Positions 1 through 43,589 of a stretch of DNA of 43,589 bases are shown here, one piece after another. This DNA comes from an uncultured Erysipelotrichaceae bacterium. Its GTDB lineage: Bacteria; Bacillota_I; Bacilli_A; Erysipelotrichales; Erysipelotrichaceae. The notes below the pieces were generated by a model that searched no databases, was not told the DNA's origin, and saw only the letters and a list, made by a program, of their open reading frames with translations. Location of the stretch: contig CALVCF010000020.1 of assembly GCA_944325935.1 (NCBI GenBank), positions 1-43,589 on the forward strand, read 5' to 3'. The number at the start of each line of letters is the position of its first letter. Position 1 is the first letter of the stretch. A program made the translations under genes and the position numbers.

Positions 1-66
1 TGCATGACAGATGTCCGAAATCTCGTTGGTATTGCGAAGGTCTGTAATCGGTCTGATCTGTGGCAT
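1..66 (-). CDS. Phd/YefM-family antitoxin, N-terminal fragment (runs off window edge)
   Basis: The reverse strand from 66 to 1 gives 22 codons beginning MPQIRPITDLRNTNEISD, which is the typical start of Phd/YefM antitoxins of type II toxin-antitoxin systems (DNA-binding, autoregulating, toxin-neutralising). A strong GGGGG(T)GG ribosome binding site lies just upstream (about 70-76). The rest of the gene, and any RelE/Doc/YoeB-type toxin, lie outside the window. The assignment rests on the N-terminal motif only, but this motif is distinctive. Confidence 0.75.
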   Translation of the reverse strand, partial: MPQIRPITDLRNTNEISDICHA

Positions 67-93
67 ACCGCCACCCCCTTTCTTTTGTACATT

Positions 94-122
94 ATTATAA
101 CATAATTATGTATAAAGATATA
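94..122 (-). promoter_or_regulatory. Candidate antitoxin promoter with palindromic operator
   Basis: On the minus strand a TATAAT -10 box (94-99) sits next to the perfect palindrome ACATAATTATGT (100-111), with only a weak -35 (117-122, ATATCT). A palindrome between -10 and -35 fits the autoregulation known for Phd/YefM operons. The palindrome and -10 box are seen; the regulatory role is inferred. Confidence 0.4.
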
Positions 123-824
123 GAGGCAGACATAGTTTGCGAGCTTATTTGGGGGCGATATCTGCATCATCATGTGCTAAGAGGATTGCCGATGAAATAT
201 CTTATAACTTCTCCTTGTCGGGCAGGAGGATTTTGACAAGCCGCCTTCGTTACCGCATGTTTCAACTTGATTCCGTTGAAAGAGTTGGGTAATAGTGGCA
301 CTATCGGCCCCTGTGCATCAGTATGGACATTTAAATCCTCGCTGTTAGTGATGTTTGAAAGCAACATCTAAAGTGTTAAACCTAAATCTATATCAGAAAA
401 AGTATTAACTTAAACATAGGGGCAAACAGCTAGTGGATTAAAAATGCTAAGACATGGAGGCTTATAGCGTTACCAGAAGTGCAGCACTTGACATGGCAGA
501 GATATAAATGCTGCCATTCACATCAAAAATCAGAGTATGCGCTCAGTAACTGTAACATTCCATCCTACGCACAGGGTCTCGTTGATACTGTATCCGTTAG
601 GAAAGTTGAGCAAAAAACCTAGCCTTTATGCCTGGCATAGGAAGTGAAAATTTGTCACTATCTGGTGTCATGATGACGCTGATCATTTTATCCAAGCTTG
701 TTTAATTCCCAATATAAAATTTTTTTCATTTTTGGGAAGTAAGTTTTCAAACTACTTTATCGACCCCTACCTTTTCATGATTTTATAACTAAAACTCGAT
801 CAGTTGATTTATGTCTCTCTATTG
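123..824. other. About 700 bp with no recognisable gene
   Basis: No convincing coding region is seen on either strand. The longest open stretch (170-367, minus) has no family resemblance and no ribosome binding site. A 7-bp inverted repeat TTCCCAA/TTGGGAA flanks an AT-rich spacer at about 705-737. The stretch lies between a toxin-antitoxin start and a decayed transposase, so it may be degraded mobile DNA, including the lost N-terminal part of that transposase. Confidence 0.5.
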
Positions 825-1989
825 AGCGGTCTTAAGTTCTATGGCAATGATTACTAAAAGATCGTTGAGCTATTCACCAGTCAACTAAAAGATATATATG
901 GCATAAAGAACGATATCTCTTACTTTGATTGCACAAATTTCTATTTTGAGATCGATAAGGAAGATGAGCTTATAAGAAAAGGTCCAAGTAAAGAGAACCG
1001 AAAAGATCCGATCATTTGCCTTGGCCTATTATTAGATGGTGATATATTGCCTATCGGTATGAAGATATATGCTGGAAATGAAAGTGAAAAGCCTGTGATC
1101 AATGCGATAGTAAATGAATTGAAAGATCAAAACAATATCGGCGGTAAGACGATCAGAGTGGCTGATAAAGGTCTAAACTGCGCCAAGAATATCTTCGATG
1201 CCAAAAGATGCGGCGATGGCTATATCTTCTCTAAATCGGTCAAACAGTTACCAGAGAAAGAGATGACCTGGGTCTTATTAAACAATGATTATAAATACGT
1301 CAAAGATAAAGAAGGGAATATATTATACAAGTATAAAGAATGCATCGATGAATTCCCTTATGACTATATTGATGAAAATGGTCTAAAGCACAACTTAAAA
1401 CTCAAAGAGAAAAGACTTGTCACTTATAACCCGTCTTTAGTTAAAAAGAAGATCTATGAGATCGACAGACTAGTCGAGAAAGCACGATCTCTATGTGTAT
1501 CGCGGGCTAAAAAAAGAAGAATATGGCGAAGCGTCGAAATACGTAGACTTCAAAGCCAAGGATGGATCTAAAGTGATATCTAATATCAATGAAGAAAAGA
1601 TCGTCAAGGATAAAAAACTAGCGGGCTATAATCTTGTCATCACATCAGAGATGCATATCAAAGCTCAAGACCTATATCGTATCTATCATAACTTATGGCA
1701 TATTGAGAAATCCTTCAAGATCATGAAATCAGACTTAGATGCAAGACCTGCTTTCATGAAGACAAGCGACACGATCAAAGGCCATTTTCTCATCTGTTAC
1801 TTAGCTGTATTAGTCGAAAGGATCATTGAGTTCAAAATATTATACAATAAATTCTCTCATGAAAAGATCTTTAACTTCATGAGATCATTAAAACTAGTCA
1901 AAGCCATGGATAGATATATCAATATCAGTTCATCTGGCGATATCATCCGCTATCTTAAAGATAAACTAGATCTACCTTTAACTAATTAA
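825..1989 (+). pseudogene. IS1634-type (IS4-like DDE) transposase, degenerate
   Basis: Reading from about 867 gives QLKDIYGIKND, SYFDCTNFYFE, then LGLLLDGDILPIGMKIYAGN, GGKTIRVADKGLN and, near the end, LAGYNLVITSE, YHNLWHIEKSFKIMKSDL and GHFLICYLAVL. This is the DDE core of IS1634-family transposases, with the YHNLWHIEKSF segment carrying the catalytic Glu. Three lesions are visible. The N-terminal part is missing or unrecognisable. An in-frame TAA lies at 855-857. A +1 frameshift lies in the run of seven A at 1509-1515, where six A would restore the reading frame between the two halves (to 1571 in one frame, from about 1495 in the next). The element is therefore dead. IS ends were not found with confidence. 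Confidence 0.85.
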
Positions 1990-2010
1990 ATTCCGACAGA
2001 GAAACAAGTC

Positions 2011-2043
2011 AAAAAAATACTGGACTATAAACTATAGCCCAGT
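2011..2043 (-). terminator. Rho-independent terminator of the island 1 operon
   Basis: On the minus strand an 11-bp stem (2019-2029 with 2033-2043, loop of 3) is followed by T7 (2011-2017). The single imperfect pair is a G-U wobble on the minus-strand RNA but an A-C mismatch on the plus strand, so the hairpin favours minus-strand transcription. It lies about 150 nt past the stop codon of the last island 1 gene. Confidence 0.7.
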
Positions 2044-2193
2044 ACATATCGATCACAATGATAAACTAACACCATATTAGAGAGTTATATTCGGAAAACA
2101 GGTAATATATCATAAATGCATAAAATTACAAGCGAAGTTTTTCTATGCTACAAAACTCATAACATACATCGTTTATGAACCGTTTTTTTGTGT

Positions 2194-3276
2194 TTAATTA
2201 TATTTTGTTTTTGTTACAATCATTTTGTTGATATTTCTCATCAAATAATTTTTTTCTAAAGAATTTCTTTTTACCGTCAGCTGATAAGCCATTTCTTGAA
2301 AGAAAACGAGACAACTAATCGGAATTAAATACTCTTCAATATTATTCGGTAATGTAAATACATTTTTATCATCATGAATTTTGTTTGTAATTATGAAAAC
2401 TCTATCACTGATCTTGCTAAGGGTTCTGTATATTTCCTCTATTCTTTCTTGTAATTCTTTTTTTGTATCAATTAAGAATACTATCGAATTTTGATTCATC
2501 CGGTACAAAGGGCCGTGTAGCGCCTCTTCTGACTCGTAAGCAAAACTAGGAACTTTCAGTAACTCGGAGAATTTAAGAGCTGCTTCACAAGCTATGCCAT
2601 AAGCTGGACCATCTCCACAAAAAATAAATTCTGTTATAGTTAACAATTCCTTAAGATGAGCATTGGTAAAAGTTTTACTGCGCTTCATTACCTCTTCATG
2701 AAGTTCTAAAGAACTTTTTAATAAGCCTTTTTTGTAACAATAGCTTTCGCCGCTCATTAGACCTAGTTTCTTTGCACTTTCAACACCAAACAATATCAAA
2801 AAAATATTTTGTAATGTTACAGCTTTGGTTACATAAGGATCATCTTGACCGTTTAATCCATAATCTACAGTCATCGAACAATACTTTTTCATATCGCTAT
2901 CAATATTTCCAACTAAACCAACTGTTTTGATACCCTCTTTTTCAGCTTCTTTAATACTTTTTATGATATTTGTGCTCGAACCACTGAATGATATGAAAAT
3001 ACAAAAATCATTTTTAGATAAACTTAATTCATGTTCACAAAAATCGATTGGGCTAAATACATTACATCTTGTCTTGAGAGATTGTTGAAGAAAATGTTTT
3101 ACACATAGTGCTCCATTATAGCTAGAACCGCAAGCGATTAGATTTATACAGTTCCATTCTCTCGAGCAGTATAAATCTACAACAGTCTTTGTTAACGACT
3201 CAGAATTATTAATATTTTCATTCCCTTGGGAATAAACTTCATTTAAATATTTATTAATTCTTAATTTGACACTCAT
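2194..3276 (-). CDS. GlmS-like double-SIS sugar-phosphate isomerase/deglycase
   Basis: 360 residues made of two SIS domains, resembling the isomerase half of glucosamine-6-phosphate synthase without its glutaminase half. Seen: ACGSSYNGALC near residue 48 (compare CGTSYHA of GlmS), SFSGSSTNIIKSIKEAEKEG near 96 (phosphosugar-binding Ser-rich loop), EEALHGPLYRM near 245 (compare ELKHGPL), and a C-terminal AYQLTVKRNSLEKN. Proteins of this shape include FrlB- and GfrE/GfrF-type fructosamine- and glucoselysine-6-phosphate deglycases and amino-sugar isomerases. It is the last gene of the mannose-type PTS operon and has a good RBS (AAAGGAG). Cytoplasmic. The exact substrate cannot be read from the sequence; an aminated or Amadori-type hexose phosphate is likely. 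Confidence 0.8.
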   Translation of the reverse strand: MSVKLRINKYLNEVYSQGNENINNSESLTKTVVDLYCSREWNCINLIACGSSYNGALCVKHFLQQSLKTRCNVFSPIDFCEHELSLSKNDFCIFISFSGSSTNIIKSIKEAEKEGIKTVGLVGNIDSDMKKYCSMTVDYGLNGQDDPYVTKAVTLQNIFLILFGVESAKKLGLMSGESYCYKKGLLKSSLELHEEVMKRSKTFTNAHLKELLTITEFIFCGDGPAYGIACEAALKFSELLKVPSFAYESEEALHGPLYRMNQNSIVFLIDTKKELQERIEEIYRTLSKISDRVFIITNKIHDDKNVFTLPNNIEEYLIPISCLVFFQEMAYQLTVKRNSLEKNYLMRNINKMIVTKTKYN

Positions 3277-3291
3277 TTCTTTTATCTCCTT

Positions 3292-3939
3292 TTACAAAAA
3301 ATCAAAAAGATCTGCTAGATCAAGAATGATCTTATCGGCCATCGATTGATCCATTCCAAAGTAATTATCTTTAATTGCAAATGTATATAAATCTGCTCCC
3401 TTGGCGGCTTTGATTCCATTGGTCGAGTCCTCTACAGCACAAACACAATTACTGTTTAGACCTAGCTTTGTAAGACAACATCTGTATATTTCGGGGTTTG
3501 GTTTTGCTTCTTTAAATTGATCGCCAGTTAGTACAACTTCAAAGTATTCTTCTAGTTTAGTTTCCTTCAGGTGTCTAGAAATATAATTTGAGTCCGAGGA
3601 AGAAGCCAGAGCTACCCTATAATCTTTGCTTGACAGATACGCCAATAATTTTCTGGTTGCAGGTAAAATAATATTGTTAAAGTCGTAATTACTGCGAGAT
3701 TTAATATATTCTTGCATTTCTTTTTTAAAAATACCGTAGTCTGTATTTATCAAGTTGCAATGTCTTTGATAAATCTTATAGTAGGGCATTTCGCCATCGG
3801 CGGTCCCGATTGTGTAATATAGATCCTCTTCCTTTACCGGCAATCCTTTACTCATAAAGAAAGAATGTTCTAATTTTGTCACCCATTTTTGAGAATCGAA
3901 TAATACACCATCAAAATCAAAAATAATTGCATTAAACAT
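3292..3939 (-). CDS. HAD-superfamily sugar phosphatase / beta-phosphoglucomutase-like
   Basis: 215 residues with all four HAD motifs: DFDGVLFDS (nucleophile Asp8, Asp10), ALASSSDSN (motif II Ser), KPNPEIY (motif III Lys) and VEDSTNGIKAAKGA (motif IV acidic residues). The helical cap after motif I places it with the beta-PGM-like subfamily, which dephosphorylates sugar phosphates or isomerises them through a bisphosphate. It overlaps the upstream epimerase-like gene by 8 nt, so the two are translationally coupled. Likely role: removing or moving phosphate on the imported sugar. Confidence 0.85.
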   Translation of the reverse strand: MFNAIIFDFDGVLFDSQKWVTKLEHSFFMSKGLPVKEEDLYYTIGTADGEMPYYKIYQRHCNLINTDYGIFKKEMQEYIKSRSNYDFNNIILPATRKLLAYLSSKDYRVALASSSDSNYISRHLKETKLEEYFEVVLTGDQFKEAKPNPEIYRCCLTKLGLNSNCVCAVEDSTNGIKAAKGADLYTFAIKDNYFGMDQSMADKIILDLADLFDFL

Positions 3940-4633
3940 ATTCGTCCTCGCCGGTATTATTAATTATTTTACGCATCATTAACACATTGTTATGGAAATT
4001 GGTCCCCTCTGCGTAAACCCCTGTTTTTCCGATGGCAAATATATTAGCGCCGTATCTTGTCATCCATTTGGCATTCTCATAATCAACATTTCCATCAACT
4101 TCTAACAAGATATTCCTTCCTGTTTTATTAATAAGATCATTAATTTCCTTAACTCTTTCTTTCATACCGGGTATTATCTTTTGACCAGGGAAGCCCGGTC
4201 TTACACAAACAACATTAATAAAATCAATATCATCAACAAATGGAAGGATGTCATTTACATTTTCAGTGTAAGATAAGCTGATTCCTACTAAAGATCCATT
4301 ACTTCGTATTTGAGTAATGCATTCATTAGGGCAACGAGTGCTTGATAAATGAAAAGAACACTGATCGTTTTGACGCAAATTAAAATAAGAGATCTTTCTC
4401 TCTGGTTCTGTTATCATCAAATGAACATCAAGAGGTATTTCTGTCCGCTTATGAAATACCTTTACGATATCTGTCCCTAGCATGAAGTTAGGAACAAATA
4501 TGCCATCCATAACATCAACGTGAATATATTCTATTCCTTCTTCTTCTATCTTTTTAATTTCATTTTCAAAATTTAACCAATTACCACATGTGATGACGCT
4601 TGATAAAGCTTTATAATTGTTTCTTTCATTCAT
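3932..4633 (-). CDS. Ribulose-phosphate 3-epimerase family protein (hexulose-6-phosphate type likely)
   Basis: 233-residue TIM-barrel enzyme of the RPE family. Seen: HVDVMDGIFVPNF near 38 (metal His and catalytic Asp), DVHLMITEPE near 69 (metal His), VRPGFPGQKIIPGM near 145, LLEVDGNVDYENA near 176 (second catalytic Asp) and AIGKTGVY near 202. Several normally fixed positions differ from housekeeping Rpe: VRPGFPGQ for VNPGFGGQ, VDGNV for VDGGV, and FHLSS where VHxE is usual. That points to a paralogue such as allulose-6-phosphate 3-epimerase rather than pentose-pathway Rpe. Start supported by GGTGAT 8 nt upstream. First gene after the intercistronic hairpin. Confidence 0.8.
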   Translation of the reverse strand: MNERNNYKALSSVITCGNWLNFENEIKKIEEEGIEYIHVDVMDGIFVPNFMLGTDIVKVFHKRTEIPLDVHLMITEPERKISYFNLRQNDQCSFHLSSTRCPNECITQIRSNGSLVGISLSYTENVNDILPFVDDIDFINVVCVRPGFPGQKIIPGMKERVKEINDLINKTGRNILLEVDGNVDYENAKWMTRYGANIFAIGKTGVYAEGTNFHNNVLMMRKIINNTGEDEYV

Positions 4634-4651
4634 ATAATCACCTAATTATTT

Positions 4652-4675
4652 AAAAAGGCCAGAATCGGCCTTTTT
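4652..4675. terminator. Bidirectional terminator-like hairpin inside the operon
   Basis: Perfect 9-bp stem AAAAAGGCC (4652-4660) / GGCCTTTTT (4667-4675), loop of 6. U-rich on both strands. It lies between agaS and the epimerase-like gene, which are only 54 nt apart and co-directional. Partial termination here would lower expression of the three downstream enzymes relative to the PTS and agaS. Confidence 0.7.
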
Positions 4676-4687
4676 AATTTGGGACCA

Positions 4688-5854
4688 TTATTTATCGATA
4701 GGATAAATAATGGTTTTAATACCTCGTCCAGCTGCGCGACCGAAGGGATAGTCGCAACCAATACCAAATTTCCATCCGCGATAAATCATGAGCAAATGCA
4801 TAACCAACGAAATTGGTAATACTAAGAATACAGACGGTAATTCTTGATCTTCAAAATATACTTCGCAATCCGCGTATTCTTTTGTTGCTTCAGTATGCCT
4901 TGGAGTTAGCGCCATAATTCTATTTGCGCTCCTTCCTAATTTTCTGATCTCCATCAAAATATCATCTGCATACTTATTTACATATTCATCATTTTCATAA
5001 AAGATAACTGTAAGTGTGTCGACCATTGATGACGCTACAATGCCCATCGGACCGTGCCTAAAGCCAGGAACGGAATCATGCCATGTCGCGAGTCTACCTG
5101 CGCTGACTTCCAATACTTTAATATCAGCTTCTATAGCCATAGATTTAAGATTTCCGCTTCCTAAGAAATTAGCTTTAATAAATGGGAATGAATCTACAAA
5201 TCTTTTGATTCTAGTAGAATCTCTTTCTAATATTTGACGACCAATTTTCGCTGCTGATACAACATATTTTTCAAGCTCGTCTAGACGATCCAAGTTGAAC
5301 ATCAAGTAGCAAGCTAGTTGCATACATGTAAAACTAGATGTCATAGCATAGCTTTGATCGAATGTACCTTCTGGCATATGCAAGATAAACACATTATCAG
5401 GATGTTCGTTAGCATAACGCATCATCTTACTATCGCCGCGATTACAAAGTAAGAATACATGCTTCACTTCATTGAATATCTTGTCTGCGTGTTCTATTGT
5501 CCCGATTGACTCCGGTGATTCTCCTCCTCGTGAAAACTGAACTAAAATTGTTTTTCTTTCTCTTTTGTAATATAAATGAGGGTGCGTTACAATATCAGGA
5601 CTGCCAATAGAATAATATCTGCGGTCACCTTTAAGGTTTAATTCTTTTACAATTGTTCCGCCAGCATACTCTGATGTTCCGGCCCCAGTCATAATTACGT
5701 CGTAACCTGGAGTTAAATATTCCTTTAATTTTTCTTTGTTGTCACGGACTATCTTGAAAGTATCTAACCATTTTTCAGGTTGCTGTTCTACCTCTTTGAT
5801 TACGAATTCCGAATTTTTTAATATATTCTCTGCAATTCCAGTTTTATCAATCAT
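4688..5854 (-). CDS. agaS: AgaS-family amino-sugar-6-phosphate deaminase/isomerase
   Basis: 388 residues, SIS family. Seen: VIMTGAGTSEYAGGTIVKEL near 53, LVQFSRGGESPESIGTIEHA near 104 (phosphosugar loop), YAMTSSFTCMQLA near 168, and HDSVPGFRHGPMGIV near 259. This is the AgaS layout, a family known for conversion of galactosamine-6-phosphate to tagatose-6-phosphate plus ammonia and related ketose/aldose reactions. It directly follows the mannose-family PTS genes (25 nt after IID), as in N-acetylgalactosamine/galactosamine clusters, but no AgaA-type deacetylase, tagatose kinase or aldolase is present. The substrate is therefore an amino sugar by inference only. Confidence 0.85.
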   Translation of the reverse strand: MIDKTGIAENILKNSEFVIKEVEQQPEKWLDTFKIVRDNKEKLKEYLTPGYDVIMTGAGTSEYAGGTIVKELNLKGDRRYYSIGSPDIVTHPHLYYKRERKTILVQFSRGGESPESIGTIEHADKIFNEVKHVFLLCNRGDSKMMRYANEHPDNVFILHMPEGTFDQSYAMTSSFTCMQLACYLMFNLDRLDELEKYVVSAAKIGRQILERDSTRIKRFVDSFPFIKANFLGSGNLKSMAIEADIKVLEVSAGRLATWHDSVPGFRHGPMGIVASSMVDTLTVIFYENDEYVNKYADDILMEIRKLGRSANRIMALTPRHTEATKEYADCEVYFEDQELPSVFLVLPISLVMHLLMIYRGWKFGIGCDYPFGRAAGRGIKTIIYPIDK

Positions 5855-5879
5855 TTAAACTTCTAAACCTCTTTCTTTT

Positions 5880-6698
5880 TTATGCTAAGCCTAGGTATGA
5901 ACATGCAATACAGAATACTAGAACGATAATAATTAGTACGAAGGGCTTAACATGTTTTTTCTTATACAAGAAATAAATCACAGCAGTTAAAGCAGCAGGT
6001 ACGAAGTTTGGAAAGATGCTATCAAAGAATTGGCTTTGTACATCTAAAGAGAAAGTATCTGTTAGCGGAACTTGAATTGTAAACGCAAAGCTTACATAGC
6101 TTGCAATCAATGACCCCAATACTGTACAACCAACCATCGATGCTGCTGTAGCAACTGTATTTATTTTTTCGCCTAATAGATCAATCGCTTTAGTTCCTAA
6201 TCTATAACCTAAATGGGCACTGGGCCAATGTAGGCAGTTGACAGCTCCAAGAATCAGCAAGAATACTATTACGCCAAAGAAGCTTCCGCTGGCCGCTATA
6301 GAACCGCCAACACCAGCGGCTAGCGGTAACGCTGTATACCATACTACTGCGTCACCTATACCTGCAATAGGAGGGAATAGTGAGTTTTTAACTGCATTGA
6401 TTGCATCGCGTGGAGCTCTGTCTTCTTCCATCGAACATACCACGCCCATGATAAATGGAACGAACGGTGGTGAAGAATTGAAGAATTTCGTGTGTTCTTG
6501 CAACGCTTCTGCTAACCCCTCTTTATCATCGCCATAAATTTTTGCCAATGTTGGGGCTAGAGCTGCACCAAAGCCGGTTCCTTGATAGCGCTCGTAATTA
6601 AAATTGTGTTGAAGCATCAGCGACCACCAGGCCAACTGATTAATATCTTTTTTTGATAGTTTCTTTTTAGGGGTTACTACAGTATTATTAGATTCCAT
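5880..6698 (-). CDS. PTS mannose/fructose/sorbose-family component IID
   Basis: 272 residues from the chosen start. An AGGAAGGAG site precedes the ATG at 6698, which overlaps the end of the IIC gene by 11 nt; an ATG 42 nt further up lacks this support. Typical IID features: INQLAWWSLMLQHNFNYER near 21, GFGAALAPTLAKIYG, FNSSPPFVPFIMGV near 77 and GIGDAVVWYTALPLAAGVGG near 117, with membrane segments at the C-terminal half. Forms the membrane channel with IIC. Confidence 0.92.
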   Translation of the reverse strand: MESNNTVVTPKKKLSKKDINQLAWWSLMLQHNFNYERYQGTGFGAALAPTLAKIYGDDKEGLAEALQEHTKFFNSSPPFVPFIMGVVCSMEEDRAPRDAINAVKNSLFPPIAGIGDAVVWYTALPLAAGVGGSIAASGSFFGVIVFLLILGAVNCLHWPSAHLGYRLGTKAIDLLGEKINTVATAASMVGCTVLGSLIASYVSFAFTIQVPLTDTFSLDVQSQFFDSIFPNFVPAALTAVIYFLYKKKHVKPFVLIIIVLVFCIACSYLGLA

Positions 6699-7461
6699 CG
6701 TTGTCTCCTTCCTGTTGATAATTTCCAGATTTGGCAACAAAGAAATAGTAGAATAGAGCGAATGCTAGACCAATTAATGCGTATGGCAATGCATTTGGGG
6801 CATCAAAGAAGCAAGAAAGAACAAAACCAATGATAAGGAATGGAATATATTCTTTCTTTAAAATGATAGAAAGCATCATGCAGAAGCCTACAGCAGGCAT
6901 CAGTCCTCCAGCAATTTGCAAACCATGCAATAATTTTTCTGGTGCCGACGCTACAATACCTCCGATTAGATCTTGAGCAGCATAAGCACATACAAACGCT
7001 GTAACACCAAATACCAACATAAAAATTGCTAACGTTAGTTGATGGATTCTAACCAACCCTTTAACATCAGCGTTGGCTGCCATTTTATCAATGATGGGAT
7101 TGAAGAATGAGAAAATTGTACCCTTTGCCAAATTTATATATTGCATTAAATAGGCAAATGGCAAAGAAAATGTTAAGCCTTCTTCTGGTGTTACACCATG
7201 AGAAATACAGAGCACGGCACTCATAATGCCAGCCATTGCCCCATGAGGAACAGAGGCTCCGCCAACAGGCATCAACCCTGCAAACGCTAGTTCAGTATAT
7301 GCTCCAACAGTACAAGCTGTTGGAACATCTCCTAGAACAAAACCTGTAAAGGCTGCCATCGGCAAAGGCCGATACAACATAGTAAACTCCAAGCTATTTT
7401 CAATTGCTCCTATTGCGGCAACTACACCAATCAATAGTCCTTGTACTAATGTTATTTCCAT
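6688..7461 (-). CDS. PTS mannose/fructose/sorbose-family component IIC
   Basis: 257-residue membrane protein. N-terminal IGAIENSLEFTMLYRPLPMA and GDVPTACTVGAYTELAFAG followed by PVGGASVPHGAM are family hallmarks of EIIC-man. Several hydrophobic segments follow. RBS AAGGAG lies 7 nt before the ATG. Sits between IIB and IID. Confidence 0.92.
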   Translation of the reverse strand: MEITLVQGLLIGVVAAIGAIENSLEFTMLYRPLPMAAFTGFVLGDVPTACTVGAYTELAFAGLMPVGGASVPHGAMAGIMSAVLCISHGVTPEEGLTFSLPFAYLMQYINLAKGTIFSFFNPIIDKMAANADVKGLVRIHQLTLAIFMLVFGVTAFVCAYAAQDLIGGIVASAPEKLLHGLQIAGGLMPAVGFCMMLSIILKKEYIPFLIIGFVLSCFFDAPNALPYALIGLAFALFYYFFVAKSGNYQQEGDNDGI

Positions 7462-7475
7462 GTGTACTCCTTATA

Positions 7476-7967
7476 TTATTTTGTTTGATGGTATTCGCTT
7501 CCTTCGGCACTGGGTACAGTCTGAAGAAAAACTCGAATTCCTTTCTTTTCAATATGATCAAGATCATCAATGTCTTGATCATCTACAAATACAGCGCTAG
7601 AAAGAGCTCTTTTTCCATCGGCTGAATGCATATTTCCGACATTTACGGCAGGAATTGGAACACCTCCATCAATTAGTGCGCGCATTTCTTTAGGTGTTCT
7701 TGTTACAACGAAAATCGATTGTGACGGGCTGGCTTTCCAAATAATATCTATTGTATGTTTGATGGAAAAAAATCTAATTTTTACATTGCCTGAACCACCA
7801 GCAGAGAGACACATTTTCATTAGCGATTGCTCCATGTTATTTGTAGCTACTTCATCATCTGCAACAATAACCAAATTAGCTCCTAGGTGCCTAACCCAAA
7901 CTGTGCCGACTTGTCCATGAATCAATCTATTATCGATTCTACCAAGTATAATTTTAGGTGTATCCAT
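7476..7967 (-). CDS. PTS mannose/fructose/sorbose-family component IIB
   Basis: 163 residues from the start at 7967, which has a very strong AGGAGGGGAGG site; an upstream in-frame ATG (8018) has none. Family signature GRIDNRLIHGQVGTVW places the phosphorylated His at residue 17. VADDEVATNNMEQSLMKMC follows as expected. No IIA domain is fused to it and no IIA gene of this family lies nearby, so phosphate must come from an EIIA encoded elsewhere. First gene of the operon. Confidence 0.92.
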   Translation of the reverse strand: MDTPKIILGRIDNRLIHGQVGTVWVRHLGANLVIVADDEVATNNMEQSLMKMCLSAGGSGNVKIRFFSIKHTIDIIWKASPSQSIFVVTRTPKEMRALIDGGVPIPAVNVGNMHSADGKRALSSAVFVDDQDIDDLDHIEKKGIRVFLQTVPSAEGSEYHQTK

Positions 7968-8028
7968 ATCCTCCCCTCCTAAATTCTTGACCATTACATG
8001 TAATTCATTTGTGCACAAACTAACGAGC

Positions 8029-8086
8029 AGTATATACTATATATATAATCTTATTTGTATATACTTCTCAGTCTTTACATTTACAA
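8029..8086 (-). promoter_or_regulatory. PTS operon promoter with GTATATAC operators
   Basis: Minus-strand -35 TTGTAA (8081-8086), 17-bp spacer, -10 TATATA (8058-8063). The -10 is embedded in TATTTGTATATAC (8052-8064, plus strand), and a second palindrome AGTATATACT lies at 8029-8038. The same GTATATAC core recurs just before the divergent gntR gene. GntR/UTRA regulators normally bind such short palindromes, so repression by the neighbouring regulator is likely. Confidence 0.55.
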
Positions 8087-8185
8087 TATAATCTCTAATT
8101 TTATTCGTGTCAATCAATTTTTAATATTTCTTAAAAAAATTACTTAACATTATCTTTTTAATAAATCAAAAAAATATATGGTAAA

Positions 8186-8202
8186 ATATGTATATACAAA
8201 TA
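8186..8202 (+). promoter_or_regulatory. Operator-like GTATATACAAATA upstream of gntR
   Basis: The core GTATATACAAATA here is the near mirror image of TATTTGTATATAC at 8052-8064. It lies about 20 nt before the gntR start and next to the RBS, consistent with autorepression. No good -35/-10 pair for gntR could be picked in the AT-rich surroundings. Confidence 0.5.
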
Positions 8203-8220
8203 TGAAAGGAGTTACTATAT

Positions 8221-8967
8221 ATGTCCAAAAACGAAACCTTGTATAAAAAAATAGTTGACTATATAGAATCAAACATCAACGAGGGCATTTATGTTGTTGG
8301 TACAATTATTCCTGGTGAGGCAGAACTAGCTAGGTTGTTTGGAGTATCAAGAATGACAGCAAGAAGAGCAACTTCTGAACTGGTAGATTTGGGAATTTTA
8401 TTCCGAATCAAAGGTAAGGGAACCATCGTAGCCAATAATAAGGTTCAAAGGACAAATTATTTTGATGGGTTCACCGGGAGTGATGAAGCAAAAAAACAGG
8501 GAATATCAGCGAAAATTTTATCAACATCTATTATTCCTGCAACCAAGGAGTTGGCTCAAAAACTTAATATTATTGAAGGAGACGATATTTATGTTGTTAA
8601 AAGAATTAGACTAAAAAATGGTGTACCTTACATATTTGAAACAATCAGAGTTTCGAAAAGAAAATTTCCAAATTTCGATAAAAACGATATTTCAGAAGTA
8701 TCGTTCTATCAAGTGCTAAAAAACAAATATGATACTGAATTAGAATTTATAGATATAAATATTTCGATATTTAATATGCACAATAACGAAGTTGTCGATC
8801 AACTTTACCCACAGAACAAACAAGGCATGGTTGTGTGTGTTAATGAATCTTCTTATGACACAAAAGGCTCGGCCGTTGAATACAGCACCTCTTTTTATAA
8901 CCCACTTTATTTTACTAGTAATTATCGAATCACTAAAAAAACTGGATTTATTAAAATTGCTGATTAA
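8221..8967 (+). CDS. GntR-family regulator with UTRA effector domain (HutC/DasR type)
   Basis: 248 residues. N-terminal winged helix (about 1-70) with ARLFGVSRMTARRATSELVD; then a UTRA domain (about 85-240) with IYVVKRIRLKNGVPYIFETI and EYSTSFYNPLYF near the end. UTRA domains bind phosphosugars. It is divergent from the mannose-type PTS operon and shares repeated palindromes with it, so it is very probably the local repressor, released by the imported sugar phosphate. RBS AAAGGAG 8 nt upstream. AT-rich codon use like the rest of island 1. Confidence 0.92.
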   Translation: MSKNETLYKKIVDYIESNINEGIYVVGTIIPGEAELARLFGVSRMTARRATSELVDLGILFRIKGKGTIVANNKVQRTNYFDGFTGSDEAKKQGISAKILSTSIIPATKELAQKLNIIEGDDIYVVKRIRLKNGVPYIFETIRVSKRKFPNFDKNDISEVSFYQVLKNKYDTELEFIDINISIFNMHNNEVVDQLYPQNKQGMVVCVNESSYDTKGSAVEYSTSFYNPLYFTSNYRITKKTGFIKIAD

Positions 8968-9190
8968 CTAGGCACATGTCTCTAAATCGATTTAATCAAA
9001 GCTCATGGTTGCTTTATATTGAACAATTCTATATATCGATTATATTTCATCTATAATAAGTACAATTATTATAACTGCATTTCGCAACAAAACTTATACT
9101 CCGATAGGTTCGTTGAATATCAGTCTGATCTTTGTTTAAGAGATCGCTATTTTTGTCTTCTGCTATGTGACAAAATGGGCCTGTTGTCAG
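8968..9190. other. Non-coding junction between island 1 and backbone
   Basis: No supported gene. A 65-codon open frame (9019-9216) starts with a non-ATG codon, has no RBS and its product resembles nothing. DNA texture changes from AT-rich to GATC-rich across this stretch. No clear terminator for gntR. Confidence 0.5.
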
Positions 9191-9219
9191 TTGTAAGTCC
9201 CTTTAAAGTGCTTTAGAAT
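9191..9219 (+). promoter_or_regulatory. Candidate promoter of the ABC exporter
   Basis: TTGTAA (9191-9196), 17-bp spacer, TAGAAT (9214-9219), 21 nt before the ATG at 9240. A GAGGTG ribosome site lies at 9227-9232. Confidence 0.4.
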
Positions 9220-9239
9220 GGTGCTCGAGGTGTTTTTAA

Positions 9240-12200
9240 ATGCTAGAAATCAAAGATATATCCAAGAAATATCAGACCGGCGATCTGGTTCAGGTAGCCC
9301 TGGATCATGTCAGCTTAAATCTCAGAGATAATGAATTTGTGGCTATACTAGGGCCCAGCGGCAGTGGCAAGACCACGCTTTTAAATATCATCGGCGGACT
9401 AGACCGCTATGACAGCGGCGATCTTGTCATCAATAAGGTCTCGACTAAGAAATATAAGGATAAGGATTGGGATTCATACCGCAATCACACGATCGGTTTT
9501 GTCTTTCAAAGCTATAACCTTATACCCCATCAAAATATCTTATCTAATGTTGAATTGGCTCTAACGATCTCAGGGATCTCCAAAAACGAAAGAAGGCAAA
9601 GGGCGCTTCAAGCTTTAGAAGAAGTAGGTCTCAAGGAACAAGCTCATAAAAAACCTAATCAATTATCCGGTGGGCAGATGCAAAGAGTCGCAATTGCCAG
9701 GGCCTTAGTCAATAACCCGGATATTCTTTTGGCCGATGAACCCACCGGGGCGCTTGATACAGCGACTTCTTTACAGGTAATGGATCTTTTAAAAGAAGTG
9801 GCTAAAGACCGCTTGGTCGTCATGGTCACCCATAATCCTGATTTGGCATATCAATACGCCAACCGCATTGTCGAGATCAAGGACGGTAAGATCATCAAAG
9901 ACTCTAATCCTTATGAGGTAAAAGAAGAGCCAACTACCCACGAAAACTTTGGCAAGTCTTCAATGTCCTTTTTGACTGCGCTGTCATTGAGTTTCAATAA
10001 TCTCAAGACCAAATTGGGCCGGACCCTTCTGACCGCCTTTGCCGGCTCGATCGGCATCATCGGGATCGCTCTTATTTTGTCTTTGTCAACAGGTGTCAAT
10101 ACCTATATCAATTCGATCGAAGAAGAGACTCTTTCTGAATACCCGCTCATGATCGAAAATACCGGCTTTGATTTTACTTCGATGATGTCAGGAACTATCG
10201 ATGATATCAATAAGGAAGCTAAAGAAGATGAGATCTTGGTCTCTAACATGTTGACCAACATGTTTTCAAGCGTCGGTTCAAATGACTTGGCCTCCCTTAA
10301 AACCGAGCTGGATCAAAATAAAAGCTTGAGTCCTTATGTCAAAGCGATCGAATATGAATACAATATGCCACTTGAGATCTATTTTGATGATCTAGAGGAT
10401 ATCTATAAGGTCAATCCCGATACGACCTTTTCCTCTTTAGGTTTTAGTGCCAGCGAGTCCAATGCGACGATGTCTTCAATGATGTCGACGGATATCTTTT
10501 TTGAATTACCGGCCAACAAGAGTCTTTATGAAGATTCCTATGAGGTCTTAAAAGGACACTGGCCTAATAATAAGAATGAAGCCGTCCTCGTCTTGAATTC
10601 ATCGGGCTATGTCAGCGACTTTATGCTTTATGGTCTAGGCTTAAGAGATCATGAGGACCTTGAAGCGATGGTATCTGATTTTGCCGCCTCCCGACCAGTT
10701 GAAGTACCTGATACCGATGATACATATACCTATGATGATATCCTTGGCATCAACTACAAGGTCTTGAGCAAGAGTGATTATTATGAATATGATGATCGCT
10801 ATGATCTTTGGGTCGATCAAAGCGACAACAGCGATTATATGCACGAACTTTTAAATGAAGCAGAAGATCTAACGATCGTCGGCATTGTTAAAGCTAAAGA
10901 AGACGCCAGCGCCGCCATGTTGAAAAGCGGGATCGGCTATACCAACGAGCTCAGTTTAGATATCTATGAAAAAGCCAATAGCTCTGATGTCGTCTTAGAT
11001 CAATTAGACAATAAAGAGATCAATATCTTTACTAACGAAGCTTTCGACACCCCAAACAACAGCAGCATTTCATTTGAAGATATCATCAAGATCGATCAAA
11101 ACAAGATCAGGCAAGCCTTTAGGATCGATCAAAGCAAGCTGTCTTTGGACCTTTCTGCACTTGATCTTAGCGATATCAAACTCGACTTCTCCAAACTTGC
11201 CCCCTTAGATCTAAAAGAGGTCTTTAAAGATATCGACTTTGATTTTGCCAGTGTTGATACAAGCGCTCTTAGACAAAGCATCCTGAATGGCTTTAATGAG
11301 TGGTGTCTAAAGAATAATTTGACTGATCCAAACGAAAGTGCCGCTTACTTTAGTGCCTATCTTGCATCAAGCGAAGGACAGGCCCAGTTAGAAGCTTCCC
11401 TTGAAACATTTCTTAATGACTCAGGGATCAGCACGCAGGTCATAGCTAAGATCGAAGATAACAGCGAAGCGATCATTAGCGCCTACATCGAAGAGCTTAT
11501 GAGCCAGGCTATGAGCCAAGTCAGTACTAAGCTGAATGATCAGATGGCTGGTCTTGCGAACGATTTCGCTCTAGCTATTTCGATCGATCAGAATCTGTTT
11601 GCCTCGGCCATTTCTTTTGATCTAGATGAAGATGAATTCACAGCCATGATGATGTCGATGATGGCGCGTGAAGAAAGTTCCCTTGATTCCAACTTAAAAG
11701 CTCTGGGTTATGTCGATCTTGATACACCGACATCGATCGATATCTATCCTATAAATTTTGAGGCCAAGAAAGAGGTCATCAACTTCCTCGATGACTACAA
11801 CCAGCGCATGGAAAAAGAAGATGCAGATAAGGTCATCTCCTATGTCGACTATGTTGGCACGCTCATGTCTTCCGTCACCGATATCATCAACGTCATCTCC
11901 TATGTCCTGATCGCCTTTGTCGCCATCTCTTTGATCGTCTCCAGCATTATGATCGGGGTCATTACCTATATCAGCGTCTTAGAAAGACGAAAAGAGATCG
12001 GCATCCTGCGCTCGATCGGGGCGTCAAAGGGCAATATCTCCGCCGTCTTCAATGCCGAAACGATCATAATCGGCTTTTTGGCCGGCGCCATTGGCATTAT
12101 CACTTCTATTTTGTTGCTGTTGCCGATCAATGCCCTTATCCACTCGATCGCCGGAACAAATGAAGTCAGTGCGATCCTGCCAGTTAATGCCTCGATCATT

Positions 12201-12299
12201 CTTGTGATCTTAAGCGTCATCTTAACACTCATCGGCGGTTTGATTCCCTCGCGCAAAGCCGCTAAATCCGATCCAGTCCAGGCTTTGCGCTCTGAATGA
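9240..12299 (+). CDS. MacB/FtsX-type ABC transporter, fused ATPase and permease with very large ectodomain
   Basis: 1019 residues. ATPase domain about 1-225: Walker A GPSGSGKTTLLN, signature LSGGQMQRVAIARAL, Walker B DILLADEPTGALD, and H-loop VMVTHNPD. First membrane segment about 262-290 (SIGIIGIALILSLSTGV), then an extracellular part of about 580 residues, then three membrane segments in the last 140 residues with LERRKEIGILRSIGASKG and PSRKAAKSDPVQALRSE, the FtsX permease signature. Family members export peptides or lipoproteins or act in envelope stress. The ectodomain is far larger than that of MacB and has a Leu/Asp-rich stretch around residues 630-670 (LDLSALDLSDIKLDFSKL). It precedes lemA closely and may share a transcript with it. 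Confidence 0.9.
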   Translation: MLEIKDISKKYQTGDLVQVALDHVSLNLRDNEFVAILGPSGSGKTTLLNIIGGLDRYDSGDLVINKVSTKKYKDKDWDSYRNHTIGFVFQSYNLIPHQNILSNVELALTISGISKNERRQRALQALEEVGLKEQAHKKPNQLSGGQMQRVAIARALVNNPDILLADEPTGALDTATSLQVMDLLKEVAKDRLVVMVTHNPDLAYQYANRIVEIKDGKIIKDSNPYEVKEEPTTHENFGKSSMSFLTALSLSFNNLKTKLGRTLLTAFAGSIGIIGIALILSLSTGVNTYINSIEEETLSEYPLMIENTGFDFTSMMSGTIDDINKEAKEDEILVSNMLTNMFSSVGSNDLASLKTELDQNKSLSPYVKAIEYEYNMPLEIYFDDLEDIYKVNPDTTFSSLGFSASESNATMSSMMSTDIFFELPANKSLYEDSYEVLKGHWPNNKNEAVLVLNSSGYVSDFMLYGLGLRDHEDLEAMVSDFAASRPVEVPDTDDTYTYDDILGINYKVLSKSDYYEYDDRYDLWVDQSDNSDYMHELLNEAEDLTIVGIVKAKEDASAAMLKSGIGYTNELSLDIYEKANSSDVVLDQLDNKEINIFTNEAFDTPNNSSISFEDIIKIDQNKIRQAFRIDQSKLSLDLSALDLSDIKLDFSKLAPLDLKEVFKDIDFDFASVDTSALRQSILNGFNEWCLKNNLTDPNESAAYFSAYLASSEGQAQLEASLETFLNDSGISTQVIAKIEDNSEAIISAYIEELMSQAMSQVSTKLNDQMAGLANDFALAISIDQNLFASAISFDLDEDEFTAMMMSMMAREESSLDSNLKALGYVDLDTPTSIDIYPINFEAKKEVINFLDDYNQRMEKEDADKVISYVDYVGTLMSSVTDIINVISYVLIAFVAISLIVSSIMIGVITYISVLERRKEIGILRSIGASKGNISAVFNAETIIIGFLAGAIGIITSILLLLPINALIHSIAGTNEVSAILPVNASIILVILSVILTLIGGLIPSRKAAKSDPVQALRSE

Positions 12300-12314
12300 T
12301 TATGCTATAATCAT
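12251..12314 (+). repeat. Two inverted repeats at the exporter/lemA junction
   Basis: A perfect 10-bp pair GCGCAAAGCC (12251-12260) / GGCTTTGCGC (12281-12290) lies inside the last codons of the exporter. It is followed by ATGATTAT-GCT-ATAATCAT (12296-12314) spanning its stop codon. Neither has a U-tract, so simple termination is unlikely. The second includes a TATAAT (12306-12311) that could serve as a -10 box for lemA with a weak TTTGCG at 12284-12289. Confidence 0.4.
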
Positions 12315-12334
12315 AGCAGGGAGGTTAAATTACC

Positions 12335-12871
12335 ATGATGTACATAGTAATCGGAATCGTAGTCGTTGTTTTGATCGTTGTGATCTGGCTGGTTGCAACC
12401 ACTAATAATTTCAAGCGCTTAGAGATCAAGATCGAAGAGGCTCAATCAGGGATCGAAGTAGCCTTGGAAAAGCGCTATGATATGCTGACAAAGATGCTTG
12501 ATACGGCCAAGGGTTATGCCAAACATGAGACCGAAACTTTCAGCAAGGTCATTAATTTGCGAAAGGGCATGTCCCTCAAAGATCTGGCTCAAAGCGATGA
12601 AGAAATGACCAGGATGCAGGGATCGCTACTAGCTCTGGCTGAAAATTATCCAGAACTAAAATCATCAGAAGTCTTTGTGGAGCTGCAAGATGGTATCAGG
12701 GATGCCGAAGAGCACTTACAGGCGGCAAGGCGCGTCTATAACTCTAACGTCTCCGCTTATAATACAGCGATCGTCATGTTCCCAGCGAGCCTACTGGCTG
12801 GCGGACGGTCGGCTAAAGAATTCTACGAAGCTGATGAAGCAAAACACGCTGACGTTAAAATGCAGTTTTAG
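12335..12871 (+). CDS. lemA: LemA family protein
   Basis: 178 residues. One N-terminal membrane helix (about 3-25), then NNFKRLEIKIEEAQSGIEVALEKRYDM, the typical LemA start (usually R followed by DML), and AARRVYNSNVSAYNTAI near 130. LemA proteins are membrane-anchored helical bundles of uncertain function. The RBS GGGAGG is 10 nt upstream. It pairs with a DUF3137 gene 2 nt downstream, a frequent arrangement. Confidence 0.93.
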   Translation: MMYIVIGIVVVVLIVVIWLVATTNNFKRLEIKIEEAQSGIEVALEKRYDMLTKMLDTAKGYAKHETETFSKVINLRKGMSLKDLAQSDEEMTRMQGSLLALAENYPELKSSEVFVELQDGIRDAEEHLQAARRVYNSNVSAYNTAIVMFPASLLAGGRSAKEFYEADEAKHADVKMQF

Positions 12872-12873
12872 TT

Positions 12874-13686
12874 ATGAATGAAAAGGATCTAAACGCCATC
12901 ATCAAACAGGAGAACCACAAAAGACTGATAGGTATCATTCTGGTCGCTGTTGGTTTTCTCTCTTTTCTGTTTGTGCCTTTTGTGGGTATTATTGTAGTCG
13001 CATTAGGTTTTATCTTATTCATCACCGCCACTAACAATCTCAAGAAAAAAGTCGGGATCACGCTGACAAACGAGGTTCTAAAAGAATATTTTGCCAATTT
13101 TGCTTATGATCCAAAAAATGGTATCAACTATGAATTCTTAAAAAGCCTGGATATGGCTCTTCCATCTTTTGATCGCTTGACATCTAATGACAGCATCAAG
13201 GCGATCTATCGCGATCATGAAATAATGATGTGCGATCTGACACTGGAAGAGCGTTATGTCCACGATGGCAAAACTTCTTATACAACTGTCTTTCAAGGTC
13301 CTTTTATCGAAATGTCTTATGACAAAGACATAAGAAACAGCGTCACGGTCGCTGAAAATAAGTTTACGATCTTTAAAGATACGATCAAGACCGAAAGCGA
13401 AGAATTCAACAGACGTTTTAATGTCTATTCCACCTCGGAACATGATGCCTTTTACATCCTCACCCCGCAGATGATGGAAAGAGTCAGCAGGGTCAATGAC
13501 TTAGCTGGCGATGATATCTTCATCAACTTCAATGTCGGCAAACTCTATTTTGCGATCGATAATCGGCACAATAATTTTGAATTAAACTTTTCGCAAAAAT
13601 CAGTTGACGATATCAAACGCGACTTCAAAGCTGACCTCGATTATATTCTGCAGGTCTTGGATGAACTATTAGAGGGACTTAATTAA
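12874..13686 (+). CDS. DUF3137 domain-containing membrane protein
   Basis: 270 residues. Two hydrophobic segments near the N-terminus (about 17-38 and 40-58), then a soluble part with FNRRFNVYSTSEHDAFYILTP near 180, the conserved DUF3137 stretch. Function unknown; the family is commonly next to LemA, as here. Confidence 0.85.
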   Translation: MNEKDLNAIIKQENHKRLIGIILVAVGFLSFLFVPFVGIIVVALGFILFITATNNLKKKVGITLTNEVLKEYFANFAYDPKNGINYEFLKSLDMALPSFDRLTSNDSIKAIYRDHEIMMCDLTLEERYVHDGKTSYTTVFQGPFIEMSYDKDIRNSVTVAENKFTIFKDTIKTESEEFNRRFNVYSTSEHDAFYILTPQMMERVSRVNDLAGDDIFINFNVGKLYFAIDNRHNNFELNFSQKSVDDIKRDFKADLDYILQVLDELLEGLN

Positions 13687-13696
13687 AACAGTCTAC

Positions 13697-13727
13697 AAAG
13701 ATGTCTCAAAAATGAGATATCTTTTTT
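13697..13727 (+). terminator. Terminator after the LemA/DUF3137 operon
   Basis: 11-bp stem AAAGATGTCTC (13697-13707) / GAGATATCTTT (13714-13724) with one G-U pair, followed by T residues to 13727. Starts 10 nt after the stop codon. Confidence 0.8.
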
Positions 13728-13847
13728 ATAGCGGACGTTATTGATTGTTAGGGAACATTTCAATAATATTAAAATTCCTATTGTCACAGTGATGCTGATA
13801 TTGAGCCGTAGCTTGACATGATAATCCCGTTTCAAAACATATTAATC

Positions 13848-14580
13848 ATAACCACCCGTAAAACGGGTGGGTTGACCTAAGCCTATAAGGCTCTGTTACC
13901 TGCAACGTCTCAAGCCGTTACTTGATAAATCAAGTTCTATTGCATTTACCACTGTGGCTAAGCTACTAAAGTAGCTTAGTTTGAGTTGATCCTTTAAATG
14001 GATCGATGTACTCTTTTGTACTTATCTTATCTTGAGCTATATCGTGAGCTTCTTGCTCAGCGATATATTTTTGAATAGTAGCTTCATTTAATCCTACGGT
14101 CGAAACATAGTATCCTTCTGCCCAAAAATGTCTGTTGCCAAACTTATATTTCAAGTTAGCGTGTTTATCAAACATCATAAGCGAGCTTTTGCCTTTGATG
14201 TATCCCATAACTTGAGATACGCTGTATTTTGGTGGGATCGATAAAAGAAGGTGAACGTGATCTTTCATCATATGCCCTTCTATTATTTCGATTCCCTTGT
14301 ACTAGCATAAAGTCTTGATTATCTCGATCAGGTTTTGGTGATATTGATTATAGATAGCTTTTCTTCTATACTTTGGTATGAAGACGATGTGATATTTACA
14401 CATCCACTTCGTATGTGCTAAAGAGTTATGCTTATTAGCCACAAGCAGACACCACCTTTCTTTCTTACAATAGAACTTGACACTCCTATTGTAAAAGGAA
14501 GGTGGTGTTACTGTATAACTTATATTACCTACCCGCATAGCAGGTAGTTTTTTGTTTCATATGACAAGCATATGAAACAG
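13848..14580 (-). mobile_element. IS200/IS605-type insertion sequence
   Basis: A single tyrosine-transposase gene (minus strand) is framed by imperfect palindromes, as in IS200-like elements that lack inverted terminal repeats. At the downstream end CCACCCG-TAAAA-CGGGTGG (13852-13870) is a 7-bp hairpin. At the upstream end CTACCCGC-ATA-GCAGGTAG (14529-14547) is an 8-bp stem with one wobble, followed outward by GTTTCATATG-ACAAG-CATATGAAAC (14554-14578). A further stem CTAAGCTAC-TAAA-GTAGCTTAG (13958-13979) overlaps the tnpA stop codon. Exact ends are estimated. It sits between the backbone LemA operon and island 2. Confidence 0.8.
13966..14442 (-). pseudogene. tnpA: TnpA of IS200/IS605 family, interrupted by one amber codon
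   Basis: Reading from a GTG start at 14442 (AAGGTGGTG upstream) gives MANKHNSLAHTKWMCKYHIV, then MKDHVHLLLSIPPK (the HUH motif H-V-H), GKSSLMMFDKH, and NRHFWAEGYYVSTVGLNEAT containing the catalytic Tyr. The full-length frame is intact except for a TAG at 14302-14304, between residues LC and YKGIEIIEGH. One base change would restore a normal length protein of about 158 residues. Confidence 0.88.
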
Positions 14581-14596
14581 CATAAATGCATAATAT

Positions 14597-14636
14597 AATA
14601 ATGACCAAAGCCTATAAAAGGTTTCAGGCCATTATT
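14597..14636 (-). terminator. Stem-loop downstream of the island 2 operon, possible terminator
   Basis: Arms AATAATGACC (14597-14606) and GGCCATTATT (14627-14636), continued inward by AAA(G)CCT / AGGTTT. The one mismatch is A-C on the plus strand and G-U on the minus-strand RNA. No strong U-tract, and it lies about 150 nt past the operon's stop codon, so the terminator role is tentative. Nothing else is recognised between 14581 and 14784. Confidence 0.4.
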
Positions 14637-14784
14637 TACATCATATTAGATTATTGTGCGTAATTATTATTTGTTTATGTTCTTAAATATTCGGTTAAAA
14701 TCATTAGAAAGATAATACTTCCGATTTAGATTTAGACAAAAGGCCCCTTTCTAAAATTTGAGGCTATAGATGATATCGTTACTT

Positions 14785-15561
14785 TTATATTGTTTCTCCT
14801 ATTGTATAACCACCATCTACAGGTAAAATAGCCCCTGTAATAAATGATGCTTTTTCTGATGACAAGAACATTATCGCATTAGCAATATCAACCATTTTTG
14901 CATATCTACCCAGTGGTATTTTTTTAAGTCGTTCTTTTTCTGCATCAACTTGTCTAGGATCGTCGATCCTAGCTTGGACCAATTCGGTGGCTGTCGGGCC
15001 CGGGGAAACCACATTTACTCTAATATTATATTTAGCCAAATCCATAGCTAATATTTTTGCCATATCATGAATTGCACATTTTGAAACAGAATAATGGAGC
15101 CGTCCTTTTTTTAAATGAAGCGCTGTAGACGAACCTGTACATACAAAATTTCCATTAATTCTATTTTTTATCATATATTCACCGAAATATTTTATGCAGT
15201 AATATGCACTCAACGTATTTAGCGATAAACAATCATGCCATGTTTTATCATCTATTTCATTCCATGGCAATTTATCCGAAAAGGCCCCTACATTGCATAC
15301 AACAATATCAATCCTGTTATATTTTCTCAAAACTTCCTCTGACATAGTTTTTATTTCTTTTGGCTTCGATAGGTCACATACTATATAAGATACATTTTCT
15401 TTGCCATCTTTAATGGCATCTAACGACTTTTCCAAGCCATCTTTATTAATGGCAACCATAACAACTTTTGCTCCATTTTTGGCATACTCTTTAACAGTTT
15501 GTAAGCCGATTCCTTGACTGGCACCAGTCACTACTACAACTTTGTTTTCAAATTCTTTCAT
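14785..15561 (-). CDS. SDR-family oxidoreductase
   Basis: 258 residues, classical short-chain dehydrogenase. Seen: TGASQGIGLQ near 13 (cofactor loop), CNVG near 89 (usually NNAG), catalytic Ser region GSSTALH near 142, YSVSKCAIHD near 157 (Tyr/Lys pair), PGPTATELV near 187 and LPVDGGYT near the end. Last gene of the island 2 operon, starting 1 nt after the DUF1667 gene. Likely oxidises or reduces a sugar, sugar acid or polyol intermediate of that pathway. Confidence 0.88.
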   Translation of the reverse strand: MKEFENKVVVVTGASQGIGLQTVKEYAKNGAKVVMVAINKDGLEKSLDAIKDGKENVSYIVCDLSKPKEIKTMSEEVLRKYNRIDIVVCNVGAFSDKLPWNEIDDKTWHDCLSLNTLSAYYCIKYFGEYMIKNRINGNFVCTGSSTALHLKKGRLHYSVSKCAIHDMAKILAMDLAKYNIRVNVVSPGPTATELVQARIDDPRQVDAEKERLKKIPLGRYAKMVDIANAIMFLSSEKASFITGAILPVDGGYTIGETI

Positions 15562-15562
15562 T

Positions 15563-15925
15563 TCAAGATATCCTTTCTACATCACAAGAAGCTACTATAT
15601 TTGCTCCTGTGTTTTGGATGTTTTCGACTATTACTTGCCCGCATTTTATCGGAGCCTCTACCACTATAGAATTTAAGTCATCCATAATTCTTTTTATAGC
15701 ATTTTTTGATATAGGTGAAGAAGTTACGACAGGAATAACCGAAATACTTGCATTCTTTATTAATAACGTTGTTGTTAATATTCTTTTCGGATCAGTAATC
15801 TCTGAAATTGCATATTCTTTTCCTCTGTTGCAGCCGTTTCCTTTAACTTCTATATTTTTTTCTTTTCTTTCTACAATTAGCGTGCAACCTCTGGGGCAGA
15901 CTATACAAACCATGTTATTTTTCAT
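15563..15925 (-). CDS. DUF1667 Cys-rich protein, small partner of GlpA-like flavoproteins
   Basis: 120 residues. CIVCPRGCTL puts Cys at 7, 10 and 14, and GNGCNRGKEYA puts another at 32, a pattern fit for an Fe-S cluster or zinc. IRPVSS-like IPVVTSSPISKNAI near 63 and PIKCGQVIVENI near 93 complete the family pattern. DUF1667 proteins are known next to GlpA-like dehydrogenases and NADH-oxidase-like flavoproteins, the order seen here. Start overlaps the upstream gene by 11 nt. Probable electron-transfer subunit. Confidence 0.85.
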   Translation of the reverse strand: MKNNMVCIVCPRGCTLIVERKEKNIEVKGNGCNRGKEYAISEITDPKRILTTTLLIKNASISVIPVVTSSPISKNAIKRIMDDLNSIVVEAPIKCGQVIVENIQNTGANIVASCDVERIS

Positions 15926-17159
15926 CTAAATTCTCCTCAAGCTCCAAGTTTAATTTGTTTCCTGAAATTTTATTCTCTAGCAACACAAATGAATGCATCT
16001 CTGCGGAAGATAGATTATTTAAATTAGCTCGGTACACTACCTCTCCTCGTTCGTTTTTTAGTATCAATCTTGTTTTACGATAATCTTTATTCACCCTATA
16101 ACGTATCGTATATGTATATTCGTTTTTTACTAAACGTTGGGGGATAACCATCGTTATATTTTTTGATGAATTTACGGTATAATAGTCTCTGCTGCCGTAA
16201 GTTTTGAGCGCATCTTCCCCGGCTATTTTTCCTTCAAACGAAACAATATCTACTAAATCATGAACATAAGCTACATTGCCGCACGCATAAATCTTCGGCA
16301 ATGTTGTTTCCATAAAATTATTAATTATCGGGCCTTTTGTACAAGAATCCATTTCTATGTTTAGTTTGCTAAACAACTCTATTTCCGGTAACAAACCAAC
16401 AGAGAGCAATAAGGTATCACAACTATATATCTTCTTCGTACTTTCAATGATTTGTTTGTTCGCATCTACTTCTGCAACCTCGACAGCTTCTACTCTATTT
16501 TTCCCTATTATTTTTATTACAGTGTGACTTAGGAACAACGGTATATCATAATCTTCCAGACATTGAACAATGTTTCTTCTTAAGCCTCCTGGATGATCCA
16601 TGATTTCAAAAACAGCTTTAACCTTTGCTCCCTCCAAAGTTAGTCTACGAGCCATGATCAAACCAATATCGCCTGACCCTAAGATAACAACTTCCTTCCC
16701 AGGCATATATCCTTCTATATTCAATAGATATTGAGCTGTTCCAGCAGTATATATACCAGCTACACGATCTCCTGGAATGGTTAGTGCCTCTCTAGTTCTT
16801 TCTCTACAACCCATAGAAAAAATAATTGCTTTAGCAGTAATGGACTTCATCCCTTTCTCAGGTGATAAGTAAGTAACTATTTTTTCTTTAGAAACATCTA
16901 TGACCATTGTATTTAGTAATACTTCAATATTTTTTTCTTTCACTAACTCGATGAATCTTTGGGCGTAACTAGGGCCCGTTAATTCCTCTTTGAAGTATTG
17001 TAATCCAAAGCCATTATGAATACATTGGTTTAAGATCCCACCTAATCTCTGATCTCTTTCGATCAACAGTATTTTTGAATCTTTATTTTTGCAAGCACTG
17101 ATCGCCGAAGCCATTCCAGCAGGGCCGCCACCGATAATTACTATGTCATAATTAGTCAT
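15915..17159 (-). CDS. FAD/NAD(P)-dependent oxidoreductase, GlpB/NADH-oxidase-like partner
   Basis: 414 residues. FAD-binding VIIGGGPAGMASAISACKN at the N-terminus, second dinucleotide fold EVVILGSGDIGLIMARRLTL near 165, and PKIYACGNVAYVHDL near 290 (FAD ribityl contact). SMGCRERTREAL near 115 is typical of the pyridine-nucleotide oxidoreductase found beside GlpA-like dehydrogenases. Expected to pass electrons from the partner dehydrogenase to NAD(P) or another acceptor. Overlaps the upstream gene by 8 nt and the downstream one by 11 nt, suggesting a complex made in fixed ratio. Confidence 0.88.
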   Translation of the reverse strand: MTNYDIVIIGGGPAGMASAISACKNKDSKILLIERDQRLGGILNQCIHNGFGLQYFKEELTGPSYAQRFIELVKEKNIEVLLNTMVIDVSKEKIVTYLSPEKGMKSITAKAIIFSMGCRERTREALTIPGDRVAGIYTAGTAQYLLNIEGYMPGKEVVILGSGDIGLIMARRLTLEGAKVKAVFEIMDHPGGLRRNIVQCLEDYDIPLFLSHTVIKIIGKNRVEAVEVAEVDANKQIIESTKKIYSCDTLLLSVGLLPEIELFSKLNIEMDSCTKGPIINNFMETTLPKIYACGNVAYVHDLVDIVSFEGKIAGEDALKTYGSRDYYTVNSSKNITMVIPQRLVKNEYTYTIRYRVNKDYRKTRLILKNERGEVVYRANLNNLSSAEMHSFVLLENKISGNKLNLELEENLDEK

Positions 17160-18624
17160 GAGACTTGTCTCCCCCTTTGCTAGGCTTAATTAGATAATTA
17201 GATCCTACGCAATCCTTCCTGATCTCTACCATATCTATCCCTGTTTCTTCATGAATTATTTTAATTATTCTTTCCAAACAAAAACCTCCTTGGCATCTTC
17301 CCATTCCACATCTCAATTTTCTCTTGATTGCATCAATTGAAGTTGCTGGGATGATAGAATGAATCGCGTCTATAATTTCGCCTTTAGTCACCAATTCGCA
17401 TCTACAAATAATCTCACCATAGTCTGCATTTTTTCTAATTAAATCATTTGCTTCATCTTCGTTTAGTTCCACTATTCGTTTATAAGGAGGATTCTCGGCG
17501 ATGTAATTATTTTTTATATTCCAAAGCTCGACCTCTTGTGTCTGTTTGCACAATTCAATGACATATCTCGCGATCGCAATACACGAAGATAGTCCTGGAG
17601 ATTGTATTCCGGCAACATTAATAAAGTTTTTAACTGTTTTTGCTTTTCCAATAATATAATCTTCGTTGACTTCAGAAGCTCTCAATCCGGCAAAACAAGT
17701 TATTACTCCCTCTGTTCTGGAAAGTGAAGGAATCATTTTAGAAATTGCTTCTTGATAAATCATATCCAGCGTTTCTTTTGTTGTGCCTTTGTCTTCCTTG
17801 TCGTCGATTGAGACAGCACTAGATCCGGCTAATAAGTTCCCGTGAATAGTAGGCAATACAATCATTCCTTTACTTTTTCCATTTCCTAACACAGATATAA
17901 CATGAGAAACTGTGCTTCCATATTTTTTATCATATAAGAAATATTCACCCTTTCTAGGTTGAATTCTGAAGTCGATATCTTCAACAAAACTTGCAACAGT
18001 ATCACTATATAGCCCTGCTGCATTAATATAAATTTTAGCCTGGTATTCATTTTGCTTTGTTTTGACTTTGATGACCCTATTTTGATATTTTTCTACTGAT
18101 ATAACTTCTTCATTAAAATAGAAATCTGTTTTGTTATATGAAGCATTTTCGGCAAGTGCGATACACAATTCATACGGTCCTATTACGCTAACAGACTTCG
18201 AGTAAAATGCTCCGATAATACCCGAATTTATATTAGGCTCTAGTTTCAGAGTTTCTTCTTTCGATAAAATTCTGGCATCTAGCCCATTTTCCAAAGCGTC
18301 ATCTCTCTGCTTTTTCAATAATTCTAACTCTTGCTCATTGAATGCAACAGTAATCAATCCTATTCCTTCTTTATACGGAACGTGTAGTTTATCCATTACT
18401 TCAGTTAATAATTTACGACTATTTTTAACAAATTTAGCTCTCAAAGTTCCGGGCTTTGTTGACAATCCCTCATGAAGCATGGCGGAATTTGCTTTTGTCG
18501 CGCCGCTTGCTACGTATGATGTTTTTTCTAAAACGGCAATCTCTAAATCATATTTAGCTAATTCATAGGCTAACGAACATCCTATTATTCCTGCTCCTAT
18601 TATTAATACATCGTATTTCTTCAT
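17152..18624 (-). CDS. GlpA-like FAD-dependent dehydrogenase with C-terminal BFD [2Fe-2S] domain
   Basis: 490 residues. N-terminal DAO-type FAD fold (DVLIIGAGIIGCSLAYELAK, ASGATKANSAMLHEGL near 41) and a C-terminal BFD-like domain (about 400-465) with CRCELVTKGEI and RCGMGRCQGGFC, four Cys for a [2Fe-2S] cluster. Family members oxidise glycerol-3-phosphate to dihydroxyacetone phosphate. Here there is no glycerol kinase or facilitator; instead the gene follows PTS genes, so the true substrate may be another phosphorylated polyol or sugar derivative. RBS GGAGGGG is clear. A 17-bp hairpin precedes the gene. Confidence 0.88.
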   Translation of the reverse strand: MKKYDVLIIGAGIIGCSLAYELAKYDLEIAVLEKTSYVASGATKANSAMLHEGLSTKPGTLRAKFVKNSRKLLTEVMDKLHVPYKEGIGLITVAFNEQELELLKKQRDDALENGLDARILSKEETLKLEPNINSGIIGAFYSKSVSVIGPYELCIALAENASYNKTDFYFNEEVISVEKYQNRVIKVKTKQNEYQAKIYINAAGLYSDTVASFVEDIDFRIQPRKGEYFLYDKKYGSTVSHVISVLGNGKSKGMIVLPTIHGNLLAGSSAVSIDDKEDKGTTKETLDMIYQEAISKMIPSLSRTEGVITCFAGLRASEVNEDYIIGKAKTVKNFINVAGIQSPGLSSCIAIARYVIELCKQTQEVELWNIKNNYIAENPPYKRIVELNEDEANDLIRKNADYGEIICRCELVTKGEIIDAIHSIIPATSIDAIKRKLRCGMGRCQGGFCLERIIKIIHEETGIDMVEIRKDCVGSNYLIKPSKGGDKSHD

Positions 18625-18640
18625 AATTAAACCCCTCCAG

Positions 18641-18681
18641 TTAATAACAAAGAGGAAAATTTAATTCCTCTTTGTTATTAA
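18641..18681 (-). repeat. Perfect 17-bp intercistronic stem-loop
   Basis: Arms 18641-18657 (TTAATAACAAAGAGGAA) and 18665-18681 (its exact reverse complement), loop of 7. It fills most of the 71-nt gap between the IIC gene and the GlpA-like gene, the widest gap in this operon. No U-tract follows on the minus strand and the RBS of the next gene starts a few bases later. It may act as an mRNA stabiliser or processing site, or a weak terminator, separating the transport and oxidation halves. Confidence 0.75.
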
Positions 18682-18695
18682 ACAATATTCTCTGT

Positions 18696-19988
18696 CTAAG
18701 CAATAAGATTAGCTATCAATCCAGAAATAATACCCCAAACAGAGAAATCTTGACCACCATATACCAGAATCCATTGGTTAATTGTACTCATGAAGAATGG
18801 AGCTCCAACACCAATCATCAAAATCATGAACACCCCTGCCACTGCAGTACCAATGACAGTGCCTCGCAAACCGCCTTGGGCATTAGCAATAACTCCCGCA
18901 CAGCCCACTTCGAAACAACAAGTTACAACCAGAGGCAATATTACGGTATCGAAACACCCGATCGCACTAACAATTACCAATGTAATTGTAGATGTAATTA
19001 AAGAAGTGATAAAACCAATTACCATAGCGTTTGGAGCATATGGGAACAGCACTGCACAATCAAGAGCAGGAATTGCATCTGGAACGATTTTTTCAGAAAT
19101 ACCTTTGAATGCAGGAACGATTTCGGCAATCATCATTCTAACACCAAGCATCATAACGGTAATGCCTGCACCGAAAGTAAAACCTTGTACTAGAGCAAAT
19201 GTAATAACGCTAAGTTCAGAGTTAATACCAAATACCTCTACGAAGTTCACTCCACATACCGCCATGATACCAGCGAATACTAAATATGTAACGAAAATAA
19301 TTAGCGCCGAGGCAATGCCGATGTCTTTTAAGAAATCAAGGCTTTTTGGAACATTAATATCTTCAGTAGATTTATTTTTATTTCCAAAGATCTTAGCAAG
19401 AAAACCTGCAATTAAGGAAACCACGTTTGTTGGATGACCAATAGCAAAGGAATTGTCGCCAGTTACAGCTCTGACAAATGGCTGTAACAGATTCGGCGTT
19501 ACTATCATATAGATTGCAGTGAAGATCGCGGAGAATACTACTAGAGTAGTGCCACTTAATCCTGCCCCATAGCCTACGGCGATAAACATGAATGGGAACC
19601 AATACAACATATGGCCAGTTAAGAAAATCGTCTTCCATCTAGTAAATTTAGCCACTAAAATATTAACTGCAAACGCGATTAGCATAACTACGCCTATTTG
19701 CATACCAAACATATTAGAAATACCATCGGCACCAATTTCGGTAATTTCTCCCGTTACACTAGTTGGATTTAAAGCTAAATATGCCGTTGATAATCCCGCT
19801 ATACTCGCTGAGATAATTGAAGTTCCTTGAGAAAGAATCAGTTGACCTAATGCAGTCTTAACACCACCGGACAAGACTTCAGAAAACTTTTTTCGTTGAA
19901 TCATTAATCCAACAACAGCAATGAGCCCAATAAAGATAGAAGCATTACCAAAAACATCATTAACAATAAAATTTAAAATGTACTCCAT
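18696..19988 (-). CDS. PTS ascorbate-type (SgaT/UlaA family) component IIC
   Basis: 430 residues with about ten hydrophobic segments. Family stretches: GGVKTALGQLILSQGTSII near 41, MLGVRMMIAEIVPAFKGISE near 281, and PALDCAVLFPYAPNAMVIGF near 309, all close to UlaA. Forms the membrane channel of a PTS with separate IIA and IIB. The family is named for ascorbate but includes transporters of other substrates, so the name should not be taken as the substrate; no ascorbate-6-phosphate lactonase (UlaG) or other ula enzymes are present. Confidence 0.9.
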   Translation of the reverse strand: MEYILNFIVNDVFGNASIFIGLIAVVGLMIQRKKFSEVLSGGVKTALGQLILSQGTSIISASIAGLSTAYLALNPTSVTGEITEIGADGISNMFGMQIGVVMLIAFAVNILVAKFTRWKTIFLTGHMLYWFPFMFIAVGYGAGLSGTTLVVFSAIFTAIYMIVTPNLLQPFVRAVTGDNSFAIGHPTNVVSLIAGFLAKIFGNKNKSTEDINVPKSLDFLKDIGIASALIIFVTYLVFAGIMAVCGVNFVEVFGINSELSVITFALVQGFTFGAGITVMMLGVRMMIAEIVPAFKGISEKIVPDAIPALDCAVLFPYAPNAMVIGFITSLITSTITLVIVSAIGCFDTVILPLVVTCCFEVGCAGVIANAQGGLRGTVIGTAVAGVFMILMIGVGAPFFMSTINQWILVYGGQDFSVWGIISGLIANLIA

Positions 19989-19998
19989 AAATTACCCC

Positions 19999-20289
19999 CT
20001 ATTTTAGAGCGTCTAGAAAATTCATCAAAGCTTCTTCAACCATTTTTTTGTTCGTATAATTTGTAATCGTGACAATTGGAACATTTACTTTTGATTGAAT
20101 GCTTTCAACTAATTGTGGTTGAGTAAAAATGACGTCACAGGAAGTAGCCACACATGTAATTACATCACCACATTCGGTCGTGATCCCCTCTATCCCATTT
20201 TTCTTGACTATATCGTCGATTTGCATTTTTAAGAATTGAGAAGAGCCCATACCGACCCCGCACACGGTAAGAATCTTTAGTTCCTTCAT
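19999..20289 (-). CDS. PTS component IIB (lactose/ascorbate type)
   Basis: 96 residues from the ATG at 20289, which is preceded by GGAGG; a longer in-frame start (20364) would overlap the IIA gene. TVCGVGMGSSQFLK places the phosphorylated Cys at residue 10 in the usual P-loop-like turn. Ten nt before the IIC gene. Confidence 0.9.
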   Translation of the reverse strand: MKELKILTVCGVGMGSSQFLKMQIDDIVKKNGIEGITTECGDVITCVATSCDVIFTQPQLVESIQSKVNVPIVTITNYTNKKMVEEALMNFLDALK

Positions 20290-20318
20290 TTTAAAACCTC
20301 CATTTAATGCTCTACTAA

Positions 20319-20750
20319 TCATGCGTAACCCAAGACACGATAAAGTTCTTCTGCATTTGTGCATAGAAGCATTTTTTTACATGTCTCTTCATCAAGTAAG
20401 GTGGCCAACTTTTTCAACAGCTCCATGTGTTGATCGTCATCAACAGAAGCCATACAAATAATTACTTTTACAGGATCATTGCTACAATTGAAATTTACTT
20501 CGTTATCAAGTAATAAGACAGATAACTCGTCGCGTAATACATCACCATTAGGTCTTGCGTGCGCAACCGCAATATGTGGTGCTATTACAATGTAGGGCCC
20601 TAATTCTTTTACGACATTTATCATATTTTCAACATAGCTACCCTTTATTGCTCCTGCATCAACCAAGGGCTGTCCTGCTTTTCTAATAGCATCTTGCCAA
20701 TCAGTGGCAATCTGATTTGTTTGAATATATTCTTTTTTTACTATTCCCAT
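20319..20750 (-). CDS. PTS component IIA (mannitol/fructose/ascorbate type)
   Basis: 143 residues. DWQDAIRKAGQPLVDAGAI near 17 and VIAPHIAVAHARP with the active His at about residue 64 define the PTS_EIIA_2 family. RBS AGGAGTG before the ATG. Lies between the PRD regulator (9 nt) and IIB (29 nt). Confidence 0.9.
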   Translation of the reverse strand: MGIVKKEYIQTNQIATDWQDAIRKAGQPLVDAGAIKGSYVENMINVVKELGPYIVIAPHIAVAHARPNGDVLRDELSVLLLDNEVNFNCSNDPVKVIICMASVDDDQHMELLKKLATLLDEETCKKMLLCTNAEELYRVLGYA

Positions 20751-20759
20751 AAAACACTC

Positions 20760-22691
20760 CTAACAACTCAAATGATATATTGTGTCTACATCTATATCCT
20801 TTGATTTTAATGTATTGATATTCACTTCATCGCCAAAAATGTGGATTATCTTAAGCAGCGCATTTTCTTCTTTATTTTTCAATCCTAATACAACTATATT
20901 TCTAACTAATTCTTGACTTTTCACTCCGAAGACAACAGGTTTCTTTAATATCAGCACTGATGAACAAGTCTCGTTGATGCCATCATCTCCTCCAGCATGA
21001 ACAAAAGCTGTTTCTGGTGACAAAATCATATAGTTTCCATATTCAATAACCGCTTCAATCATTTTTTCTATATATCTCTTCTCTAACATTCCTTTCTCTA
21101 ATAAAGAATTTGCTGCGATCTCAATAGCTTTCTTCCAATCGGAACATTCTTCTAAAATTTTGATATCATCCTTAGATACATAGTCTCTAAGATAAATAAC
21201 TGAATTGTTTTTTTGTTTACGGTATGCGCGAATGAAATAATAACAAGATTTTTTATACGATATGCTTGAAACTATATCTTGAATATTGTCATAATCATTG
21301 TGATTCAATAGTGGGTGTACTTTAATCACCGGACAACTGCTGCTCTTGAATTCACTGGTGGAAATGATTAAATCTACTTCGTTATCTTTTAAATATCTAT
21401 GAGCTTCGCTATCGCTAAATGGCCCAATAATAGTACAGTTTGATATTATTTGCATAAATCTATTTTTCAATAGCGCCGATGTAGCTAAACCAAATGCACA
21501 AACTAGCATAATATTTAAACTAGTTTCGATTTGAATATTCATTTCATAAGCAGATGCAACATGCATTGCAATATAAGCAATTTCTTTTTCATCGAAGTTT
21601 AAACCGATCATATTCTCGTATTCTTTTATTATTTGTTTAGTGAATTGATAGATTAAAGGTATGCTAATCTTGATTTGATCTAAAAAATCATTTTCGATCA
21701 ATATATTATTTCTCATACGATATATTGCAACTTCCAAATGTAGTTCTAAATGACGAGCTAATGCTTCTTCGTCTTCATTTTCAGATACATTAAGTAGCTT
21801 ATTGAGCTCCTTTGAAAGAAATTGAGCCATATTTCTAGCTTCTAATTTGTCTTGATTTAAAGTTTTTGAAGAATCATCATACAATTTCGTGCTGTTAAAT
21901 AAATTGCTTATATATAATGCGTCTATTTCTGGATAAAAAACTTTTAAGTAGTCAACCAATTCATCATTTACCTTATTTGTTTCCTCTTTATCTACCTGAC
22001 ATACATGATTATTGTCAATTCTAAACAAAGAGTATGCCAATTGATATATAACTTCCTTAGTGTCCACATAGCGCCTAGATAGATTATTTGAAACTTCACA
22101 TATTAACGAGTTGGCTTCATTAATATATCTTTCTAAAACTAATAGAATAATTTCTTCAATAAAATTTACTTTATTCAAGTCTTGATTAATTATGGAGGCA
22201 AAATAATTTCTCAACGCTTGTTCAAGCCCTTCTATCTTTAGACCCATTCCAGCGATCTTATCAATTTTAATTCCCCTACTATTAAACTCTTTTTCCACTT
22301 TAGGAAAATCATTAATAATTGTTTGTTTGGAAACACAACATATTTCAGCTATGTTTTCATAGGTTTTTGCTTTTTCTAATAACAACAATATTTTTATCGC
22401 TTCTAATCTTTCGTCGCGTTCTAAATGGTAATTGATCACCCCGTAAAGTTTTTGTAGAATAAAACGTTCTTCTTGACGGCTGGCTTTGATAGATAAACCT
22501 TCTGACCTTTTTCTACGAATGAGTCCAGCACTAAAATATTGCTTCAAAAATAAATCAATCAAATCTATATCGTACCTAATTGTTCTAGGAGAAACATCAA
22601 ATTTTGAAGCAAGTTCATTAATTGTAACGCACTCTTTTTTCTCAAAGAGATACAACAATATGTCTCTTTGTCTTCTGGTCAATACTATCAT
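20760..22691 (-). CDS. PRD-containing BglG/MtlR-type transcriptional activator with EIIB and EIIA domains
   Basis: 643 residues. N-terminal HTH (about 1-60, TINELASKFDVSPRTIRYDI), second HTH near 95-150 (ENIAEICCVSKQTIINDF), two PRD domains (about 170-400, with LELHLEVAIYRM and IAMHVASAYEM carrying candidate phosphorylated His), an EIIB-gat-like segment (near 408, NIMLVCAFGLATS with Cys) and a C-terminal EIIA-like domain (about 500-640, FVHAGGDDG with His). This is the DNA-binding MtlR/ManR/LicR layout without an AAA domain. It is inside the operon it presumably activates, controlled by the adjacent PTS and by HPr. Confidence 0.9.
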   Translation of the reverse strand: MIVLTRRQRDILLYLFEKKECVTINELASKFDVSPRTIRYDIDLIDLFLKQYFSAGLIRRKRSEGLSIKASRQEERFILQKLYGVINYHLERDERLEAIKILLLLEKAKTYENIAEICCVSKQTIINDFPKVEKEFNSRGIKIDKIAGMGLKIEGLEQALRNYFASIINQDLNKVNFIEEIILLVLERYINEANSLICEVSNNLSRRYVDTKEVIYQLAYSLFRIDNNHVCQVDKEETNKVNDELVDYLKVFYPEIDALYISNLFNSTKLYDDSSKTLNQDKLEARNMAQFLSKELNKLLNVSENEDEEALARHLELHLEVAIYRMRNNILIENDFLDQIKISIPLIYQFTKQIIKEYENMIGLNFDEKEIAYIAMHVASAYEMNIQIETSLNIMLVCAFGLATSALLKNRFMQIISNCTIIGPFSDSEAHRYLKDNEVDLIISTSEFKSSSCPVIKVHPLLNHNDYDNIQDIVSSISYKKSCYYFIRAYRKQKNNSVIYLRDYVSKDDIKILEECSDWKKAIEIAANSLLEKGMLEKRYIEKMIEAVIEYGNYMILSPETAFVHAGGDDGINETCSSVLILKKPVVFGVKSQELVRNIVVLGLKNKEENALLKIIHIFGDEVNINTLKSKDIDVDTIYHLSC

Positions 22692-22707
22692 TTCTTCCTC
22701 TGTTATT

Positions 22708-23439
22708 TTACATATAATGAATTTGGGCTTTGTATTTTTCTAAAATCCTTTCGTTTTGTTCGCTGCCTCCGTCTAAGTTAGCACTATAGAATATTGGAAG
22801 CAAATCTACTCCAGATGATTTTAATTCTTTTGCTACTTCAAGTGAAATTAAGTTAGCAATTAAACATCCAATCACAGATGAAGTAGGTGCCAGTTTCTGT
22901 GCCACTCCTTCTATTTCCACACAAGCATCCCCAATACAACCATGGTTATCTATAACAACATCTGCAATCTCGTATAGTTTTTTACCCGTTGAGCTACGGC
23001 TGGTAACGCTTTTGGAATATGCCAAATTAGTAATCCCAACCACTTTTACCCCTTCGGATTTTGCCTCTAATGCCATGTCTATTGCTGTCGGATTTCTTCC
23101 AGAGACAGAATGAATAATTACTACATCGCCTCTATTGAATCTCGTTTTTTGTGCAATTAAGGTTCCATATCCTTCTAACATTTCCATTTTGCTAGTATGA
23201 GTAACAGGATAATTATCTAAAACAATTTCTTTGCCAAAAATAGGGTTAAAAATAGCTAAGCCACCCGCTCTATAGAATAATTCTTGAGTTAAAATACTTG
23301 CGTGACTGGCACCAAAAGTATAAACAGAATTGCCTTCTTTTACTGCACGAGCCATAATGTTAGCAACTTTTTTGATATTCTCTGTCTCTTCCTTTTCTAT
23401 TAAAGAAATAATCTCAATAATTTGTTTGACATAATTCAT
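22708..23439 (-). CDS. SIS-domain protein (UPF0309-like)
   Basis: 243 residues, one SIS domain. YTFGASHASILTQELFYRAGG near 39 and VVIIHSVSGRNPTAIDMALEAK near 106 form the phosphosugar pocket; IEGVAQKLAPTSSVIGCLIAN near 180 is typical of UPF0309 proteins. Members are thought to be sugar-phosphate isomerases or sensors; no defined reaction. First gene of the island 2 operon, 16 nt before the PRD regulator. A good guess is that it acts on the imported sugar phosphate. Confidence 0.85.
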   Translation of the reverse strand: MNYVKQIIEIISLIEKEETENIKKVANIMARAVKEGNSVYTFGASHASILTQELFYRAGGLAIFNPIFGKEIVLDNYPVTHTSKMEMLEGYGTLIAQKTRFNRGDVVIIHSVSGRNPTAIDMALEAKSEGVKVVGITNLAYSKSVTSRSSTGKKLYEIADVVIDNHGCIGDACVEIEGVAQKLAPTSSVIGCLIANLISLEVAKELKSSGVDLLPIFYSANLDGGSEQNERILEKYKAQIHYM

Positions 23440-23797
23440 ATTATTGCCCTCTTTTTATAATTTAATTTTAGAAAATATAACTATTATCATCTATCTAAAA
23501 AGAATTCAATTTTAGTGGCAATATTTTTAATATGTATAAAAAATATACTGATGGCTTTTTTAAACAAAGTGTATTTTCACTTCACTATACCAAAGGAAAT
23601 AATTAAATCGTGCCCTTATTGCATAAGGACTAAAATATTCTGGACGGTGATAAGTACACTGCTTCCACGTTTGTAAATCACTATCTCATAGTTCTTGCAG
23701 GTTAATTTTAGTCATACGAAAAATGATGTTCCTAATTTTATTTGAAACTAATTTGTTCTCAAAAATAGTCTGATTTATTTTTTAATGTTTTAAACTC
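23440..23797. other. Upstream region of the island 2 operon and unrecognised DNA
   Basis: No gene seen. On the minus strand a weak promoter TTGAAT-17-TAATAG is possible around 23480-23512. A perfect inverted repeat GTATA-AAAAA-TATAC lies at 23534-23548 and CCTTAT-TGC-ATAAGG lies around 23615-23631; either could be a regulator site. The rest (about 23640-23790) resembles decayed coding DNA but was not recognised. Confidence 0.4.
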
Positions 23798-23858
23798 ATT
23801 CGGTTGTTTTTAAGGATTCTATTCGGTCATTTTTAGGAAATTCATTCGGTGGTTTTTA
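23798..23858. repeat. Three direct repeats ATTCGGTNNTTTTTA at exact 23-bp spacing, IS21-end-like
   Basis: Copies begin at 23798, 23821 and 23844 and each is ATTCGGT, two variable bases, TTTTTA. Exact 23-bp phasing of short repeats is the look of the multi-repeat ends bound by IS21-family transposases. No istA or istB is present nearby, so this would be a stranded end marking the island 2 / backbone border. An operator array is the alternative. Confidence 0.5.
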
Positions 23859-23934
23859 AAATCTTAATTTTCTTATTACAATTATAAACTTGATATCTAT
23901 AAGTCAAAGCTGCTACATTTTATAAATTGTGCAT

Positions 23935-23963
23935 AAAAAAACTAGGAGAGCTTGCTCCTAGTT
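23935..23963 (-). terminator. Terminator of the feo operon
   Basis: Minus-strand stem AACTAGGAG / CTCCTAGTT (23940-23948 with 23955-23963), loop of 6, followed by T6. The stop codon of the last feo gene (23942-23944) is inside the stem. Confidence 0.85.
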
Positions 23964-24133
23964 CTGGCGTCATTTAGATCATTTTTGAATTTTTTAAGCA
24001 TTGTGCAATCAGGACTGCATGATGTGCAAGAGCTGCAACTGCTCTTATGCTTATGGAGGTACTTAACTGCCAAAATGATCAAAATGACTATGATAATTAA
24101 GATGATAAAACTGGAAAGATTGAAGTTATTCAT
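23942..24133 (-). CDS. FeoB-associated Cys-rich membrane protein
   Basis: 63 residues: one N-terminal membrane helix (about 8-25, FIILIIIVILIILAVKY) and a cytoplasmic tail with CSSCTSCSPDC, four Cys in a short span. Small proteins of this form accompany FeoB in many Bacillota and may play the part of FeoC or bind iron. It overlaps the end of feoB by 8 nt, so it is translated with it. Confidence 0.85.
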   Translation of the reverse strand: MNNFNLSSFIILIIIVILIILAVKYLHKHKSSCSSCTSCSPDCTMLKKFKNDLNDARTRSKLS

Positions 24134-26246
24134 AAGCTCCTACGACCTTTAAACTGTGTGCTTTGGGCTTTCTGACTAAGAGATAGACCATCATCAATAA
24201 TACTATCACAGCTACGATCGTAAAGAAATCAAAGCTTCCATAGATGAACAAGTTGCCAAATTGGTTGATCATGAGAGCGACCGCATAAGCGAACAGGCAT
24301 TGATAGCCAACCGCTGCCAGCGTCCACTTGGCGTTATTCATCTCGCGCTTGATCGCACCGATCGCAGCAAAGCAGGGGGCACAAAGGAGATTGAAAGCTA
24401 AAAGGGCATAGCCACTTACAGGTGTAAAGCTCGTCGCCAAAGTTCCCCAGAATTCACTGCCTTCTTCGCTAGCTTCGGCAATACCGTAGATAATTCCATA
24501 GGTTACGACAAGATTTTCTTTAGCTACAAGGCCCATGAGCGTTGCAACTGTCGCTTGCCAATTGCCAAAACCCAAAGGTATGAAGATAAAGCTGATTGCT
24601 CGACCGATAATTGCAGCTAGCGAGTATTCGATCTCTAATGTATCAAGCATTCTGAATTGGCCATCTACGAAGCCAAAATTGGTCAACAGCCAGATCAAGA
24701 CCGTTGATAAGAAGATGATAGTCCCAGCTTTCTTAATGAAGCTCCATCCTCTTTCCCACATCGATCTTAAAACAGCAGTTGCCTTAGGAATGTGATATGC
24801 GGGTAATTCCATTACAAAGGGGGCGACCTCGCCCAAGAAGGGCTTAGTCTTCTTTAAGATGATTCCAGAGACGATAATAGCGACTACACCTAAGAAATAG
24901 GCACTTGGTGCGACCCACCACGCTTCATTAAAGAGGGCTCCGGCGATCATGGCGATGATCGGCAGTTTAGCACTACAAGGAATGAAGGTAGTAGTCATGA
25001 TGGTCATGCGGCGGTCTCTTTCGTTTTCGATCGTTCGAGAGGCCATAATGGCCGGTACACCACAACCTGTTCCAATAAGCATGGGAATGAAGGATTTACC
25101 ACTTAGGCCAAATTTCCTGAAGATCCTGTCCATGATGAAGGCGATCCGTGCCATATAGCCACATTCTTCTAGTATCGCCAGCAAGAAAAACAAGACTAGG
25201 ATCTGCGGTACGAAGCCCAGAATGGCGCCAAGGCCTGCGACGACTCCATCAAGGATCAAAGATTGAAGCCAAGGGACACAGTTGATCGACACTAAAAATG
25301 ACTCGACAGCCGGAGAGATGATCTCGCCAAATAAGACGTCATTGACCCAATCTGTGGCCATCGTACCAACAGTTGTGACAGAGATGTAATAGACAAGGGT
25401 CATTACAGCCACAAAGATCGGCAAAGCTAAGATACGATTGGTGACGATCTTGTCGATCTTATCAGAAATACTTTCTTTCGTGCTACTCTTACTTATATAA
25501 ATATTGCCAGTTACTTTTGTAATATACTCGTAGCGCTTAGAAGTTATGATCGATTCGATGTCATCATCATATTTTTTAGCTAAGGCCAAGGAAAGCTCTT
25601 TTGCTTGAGTTATCACTTTTGGATCTATCTTTTCTTTTTCAATGATCTTAGGATCATTTTCTAAGACCTTGATCGCAATAAAACGCTTAAAGGTATCATT
25701 AGACAGCTGCACTTCGATCTTGGCGATCGCCTCTTCAATATCCGCATCTAAGTAGTTTAGCTCCTGCGGTCTTTCTGCCTTCTTGATCAACTCCATGAGA
25801 TCGCCAAGTTCATTTTTGACAGCGCTGATCAAGCTACATTTAACGCCTAAATTCTTTTCAAGTTTTTTAAGATCGATCTCTTCGCCTCTTGCCCTTAAGC
25901 TATCAGCCATATTGATGGCGATGACCATAGGAACACCCAGATCTTTAACTTGTTCTGATAGATAGAGGTTTCTTTCTAGATTTGTTCCATCGACGATATT
26001 GATGATGGCGTCAGGTCTTTCATCAATAATATAATTACGGGCAATAACTTCCTCTAATGAATATGGCGATAAAGAATAAACACCCGGCAAGTCGATGATC
26101 TCGATCTTCTTATCGTTTTTATATTTACCGCTCTTCTTTTCGACTGTGACACCCGGCCAGTTACCGACATATTGATTAGAACCAGTGAGCGCATTAAACA
26201 AAGTCGTCTTACCACTGTTGGGATTACCTACTAAGGCTATCTTCAT
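24126..26246 (-). CDS. feoB: Ferrous iron transport protein B
   Basis: 706 residues. N-terminal GTPase: GNPNSGKTTLFNALTG (G1), WPGVTVEKKSG, IDLPGVYSLSPYS (G3), INMAD (G4 type). Then paired Gate/FeoB membrane domains with GVVAGLGAILGFVPQILVLFF near 345, LIGTGCGVPAIMASRTIENERDRR near 400 (Cys in the pore) and a final helix. Imports Fe(II). RBS AAGGAGG before the ATG, with an iron-box-like palindrome just upstream. Confidence 0.96.
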   Translation of the reverse strand: MKIALVGNPNSGKTTLFNALTGSNQYVGNWPGVTVEKKSGKYKNDKKIEIIDLPGVYSLSPYSLEEVIARNYIIDERPDAIINIVDGTNLERNLYLSEQVKDLGVPMVIAINMADSLRARGEEIDLKKLEKNLGVKCSLISAVKNELGDLMELIKKAERPQELNYLDADIEEAIAKIEVQLSNDTFKRFIAIKVLENDPKIIEKEKIDPKVITQAKELSLALAKKYDDDIESIITSKRYEYITKVTGNIYISKSSTKESISDKIDKIVTNRILALPIFVAVMTLVYYISVTTVGTMATDWVNDVLFGEIISPAVESFLVSINCVPWLQSLILDGVVAGLGAILGFVPQILVLFFLLAILEECGYMARIAFIMDRIFRKFGLSGKSFIPMLIGTGCGVPAIMASRTIENERDRRMTIMTTTFIPCSAKLPIIAMIAGALFNEAWWVAPSAYFLGVVAIIVSGIILKKTKPFLGEVAPFVMELPAYHIPKATAVLRSMWERGWSFIKKAGTIIFLSTVLIWLLTNFGFVDGQFRMLDTLEIEYSLAAIIGRAISFIFIPLGFGNWQATVATLMGLVAKENLVVTYGIIYGIAEASEEGSEFWGTLATSFTPVSGYALLAFNLLCAPCFAAIGAIKREMNNAKWTLAAVGYQCLFAYAVALMINQFGNLFIYGSFDFFTIVAVIVLLMMVYLLVRKPKAHSLKVVGAYE

Positions 26247-26259
26247 ACTTATCCTCCTT

Positions 26260-26275
26260 GTTAGTTTTACCTAAC
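26260..26275 (-). promoter_or_regulatory. TTAG-N6-CTAA box upstream of feoB
   Basis: GTTAGTTTTACCTAAC has 5-nt inverted arms with 6-nt spacer and lies just before the feoB RBS. It matches the shape of DtxR/MntR/IdeR metal-regulator sites and repeats the box upstream of the first feoA. Confidence 0.5.
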
Positions 26276-26284
26276 TTTAAATCA

Positions 26285-26509
26285 TTAAATAACTTCGATC
26301 ATCGCCGCATCTGCCTTGCGCAATGACAATTCATAACCACGGATCTTGACTTCGATTGGATCACCAAGCGGAGCTACCTTACGTACATAGACCTCGACAT
26401 TTTTGACTAGGCCCATATCCATGAGACGTCTTTTTGTGGCGCCTTCGCCATTGATCTTTAAGACCTTGACCGTTTCGCCAACTCTAACTTCATTAAGCGT
26501 CATATTCAT
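26285..26509 (-). CDS. feoA: FeoA domain protein (second copy)
   Basis: 74 residues, SH3-like FeoA fold: LNEVRVGETVKVLKINGEG, KRRLMDMGLVKNVEVYVRKV near 26 and DPIEVKIRGYELSLRKADA near 49. Cytoplasmic accessory of FeoB. Its ATG overlaps the end of the first feoA by 4 nt. Confidence 0.92.
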   Translation of the reverse strand: MNMTLNEVRVGETVKVLKINGEGATKRRLMDMGLVKNVEVYVRKVAPLGDPIEVKIRGYELSLRKADAAMIEVI

Positions 26510-26724
26510 TCCTCCCTGACATAGATATGATCAGCCAACTCCTTAGAAAGAGCCAAACGCACACCCTTGACACTGACGATCACACCGGCATGACCTTTTT
26601 GGATGACGGCAATCGATTCGCCTTCGATAAGACCCAGATCGGCCAAATGTTGACGCACATTACTCGTCATGATCTTTTGAATCATGACCATTTCATTGAT
26701 CCTCGCAAATGATAGGGGCATCAT
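26506..26724 (-). CDS. feoA: FeoA domain protein (first copy)
   Basis: 72 residues from the ATG at 26724, which follows AAAGGAGGAG; an in-frame codon at 26754 would begin inside the upstream operator and is unlikely. MTSNVRQHLADLGLIEGESI and VKGVRLALSKELADHI match FeoA. Two FeoA genes before FeoB is a common arrangement in this phylum. Confidence 0.9.
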   Translation of the reverse strand: MMPLSFARINEMVMIQKIMTSNVRQHLADLGLIEGESIAVIQKGHAGVIVSVKGVRLALSKELADHIYVREE

Positions 26725-26736
26725 ATCTCCTCCTTT

Positions 26737-26777
26737 GTTAGCTATATCTAACACAAGTATTGTAAGTCTTGCCTAAC
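26737..26777 (-). promoter_or_regulatory. Two iron-regulator-like boxes upstream of feoA
   Basis: GTTAGCTATATCTAAC (26737-26752) is a perfect 5-nt-arm palindrome. GTAAGTCTTGCCTAAC (26762-26777) is the same with one arm mismatch. Their starts are 25 bp apart. With the box at 26260 this makes three TTAG-N6-CTAA-type sites in one operon, a strong hint of a DtxR-family metal repressor. The regulator gene is not in the window. Confidence 0.6.
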
Positions 26778-26799
26778 TTATTGTCAAGCCTGATTATTA

Positions 26800-26828
26800 A
26801 CAAAAGACAGGGCCTTGAACCCTGTCTT
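26800..26828 (-). terminator. Terminator of the ltaS-like gene
   Basis: Stem AAGACAGGG / CCCTGTCTT (26804-26812 with 26820-26828), loop of 7, followed on the minus strand by TTTTG. Overlaps the stop codon. Confidence 0.7.
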
Positions 26829-28644
26829 ATTCATCTTTGATCGTTGTGACGACTTCATCCTGCACATCGAAGATATTGGCATATTCCAAGATCTTATATT
26901 GAGCGATAAGATCTTGATATGGCGCTGTCTTGTCATCATAAGAATAGTAATTGCCAGCGCTGTCAAAATAACCGCCTAAAGATAAAGAGGGAATATATTC
27001 GTAAAGATTATTGAGGAAGTTGCCGTATTCATTGGTTTCAAGGCCTGCTAAAGCCAAGACCTCCTGCATCAGATAATTGATCGAAGTATCTTTTAATTCC
27101 ACCTCAGGTAATTCAAAATTAGCCCAAATGACATAAGGAACACGGTATTTATTGATGATCTGACTGGGTTCTTCTGCATCTATGACACCCATCGCCATAT
27201 TCACAAATTCGTCTTCGATCCAAGGTTGATGATCCCCGTACATGATCACGATCGTCGGTTCTTCGACTTTAGAAAAATAGTCAACAACCTTCATGAAGGC
27301 CTCGTCAGTTTCGTTGATATAACTCAAATAAAACTCTGCTTTGGGATATTGGCCCTCATGACCGACTACCTCAACATCATGTCTTTCAAAAGTATCATAA
27401 CCGCCATGGTTTTGCATGGTGACATTGAATAAGAAAAGAGGTCTAGCTGGATCTTTATTTTCATAAAGATAGAACAGCTCTTCATAATTTGCGCTGTCGA
27501 TACAGAAGTCTTGATTGCCATAAACAGGTTCTGTATGCATGTTTTCAAGCGAGATAAACGCATCAAAACCAATCAGATCATAGACCTTGTTGCGGTTCCA
27601 GCCGTTGCCATAATAAGGGTGGAAGGCTAAAGTATCATAGCCGAGATCTTTCAAGTGCCAGACAAAGGAAGGAGTCTTAGTCTTGATATATTGTTGGTAG
27701 GGGACAGCACCTGAAGGTAAGAAGGTCTGGGTATTGCCGCTTAAGAATTCATATTCGATCTGGGAGGTGCCCCCACCGACGACTGAGGAATAAGCGTGAC
27801 CAAAGATGGCGTTATCAAGACTTTTAATGTTTTCCATGACCGGCTCTGAGAGCTCAATATTGCCAAACTCTTCAAAGTCTGCCCAGGATTCATTCATGAT
27901 CGCAATGATGTTGGGGCTTTCTGGCGCCGATGGATTCTCGATGATCAATTCCGACTCTTCGTTATTGCTTAAGATCGTTCTTACAGCCTCATAGGAATAA
28001 TCATCGGGTTCTTCCGGGTTCATAAATTGCATATTTAATAAAAACTCGGCGACTATGCCATGATCCCGATAGGCATTGCCTTGTTTCCAAGCATAGTAAG
28101 ATACACCCATGGCTTCAAGCTTAGTCGGGCTCATCACAAACGAGACCATGATAAGCATGACAAAGACAAAAGAGAGACGAGGGTATAGGCTCTTTTTGAA
28201 AAAATGGCGCTTGGGTAAGAGCTTAAAGCTCAATAAAAGATAGGCCGCAAAGATCAAACTGGCCAAAACGATATTGGCATTTAAGAAAAAGTGGTAGCCG
28301 CCCGCCACATTTAAAGCCGTCCCGATCGAAGCCAGATCCCAAGGCAGGATCGGCGAACCGCGAAAGGCATATATGTAAGTGTTGGCCAAGGCAAAACCAT
28401 AAAAGATCAGACCAGTCAACAAAACGCTGATCTTGATGTGATTACTTATGATCAACAAGAGATATTGTAAAGCCGCAATAATACAATAGTTCGCAAAGAC
28501 TTCGCCAAAACTGTAACCTAAAAGGTTAGCTCCAAAGGCATATTGACCTAAGATGAAAAAGATAAAAGGCGCCAAGATAAGGGTGGCGATCTCTTCATAT
28601 TCAAGATTCATTAAGCGTGAAAAATGCTTTAATTTCATTTTCAT
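26827..28644 (-). CDS. ltaS: LtaS-type sulfatase-fold glycerophosphate transferase
   Basis: 605 residues. Five membrane helices in the first 180 residues, then an extracellular sulfatase-like domain. IAIMNESWADF near 246 (metal-binding Glu), GGGTSQIEYEFLSG near 291 (nucleophile Thr about 293), FHPYYGNGWNR near 347 and MYGDHQPW near 465 (metal Asp/His) are the LTA synthase family motifs. Builds polyglycerolphosphate chains or related envelope modifications. Member of a broad family, so a side role (primase or phosphoethanolamine-like transfer) cannot be excluded. Confidence 0.88.
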   Translation of the reverse strand: MKMKLKHFSRLMNLEYEEIATLILAPFIFFILGQYAFGANLLGYSFGEVFANYCIIAALQYLLLIISNHIKISVLLTGLIFYGFALANTYIYAFRGSPILPWDLASIGTALNVAGGYHFFLNANIVLASLIFAAYLLLSFKLLPKRHFFKKSLYPRLSFVFVMLIMVSFVMSPTKLEAMGVSYYAWKQGNAYRDHGIVAEFLLNMQFMNPEEPDDYSYEAVRTILSNNEESELIIENPSAPESPNIIAIMNESWADFEEFGNIELSEPVMENIKSLDNAIFGHAYSSVVGGGTSQIEYEFLSGNTQTFLPSGAVPYQQYIKTKTPSFVWHLKDLGYDTLAFHPYYGNGWNRNKVYDLIGFDAFISLENMHTEPVYGNQDFCIDSANYEELFYLYENKDPARPLFLFNVTMQNHGGYDTFERHDVEVVGHEGQYPKAEFYLSYINETDEAFMKVVDYFSKVEEPTIVIMYGDHQPWIEDEFVNMAMGVIDAEEPSQIINKYRVPYVIWANFELPEVELKDTSINYLMQEVLALAGLETNEYGNFLNNLYEYIPSLSLGGYFDSAGNYYSYDDKTAPYQDLIAQYKILEYANIFDVQDEVVTTIKDE

Positions 28645-28739
28645 GGACCTATTATAGGATAAAATGTTAAAAATAGGTAATATTTAAGAAAAATTTTAGA
28701 TTATCCGTTTAGAATAGAAGTAGAAAGAAGGTATAGATC

Positions 28740-29504
28740 ATGGCAATCTACAAAGACATCCTCAAGGGCAAGGTCGCCGTTATTACCGGTACGACCTCTG
28801 GGATCGGCAAGGGCCTGGCTCTAGGTTTTGCAAAACAGGGCGCAATCGTCGTCGGTAGCGGTCGTAGGGAAAACTTGGGGCAAGAGGTAGCCGCAAAGAT
28901 CAAAAGCGATGGCGGTGAAGCTATGTTCATCAAAACCGATGTCACTGATCACTTGGCCATCAAACATTTGATCGATGAGACAGTCAATACTTACGGGCGG
29001 ATCGACATTCTTGTCAACAACGCCGCCTATGAGCCCACTAAACTTTTTATGGATAATACTTACGAAGACTATCGCAAGGTCATCGATACCAACCTCGGCT
29101 CCTATGTCATGGCCAGCATCTACGCATTAAAATACATGAAGCAGCAACAAAGCGGCAAGATCTTAAATATCAACTCCGTCACCGCCATCCAGCAAGTACC
29201 CGGTGTTGGCATGTATTCACTAGCCAAGGCCGCGATCTCTAATCTCACAAAAGTCATCGCCCTAGAAAATGCCAAAGATGGAATACGTTGTAACGAGATC
29301 AACCCCGGTCTTATCCTGGCCGGTGAATTTGAGAAAGCTGAAGTGCGAGAATGGGCTAAAGAAGCGATCGAAAAGATGACACCTGTTGCCCGACTTGGCA
29401 AAGTAGAAGAGATCGTCCATGCCGCCTTGTATCTTTTAAGCGATGAGGCTGATTTCTGTAACGGTACTTCGCTTTTGGTCGACGGTGGAAGGCATCTTAT
29501 ATAA
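28740..29504 (+). CDS. SDR-family oxidoreductase (glucose-dehydrogenase-like)
   Basis: 254 residues. TGTTSGIGKGLALGFAKQG near 16, NNAAYEPT near 96, INSVTAIQQ near 148, YSLAKAAISNL near 159 (Tyr/Lys) and LLVDGGRHL at the end. GSGRREN after the second strand, with Arg residues, suggests a preference for NADP. Divergent from ltaS; 13 nt before the GltD-like gene, so probably the first gene of an NADP-related operon with it and NAD kinase. Substrate unknown. Confidence 0.88.
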   Translation: MAIYKDILKGKVAVITGTTSGIGKGLALGFAKQGAIVVGSGRRENLGQEVAAKIKSDGGEAMFIKTDVTDHLAIKHLIDETVNTYGRIDILVNNAAYEPTKLFMDNTYEDYRKVIDTNLGSYVMASIYALKYMKQQQSGKILNINSVTAIQQVPGVGMYSLAKAAISNLTKVIALENAKDGIRCNEINPGLILAGEFEKAEVREWAKEAIEKMTPVARLGKVEEIVHAALYLLSDEADFCNGTSLLVDGGRHLI

Positions 29505-29517
29505 TAAGGAATAAATT

Positions 29518-30843
29518 ATGGATCTTTTAAAAAGAGTTTTAATGGAAGAAAGAAAGCCTAGGGAGCGCATTCAAGACTTCGCGCCTTTTAAGTTTGGCTA
29601 TGATGATATTAAGGTAAAAGAAGAGGCAACGCGCTGTCTGCATTGTCTTAATCCGCGTTGTGTCAAGGCCTGCCCGGTCCACAATCGCATCCCCGATTTT
29701 ATTTTAAAAGTAAAAGAGGATGATATTAAAGGCGCCTATCAGATATTGATGGATCAGACGATCTTACCTGAGATCTGTGCGACCGTTTGCCCCCACGAAA
29801 GCCAATGTGAAGGAGCCTGTGTCAGGGGAATCAAAGGAGAAAGTGTCAATATCGGCGCAATTGAGCGCTATATCGCTAAATACATGCGCCTAAATGCTTT
29901 GGATAAGGTCCAAAGCCAAAAGAAGAAGGACCTGAGGGTCGCTTGTGTTGGCAGCGGGCCGGCTGGTTTAGCCTTTGCGCTGTCTTTGGCGCAAAAGGGC
30001 GTTCAAGTCGAGATCTTTGAAAAAGAATCATATCTTGGCGGGGTACTCACCTGGGGCATTCCCTCTTACCGCTTAGAAAAAGAAGCTGTTTTAAATATCT
30101 TTAAGAAATTAGAGGAGTTGAAGGTGATCACTCATCTTCAACACGAGGTCACTGATTTAAATGAACTAAAGGACTTTGATGCCATCTTCTTGGCAACCGG
30201 GGCTGAAATCGGAAATCGCCTTTGGTTAGATAATGAAGACTTGCCTCAGGTCTATGAAGCTAGAAAATTCTTGGAAAAGACCAATTTCGAGCATCGATTA
30301 GATAACGCGATCAAGAATATCATGGTCGTGGGCGGTGGTAATGTCGCCATGGATTGCGCCCGCAATGCCTTGCGTCTTAAGGGAGTCGAAAATGTCTACC
30401 TCGTCTATCGCCGCAGCAGAGAAGAAATGCCAGCCGCCAAAGAAGAATTAAAAGAAGCGCTGGAAGAAGGCGTTAAGTTCTATCCTTTGACCAATCCCGC
30501 TAAAATCCTGGGCAATCAAAAGCTTGAAAAGGTCGTTTGCACCAAGATGAAACTAGGCGATAAGGATGAAAGCGGACGCCGGCGGCCCGTCGCCACCGAT
30601 GAGACGATCGAGTTTGCGGTCGATGCCCTAGTCTTGGCCTTAGGTTTTAAGGTGAAGGATCATCATTTCGATCTTAAGACCAGCGATAAGAATCTCATCC
30701 TCGTAAATGAAGATATGGAAAGCTCTTCCGCAAAAGTCTTGGCAGGGGGAGATGTCGTAAATGGTGCCCTCACCGTCGTTTCAGCGATGCGCGATGGACT
30801 AAAAGCGGCCAAGACTATCCTAAAGAGGTACCAATATGAGTAA
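29518..30843 (+). CDS. gltD: NADPH-dependent glutamate synthase small-subunit-like flavoprotein
   Basis: 441 residues. N-terminal Fe-S part with RCLHCLNPRCVKACPVHNRI near 39 and CATVCPHESQCEGACVRG near 84 (Cys ligands), FAD fold VACVGSGPAGLAFALSLAQ near 140, NADPH fold NIMVVGGGNVAMDCARNALR near 275, and ALVLALGF near 370. This is the GltD/homotetrameric glutamate synthase/NfnB family. Without a GltB-type large subunit in view its reaction may be glutamate synthesis or transhydrogenation. It overlaps the NAD kinase gene by 8 nt. Confidence 0.85.
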   Translation: MDLLKRVLMEERKPRERIQDFAPFKFGYDDIKVKEEATRCLHCLNPRCVKACPVHNRIPDFILKVKEDDIKGAYQILMDQTILPEICATVCPHESQCEGACVRGIKGESVNIGAIERYIAKYMRLNALDKVQSQKKKDLRVACVGSGPAGLAFALSLAQKGVQVEIFEKESYLGGVLTWGIPSYRLEKEAVLNIFKKLEELKVITHLQHEVTDLNELKDFDAIFLATGAEIGNRLWLDNEDLPQVYEARKFLEKTNFEHRLDNAIKNIMVVGGGNVAMDCARNALRLKGVENVYLVYRRSREEMPAAKEELKEALEEGVKFYPLTNPAKILGNQKLEKVVCTKMKLGDKDESGRRRPVATDETIEFAVDALVLALGFKVKDHHFDLKTSDKNLILVNEDMESSSAKVLAGGDVVNGALTVVSAMRDGLKAAKTILKRYQYE

Positions 30844-31570
30844 GTGCTGGCTTATCCCCAATCGCAAAAAAGAAAAGACGCCTAAAGCCTTAAGCACTGT
30901 TGAAGCGCTCTTGACAAAGCTTGGACAAGACTTTGAAGTAATCGATCTTCACGATGAAGATCACGATTTTAAAAGCGATGATTTTATCTTATTTCTCGGA
31001 GGCGATGGAACCTTTTTAAGATGCGCCCGTCTGGCTTATCGCTACGATATGGGTATAGCTGGCATCAATACCGGAACCTTAGGCTTTTTAACTAACGCCA
31101 GCCAGAATGAGATCGATACCTGGCTTACTTGTTTTATCAAAAAAGAAAAGCGCCTTGAAAATTGCCCGCTTTTAGCGATGAGTTGTGAGGGTTTTATTCA
31201 AGAACCCATCATCAATGATATCGTCTTGCATTCCCTGGGCGCCTATAACAATTTTGAGGTCTATTATAAAGATGAGCTCATCTATAAAACCAGCGCCAGC
31301 GCCCTCATCATCGCCAGCGGGATCGGCTCGACCGGGATCAACCTTTCAGCATACGGTCCGGTCATTATGAGAGAATCGCATAACGTAGCCCTGACGCCAA
31401 TCTGTGCCCTTTTAGGCAAGGGCTATAGCTTGGTCGTACCCTTAGAAGCAAAGTTATCGATCGCAAGCAAAGAAGCCTTTAATCTTGAGATCGACGGCAA
31501 AAGCCGCATCGATACCCATCATAAGATCGAGGTCTATGCAGCCAAAAAGAAATTAAAGCACTTACTATAG
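30836..31570 (+). CDS. nadK: NAD kinase
   Basis: 244 residues. LFLGGDGTFLRCARLAY puts the GGDG motif at about 55-58; INTGTLGFLTNAS near 81 and GIGSTGINLSAYGPVI near 160 complete the family pattern (usually GSTAY). Phosphorylates NAD to NADP. Translationally coupled to the upstream NADPH-using flavoprotein. Confidence 0.92.
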   Translation: MSKCWLIPNRKKEKTPKALSTVEALLTKLGQDFEVIDLHDEDHDFKSDDFILFLGGDGTFLRCARLAYRYDMGIAGINTGTLGFLTNASQNEIDTWLTCFIKKEKRLENCPLLAMSCEGFIQEPIINDIVLHSLGAYNNFEVYYKDELIYKTSASALIIASGIGSTGINLSAYGPVIMRESHNVALTPICALLGKGYSLVVPLEAKLSIASKEAFNLEIDGKSRIDTHHKIEVYAAKKKLKHLL

Positions 31571-31576
31571 TTGATG

Positions 31577-31610
31577 GACTGTTGATAATATTTCTCAACA
31601 GTCTTTTTTT
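31577..31610 (+). terminator. Terminator after nadK
   Basis: Stem GACTGTTGA (31577-31585) / TCAACAGTC (31595-31603) followed by T7. Between it and the next terminator (31611-31755) nothing is recognised. Confidence 0.85.
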
Positions 31611-31755
31611 ATCGCTTCATTTATCTTATTTGTGATAGATATAGGTGCTGATCAAATACAGCTTTTTAGCCTGGACCGCTTTAAGAGCCAGACAAGACAT
31701 AGATCAAAAAATAAGCGATCATGTCATATCATTTACACCCTTCAAGCCAGCCCAT

Positions 31756-31793
31756 AAAAAAGCTATCTCCTGAAGTGATTTATTGAGATAGCT
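31756..31793 (-). terminator. Terminator after argS
   Basis: Minus-strand stem AGCTATCTC / GAGATAGCT (31761-31769 with 31785-31793), loop of 15, followed by a run of T (31756-31760). Starts about 25 nt after the argS stop. Confidence 0.75.
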
Positions 31794-31817
31794 GTTTGTT
31801 TCAAGATAAAAGGTTTT

Positions 31818-33464
31818 TTACATTACATCCGGCGCGTCGATCCCTAATAGATCTAAGGCGTTTTTAAAGGTGATCTCCGTAGCTTTTAAAAGAGCGCATC
31901 TTTCGTTGCTCAGCTCAGGATTTGCGGGGTCATTGACTTTGCATGAAGCGTAGAAGGCGTGGAAGTATTGCGCCAGCTTTTGCAAGTAGACCGTTACTTT
32001 ATTGGGGCTGCGATCCTTTGCGCTGATAGCGACGACATTGGGGAACTCGCTTAGCTGTTTTAAAAGATCGCTCTCTTTTTCGCTGGTTAATAAATTATAA
32101 GTGTCCTGTTTATGGAAGTCGCCCATCTGCCTTAGGATCGAAGCGATCCTGGCGTGGGCATATTGAACATAGTAGACCGGGTTGTCATTGCTTTTTTTGC
32201 GGGCCAGACCCAAATCGAAATCTAGATGGGTGTCAAGAGCGCGCGAGATAAAGAAATAGCGTGCAGCATCAACTCCAATATCTTCGCACAGTTCTCTTAA
32301 AGTAACGGCATTGCCAGTCCTTTTAGACATCTTGACTTCTTCTCCGTTTTCTACAAGCCGTACCATTTGGATGATATCGACCTCTAAGCGCTCGCTATCA
32401 TAGCCCAGGGCTTTTAAAGCGGCTTTCATCCGCGGGATATAGCCATGATGATCAGCTCCCCAGAAATTGACGAGTTTTTCATAACCGCGCTCTAACTTAT
32501 CGACATGATAAGCAATATCAGGGGTCAGGTAAGTGTAAAAACCATCGCTTTTTTTAAGAACGCGATCTTTCTCATCGCCATATTCACTCGCCTTAAACCA
32601 TAAAGCTCCTTCTTTTTCATAGCTCAGGCCTTTTTCTTTCAGTTCTGCTACAATCTTTTCAACCTTGCCGCTTTCATATAAGGAAGTTTCATAGAAATAA
32701 TGGTCAAAACTGCATCTAAAATAAGCGAGGTCGTTTTTGATCCTTTCGATCTCAAGTTCCTTGCCCCTTTGTTTAAAATAGGGCAAGACAATGCTGTCGT
32801 CTTCATTCAGCCACTTATCGCCTTCTTCTTGGGCGATCTTGATCGCGATATTTTGAACGTCCTTACCCATATAGCCATCTTGCGGGATCGAGAAATCCAA
32901 GCCAAAATACTCACGATATCTAGCTTTGATCGACAAGGCCAGCATATCGATCTGGTTGCCGGCGTCATTGACATAGTATTCTCTTAAGACCTCATAGCCG
33001 GCGGCCTTTAAGATCCGGGCGACACTATCGCCCCAGGCGGCCCCTCTGGCATGACCCAGATGTAAGATCCCGGTAGGATTGGCGCTGACATACTCCAAAA
33101 GAACGCTATGGCCCTGGCCGCTATCGTTTTCACCATATTGGCAGTCCTTTTCAAGGATCGTATTAATGATACTGGAAAGAGCTGTTTTCTTCATGTAGAA
33201 ATTGATAAAGCCCGGTCCGGCTATCTCGATCTTTTCAACGCTGTTGACTTCTTCTTGCAGCGTCTTTATCAATTCACCTGCGATATCTTTGGGGCTTTTA
33301 TGCAAAACTTTAGCTAAGCGCATGGCGATATTGGTGGCGTAGTCGCCGTTATTATTATCTTTGGGTATTTCGATCATGACCTCGTTCTCTTTAGGTTCAT
33401 AATCAAATCTTTTCTTGATGCTGTCTTTTATACTATTGATCAAATCAAGCTCGATCTTATTCAT
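31818..33464 (-). CDS. argS: Arginyl-tRNA synthetase
   Basis: 548 residues from the ATG at 33464, which follows AAGGAGG; a further upstream ATG (33494) lacks an RBS. Class I motifs: SANPTGILHLGHARGAAWGD near 122 (HIGH) and VKMSKRTGNAVTLRE near 380 (KMSKS). N-terminal additional domain and DALRP anticodon domain (QYAHARIASILRQ) are present. Essential housekeeping enzyme. A backbone marker. Confidence 0.96.
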   Translation of the reverse strand: MNKIELDLINSIKDSIKKRFDYEPKENEVMIEIPKDNNNGDYATNIAMRLAKVLHKSPKDIAGELIKTLQEEVNSVEKIEIAGPGFINFYMKKTALSSIINTILEKDCQYGENDSGQGHSVLLEYVSANPTGILHLGHARGAAWGDSVARILKAAGYEVLREYYVNDAGNQIDMLALSIKARYREYFGLDFSIPQDGYMGKDVQNIAIKIAQEEGDKWLNEDDSIVLPYFKQRGKELEIERIKNDLAYFRCSFDHYFYETSLYESGKVEKIVAELKEKGLSYEKEGALWFKASEYGDEKDRVLKKSDGFYTYLTPDIAYHVDKLERGYEKLVNFWGADHHGYIPRMKAALKALGYDSERLEVDIIQMVRLVENGEEVKMSKRTGNAVTLRELCEDIGVDAARYFFISRALDTHLDFDLGLARKKSNDNPVYYVQYAHARIASILRQMGDFHKQDTYNLLTSEKESDLLKQLSEFPNVVAISAKDRSPNKVTVYLQKLAQYFHAFYASCKVNDPANPELSNERCALLKATEITFKNALDLLGIDAPDVM

Positions 33465-33544
33465 ACGTATCCTCCTTATTTGCCCATATATCATACCATA
33501 GCTTTTTCATTTAGAGTATAATGGATACGTTTAGAGGTTTTAAT

Positions 33545-33829
33545 ATGAATTTGTTTTATTTGATCGTTGGAATATTGTTGATGGTGGTGGCTTTTCTCGT
33601 CTATAAGGGACGGACAAAAAATGCCGTGGAAAAATTGCCAGATGAAGATGAGACCTATGATACCAATAAGGTCGTCTTATTCACAAGCGCGACCTTGGCA
33701 GCGATCGGTGTAGTCTTTTTGTTGACATCTTTCCATCTCATCCGCACCTTTGACATGATCATCTTTACAGTTGCCATCTTGATCATTGGGATCGTGGCCC
33801 TTATGATCTTTGGGAGAAATGATGCTTGA
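33545..33829 (+). CDS. Small three-helix membrane protein, unknown function
   Basis: 94 residues from the ATG at 33545 (AGAGG 8 nt upstream). Membrane segments about 3-19, 44-64 and 68-86 with a short acidic loop (LPDEDETYD). No family recognised. It overlaps the CDF transporter by 8 nt, so the two are likely co-translated and may work together. Confidence 0.7.
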   Translation: MNLFYLIVGILLMVVAFLVYKGRTKNAVEKLPDEDETYDTNKVVLFTSATLAAIGVVFLLTSFHLIRTFDMIIFTVAILIIGIVALMIFGRNDA

Positions 33830-34988
33830 GGGGATCTTAAAAAGACTGATCCCGCATCATGAAGATGTAAAGGATCCAAAGGTTAGAGAGAGATATGGGA
33901 TCGTCTCATCCCTTATTTCGATCATCTTAAATGCTGTCATGGTCATTTTTAAGATCGGCTTTGGCAAGCTTACGGGTTCGATCGCGATCGTCAATGACGG
34001 CTTCAACAATCTCTCGGATATGGGCTCCAATGTCGCAACGCTTTTCGGCTTCAAATTAGCCAATAAACACCCCGACAGCGAACATCCCTACGGTCATGGG
34101 CGTATTGAATATATTATTGGAATGATCATTGCCTTTTTGATCATCTATGTCGGATTAAACGCTTTGATGGATGCCGTTAATCAGATCATTGATCCACACG
34201 CCGTAAGCTTTTCTTATGGCGCCCTTTGTGCTTTGATCTTTTCGATCATGATCAAATTAGCGATGGGCTTTTTTAATCGCTATTGCGGTAAAAAGATCGC
34301 CTCGCCCTCACTTTTAGCAGCCGGCCAGGATAGCTTCAACGATGTTCTGTCAACCAGCGCGACCCTTGTCGCTTTAATTGCGTCATTATTCAGCGATCTG
34401 CCTTTTGATGGGATCATCGGCCTTGCGGTGGCGATCATAGTCATTAAGTCGGGTATCGAGATCTTCAAGAGTACGCTTGATCCGCTTTTAGGTATGGCTC
34501 CTGATAAAGAGATGGTCGCTGAGGTCGTCGCCTTTGTTAAATCTTTTAAGGTCACAAAAGGCATTCACGATCTTATGATCCATGACTATGGACCGGGAAG
34601 ACGCTATATGAGCGTCCATGTTGAAGTCGATGCTAGAGAAGACATCATGAAGATCCATGATGAGATTGACATCATCGAACGAGAACTCTTAGAAAAATAT
34701 AATATCCTTACAACTATTCACATGGACCCGATCGTAGTCAATGATCCCAAGATCGACGCCCTTAAAAACAAGATCGCCAATTTGGTAAAGGAAGTAGATC
34801 CCGCTTATACCATTCATGATTTTCGTTTGGTCGATGGTCCAACCCATACCAATCTCATCTTTGATGTCGTTTTGCCAAGCGCCGATACAAGCGACCACGA
34901 ACAGATCAAAAAAGCGATCGAAACAAAGATCAAGGCTTTAAACAAGCGATACTATGCTGTTATCCAGATCGAACACGCTTATCTATAG
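33822..34988 (+). CDS. Cation diffusion facilitator family metal exporter
   Basis: 388 residues from the ATG at 33822 (GGGAG 6 nt upstream). Six membrane helices in about 20-220 with IVNDGFNNLSDMGSN (metal site Asp), SEHPYGHGRIEY (His/His) and QDSFNDVLS (Asp). C-terminal cytoplasmic domain with HDLMIHDYGPGRRYMSVHVE. Exports Zn, Mn or Fe in exchange for protons; the metal is not decidable by eye. The extended C-terminal part (about 90 residues beyond the core) repeats the ZT-dimer theme. Confidence 0.92.
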   Translation: MLEGILKRLIPHHEDVKDPKVRERYGIVSSLISIILNAVMVIFKIGFGKLTGSIAIVNDGFNNLSDMGSNVATLFGFKLANKHPDSEHPYGHGRIEYIIGMIIAFLIIYVGLNALMDAVNQIIDPHAVSFSYGALCALIFSIMIKLAMGFFNRYCGKKIASPSLLAAGQDSFNDVLSTSATLVALIASLFSDLPFDGIIGLAVAIIVIKSGIEIFKSTLDPLLGMAPDKEMVAEVVAFVKSFKVTKGIHDLMIHDYGPGRRYMSVHVEVDAREDIMKIHDEIDIIERELLEKYNILTTIHMDPIVVNDPKIDALKNKIANLVKEVDPAYTIHDFRLVDGPTHTNLIFDVVLPSADTSDHEQIKKAIETKIKALNKRYYAVIQIEHAYL

Positions 34989-35052
34989 TTGTTAGCGACA
35001 GACAAGGTTCTTATCGCTCATTTCTAAAAGTTAAAATATTGTATCTATCTTC

Positions 35053-36423
35053 TTAGACTTTCTCAGCCGTCAAGTTTCTGACCCACTTTTCGCGTCTTAG
35101 CATATGGTAAGACAGGCCGGCCTTTAAGACATCGGTCATTTGCCCTAAGACATATAAAAGGATCACATTGAGTCCTGTAAAATAGCTAAGACCTGCTACG
35201 ACTGGGATATTACATGCCCACATAAAACAAGAGTCCATAAAGAGGGTCGACTTAGTATCGCCACCTGCCCTTAAGACAAAGTAGATCGAAGAATTAAAGA
35301 CATACATGACAAAGAAGATCGACATGACTCTTAAGAAACTTGCTGCCAAATGCTGAGCTTCTAGAGAAACATTATATAAGTATGGCGCAAAAAACGAAGT
35401 TCCAAACATCAAAACCAAGAAGACCATCGCGCACATGATCCCAAAGCATACGAGCTTATAGGCGTTGTCTTTGGCTTTCTTAAGATCGTTAGCGCCTAAA
35501 GGCGTTCCCACTAAGACTGTTGTAGCTGTGGCCATACCGGTAAATAAGACAAAGAAGAGATCAGAGATCGTCGATGACATGCTGTAGGCGGTATTGGCGA
35601 CTAAGCCGCGATTGGAATAAGCCCTTAAGAGAGTGGAAATACCTAAGGAATACAAAATATCATTGATGCAAAGCGGTATTGCCTTGATGATGATCTCCTT
35701 AGCCAAGCTAAAACTAAAATGGAAGATCTCTTTAAATCTAGTCTTAAACGCAAAAGCACTGCGGTGTAAAGAAATAAGATATAGCGCTAGTTCAACGATC
35801 CTGGCAATCAAAGTGGCGATCGCTGCCCCTACTTCGGCTAGATAGGGGAAACCGAAATTACCAAAGATCAGGCAATAATTTAAACAAGTATTGGTCAAAA
35901 CCGAAACAACCGAGATCTTTAAGGGCAACTTAGTCTCACCAAGAGCCCTGAAGGCACTGGACACACAAAGCGACAATGCCCCTGGAATATAGGAGAGGCA
36001 AGCGACCTTTAAGTAAGAAGAACCCCTTAAGACGACATTCTCTTCACTTATAAAAAACGCAATAATGTTTGGGGCAAAAAATAAGGCCAAACAAACAAAG
36101 ATCAAGCAGATCGAAAGCGATGACACCAGCATAAATCTAAAAGTCGCTTTCATGCGCTCTTCATCATTAGCGCCATTGAATTGTGACAAATAAATCACGC
36201 CTGAGGCGATCATGCCGTTAATGCCGCTCCAGGCAATCATATAATAGCGATTGGCATTGGCCACTCCGCTTAAGGCGACATCCCCCAATTGGCCTACCAT
36301 TAAATTGTCGACCAAATTGACACTTGAGACCACAAGTTGCTGCAACATCAAAGGCACAGCTATCACTAGGGCCGCCTTGATAAAGTCGTGATCTTTAAGC
36401 ATCATCTTGAAATAAGTAAACAT
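35053..36423 (-). CDS. MATE-family efflux transporter
   Basis: 456 residues with about 12 hydrophobic helices in two halves. MLQQLVVSSVNLVDNLMVGQLG near 25 and PLCINDILYSLGISTLLRAYSN near 242 are typical of the NorM/DinF branch. Exports cationic compounds using Na or H gradients. Convergent with the CDF gene; no obvious terminator between them (34989-35052). Confidence 0.92.
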   Translation of the reverse strand: MFTYFKMMLKDHDFIKAALVIAVPLMLQQLVVSSVNLVDNLMVGQLGDVALSGVANANRYYMIAWSGINGMIASGVIYLSQFNGANDEERMKATFRFMLVSSLSICLIFVCLALFFAPNIIAFFISEENVVLRGSSYLKVACLSYIPGALSLCVSSAFRALGETKLPLKISVVSVLTNTCLNYCLIFGNFGFPYLAEVGAAIATLIARIVELALYLISLHRSAFAFKTRFKEIFHFSFSLAKEIIIKAIPLCINDILYSLGISTLLRAYSNRGLVANTAYSMSSTISDLFFVLFTGMATATTVLVGTPLGANDLKKAKDNAYKLVCFGIMCAMVFLVLMFGTSFFAPYLYNVSLEAQHLAASFLRVMSIFFVMYVFNSSIYFVLRAGGDTKSTLFMDSCFMWACNIPVVAGLSYFTGLNVILLYVLGQMTDVLKAGLSYHMLRREKWVRNLTAEKV

Positions 36424-36469
36424 GAGTATAAAGTAACACTAAATGCGTTTATTATCAAGGATTGGCTGG

Positions 36470-36499
36470 TTGGTCTAATGATAAATATTTTGTTATAAT
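36470..36499 (+). promoter_or_regulatory. Promoter of the leader-ORF transcript
   Basis: TTGGTC (36470-36475), 18-bp spacer, TATAAT (36494-36499). Downstream an ATCGGCC/GGCCGAT stem (36553-36559 with 36577-36583, loop 17) precedes the short ORF. Confidence 0.5.
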
Positions 36500-36596
36500 T
36501 AAAATGTAAAGGAGAAAAAGGATCGATACTGCGCATCAACATTCTAACTATAATCGGCCCTGATCTTTAAATATATGGCCGATAGAAAGGATCATC

Positions 36597-36659
36597 ATGC
36601 AACAATATAATCCACAAAGGTACAAAAACGGAGAAATATCAGCTGCACAAGTCTTTTGA
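36597..36659 (+). CDS. Short leader ORF of 20 codons
   Basis: Encodes a 20-residue peptide beginning MQQYNPQRYKNGE and ending AAQVF. It has a fair RBS (GAAAGGA 7 nt upstream), lies in a transcript with its own promoter, and its last codons (36645-36659) form the left arm and loop of a terminator. This layout fits a leader peptide controlling the downstream lipoprotein gene. No homologue recognised. Confidence 0.45.
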   Translation: MQQYNPQRYKNGEISAAQVF

Positions 36660-36672
36660 TTTGTGCTTTTTT
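36645..36672 (+). terminator. Terminator/attenuator at the end of the leader ORF
   Basis: Stem GCACAA(G) (36645-36651) / (T)TTGTGC (36660-36666) followed by T6. The ORF stop codon TGA (36657-36659) is in the loop, so a ribosome finishing the ORF would cover the left arm. Confidence 0.7.
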
Positions 36673-36722
36673 ATTCTCTTTATCACTATCACCGTTTAAT
36701 ACAAAAGTCAGAAAGGGGAATC

Positions 36723-37838
36723 ATGAAGAAAATTATCTTTATTACCTTGGTTTTAAGCATGATCTTATCGATCGCCGGCTGTCATAGGGTAGAAGATGAT
36801 CCTGCCCCGCCACCGACGATCAACTACAAAATCGAGGATGTCGATCTATACGCCAAGCTTCCAGAAATTGACTCGCAAAAATATGTCTATGATTTCTTAG
36901 AGGTATATCAGGACAAGATGTTTGTCGTGCAATATGAACTTTTAAGAAACAGCTATAATGAAGTTAATGATCTTGAAACAGTTGCGCTTTATCAATACGA
37001 TATCGCCAATGATAAGGTCCAGCCCTACGATTTAACATCTCTTGATTTGGATAACTCTTTTAAAGAGAAACTGCTCAATATAGTCGAGATAAATGATGGC
37101 CTATATTTTTACATCATATCAAAGGCCGATCAAAATTCAGAAAGTCTACAAACACTCTACTATCTTGATAAGGGCGACCGATCAAATGAGATATTCCGTT
37201 CATCCAACTCATCAAAATCCTACACACCACAAGTTGTTATACAGGATGATGAAATATATTTTGTAGTATGCGATACAAACGAAAAAGATAGGGAAGCCGG
37301 AAGAGGCTATGATAAGTTCAGCGATCTCCAAATTATAAAATTAAATGAAGAGGCCCAAACCGAAAACATTTTTATTTCGAAAGAAGATCTTTTTGGTTTT
37401 GCCTTTGAATATTCGTCTCCAATTAGTTTTCTAACGGTCAACGGGGATGATGAGATGACTATCTACGCTTTCGAAGACGATCAAATCCAAGCTTATCCAA
37501 CTGGTGATGACTTTGACGGCTATGATGCCTTTGGAGGTAATATTTACGGCATCCATGACAACTGGGGTCAAGATGATCGCGAATTATACTGGTATGATGT
37601 TAAAAATGATGTCAAATTACCGATGACCAGAAGAGCAGAAGAACATACATCACTAGGTGACTATGTGATCGTTATCGACAATACTGGGACTACCGTCATG
37701 GCAATCAAAGAAGGACAGTTGGTGTCAGTTGATATTGATGAAGGTTTGAAATCACCTCTTTATGCAATAAAGATCGACGATCATTCCGCCTTTATCGCAT
37801 GCACCGACTTCATCTTCAAGAAAATCACTTTTGATTAA
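36723..37838 (+). CDS. Secreted lipoprotein, unknown function
   Basis: 371 residues. Signal peptide MKKIIFITLVLSMILSIAG with lipobox ending at Cys20, then PPP-rich linker. The mature part is acidic and rich in aromatic residues, with repeated strand-like units (DKMFVVQYELL, DGLYFYIISK, DDEIYFVVCD, DQIQAYPTGD, NIYGIHDNW) that suggest a beta-propeller. No family recognised. The start was set at 36723 because it has GAAAGGGG upstream and gives a proper signal peptide. Confidence 0.8.
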   Translation: MKKIIFITLVLSMILSIAGCHRVEDDPAPPPTINYKIEDVDLYAKLPEIDSQKYVYDFLEVYQDKMFVVQYELLRNSYNEVNDLETVALYQYDIANDKVQPYDLTSLDLDNSFKEKLLNIVEINDGLYFYIISKADQNSESLQTLYYLDKGDRSNEIFRSSNSSKSYTPQVVIQDDEIYFVVCDTNEKDREAGRGYDKFSDLQIIKLNEEAQTENIFISKEDLFGFAFEYSSPISFLTVNGDDEMTIYAFEDDQIQAYPTGDDFDGYDAFGGNIYGIHDNWGQDDRELYWYDVKNDVKLPMTRRAEEHTSLGDYVIVIDNTGTTVMAIKEGQLVSVDIDEGLKSPLYAIKIDDHSAFIACTDFIFKKITFD

Positions 37839-37882
37839 TAAAATGAATTAAATATCTATTTGTTTATCTAAAACTTGCGCAC

Positions 37883-37937
37883 AAAAAAGGGGCTGTTGAA
37901 AAAAGTCTAAGTTGATTTAGACTTTTTTCACAGCCCC
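37883..37937. terminator. Long bidirectional terminator
   Basis: Arms GGGGCTGT-TGAAAAAAGTCTA (37889-37909) and TAGACTTTTTTCA-CAGCCCC (37918-37937), nearly perfect over about 20 bp with one bulge, and T6 on the minus-strand side (37883-37888). Serves the GH4 operon on the minus strand and probably the lipoprotein gene on the plus strand. Confidence 0.85.
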
Positions 37938-37950
37938 TTAAATTTACTAT

Positions 37951-39375
37951 TTAGTTTTTAGGTTCTTCCCCTTTTTCTAAAGCCTCGATCGCTTCCTTGA
38001 AATTGGGTAACCACTCTTTTTCAGCTACTAGCAACTCATTTAGGCAGCTCTTTGCCTTGTAATAAGAGTTGATGAGTGGGTTAGCGACAAGCGCTTCTAG
38101 TGCTGCGTGATAGCTACCGCTTACGGCCGCTTCAACAGCGAGTTTTTCGTATTCTTTAGCCGCATAGATCTTCGACATCATATGGCCCGGAAGACGGGGG
38201 AAACAGATAGGATGGATGCCGCTGGCATTGACTAAAGATGTAGTAGTGCAAACACAATGAGGATCAAATTCCTGCATCGAACCCATCGAAGCTACATCAG
38301 GACTAAATACTTCGTTCGTATTGTTCCAAAGGGCATTGATAAGGGAAATGCCAGCTTCCCCATAGCCCTTGCCTCCGCGGGTATTGCAGGCTAACTTATA
38401 GGCACGGGGATCTAGTTTTTCATAAAGCTCAAAGGTACGCTTTTCAATGATCTTGACACATTCTGCCCTTGTACATTGACCCGGGTTTTCTAAATCATCA
38501 CAAACATCGCCCACATGTTTTCTGATCGTATTCATCATCTGCTCCCAATGATTGCCCGAGTAATTTTGCAGATCATTGAAGTTGGTATCATAATCATAAT
38601 AGAACTCAAGATATGGCCCCATTGGAATATATCCGATAAATCTTTCTAAAGCCGGTTCAACGAATTCTCTGCGCAAAGCAGGGATGTGTTCAGCCGACCA
38701 TTCCAATAATCTTTCAAAAGCATCGTCAGTAACATCTTTACCTTTGACAAAGACCTTGCACCATATTAGATGATTGAGTCCGCTGACTTGTACAAAGACA
38801 TCATCTGGGTTTTCTTTCCCATAAATTTGCCGCATAGCATTTCTAATAACAGTAGGCCCATTGCATAGACAGGCATATTTGACCTTAGAGTGTCTTTCCA
38901 AAGCTTCACCTATCATGCCCGAAGGATTAGCTAAATTGATCAAATAGCAATCTGGTTTGGCCACTTCTTCGATCGCATGAGCGATCTCTAGCATTGCTGG
39001 GATCGTCTTTAGACCCATGACCATCCCGCCGGGTGCTGTCGTCTCTTGTCCGATCAACCCATGTTTAAAGGGAATAGTCTCATCCATGTTGCGGCCATCA
39101 GACATGCCCGGACGAATCGTCGTTATGACGAAATCGCAATCCTTAACAGCCTCTTTCAGATCAGTTGTAAGAGTGATCTTGGTTTCCATACCTGCGTCTT
39201 CAAACATCTTCATGACGTATTTGCCAGTACAATTAAGGCGATATTCATCAATATCCATAAGACGCCATTCACTGACCTTCATCGTATTCTTTCTTTCGAT
39301 CAACATCTCCGCGATGTCAGGCAAATAAGAAGAGCCAGAACCAATATTAGCTAAGATCATTTTGTTTTCGTTCAT
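37951..39375 (-). CDS. GH4 6-phospho-beta-glucosidase (NAD and Mn dependent)
   Basis: 474 residues. N-terminal NAD-binding NIGSGSSYLPDIAEMLIER, then CLCNGPTVIRNAM (metal Cys171, Asn172) and VSGLNHLIW (His202), the GH4 metal site. The CNxP form is that of beta-acting 6-phosphoglucosidases, unlike CHSV, CHEV or CDMP of alpha-acting relatives; here x is Gly rather than Val or Ala. Cleaves phosphorylated beta-glucosides delivered by the neighbouring PTS. Last gene of the operon; 12 nt after EIIBC. Confidence 0.9.
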   Translation of the reverse strand: MNENKMILANIGSGSSYLPDIAEMLIERKNTMKVSEWRLMDIDEYRLNCTGKYVMKMFEDAGMETKITLTTDLKEAVKDCDFVITTIRPGMSDGRNMDETIPFKHGLIGQETTAPGGMVMGLKTIPAMLEIAHAIEEVAKPDCYLINLANPSGMIGEALERHSKVKYACLCNGPTVIRNAMRQIYGKENPDDVFVQVSGLNHLIWCKVFVKGKDVTDDAFERLLEWSAEHIPALRREFVEPALERFIGYIPMGPYLEFYYDYDTNFNDLQNYSGNHWEQMMNTIRKHVGDVCDDLENPGQCTRAECVKIIEKRTFELYEKLDPRAYKLACNTRGGKGYGEAGISLINALWNNTNEVFSPDVASMGSMQEFDPHCVCTTTSLVNASGIHPICFPRLPGHMMSKIYAAKEYEKLAVEAAVSGSYHAALEALVANPLINSYYKAKSCLNELLVAEKEWLPNFKEAIEALEKGEEPKN

Positions 39376-39387
39376 TTAAAATACCTC

Positions 39388-40782
39388 CTACTTTTCATCT
39401 TTGTATACAACGAAACTCAAAGCTGCTGTAACGATCAGGGCGACCCCAGCTGCAATACAACCAATCATGAAGTTATTGGAATTACCACCGACATAACCCA
39501 AGACTGACAGGATATTACTGGGGCCGAATTGGTAGTAACCGACATTAAAGATACCCAAGATCAAACCAGCCAGCCCGCCGCCGATCATTGCAGGAACATA
39601 TAATTTCTTATTTGGCAAGAATAGACCAAACCAAGTCGGTTCTGAAACCCCTCCTAAAGCAACTGATGCTAGACAAGTGAGACCGAGTTCACGGTTTTTG
39701 CCGATCTTTGTTTTAAGAGTATAGCCAAACGAAACACCCATAGCAATAAAGTTTGTAATGACCATAGCGATCGGCATATAGGCATATTCAACTCCATTGG
39801 CAAATAACATCGTCATACAGATGAAGAATACTGGCCTTCCAATGCCAAAGGCAGTCATAAATGGCACGAACATGCCCACCAACATGAGTTCGATCGGTCC
39901 GGCAACTTGATTGAGCCATAAAATAGCTTGTGCTAATAAATCACCAACTAATGTTCCTAATGGGCCTAGAGCACATAGGGCGATCGGCAACATGATCAAA
40001 GTTATCAAAAGCGGTTCTAAAACGACTTTTAAGACATCAGGCACTATCTTCTTGACTAACTTTTCGATATATTTTTGGGCCCAGACGATCAATAAAATCG
40101 GAATGACCGAGGTGCTATAAGTAGCAGCAGTCGCTGGAATGCCATAGACCGTATAGGTAACGCCTTCTGTCGACATCAACGTAACTAAATTAGGATATAA
40201 AAGGATAGCTGCCATGACAATCGAGACAAAGACATTGGTCTTAAAGTGTCTGGCTGCAGTCACTGCTAAAAAGAAGGGCAGGAAATATAGGATCGCTTGT
40301 GAAGTGAAATAGAAGTTGTTGTAGATATCGCTTTGATCAGAAACTAGATTCAAGAAACTTGGCCCGATCAATACGGCGATCAAGTTGGTCATACCGACAA
40401 GCACAAACATCGGTACGAGCGGATTCATCGTAGCAGAGAAGGTATTAATGATGTTGTCGAAGATCGCCTTGGGTGAAAATCCGCTCTTATTTAAATCTTC
40501 ATCAAGGTTTTCATTGATCGCTTCGGTTCTTTCAAGACCAGTCATACGAATAACTTCGTTATACACTTCATCAACGGCAGGGCCTATGATGATCTGTATT
40601 TCTCCACGGTCGACATTAATACCTAAAACGCCGTCTGTTTTTTCGACTTCATCAAGTTTGGCAATGCCTTGATCTTTCAAGTTAAGACGAAGTCTTGTCA
40701 TACAATGGAAAACATTACTGATGTTTTCTTTGCCACCGATAAGATCAATGATCGTTTCGGCTAACTTAGTGTGTTTACTCAT
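39388..40782 (-). CDS. PTS beta-glucoside-type EIIBC
   Basis: 464 residues. N-terminal IIB (about 1-85) with NVFHCMTRLRLNLKD, phosphorylated Cys27; then IIC (about 110-460) with ten or so helices, including GRPVFFICMTMLFA near 310 and GVSEPTWFGLFLPNKK near 382. No fused IIA, which is supplied by the separate gene at 41720. RBS GGAGAAAG. Preceded by its own antitermination site. Confidence 0.93.
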   Translation of the reverse strand: MSKHTKLAETIIDLIGGKENISNVFHCMTRLRLNLKDQGIAKLDEVEKTDGVLGINVDRGEIQIIIGPAVDEVYNEVIRMTGLERTEAINENLDEDLNKSGFSPKAIFDNIINTFSATMNPLVPMFVLVGMTNLIAVLIGPSFLNLVSDQSDIYNNFYFTSQAILYFLPFFLAVTAARHFKTNVFVSIVMAAILLYPNLVTLMSTEGVTYTVYGIPATAATYSTSVIPILLIVWAQKYIEKLVKKIVPDVLKVVLEPLLITLIMLPIALCALGPLGTLVGDLLAQAILWLNQVAGPIELMLVGMFVPFMTAFGIGRPVFFICMTMLFANGVEYAYMPIAMVITNFIAMGVSFGYTLKTKIGKNRELGLTCLASVALGGVSEPTWFGLFLPNKKLYVPAMIGGGLAGLILGIFNVGYYQFGPSNILSVLGYVGGNSNNFMIGCIAAGVALIVTAALSFVVYKDEK

Positions 40783-40842
40783 CTTCTTTCTCCTTGTCTT
40801 TTATGAGCCTGAGGTTTCTATATTGGCCACTATATACTCCCT

Positions 40843-40889
40843 CAAAACAAAACCTCGCATAAAAAGTAGCTAGCTTTCTATGGCGAGGT
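40843..40889 (-). terminator. Intercistronic terminator between licT and EIIBC
   Basis: Minus-strand arms ACCTCGC (40883-40889) / GCGAGGT (40852-40858), continued by inner pairing, then TTTTGTTTT (40843-40851). Its 5-prime arm overlaps the RAT at 40886-40912, so LicT binding would block it. Confidence 0.75.
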
Positions 40890-40912
40890 CATGCCCTATT
40901 GGTAACAGTCCT
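40886..40912 (-). promoter_or_regulatory. RAT 2 (LicT antiterminator site) overlapping the licT stop codon
   Basis: Minus strand GGACTGTTAC, 6 nt, GGCATGACC. It shares GACTGTTAC and GGCATGAC with RAT 1 and with the known LicT/SacT consensus, but its middle part is 4 nt shorter than in RAT 1. The licT stop codon (40896-40898) lies within it. Confidence 0.7.
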
Positions 40913-41723
40913 CTTTGGAACAAACTCGATTGATATGGATCATCAGGTAGAGTTGTTCCTCTTCACTGATTTCGTAATTTAATTTCTTTTGGAAATAATC
41001 ATCGATCGCTACTACGCATTCATATGCCCTAGGATAGCGATTTTTAATGGATTCAAACATCTTTTCATTATCACTTGAGATGGGATGTTTTTTATCCATG
41101 CGCGAAAGTAGATATTGGATATGAGTCGCAAAACGATAATAGTTGAAATTATTGCGATCAAAGTTGATATCCATTTTTTCTTGTACGATCTTCGTTATAT
41201 CTTCGATCACAACTGTGTTGACTTTATTTGCGGGTTTGTGTTTTTCAGCATCTAGGATATGCAAAGCTAAGATCGGTATCTCGCTTTTGGGCAGCTTTAC
41301 ATTCAGTTTTTTCTCGATATATTCCTTGGCCTTTTGGGCTATATCAAACTCCTTGGGATGTAAGAACTTGATCTCATAGTCAAGGCCGTAATTCATCTCG
41401 ATCCCTTCTTTTAGGCGTTTGATCGTAAAATTGATATGATCAGCTAATGTGAAGGAGAGATTGGGATTTAATTTTTTTCCTAACTTGTTTTGTGCAAACA
41501 AGACGATCTTATGAGCGCACAAGAGAATGTCATCAGCGATCGTTTTGATCAGACCGTAATACTTTTCGTCGATATTGTAGTAAGTCTCTTCAATTTTGGA
41601 TAGATCGGTGAGCTCTACAGGAAATTTCCCAAAGCCGATGCCCGATCCTCTAACGATCACCATTTCATTCTTGCTGTCGATAGCCAAGGCGTAGTTGTTG
41701 TTTATCTTTTTAATAAGTTTCAT
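40896..41723 (-). CDS. licT: LicT/BglG-family RNA-binding transcriptional antiterminator
   Basis: 275 residues. CAT RNA-binding domain (about 1-55, KKINNNYALAIDSKNEMVIVRGSGIGFGK), then PRD1 (about 65-165, DHINFTIKRLKEG with His) and PRD2 (about 170-275, ATHIQYLLSRM and MIHINRV with His). Binds RAT hairpins in its own operon, freed by substrate through dephosphorylation by the EII. Overlaps the EIIA gene by 4 nt (ATGA). Confidence 0.95.
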   Translation of the reverse strand: MKLIKKINNNYALAIDSKNEMVIVRGSGIGFGKFPVELTDLSKIEETYYNIDEKYYGLIKTIADDILLCAHKIVLFAQNKLGKKLNPNLSFTLADHINFTIKRLKEGIEMNYGLDYEIKFLHPKEFDIAQKAKEYIEKKLNVKLPKSEIPILALHILDAEKHKPANKVNTVVIEDITKIVQEKMDINFDRNNFNYYRFATHIQYLLSRMDKKHPISSDNEKMFESIKNRYPRAYECVVAIDDYFQKKLNYEISEEEQLYLMIHINRVCSKEDCYQ

Positions 41724-42190
41724 ACACTCATCCTGATGATCACGTTTTCATTTGTAACTATTTCATGCAGTTTCATTTTTGCATATTCACTTTTATCTTC
41801 CATCATAATGACGATGATTGGAATCTTGATATCTTGGCTTTTGATATAGTCCATATCAAACTCGATGAGGGGCTGTCCCTTTTTGATCCTGTCTCCGATC
41901 TTGATGTTAGAAGCTAGGCCCTTGCCCTGTAACTTTACCGTATCAAGACCAACATGGATCATGATCTGTTTGTTGTTGCGCATCTTGATCATTACCGCAT
42001 GTTTGGTTGGAAATAGACCGACAACCTTACCATCGCAAGGGGCTAAGACGACATTATCTTCCGGTTCGATATAAAAGCCATCACCCATCATCTTAGAGGA
42101 AAACACCTTATCTTCACACTCGCTTATATCAAAGCACCTTCCCTTAATTGGCGCATATATATCATTTTTAGCTTTTAATAATTCAAACAT
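41720..42190 (-). CDS. PTS glucose/beta-glucoside-type EIIA
   Basis: 156 residues from the ATG at 42190 (GGAGGA 7 nt upstream); a longer frame to 42247 would run through the RAT/terminator and is unlikely. VVLAPCDGKVVGLFPTKHAVMIK near 48 and MIHVGLDTVKLQGKG near 77 hold the active-site His64 and His79. Donates phosphate to the EIIBC encoded downstream. First gene of the operon. Confidence 0.92.
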   Translation of the reverse strand: MFELLKAKNDIYAPIKGRCFDISECEDKVFSSKMMGDGFYIEPEDNVVLAPCDGKVVGLFPTKHAVMIKMRNNKQIMIHVGLDTVKLQGKGLASNIKIGDRIKKGQPLIEFDMDYIKSQDIKIPIIVIMMEDKSEYAKMKLHEIVTNENVIIRMSV

Positions 42191-42203
42191 AAGATCTATT
42201 CCT

Positions 42204-42258
42204 CCAAAATAAAACATCCACAAGCAACAACCAAATTCATTAGTCATGCCTCGGATGT
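42204..42258 (-). terminator. Leader terminator upstream of the EIIA gene
   Basis: Minus-strand arms ACATCC (42253-42258) and GGATGT (42214-42219), with inner AGGC/GCTT pairing, then TTTATTTT. The 5-prime arm lies inside RAT 1. Classical leader attenuator of bgl/lic operons. Confidence 0.6.
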
Positions 42259-42270
42259 GAGTAACAGTCT
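42242..42270 (-). promoter_or_regulatory. RAT 1 (LicT antiterminator site) in the operon leader
   Basis: Minus strand GACTGTTAC, 10 nt, GGCATGAC, about 30 nt long and starting about 20 nt after the predicted transcription start. Overlaps the leader terminator, as needed for LicT control. Confidence 0.75.
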
Positions 42271-42295
42271 AATCAGTGAATTTCTTTACACTTTT

Positions 42296-42324
42296 ATTTA
42301 AACGCAAGCGCTTACATTTGTCAA
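42296..42324 (-). promoter_or_regulatory. Beta-glucoside operon promoter with cre box in the spacer
   Basis: Perfect -35 TTGACA (42319-42324), 17-bp spacer, -10 TTAAAT (42296-42301). The spacer contains TGTAAGCGCTTGCG (42303-42316), a full match to the CcpA cre consensus. Glucose repression by CcpA is therefore expected at this promoter. Confidence 0.8.
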
Positions 42325-42332
42325 TCCCTTTT

Positions 42333-42671
42333 TCGCATTGGAAGGATTTACTAATGACGATCGTCGCTGCTCATACGGCAAGGCCCGTCATTTATGAGGA
42401 GTTAGCTAATACGGCTGGCATATCAGCACCAACAGCTAAGAAATGGCTTTCTATTTTAGTCTCTTCCAATATCATTGCTCTGGTATAAGCATACCGCAAC
42501 AACCTCTTAAAACGCGTGGTCAAAATGCCTCTTCTTCATTTTTTGGACACAGGATTAGCTGCTTATCTCTTAAAATGGGATAACCCTCAATCTTTGGAAA
42601 AAGGGCCGATGTCTGGAGCTTTCTTTGAAAGCTATGTCTTTTCGGAAATCTATAAAAGCTATTTAAATTTA
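42333..42671 (+). pseudogene. Relic of DUF4143-type ATP-binding protein
   Basis: In one frame: VAAHTARPVIYEELANTAGI, APTAKKWLSILVSSNIIALV, a TAA stop at about 42486-42488, then AYRNNLLKRVVKMPLLHFLD, TGLAAYLLKWDNPQSLEKG and FFESYVFSEIYKSYLN. This is the C-terminal winged helix and DUF4143 domain of the common AAA_14/DUF4143 ATPases. The ATPase part and the C-terminal end are missing, and the bgl promoter starts right at its 5-prime edge. Dead gene. Confidence 0.8.
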
Positions 42672-42742
42672 GTCATGGCGTTATCTATATCCTTTTATTA
42701 TTGCTAAAACTATCAAAACAAGATCTTTTTTTGTCTTTTTAG

Positions 42743-42776
42743 TTGCCAAAGTCATCTAATCTGTTATAATACAGAT
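42743..42776 (+). promoter_or_regulatory. YtrA-type promoter with operator around the -10 box
   Basis: TTGCCA (42743-42748), 16-bp spacer, TATAAT (42765-42770). The -10 is exactly flanked by ATCTGT (42759-42764) and ACAGAT (42771-42776), a perfect inverted repeat. ACAG half-sites recur at 42780 and 42789. Points to autorepression by the GntR-type regulator. Confidence 0.7.
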
Positions 42777-42792
42777 AGTACAGGTAATACAG

Positions 42793-43140
42793 ATGTTTAC
42801 GATAAGTCTTAATGGTAAAAAAACGATCTACGAACAGATCAGAGATCAAATTATCAATTTTATAGCCTTGGGGGTCATGAAGCCGCATGAAAAGATGCCT
42901 TCAGTGAGAAGCCTGGCCTTAGATCTGGGCATCAATCCCAATACGGTCTTTAAAGCCTATCAGGAACTCGAAAGAGAGGGCTATATCTATATGATGCCTA
43001 AAAAGGGTGCTTTTGTAGCTGACATCAAGCAATCAAGCACCGATCTTGAAGGATTAAAGGAGCTTGTCAGAAGTTATAAGGATCAAGGTCTTGCAAAAGA
43101 AGAACTCTTAAAAGTGATCGAAGAGATATACGGAGGTTAA
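42793..43140 (+). CDS. GntR-family regulator, YtrA subfamily
   Basis: 115 residues. Winged helix (about 8-75) with MPSVRSLALDLGINPNTVFKAYQELER, then a short helical dimerisation tail without effector domain, the YtrA layout. Such proteins repress adjacent ABC transporter genes, as here (4 nt spacing). RBS is weak, the transcript leader being short. Confidence 0.9.
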   Translation: MFTISLNGKKTIYEQIRDQIINFIALGVMKPHEKMPSVRSLALDLGINPNTVFKAYQELEREGYIYMMPKKGAFVADIKQSSTDLEGLKELVRSYKDQGLAKEELLKVIEEIYGG

Positions 43141-43144
43141 GGCG

Positions 43145-43589
43145 ATGCTCAATATATGCAACATCAATAAAAGTTTTAATGAAAAAAGTGTCTTGAATGG
43201 TCTAAGTCTTGAAGTGGCGGATCATACCATTTTCGGTCTGGTGGGCGTCAATGGCGCTGGCAAATCGACGCTGCTCAGAATCATTGACGGTATCATCAAA
43301 AGCGACAGCGGTTTTGTCCATTTTGATGATTTCGATACCTGTTATGATGAGATGATCCGCAAAGATATCCTCTATGTCAGTGATGATCTGTATTATGGCA
43401 GAGTTACGACGATCAATTCTTTAAAGGAATTCTATAAGACTTTTTATGATTTTGATGAAAAGCTTTACCAGCATTACTTGCGGACTTTTAAATTGAATCC
43501 GGCCCAGAATATCCACAATTTTTCTAAAGGCATGAAAAGACAGGTCTATTTGATGATGGCCTTGGCCATCAAACCTAAATTGTTACTGC
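43145..43589 (+). CDS. ABC transporter ATP-binding protein, YtrB/BcrA-like (truncated by window end)
   Basis: The first 148 residues are in view. Walker A GLVGVNGAGKSTLLRIIDG near 32, Q-loop region around YVSDDLYYG and signature FSKGMKRQVYLMMALA near 126 (degenerate LSGGQ, common in this branch). RBS GGAGG 12 nt upstream. Likely part of a YtrA-controlled export system for cell-wall-active compounds or of unknown substrate. A permease gene is expected just beyond the window. Confidence 0.92.
   Translation, partial: MLNICNINKSFNEKSVLNGLSLEVADHTIFGLVGVNGAGKSTLLRIIDGIIKSDSGFVHFDDFDTCYDEMIRKDILYVSDDLYYGRVTTINSLKEFYKTFYDFDEKLYQHYLRTFKLNPAQNIHNFSKGMKRQVYLMMALAIKPKLLL

What the first reader, a model, noticed from the sequence alone, without database searches (positions are those of the whole stretch)
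36470..36722. Leader peptide with a terminator formed by its own last codons, upstream of a lipoprotein gene
Seen: promoter, a 20-codon ORF with RBS, a hairpin whose left arm is the end of that ORF and whose loop holds the stop codon, U6, and then 50 nt later a lipoprotein gene. Inference: a ribosome reaching the stop codon would mask the left arm and let transcription continue, so translation of the peptide would switch on the lipoprotein gene. Alternatively the segment is an independent small RNA of about 165 nt.
Basis: partly seen in the sequence, partly recalled or inferred. Interest (0 to 1): 0.58.

Follow-up and report, generated by a model that had tools for sequence, protein, structure and literature searches.

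The report
Conserved leader peptide before exported-protein genes
A tiny protein-coding stretch with a built-in transcription stop signal turns out to be one copy of a repeated, conserved "leader peptide" that sits in front of many unrelated exported-protein genes in one family of bacteria, probably as a translation-sensing on/off control.

Summary
In detail: ORF 36597-36659 (MQQYNPQRYKNGEISAAQVF*), hairpin 36645-36666 made from its last codons with the stop codon at its apex, U6, and a lipoprotein gene at 36723. It is not a one-off. The same 12-residue start (M-L-x-Y-N-P-x-R-Y-K-N-G) occurs 7 times in this genome, up to 15 times in a relative, in all 9 genomes of the genus (one weakly), and in at least six further genera of the family (Erysipelotrichaceae by record titles). 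The peptide is conserved by codon, not by DNA. A hairpin is enriched directly after the Gly codon, often as a terminator, and recurs in another genus. The next gene is on the same strand in 38 of 46 cases and looks exported or membrane-bound in 30 of 38, against 11 of 38 upstream neighbours; those genes are mostly unrelated. Best reading: a cis-acting leader ORF whose translation sets read-through into an exported-protein gene. 22 of 49 copies show no stable hairpin, so the terminator is not universal.

The parts
36470..36499 (+). putative promoter: weak -35 TTGGTC and extended -10 TGtTATAAT
   Evidence: sequence; not among the consensus hits, so weak; transcription start about 36506 inferred
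36506..36596 (+). 5' untranslated stretch with an ATCGGCC/GGCCGAT inverted repeat before the SD site of the leader ORF
   Evidence: sequence; fold of 36506-36672 z -1.7; not seen in other family members, most of which have short 5' UTRs by reading
36597..36659 (+). leader ORF, MQQYNPQRYKNGEISAAQVF*, member of the RYKNG leader family; conserved part is codons 1-12 (36597-36632)
   Evidence: paralogue found by DNA similarity alone; 47 members tabulated by codon; model R1 finds it at E 1.4e-18 (it was one of the sequences the model was built from)
36645..36666 (+). terminator-like hairpin GCACAAGTC-UUUU-GAUUUGUGC; left arm made of the last codons of the leader, stop codon at the apex/3' arm
   Evidence: z -2.9; similar hairpins in L002, L093 and L083
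36667..36672 (+). U6 run after the hairpin
   Evidence: sequence
36723..37838 (+). downstream gene: 371-aa predicted lipoprotein, no Pfam or NCBIfam match, found only in this genome of the genus
   Evidence: lipobox LSIAGC read from sequence

Best explanation
This is a cis-acting leader ORF of a repeated family ('RYKNG leaders'). A copy typically has its own promoter, a short ORF starting M-L-x-Y-N-P-x-R-Y-K-N-G, in many copies a hairpin (sometimes a U-tailed intrinsic terminator) placed across the ORF's end, and some 50-200 nt later a gene for an exported or small membrane protein. Most likely the ribosome translating the leader decides whether RNA polymerase passes the hairpin: a ribosome that runs to the stop codon covers the left arm and lets transcription reach the exported-protein gene, while a ribosome that is absent or halted earlier on the conserved RYKNG codons leaves the hairpin free to terminate. 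Shown here: the family, the coding conservation, the hairpin at the ORF end, the link to exported-protein genes. Inferred: that the peptide acts in cis through the ribosome, the sign of control, and that some signal alters translation at the conserved motif.
For: Seven copies in the own genome, 15 in G002 and at least one in each of 9 genus genomes at E<=0.01 (the one in G006 is weak, E 0.0027, and reads MNIYNLSRYKNED). Codon pattern: third positions vary (majority 0.58 against 0.87 and 0.90 for positions 1 and 2; Arg8 written with five codons from both CGN and AGR) in 47 members; this is partly built in by the search patterns, but the first paralogue, found by DNA similarity only, differs from the window copy in the PQRYKNG codons only at synonymous third positions. 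A start codon in the fixed place was not part of the patterns. Hairpin enrichment: mean z -1.21 (20 of 47 below -1.5) in the 45 nt from the Gly codon, against -0.15, -0.17 and +0.23 in three control stretches; terminator-like 14 of 47 against 3.65 expected from shuffles. Terminator left arm at or before +5 of the stop in 15 of 16 leaders with a terminator against 14 of 50 ordinary genes. Downstream gene same strand 38 of 46, exported-like 30 of 38, against upstream neighbours 21 of 38 same strand and 11 of 38 exported-like, and 10 of 39 window ORFs. In all 27 of 49 leaders with a stable hairpin a ribosome at the stop would cover the start of the left arm. Precedents: Pil1 (PMC3894217, passages) and tlrB (PMC6851288, passages).
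Against: Only 14 of 47 copies have a terminator by a strict scan and 27 of 49 any stable hairpin near the ORF end, and most copies of genus g44 have none, so termination control cannot be the whole family's mechanism. Members are not independent: many are recent duplicates (G002). The hairpin is only slightly better anchored to the Gly codon than to the stop (left-arm sd 6.6 against 7.1 nt; right end 6.4 against 8.2), and the 27-of-27 statement is helped by the search range used. Terminators in the first 100 bp of a coding region work normally in E. coli (PMC4824070). No expression data exist here. Six of 46 leaders are followed by an opposite-strand ORF, two by none within 300 nt, and one (L013) precedes a protein that reads as methionyl-tRNA synthetase (name recalled, not searched), not an exported protein.
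Confidence: 0.5

Rival explanations
1. The leader is a ribosome-arrest peptide: R8-Y9-K10 (an R/K-X-R/K motif) or the following N11-G12 halts the ribosome in response to a tunnel-binding drug or another signal, as the RYR motif of the tlrB leader does with tylosin. Control of the downstream gene follows from the halted ribosome.
For: Lys or Arg at 10 after Arg8 in 44 of 47; nearly fixed distance from the start codon, so the nascent chain is usually about 9-12 residues, like MIIQFIRYR of tlrB (PMC6851288); conservation stops abruptly after Gly12 while tail and stop position vary.
Against: Residue 10 is Gly or Thr in three copies. The patterns used ask for Lys and Arg, so the count is biased. 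A ribosome halted at the motif would reach only to about +12 nt from the Gly codon and leave the window's hairpin (+15 to +37) untouched, so a drug would switch the gene off, the opposite of tlrB. The downstream genes are not resistance genes.
Confidence: 0.3
2. The short ORF is a stand-alone small-peptide gene (for example an intracellular or exported signal) that happens to be transcribed with, or just upstream of, the exported-protein gene; the hairpin is its ordinary terminator.
For: The peptide sequence is what is conserved; some copies have no terminator or no co-directional gene.
Against: Up to 15 copies in one genome, most before a different exported-protein gene, is hard to explain for a diffusible product; the terminator lies across the end of the ORF in 15 of 16 cases against 14 of 50 ordinary genes; no signal sequence by reading; one copy (L132) is fused in frame to a lipoprotein.
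Confidence: 0.2
3. Independent small RNA of about 165 nt from 36506 to 36672.
For: Promoter-like and terminator-like ends.
Against: The 5' untranslated half is not shared by other copies; what is conserved is the codons of the peptide. No Rfam family.
Confidence: 0.08
4. A duplicated DNA module (promoter plus start of a gene) spread by recombination in front of exported-protein genes, with the peptide a non-functional relic.
For: In G002 the stretch around the leader is duplicated almost unchanged; contigs end next to copies in G004; one copy is an in-frame fusion with a lipoprotein.
Against: Across genera the peptide is kept while the DNA, the spacer, the tail and the downstream genes all differ; synonymous drift with amino-acid constancy is not expected of a relic.
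Confidence: 0.1

Closest known systems
Pil1 leader-peptide attenuator of Streptococcus gallolyticus (PMC3894217; abstract and passages seen)
   Same: Short ORF with SD, an intrinsic terminator downstream, then a surface-protein operon; when the leader's stop codon falls within or beyond the hairpin, translation prevents termination and switches the operon on. The window copy has its stop in that place.
   Different: Pil1 uses GCAGA repeats that change the leader's length (phase variation); here there are no repeats, the peptide sequence is conserved, and the family heads many unrelated genes.
tlrB (yxjB) leader of Bacillus subtilis, MIIQFIRYR (PMC6851288; abstract and passages seen)
   Same: 9-residue leader ending in R-Y-R at nearly the same distance from the start codon, with a terminator downstream in a Gram-positive organism.
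   Different: The tlrB peptide ends at RYR and controls a macrolide-resistance methyltransferase; here N-G follows, the window's hairpin lies beyond a ribosome halted at RYK, and the genes are exported proteins.
Single-operon leader peptides of attenuators in general (trp, pyrBI, mgtC, speF; some in the listings, otherwise recalled)
   Same: Cis-acting translated leader with a conditional terminator.
   Different: Those serve one operon each and sense a metabolite or ion; here one conserved peptide without repeated codons is reused up to 15 times per genome.

Membership tests
Leader-peptide transcription attenuator (uORF attenuator) | short translated ORF upstream, co-directional, of a main gene | tested here: met
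   38 of 46 same strand within 300 nt; coding conservation. Translation itself not observed.
Leader-peptide transcription attenuator (uORF attenuator) | intrinsic terminator between leader and main gene, within reach of the ribosome | tested here: inconclusive
   met for the window copy and 13 others of 47; not found in the rest
Leader-peptide transcription attenuator (uORF attenuator) | read-through depends on translation of the leader | not testable with these tools
   needs reporter fusions or RNA-seq
Pil1-type attenuator | tandem repeats in the leader ORF that change its length | tested here: not met
   no repeat in the 63-nt ORF by reading; tails differ between copies but N-terminal length is nearly fixed
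Macrolide-arrest leader (R/K-X-R/K) | R/K-X-R/K motif near the start of a short leader | tested here: met
   44 of 47 members, with search bias towards it
Macrolide-arrest leader (R/K-X-R/K) | controls a resistance gene or ribosome-protecting factor | tested here: not met
   downstream products examined are exported proteins without families, some followed by ABC transporter ATPases
Macrolide-arrest leader (R/K-X-R/K) | drug-dependent ribosome arrest | not testable with these tools
   needs toeprinting
Known Rfam riboswitch or leader | match at gathering score | tested here: not met
   0 matches in the window

The most novel reading that the evidence does not exclude
A new nascent-peptide control system: one conserved peptide motif (YNPxRYKNG, about 8-12 codons from the start) is read by the ribosome as a sensor and is reused as a common header for a regulon of up to about 15 unrelated exported-protein operons per genome, so that one translational signal sets the cell's secreted and surface output. 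It would be confined to one bacterial family and unlike known leaders, which each serve one operon.
Probability: 0.3. Interest if true: 0.78.

Novelty: new variant of a known kind. Interest (0 to 1): 0.6.

Why it matters
If right, it is a leader-peptide regulon rather than a leader of one gene: a single conserved 12-residue peptide, repeated across a genome, would tie expression of many exported proteins (several in bacteriocin-like settings with small membrane proteins and ABC ATPases) to what the ribosome senses while making it. The motif gives an immediate test by toeprinting, and a sequence handle to find and name a set of exported proteins with no known family.

Tried and rejected
Rfam scan of the window: nothing. 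DNA hits L004, L005 and L006 were read and taken as chance matches, with no such ORF. Pattern hits that are not short ORFs were dropped from the member list: L025, L052, L054, L066, L072, and hits without a start within 60 nt or with an ORF over 45 codons; identical 90-nt cores were counted once, which merged L013 with L017 and repeated fetches. L065, L078, L079 and L080 were also left out as not convincing. The member set for statistics is 47 (45 plus L083 and L084); L093 and L094 were added only for (49), and copies found by the model afterwards (L102, L108, L112, L117, L124-L134) are in no statistic.

Programmed frameshifting from the leader into the main gene was considered (AAA AAC) and rejected, because Lys and Asn codons vary freely. 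A promoter inside the ORF (TATAAT at 36606) was rejected: it is the Tyr-Asn codons and other copies write them TACAAT, TATGAT or TATAAC. The palindrome TGTAAAkGCTTACA as a common operator was not pursued because it is seen mainly in G002 copies. A long-range helix between the hairpin loop and a downstream stretch in the G002-type copies has some support: 9-pair helix 87.7% paired with 3 pairs changed on both sides, but the whole two-helix structure does not stand out in every control (covariation score reached by 55 of 500 shuffles), and the local hairpin scores 88.3%; I did not find it convincingly in the window copy. Pair counting over the window-like hairpins (alignment) was not done because the alignment shifts one row; compensatory changes there (GCACAAG/CTTGTGC, GCACGGG/CCCGTGC, ACACATAT/ATATGTGT) are read by eye. 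Searches of viral contigs, phages and plasmids found nothing. Literature: no paper of the held library holds 'RYKNG'; the listings gave no description of this family; small-protein catalogues (for example PMC11364881, search listing only) may hold the peptides unnamed, which I did not check.

Outside the family, model R1 gave four matches with E from 4.7e-4 to 9.5e-4 in 392 sampled genomes; I take these as chance and did not read them.

Full report
WHAT IS THERE. ATG 36597, twenty codons MQQYNPQRYKNGEISAAQVF, TGA 36657-36659; hairpin 36645-36666 and U6; lipoprotein ATG at 36723. A consensus scan finds the terminator (2 terminator-like sites against 0.9 expected in 36300-37950) and several promoter-like sites (9 against 5.9), so sequence alone is weak evidence. 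The RNA 36506-36672 folds only moderately better than shuffles (z -1.7). There is no Rfam match and no tRNA in the window. The lipoprotein has no Pfam or NCBIfam family and is found in 1 of 9 genomes of the genus, its own.

A FAMILY. A DNA search of the own genome returned a second place on another contig, 79% identical over 66 nt, covering most of the ORF and the hairpin. Its ORF is MLRYDPQRYKNGDVL*. Within PQRYKNG the two copies differ at CCA/CCT, AGG/AGA, TAC/TAT, AAA/AAG and AAC/AAT: all synonymous. A degenerate pattern for the motif matched 4 of 195 genomes of the family, all in this genus, with 15 places and none for the reversed control; looser patterns reached 7 of 9 genus genomes (3 control hits), 12 of 294 order genomes (1 control hit) and 12 of 70 genomes of genus g44 with two mismatches (several of these being chance hits, 5 control hits). 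A sequence-only model R1 built from 15 copies found matches at E<=0.01 in 43 of 272 family genomes: 7 in the own genome, 15 in G002, and at least one in all 9 genus genomes. Its weaker matches are a mixture; the ones I read as real leaders lie in genera g44, g69, g30, g59, g70 and g54. In a sample of 392 genomes of the phylum (all labelled same class or nearer) the pattern gave 10 genomes, of which the only one outside the family is not a leader, and R1 gave 16, four of them outside the family with E near 0.0005-0.001. One contig labelled Peptostreptococcaceae carries a clear copy, L024; it may be mis-binned. Record titles name the nearest genomes as uncultured Erysipelotrichaceae.

THE PEPTIDE IS WHAT IS CONSERVED. 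In 47 members, position by position: M 43 (others have GTG or an upstream start), L or I at 2 in 41, Y4 41, N5 33, P6 41, R8 47, Y9 44, K10 40 (R 4, G 2, T 1), N11 47, G12 47. R, N and G are fixed partly because the patterns ask for them; copies found by the model show that N11-G12 can change (L128 NS, L130 NE, L133 SG). Majority fraction by codon position is 0.87, 0.90 and 0.58, again partly a search effect, but the start codon nine bases before Tyr4 was not asked for, and the paralogue was found without any codon rule. After Gly12 the tail is 0 to 23 residues and variable.

THE HAIRPIN. In the 45 nt beginning at the Gly12 codon, folding is better than shuffles (mean z -1.21, 20 of 47 below -1.5); the next two 45-nt stretches and one upstream stretch give -0.15, -0.17 and +0.23 with 5 of 47, 7 of 46 and 3 of 47. 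A strict terminator rule is met by 14 of 47 against 3.65 expected. In leaders the left arm begins at or before +5 from the stop in 15 of 16, in ordinary genes of the window and fetched loci in 14 of 50. These copies are not independent; by eye they form about six groups. Genus g69 copies L083 and L093 carry almost the window's terminator (AAGCACGAGTTTTTAACTTGTGCTTTTTT; GCACAAGTCTTTTAACTTGGTTGTGCTTTTTT) after MLKHSPQRYKNGV* and MLKYNLHRYKNGDLI*, and G004 has GCACGGG/CCCGTGC with pairs changed on both sides. So peptide and hairpin travel together across genera, although most copies of genus g44, several in g1, and those in g30, g59, g70 and g54 that I read lack a clear terminator.

THE DOWNSTREAM GENES. 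Of 46 members with at least 300 nt downstream, the first ORF is on the same strand in 38, opposite in 6, absent in 2; 30 of the 38 have a strongly hydrophobic stretch near the start, against 11 of 38 upstream neighbours and 10 of 39 window ORFs of 100 aa or more (simple hydropathy rule, not a signal-peptide predictor). They are lipoproteins, secreted proteins and small membrane proteins by reading, and of those scanned nearly all match no family. Several are followed by ABC ATPases whose best or near-best NCBIfam match is L_ocin_972_ABC, but at 108-110 bits against a cut-off of 254.85, so not members. The same leader before unrelated genes, and the absence of the window lipoprotein from the other 8 genus genomes, show that leader and gene are separable. 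In one G002 copy (L132) the leader codons are fused in frame to a lipoprotein: MLNCGPSRYKNGILPWQKNILSFCKVILSLLMILSITGC....

HOW IT PROBABLY WORKS. With a ribosome taken to reach about 15 nt beyond the first base of its P-site codon (toeprint distance of 15-16 nt, as used in PMC6851288), a ribosome at the stop codon covers the start of the left arm in all 27 of 49 leaders that have a stable hairpin, while a ribosome with Asn11 in the P site stops short of the left arm in 12 of 27, including the window copy. So a ribosome that completes the leader would oppose termination, and one that never starts or halts on the motif would not, at least in the window type. Pil1 of S. gallolyticus is a proven case in which a leader whose stop lies within the terminator turns the operon on and loss of the leader's start codon turns it down (PMC3894217). 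Terminators a few bases after a stop codon are almost fully repressed in E. coli, but those within the first 100 bp of a coding region are not, unless transcription pausing couples the two (PMC4824070); tlrB in Bacillus needs such a pause (PMC6851288). The RYK motif recalls the RYR arrest motif of tlrB, MIIQFIRYR, but the geometry would make arrest in the window copy switch the gene off. I therefore hold translation-dependent read-through as most likely, with sign and signal open.

NOVELTY. Leader-peptide attenuation is well known. A conserved peptide reused as a header before many unrelated exported-protein genes in one genome is not something I found described. I call it a new variant of a known kind.

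Noticed in passing
L132 (G002:C42), complement of 413-1009: A leader-like start MLNCGPSRYKNGI is fused in frame to a lipoprotein signal sequence, so the motif can also be the N-terminus of the exported protein itself.
   Followed up: partly
promoters of L003, L012, L016, L020, L042, L043, L044, L045, L046, L047 (all G002): A palindrome TGTAAAkGCTTACA overlaps the -35 region in 10 of the 12 G002 leaders printed, which suggests a shared DNA-binding regulator in that species.
   Followed up: no
L016, L021, L041 (G002, G000) downstream genes: Small secreted or membrane protein followed by an ABC ATPase resembling (below cut-off) the lactococcin 972 export group: bacteriocin-like settings.
   Followed up: partly
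L010 (G007:C29), 371 and 1492: Two leader copies about 1.1 kb apart, each with its own following genes.
   Followed up: no
L013 and L017 (G004:C44, C47): Identical leader ORFs lie at the ends of two contigs, one of them before a gene that reads like methionyl-tRNA synthetase; repeats of the leader may break assemblies.
   Followed up: no
window 37884-37942: Strong inverted repeat AAGGGGCTGTTGAAAAAAGTCTAA...TTAGACTTTTTTCACAGCCCCTT between the lipoprotein and the convergent family-4 glycosidase gene, probably a two-way terminator.
   Followed up: no
window 37951-42247: PTS operon on the minus strand (GH4 glycosidase, EIIBC, PRD/CAT-RBD antiterminator, EIIA), which includes a classical RNA-binding antiterminator gene.
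   Followed up: no
L024 (JAUNKE010000112.1): A clear leader (MNYYNPQRYKNGDTI) with a long hairpin and a following exported-protein gene on a contig labelled Peptostreptococcaceae: horizontal transfer or mis-binning.
   Followed up: no
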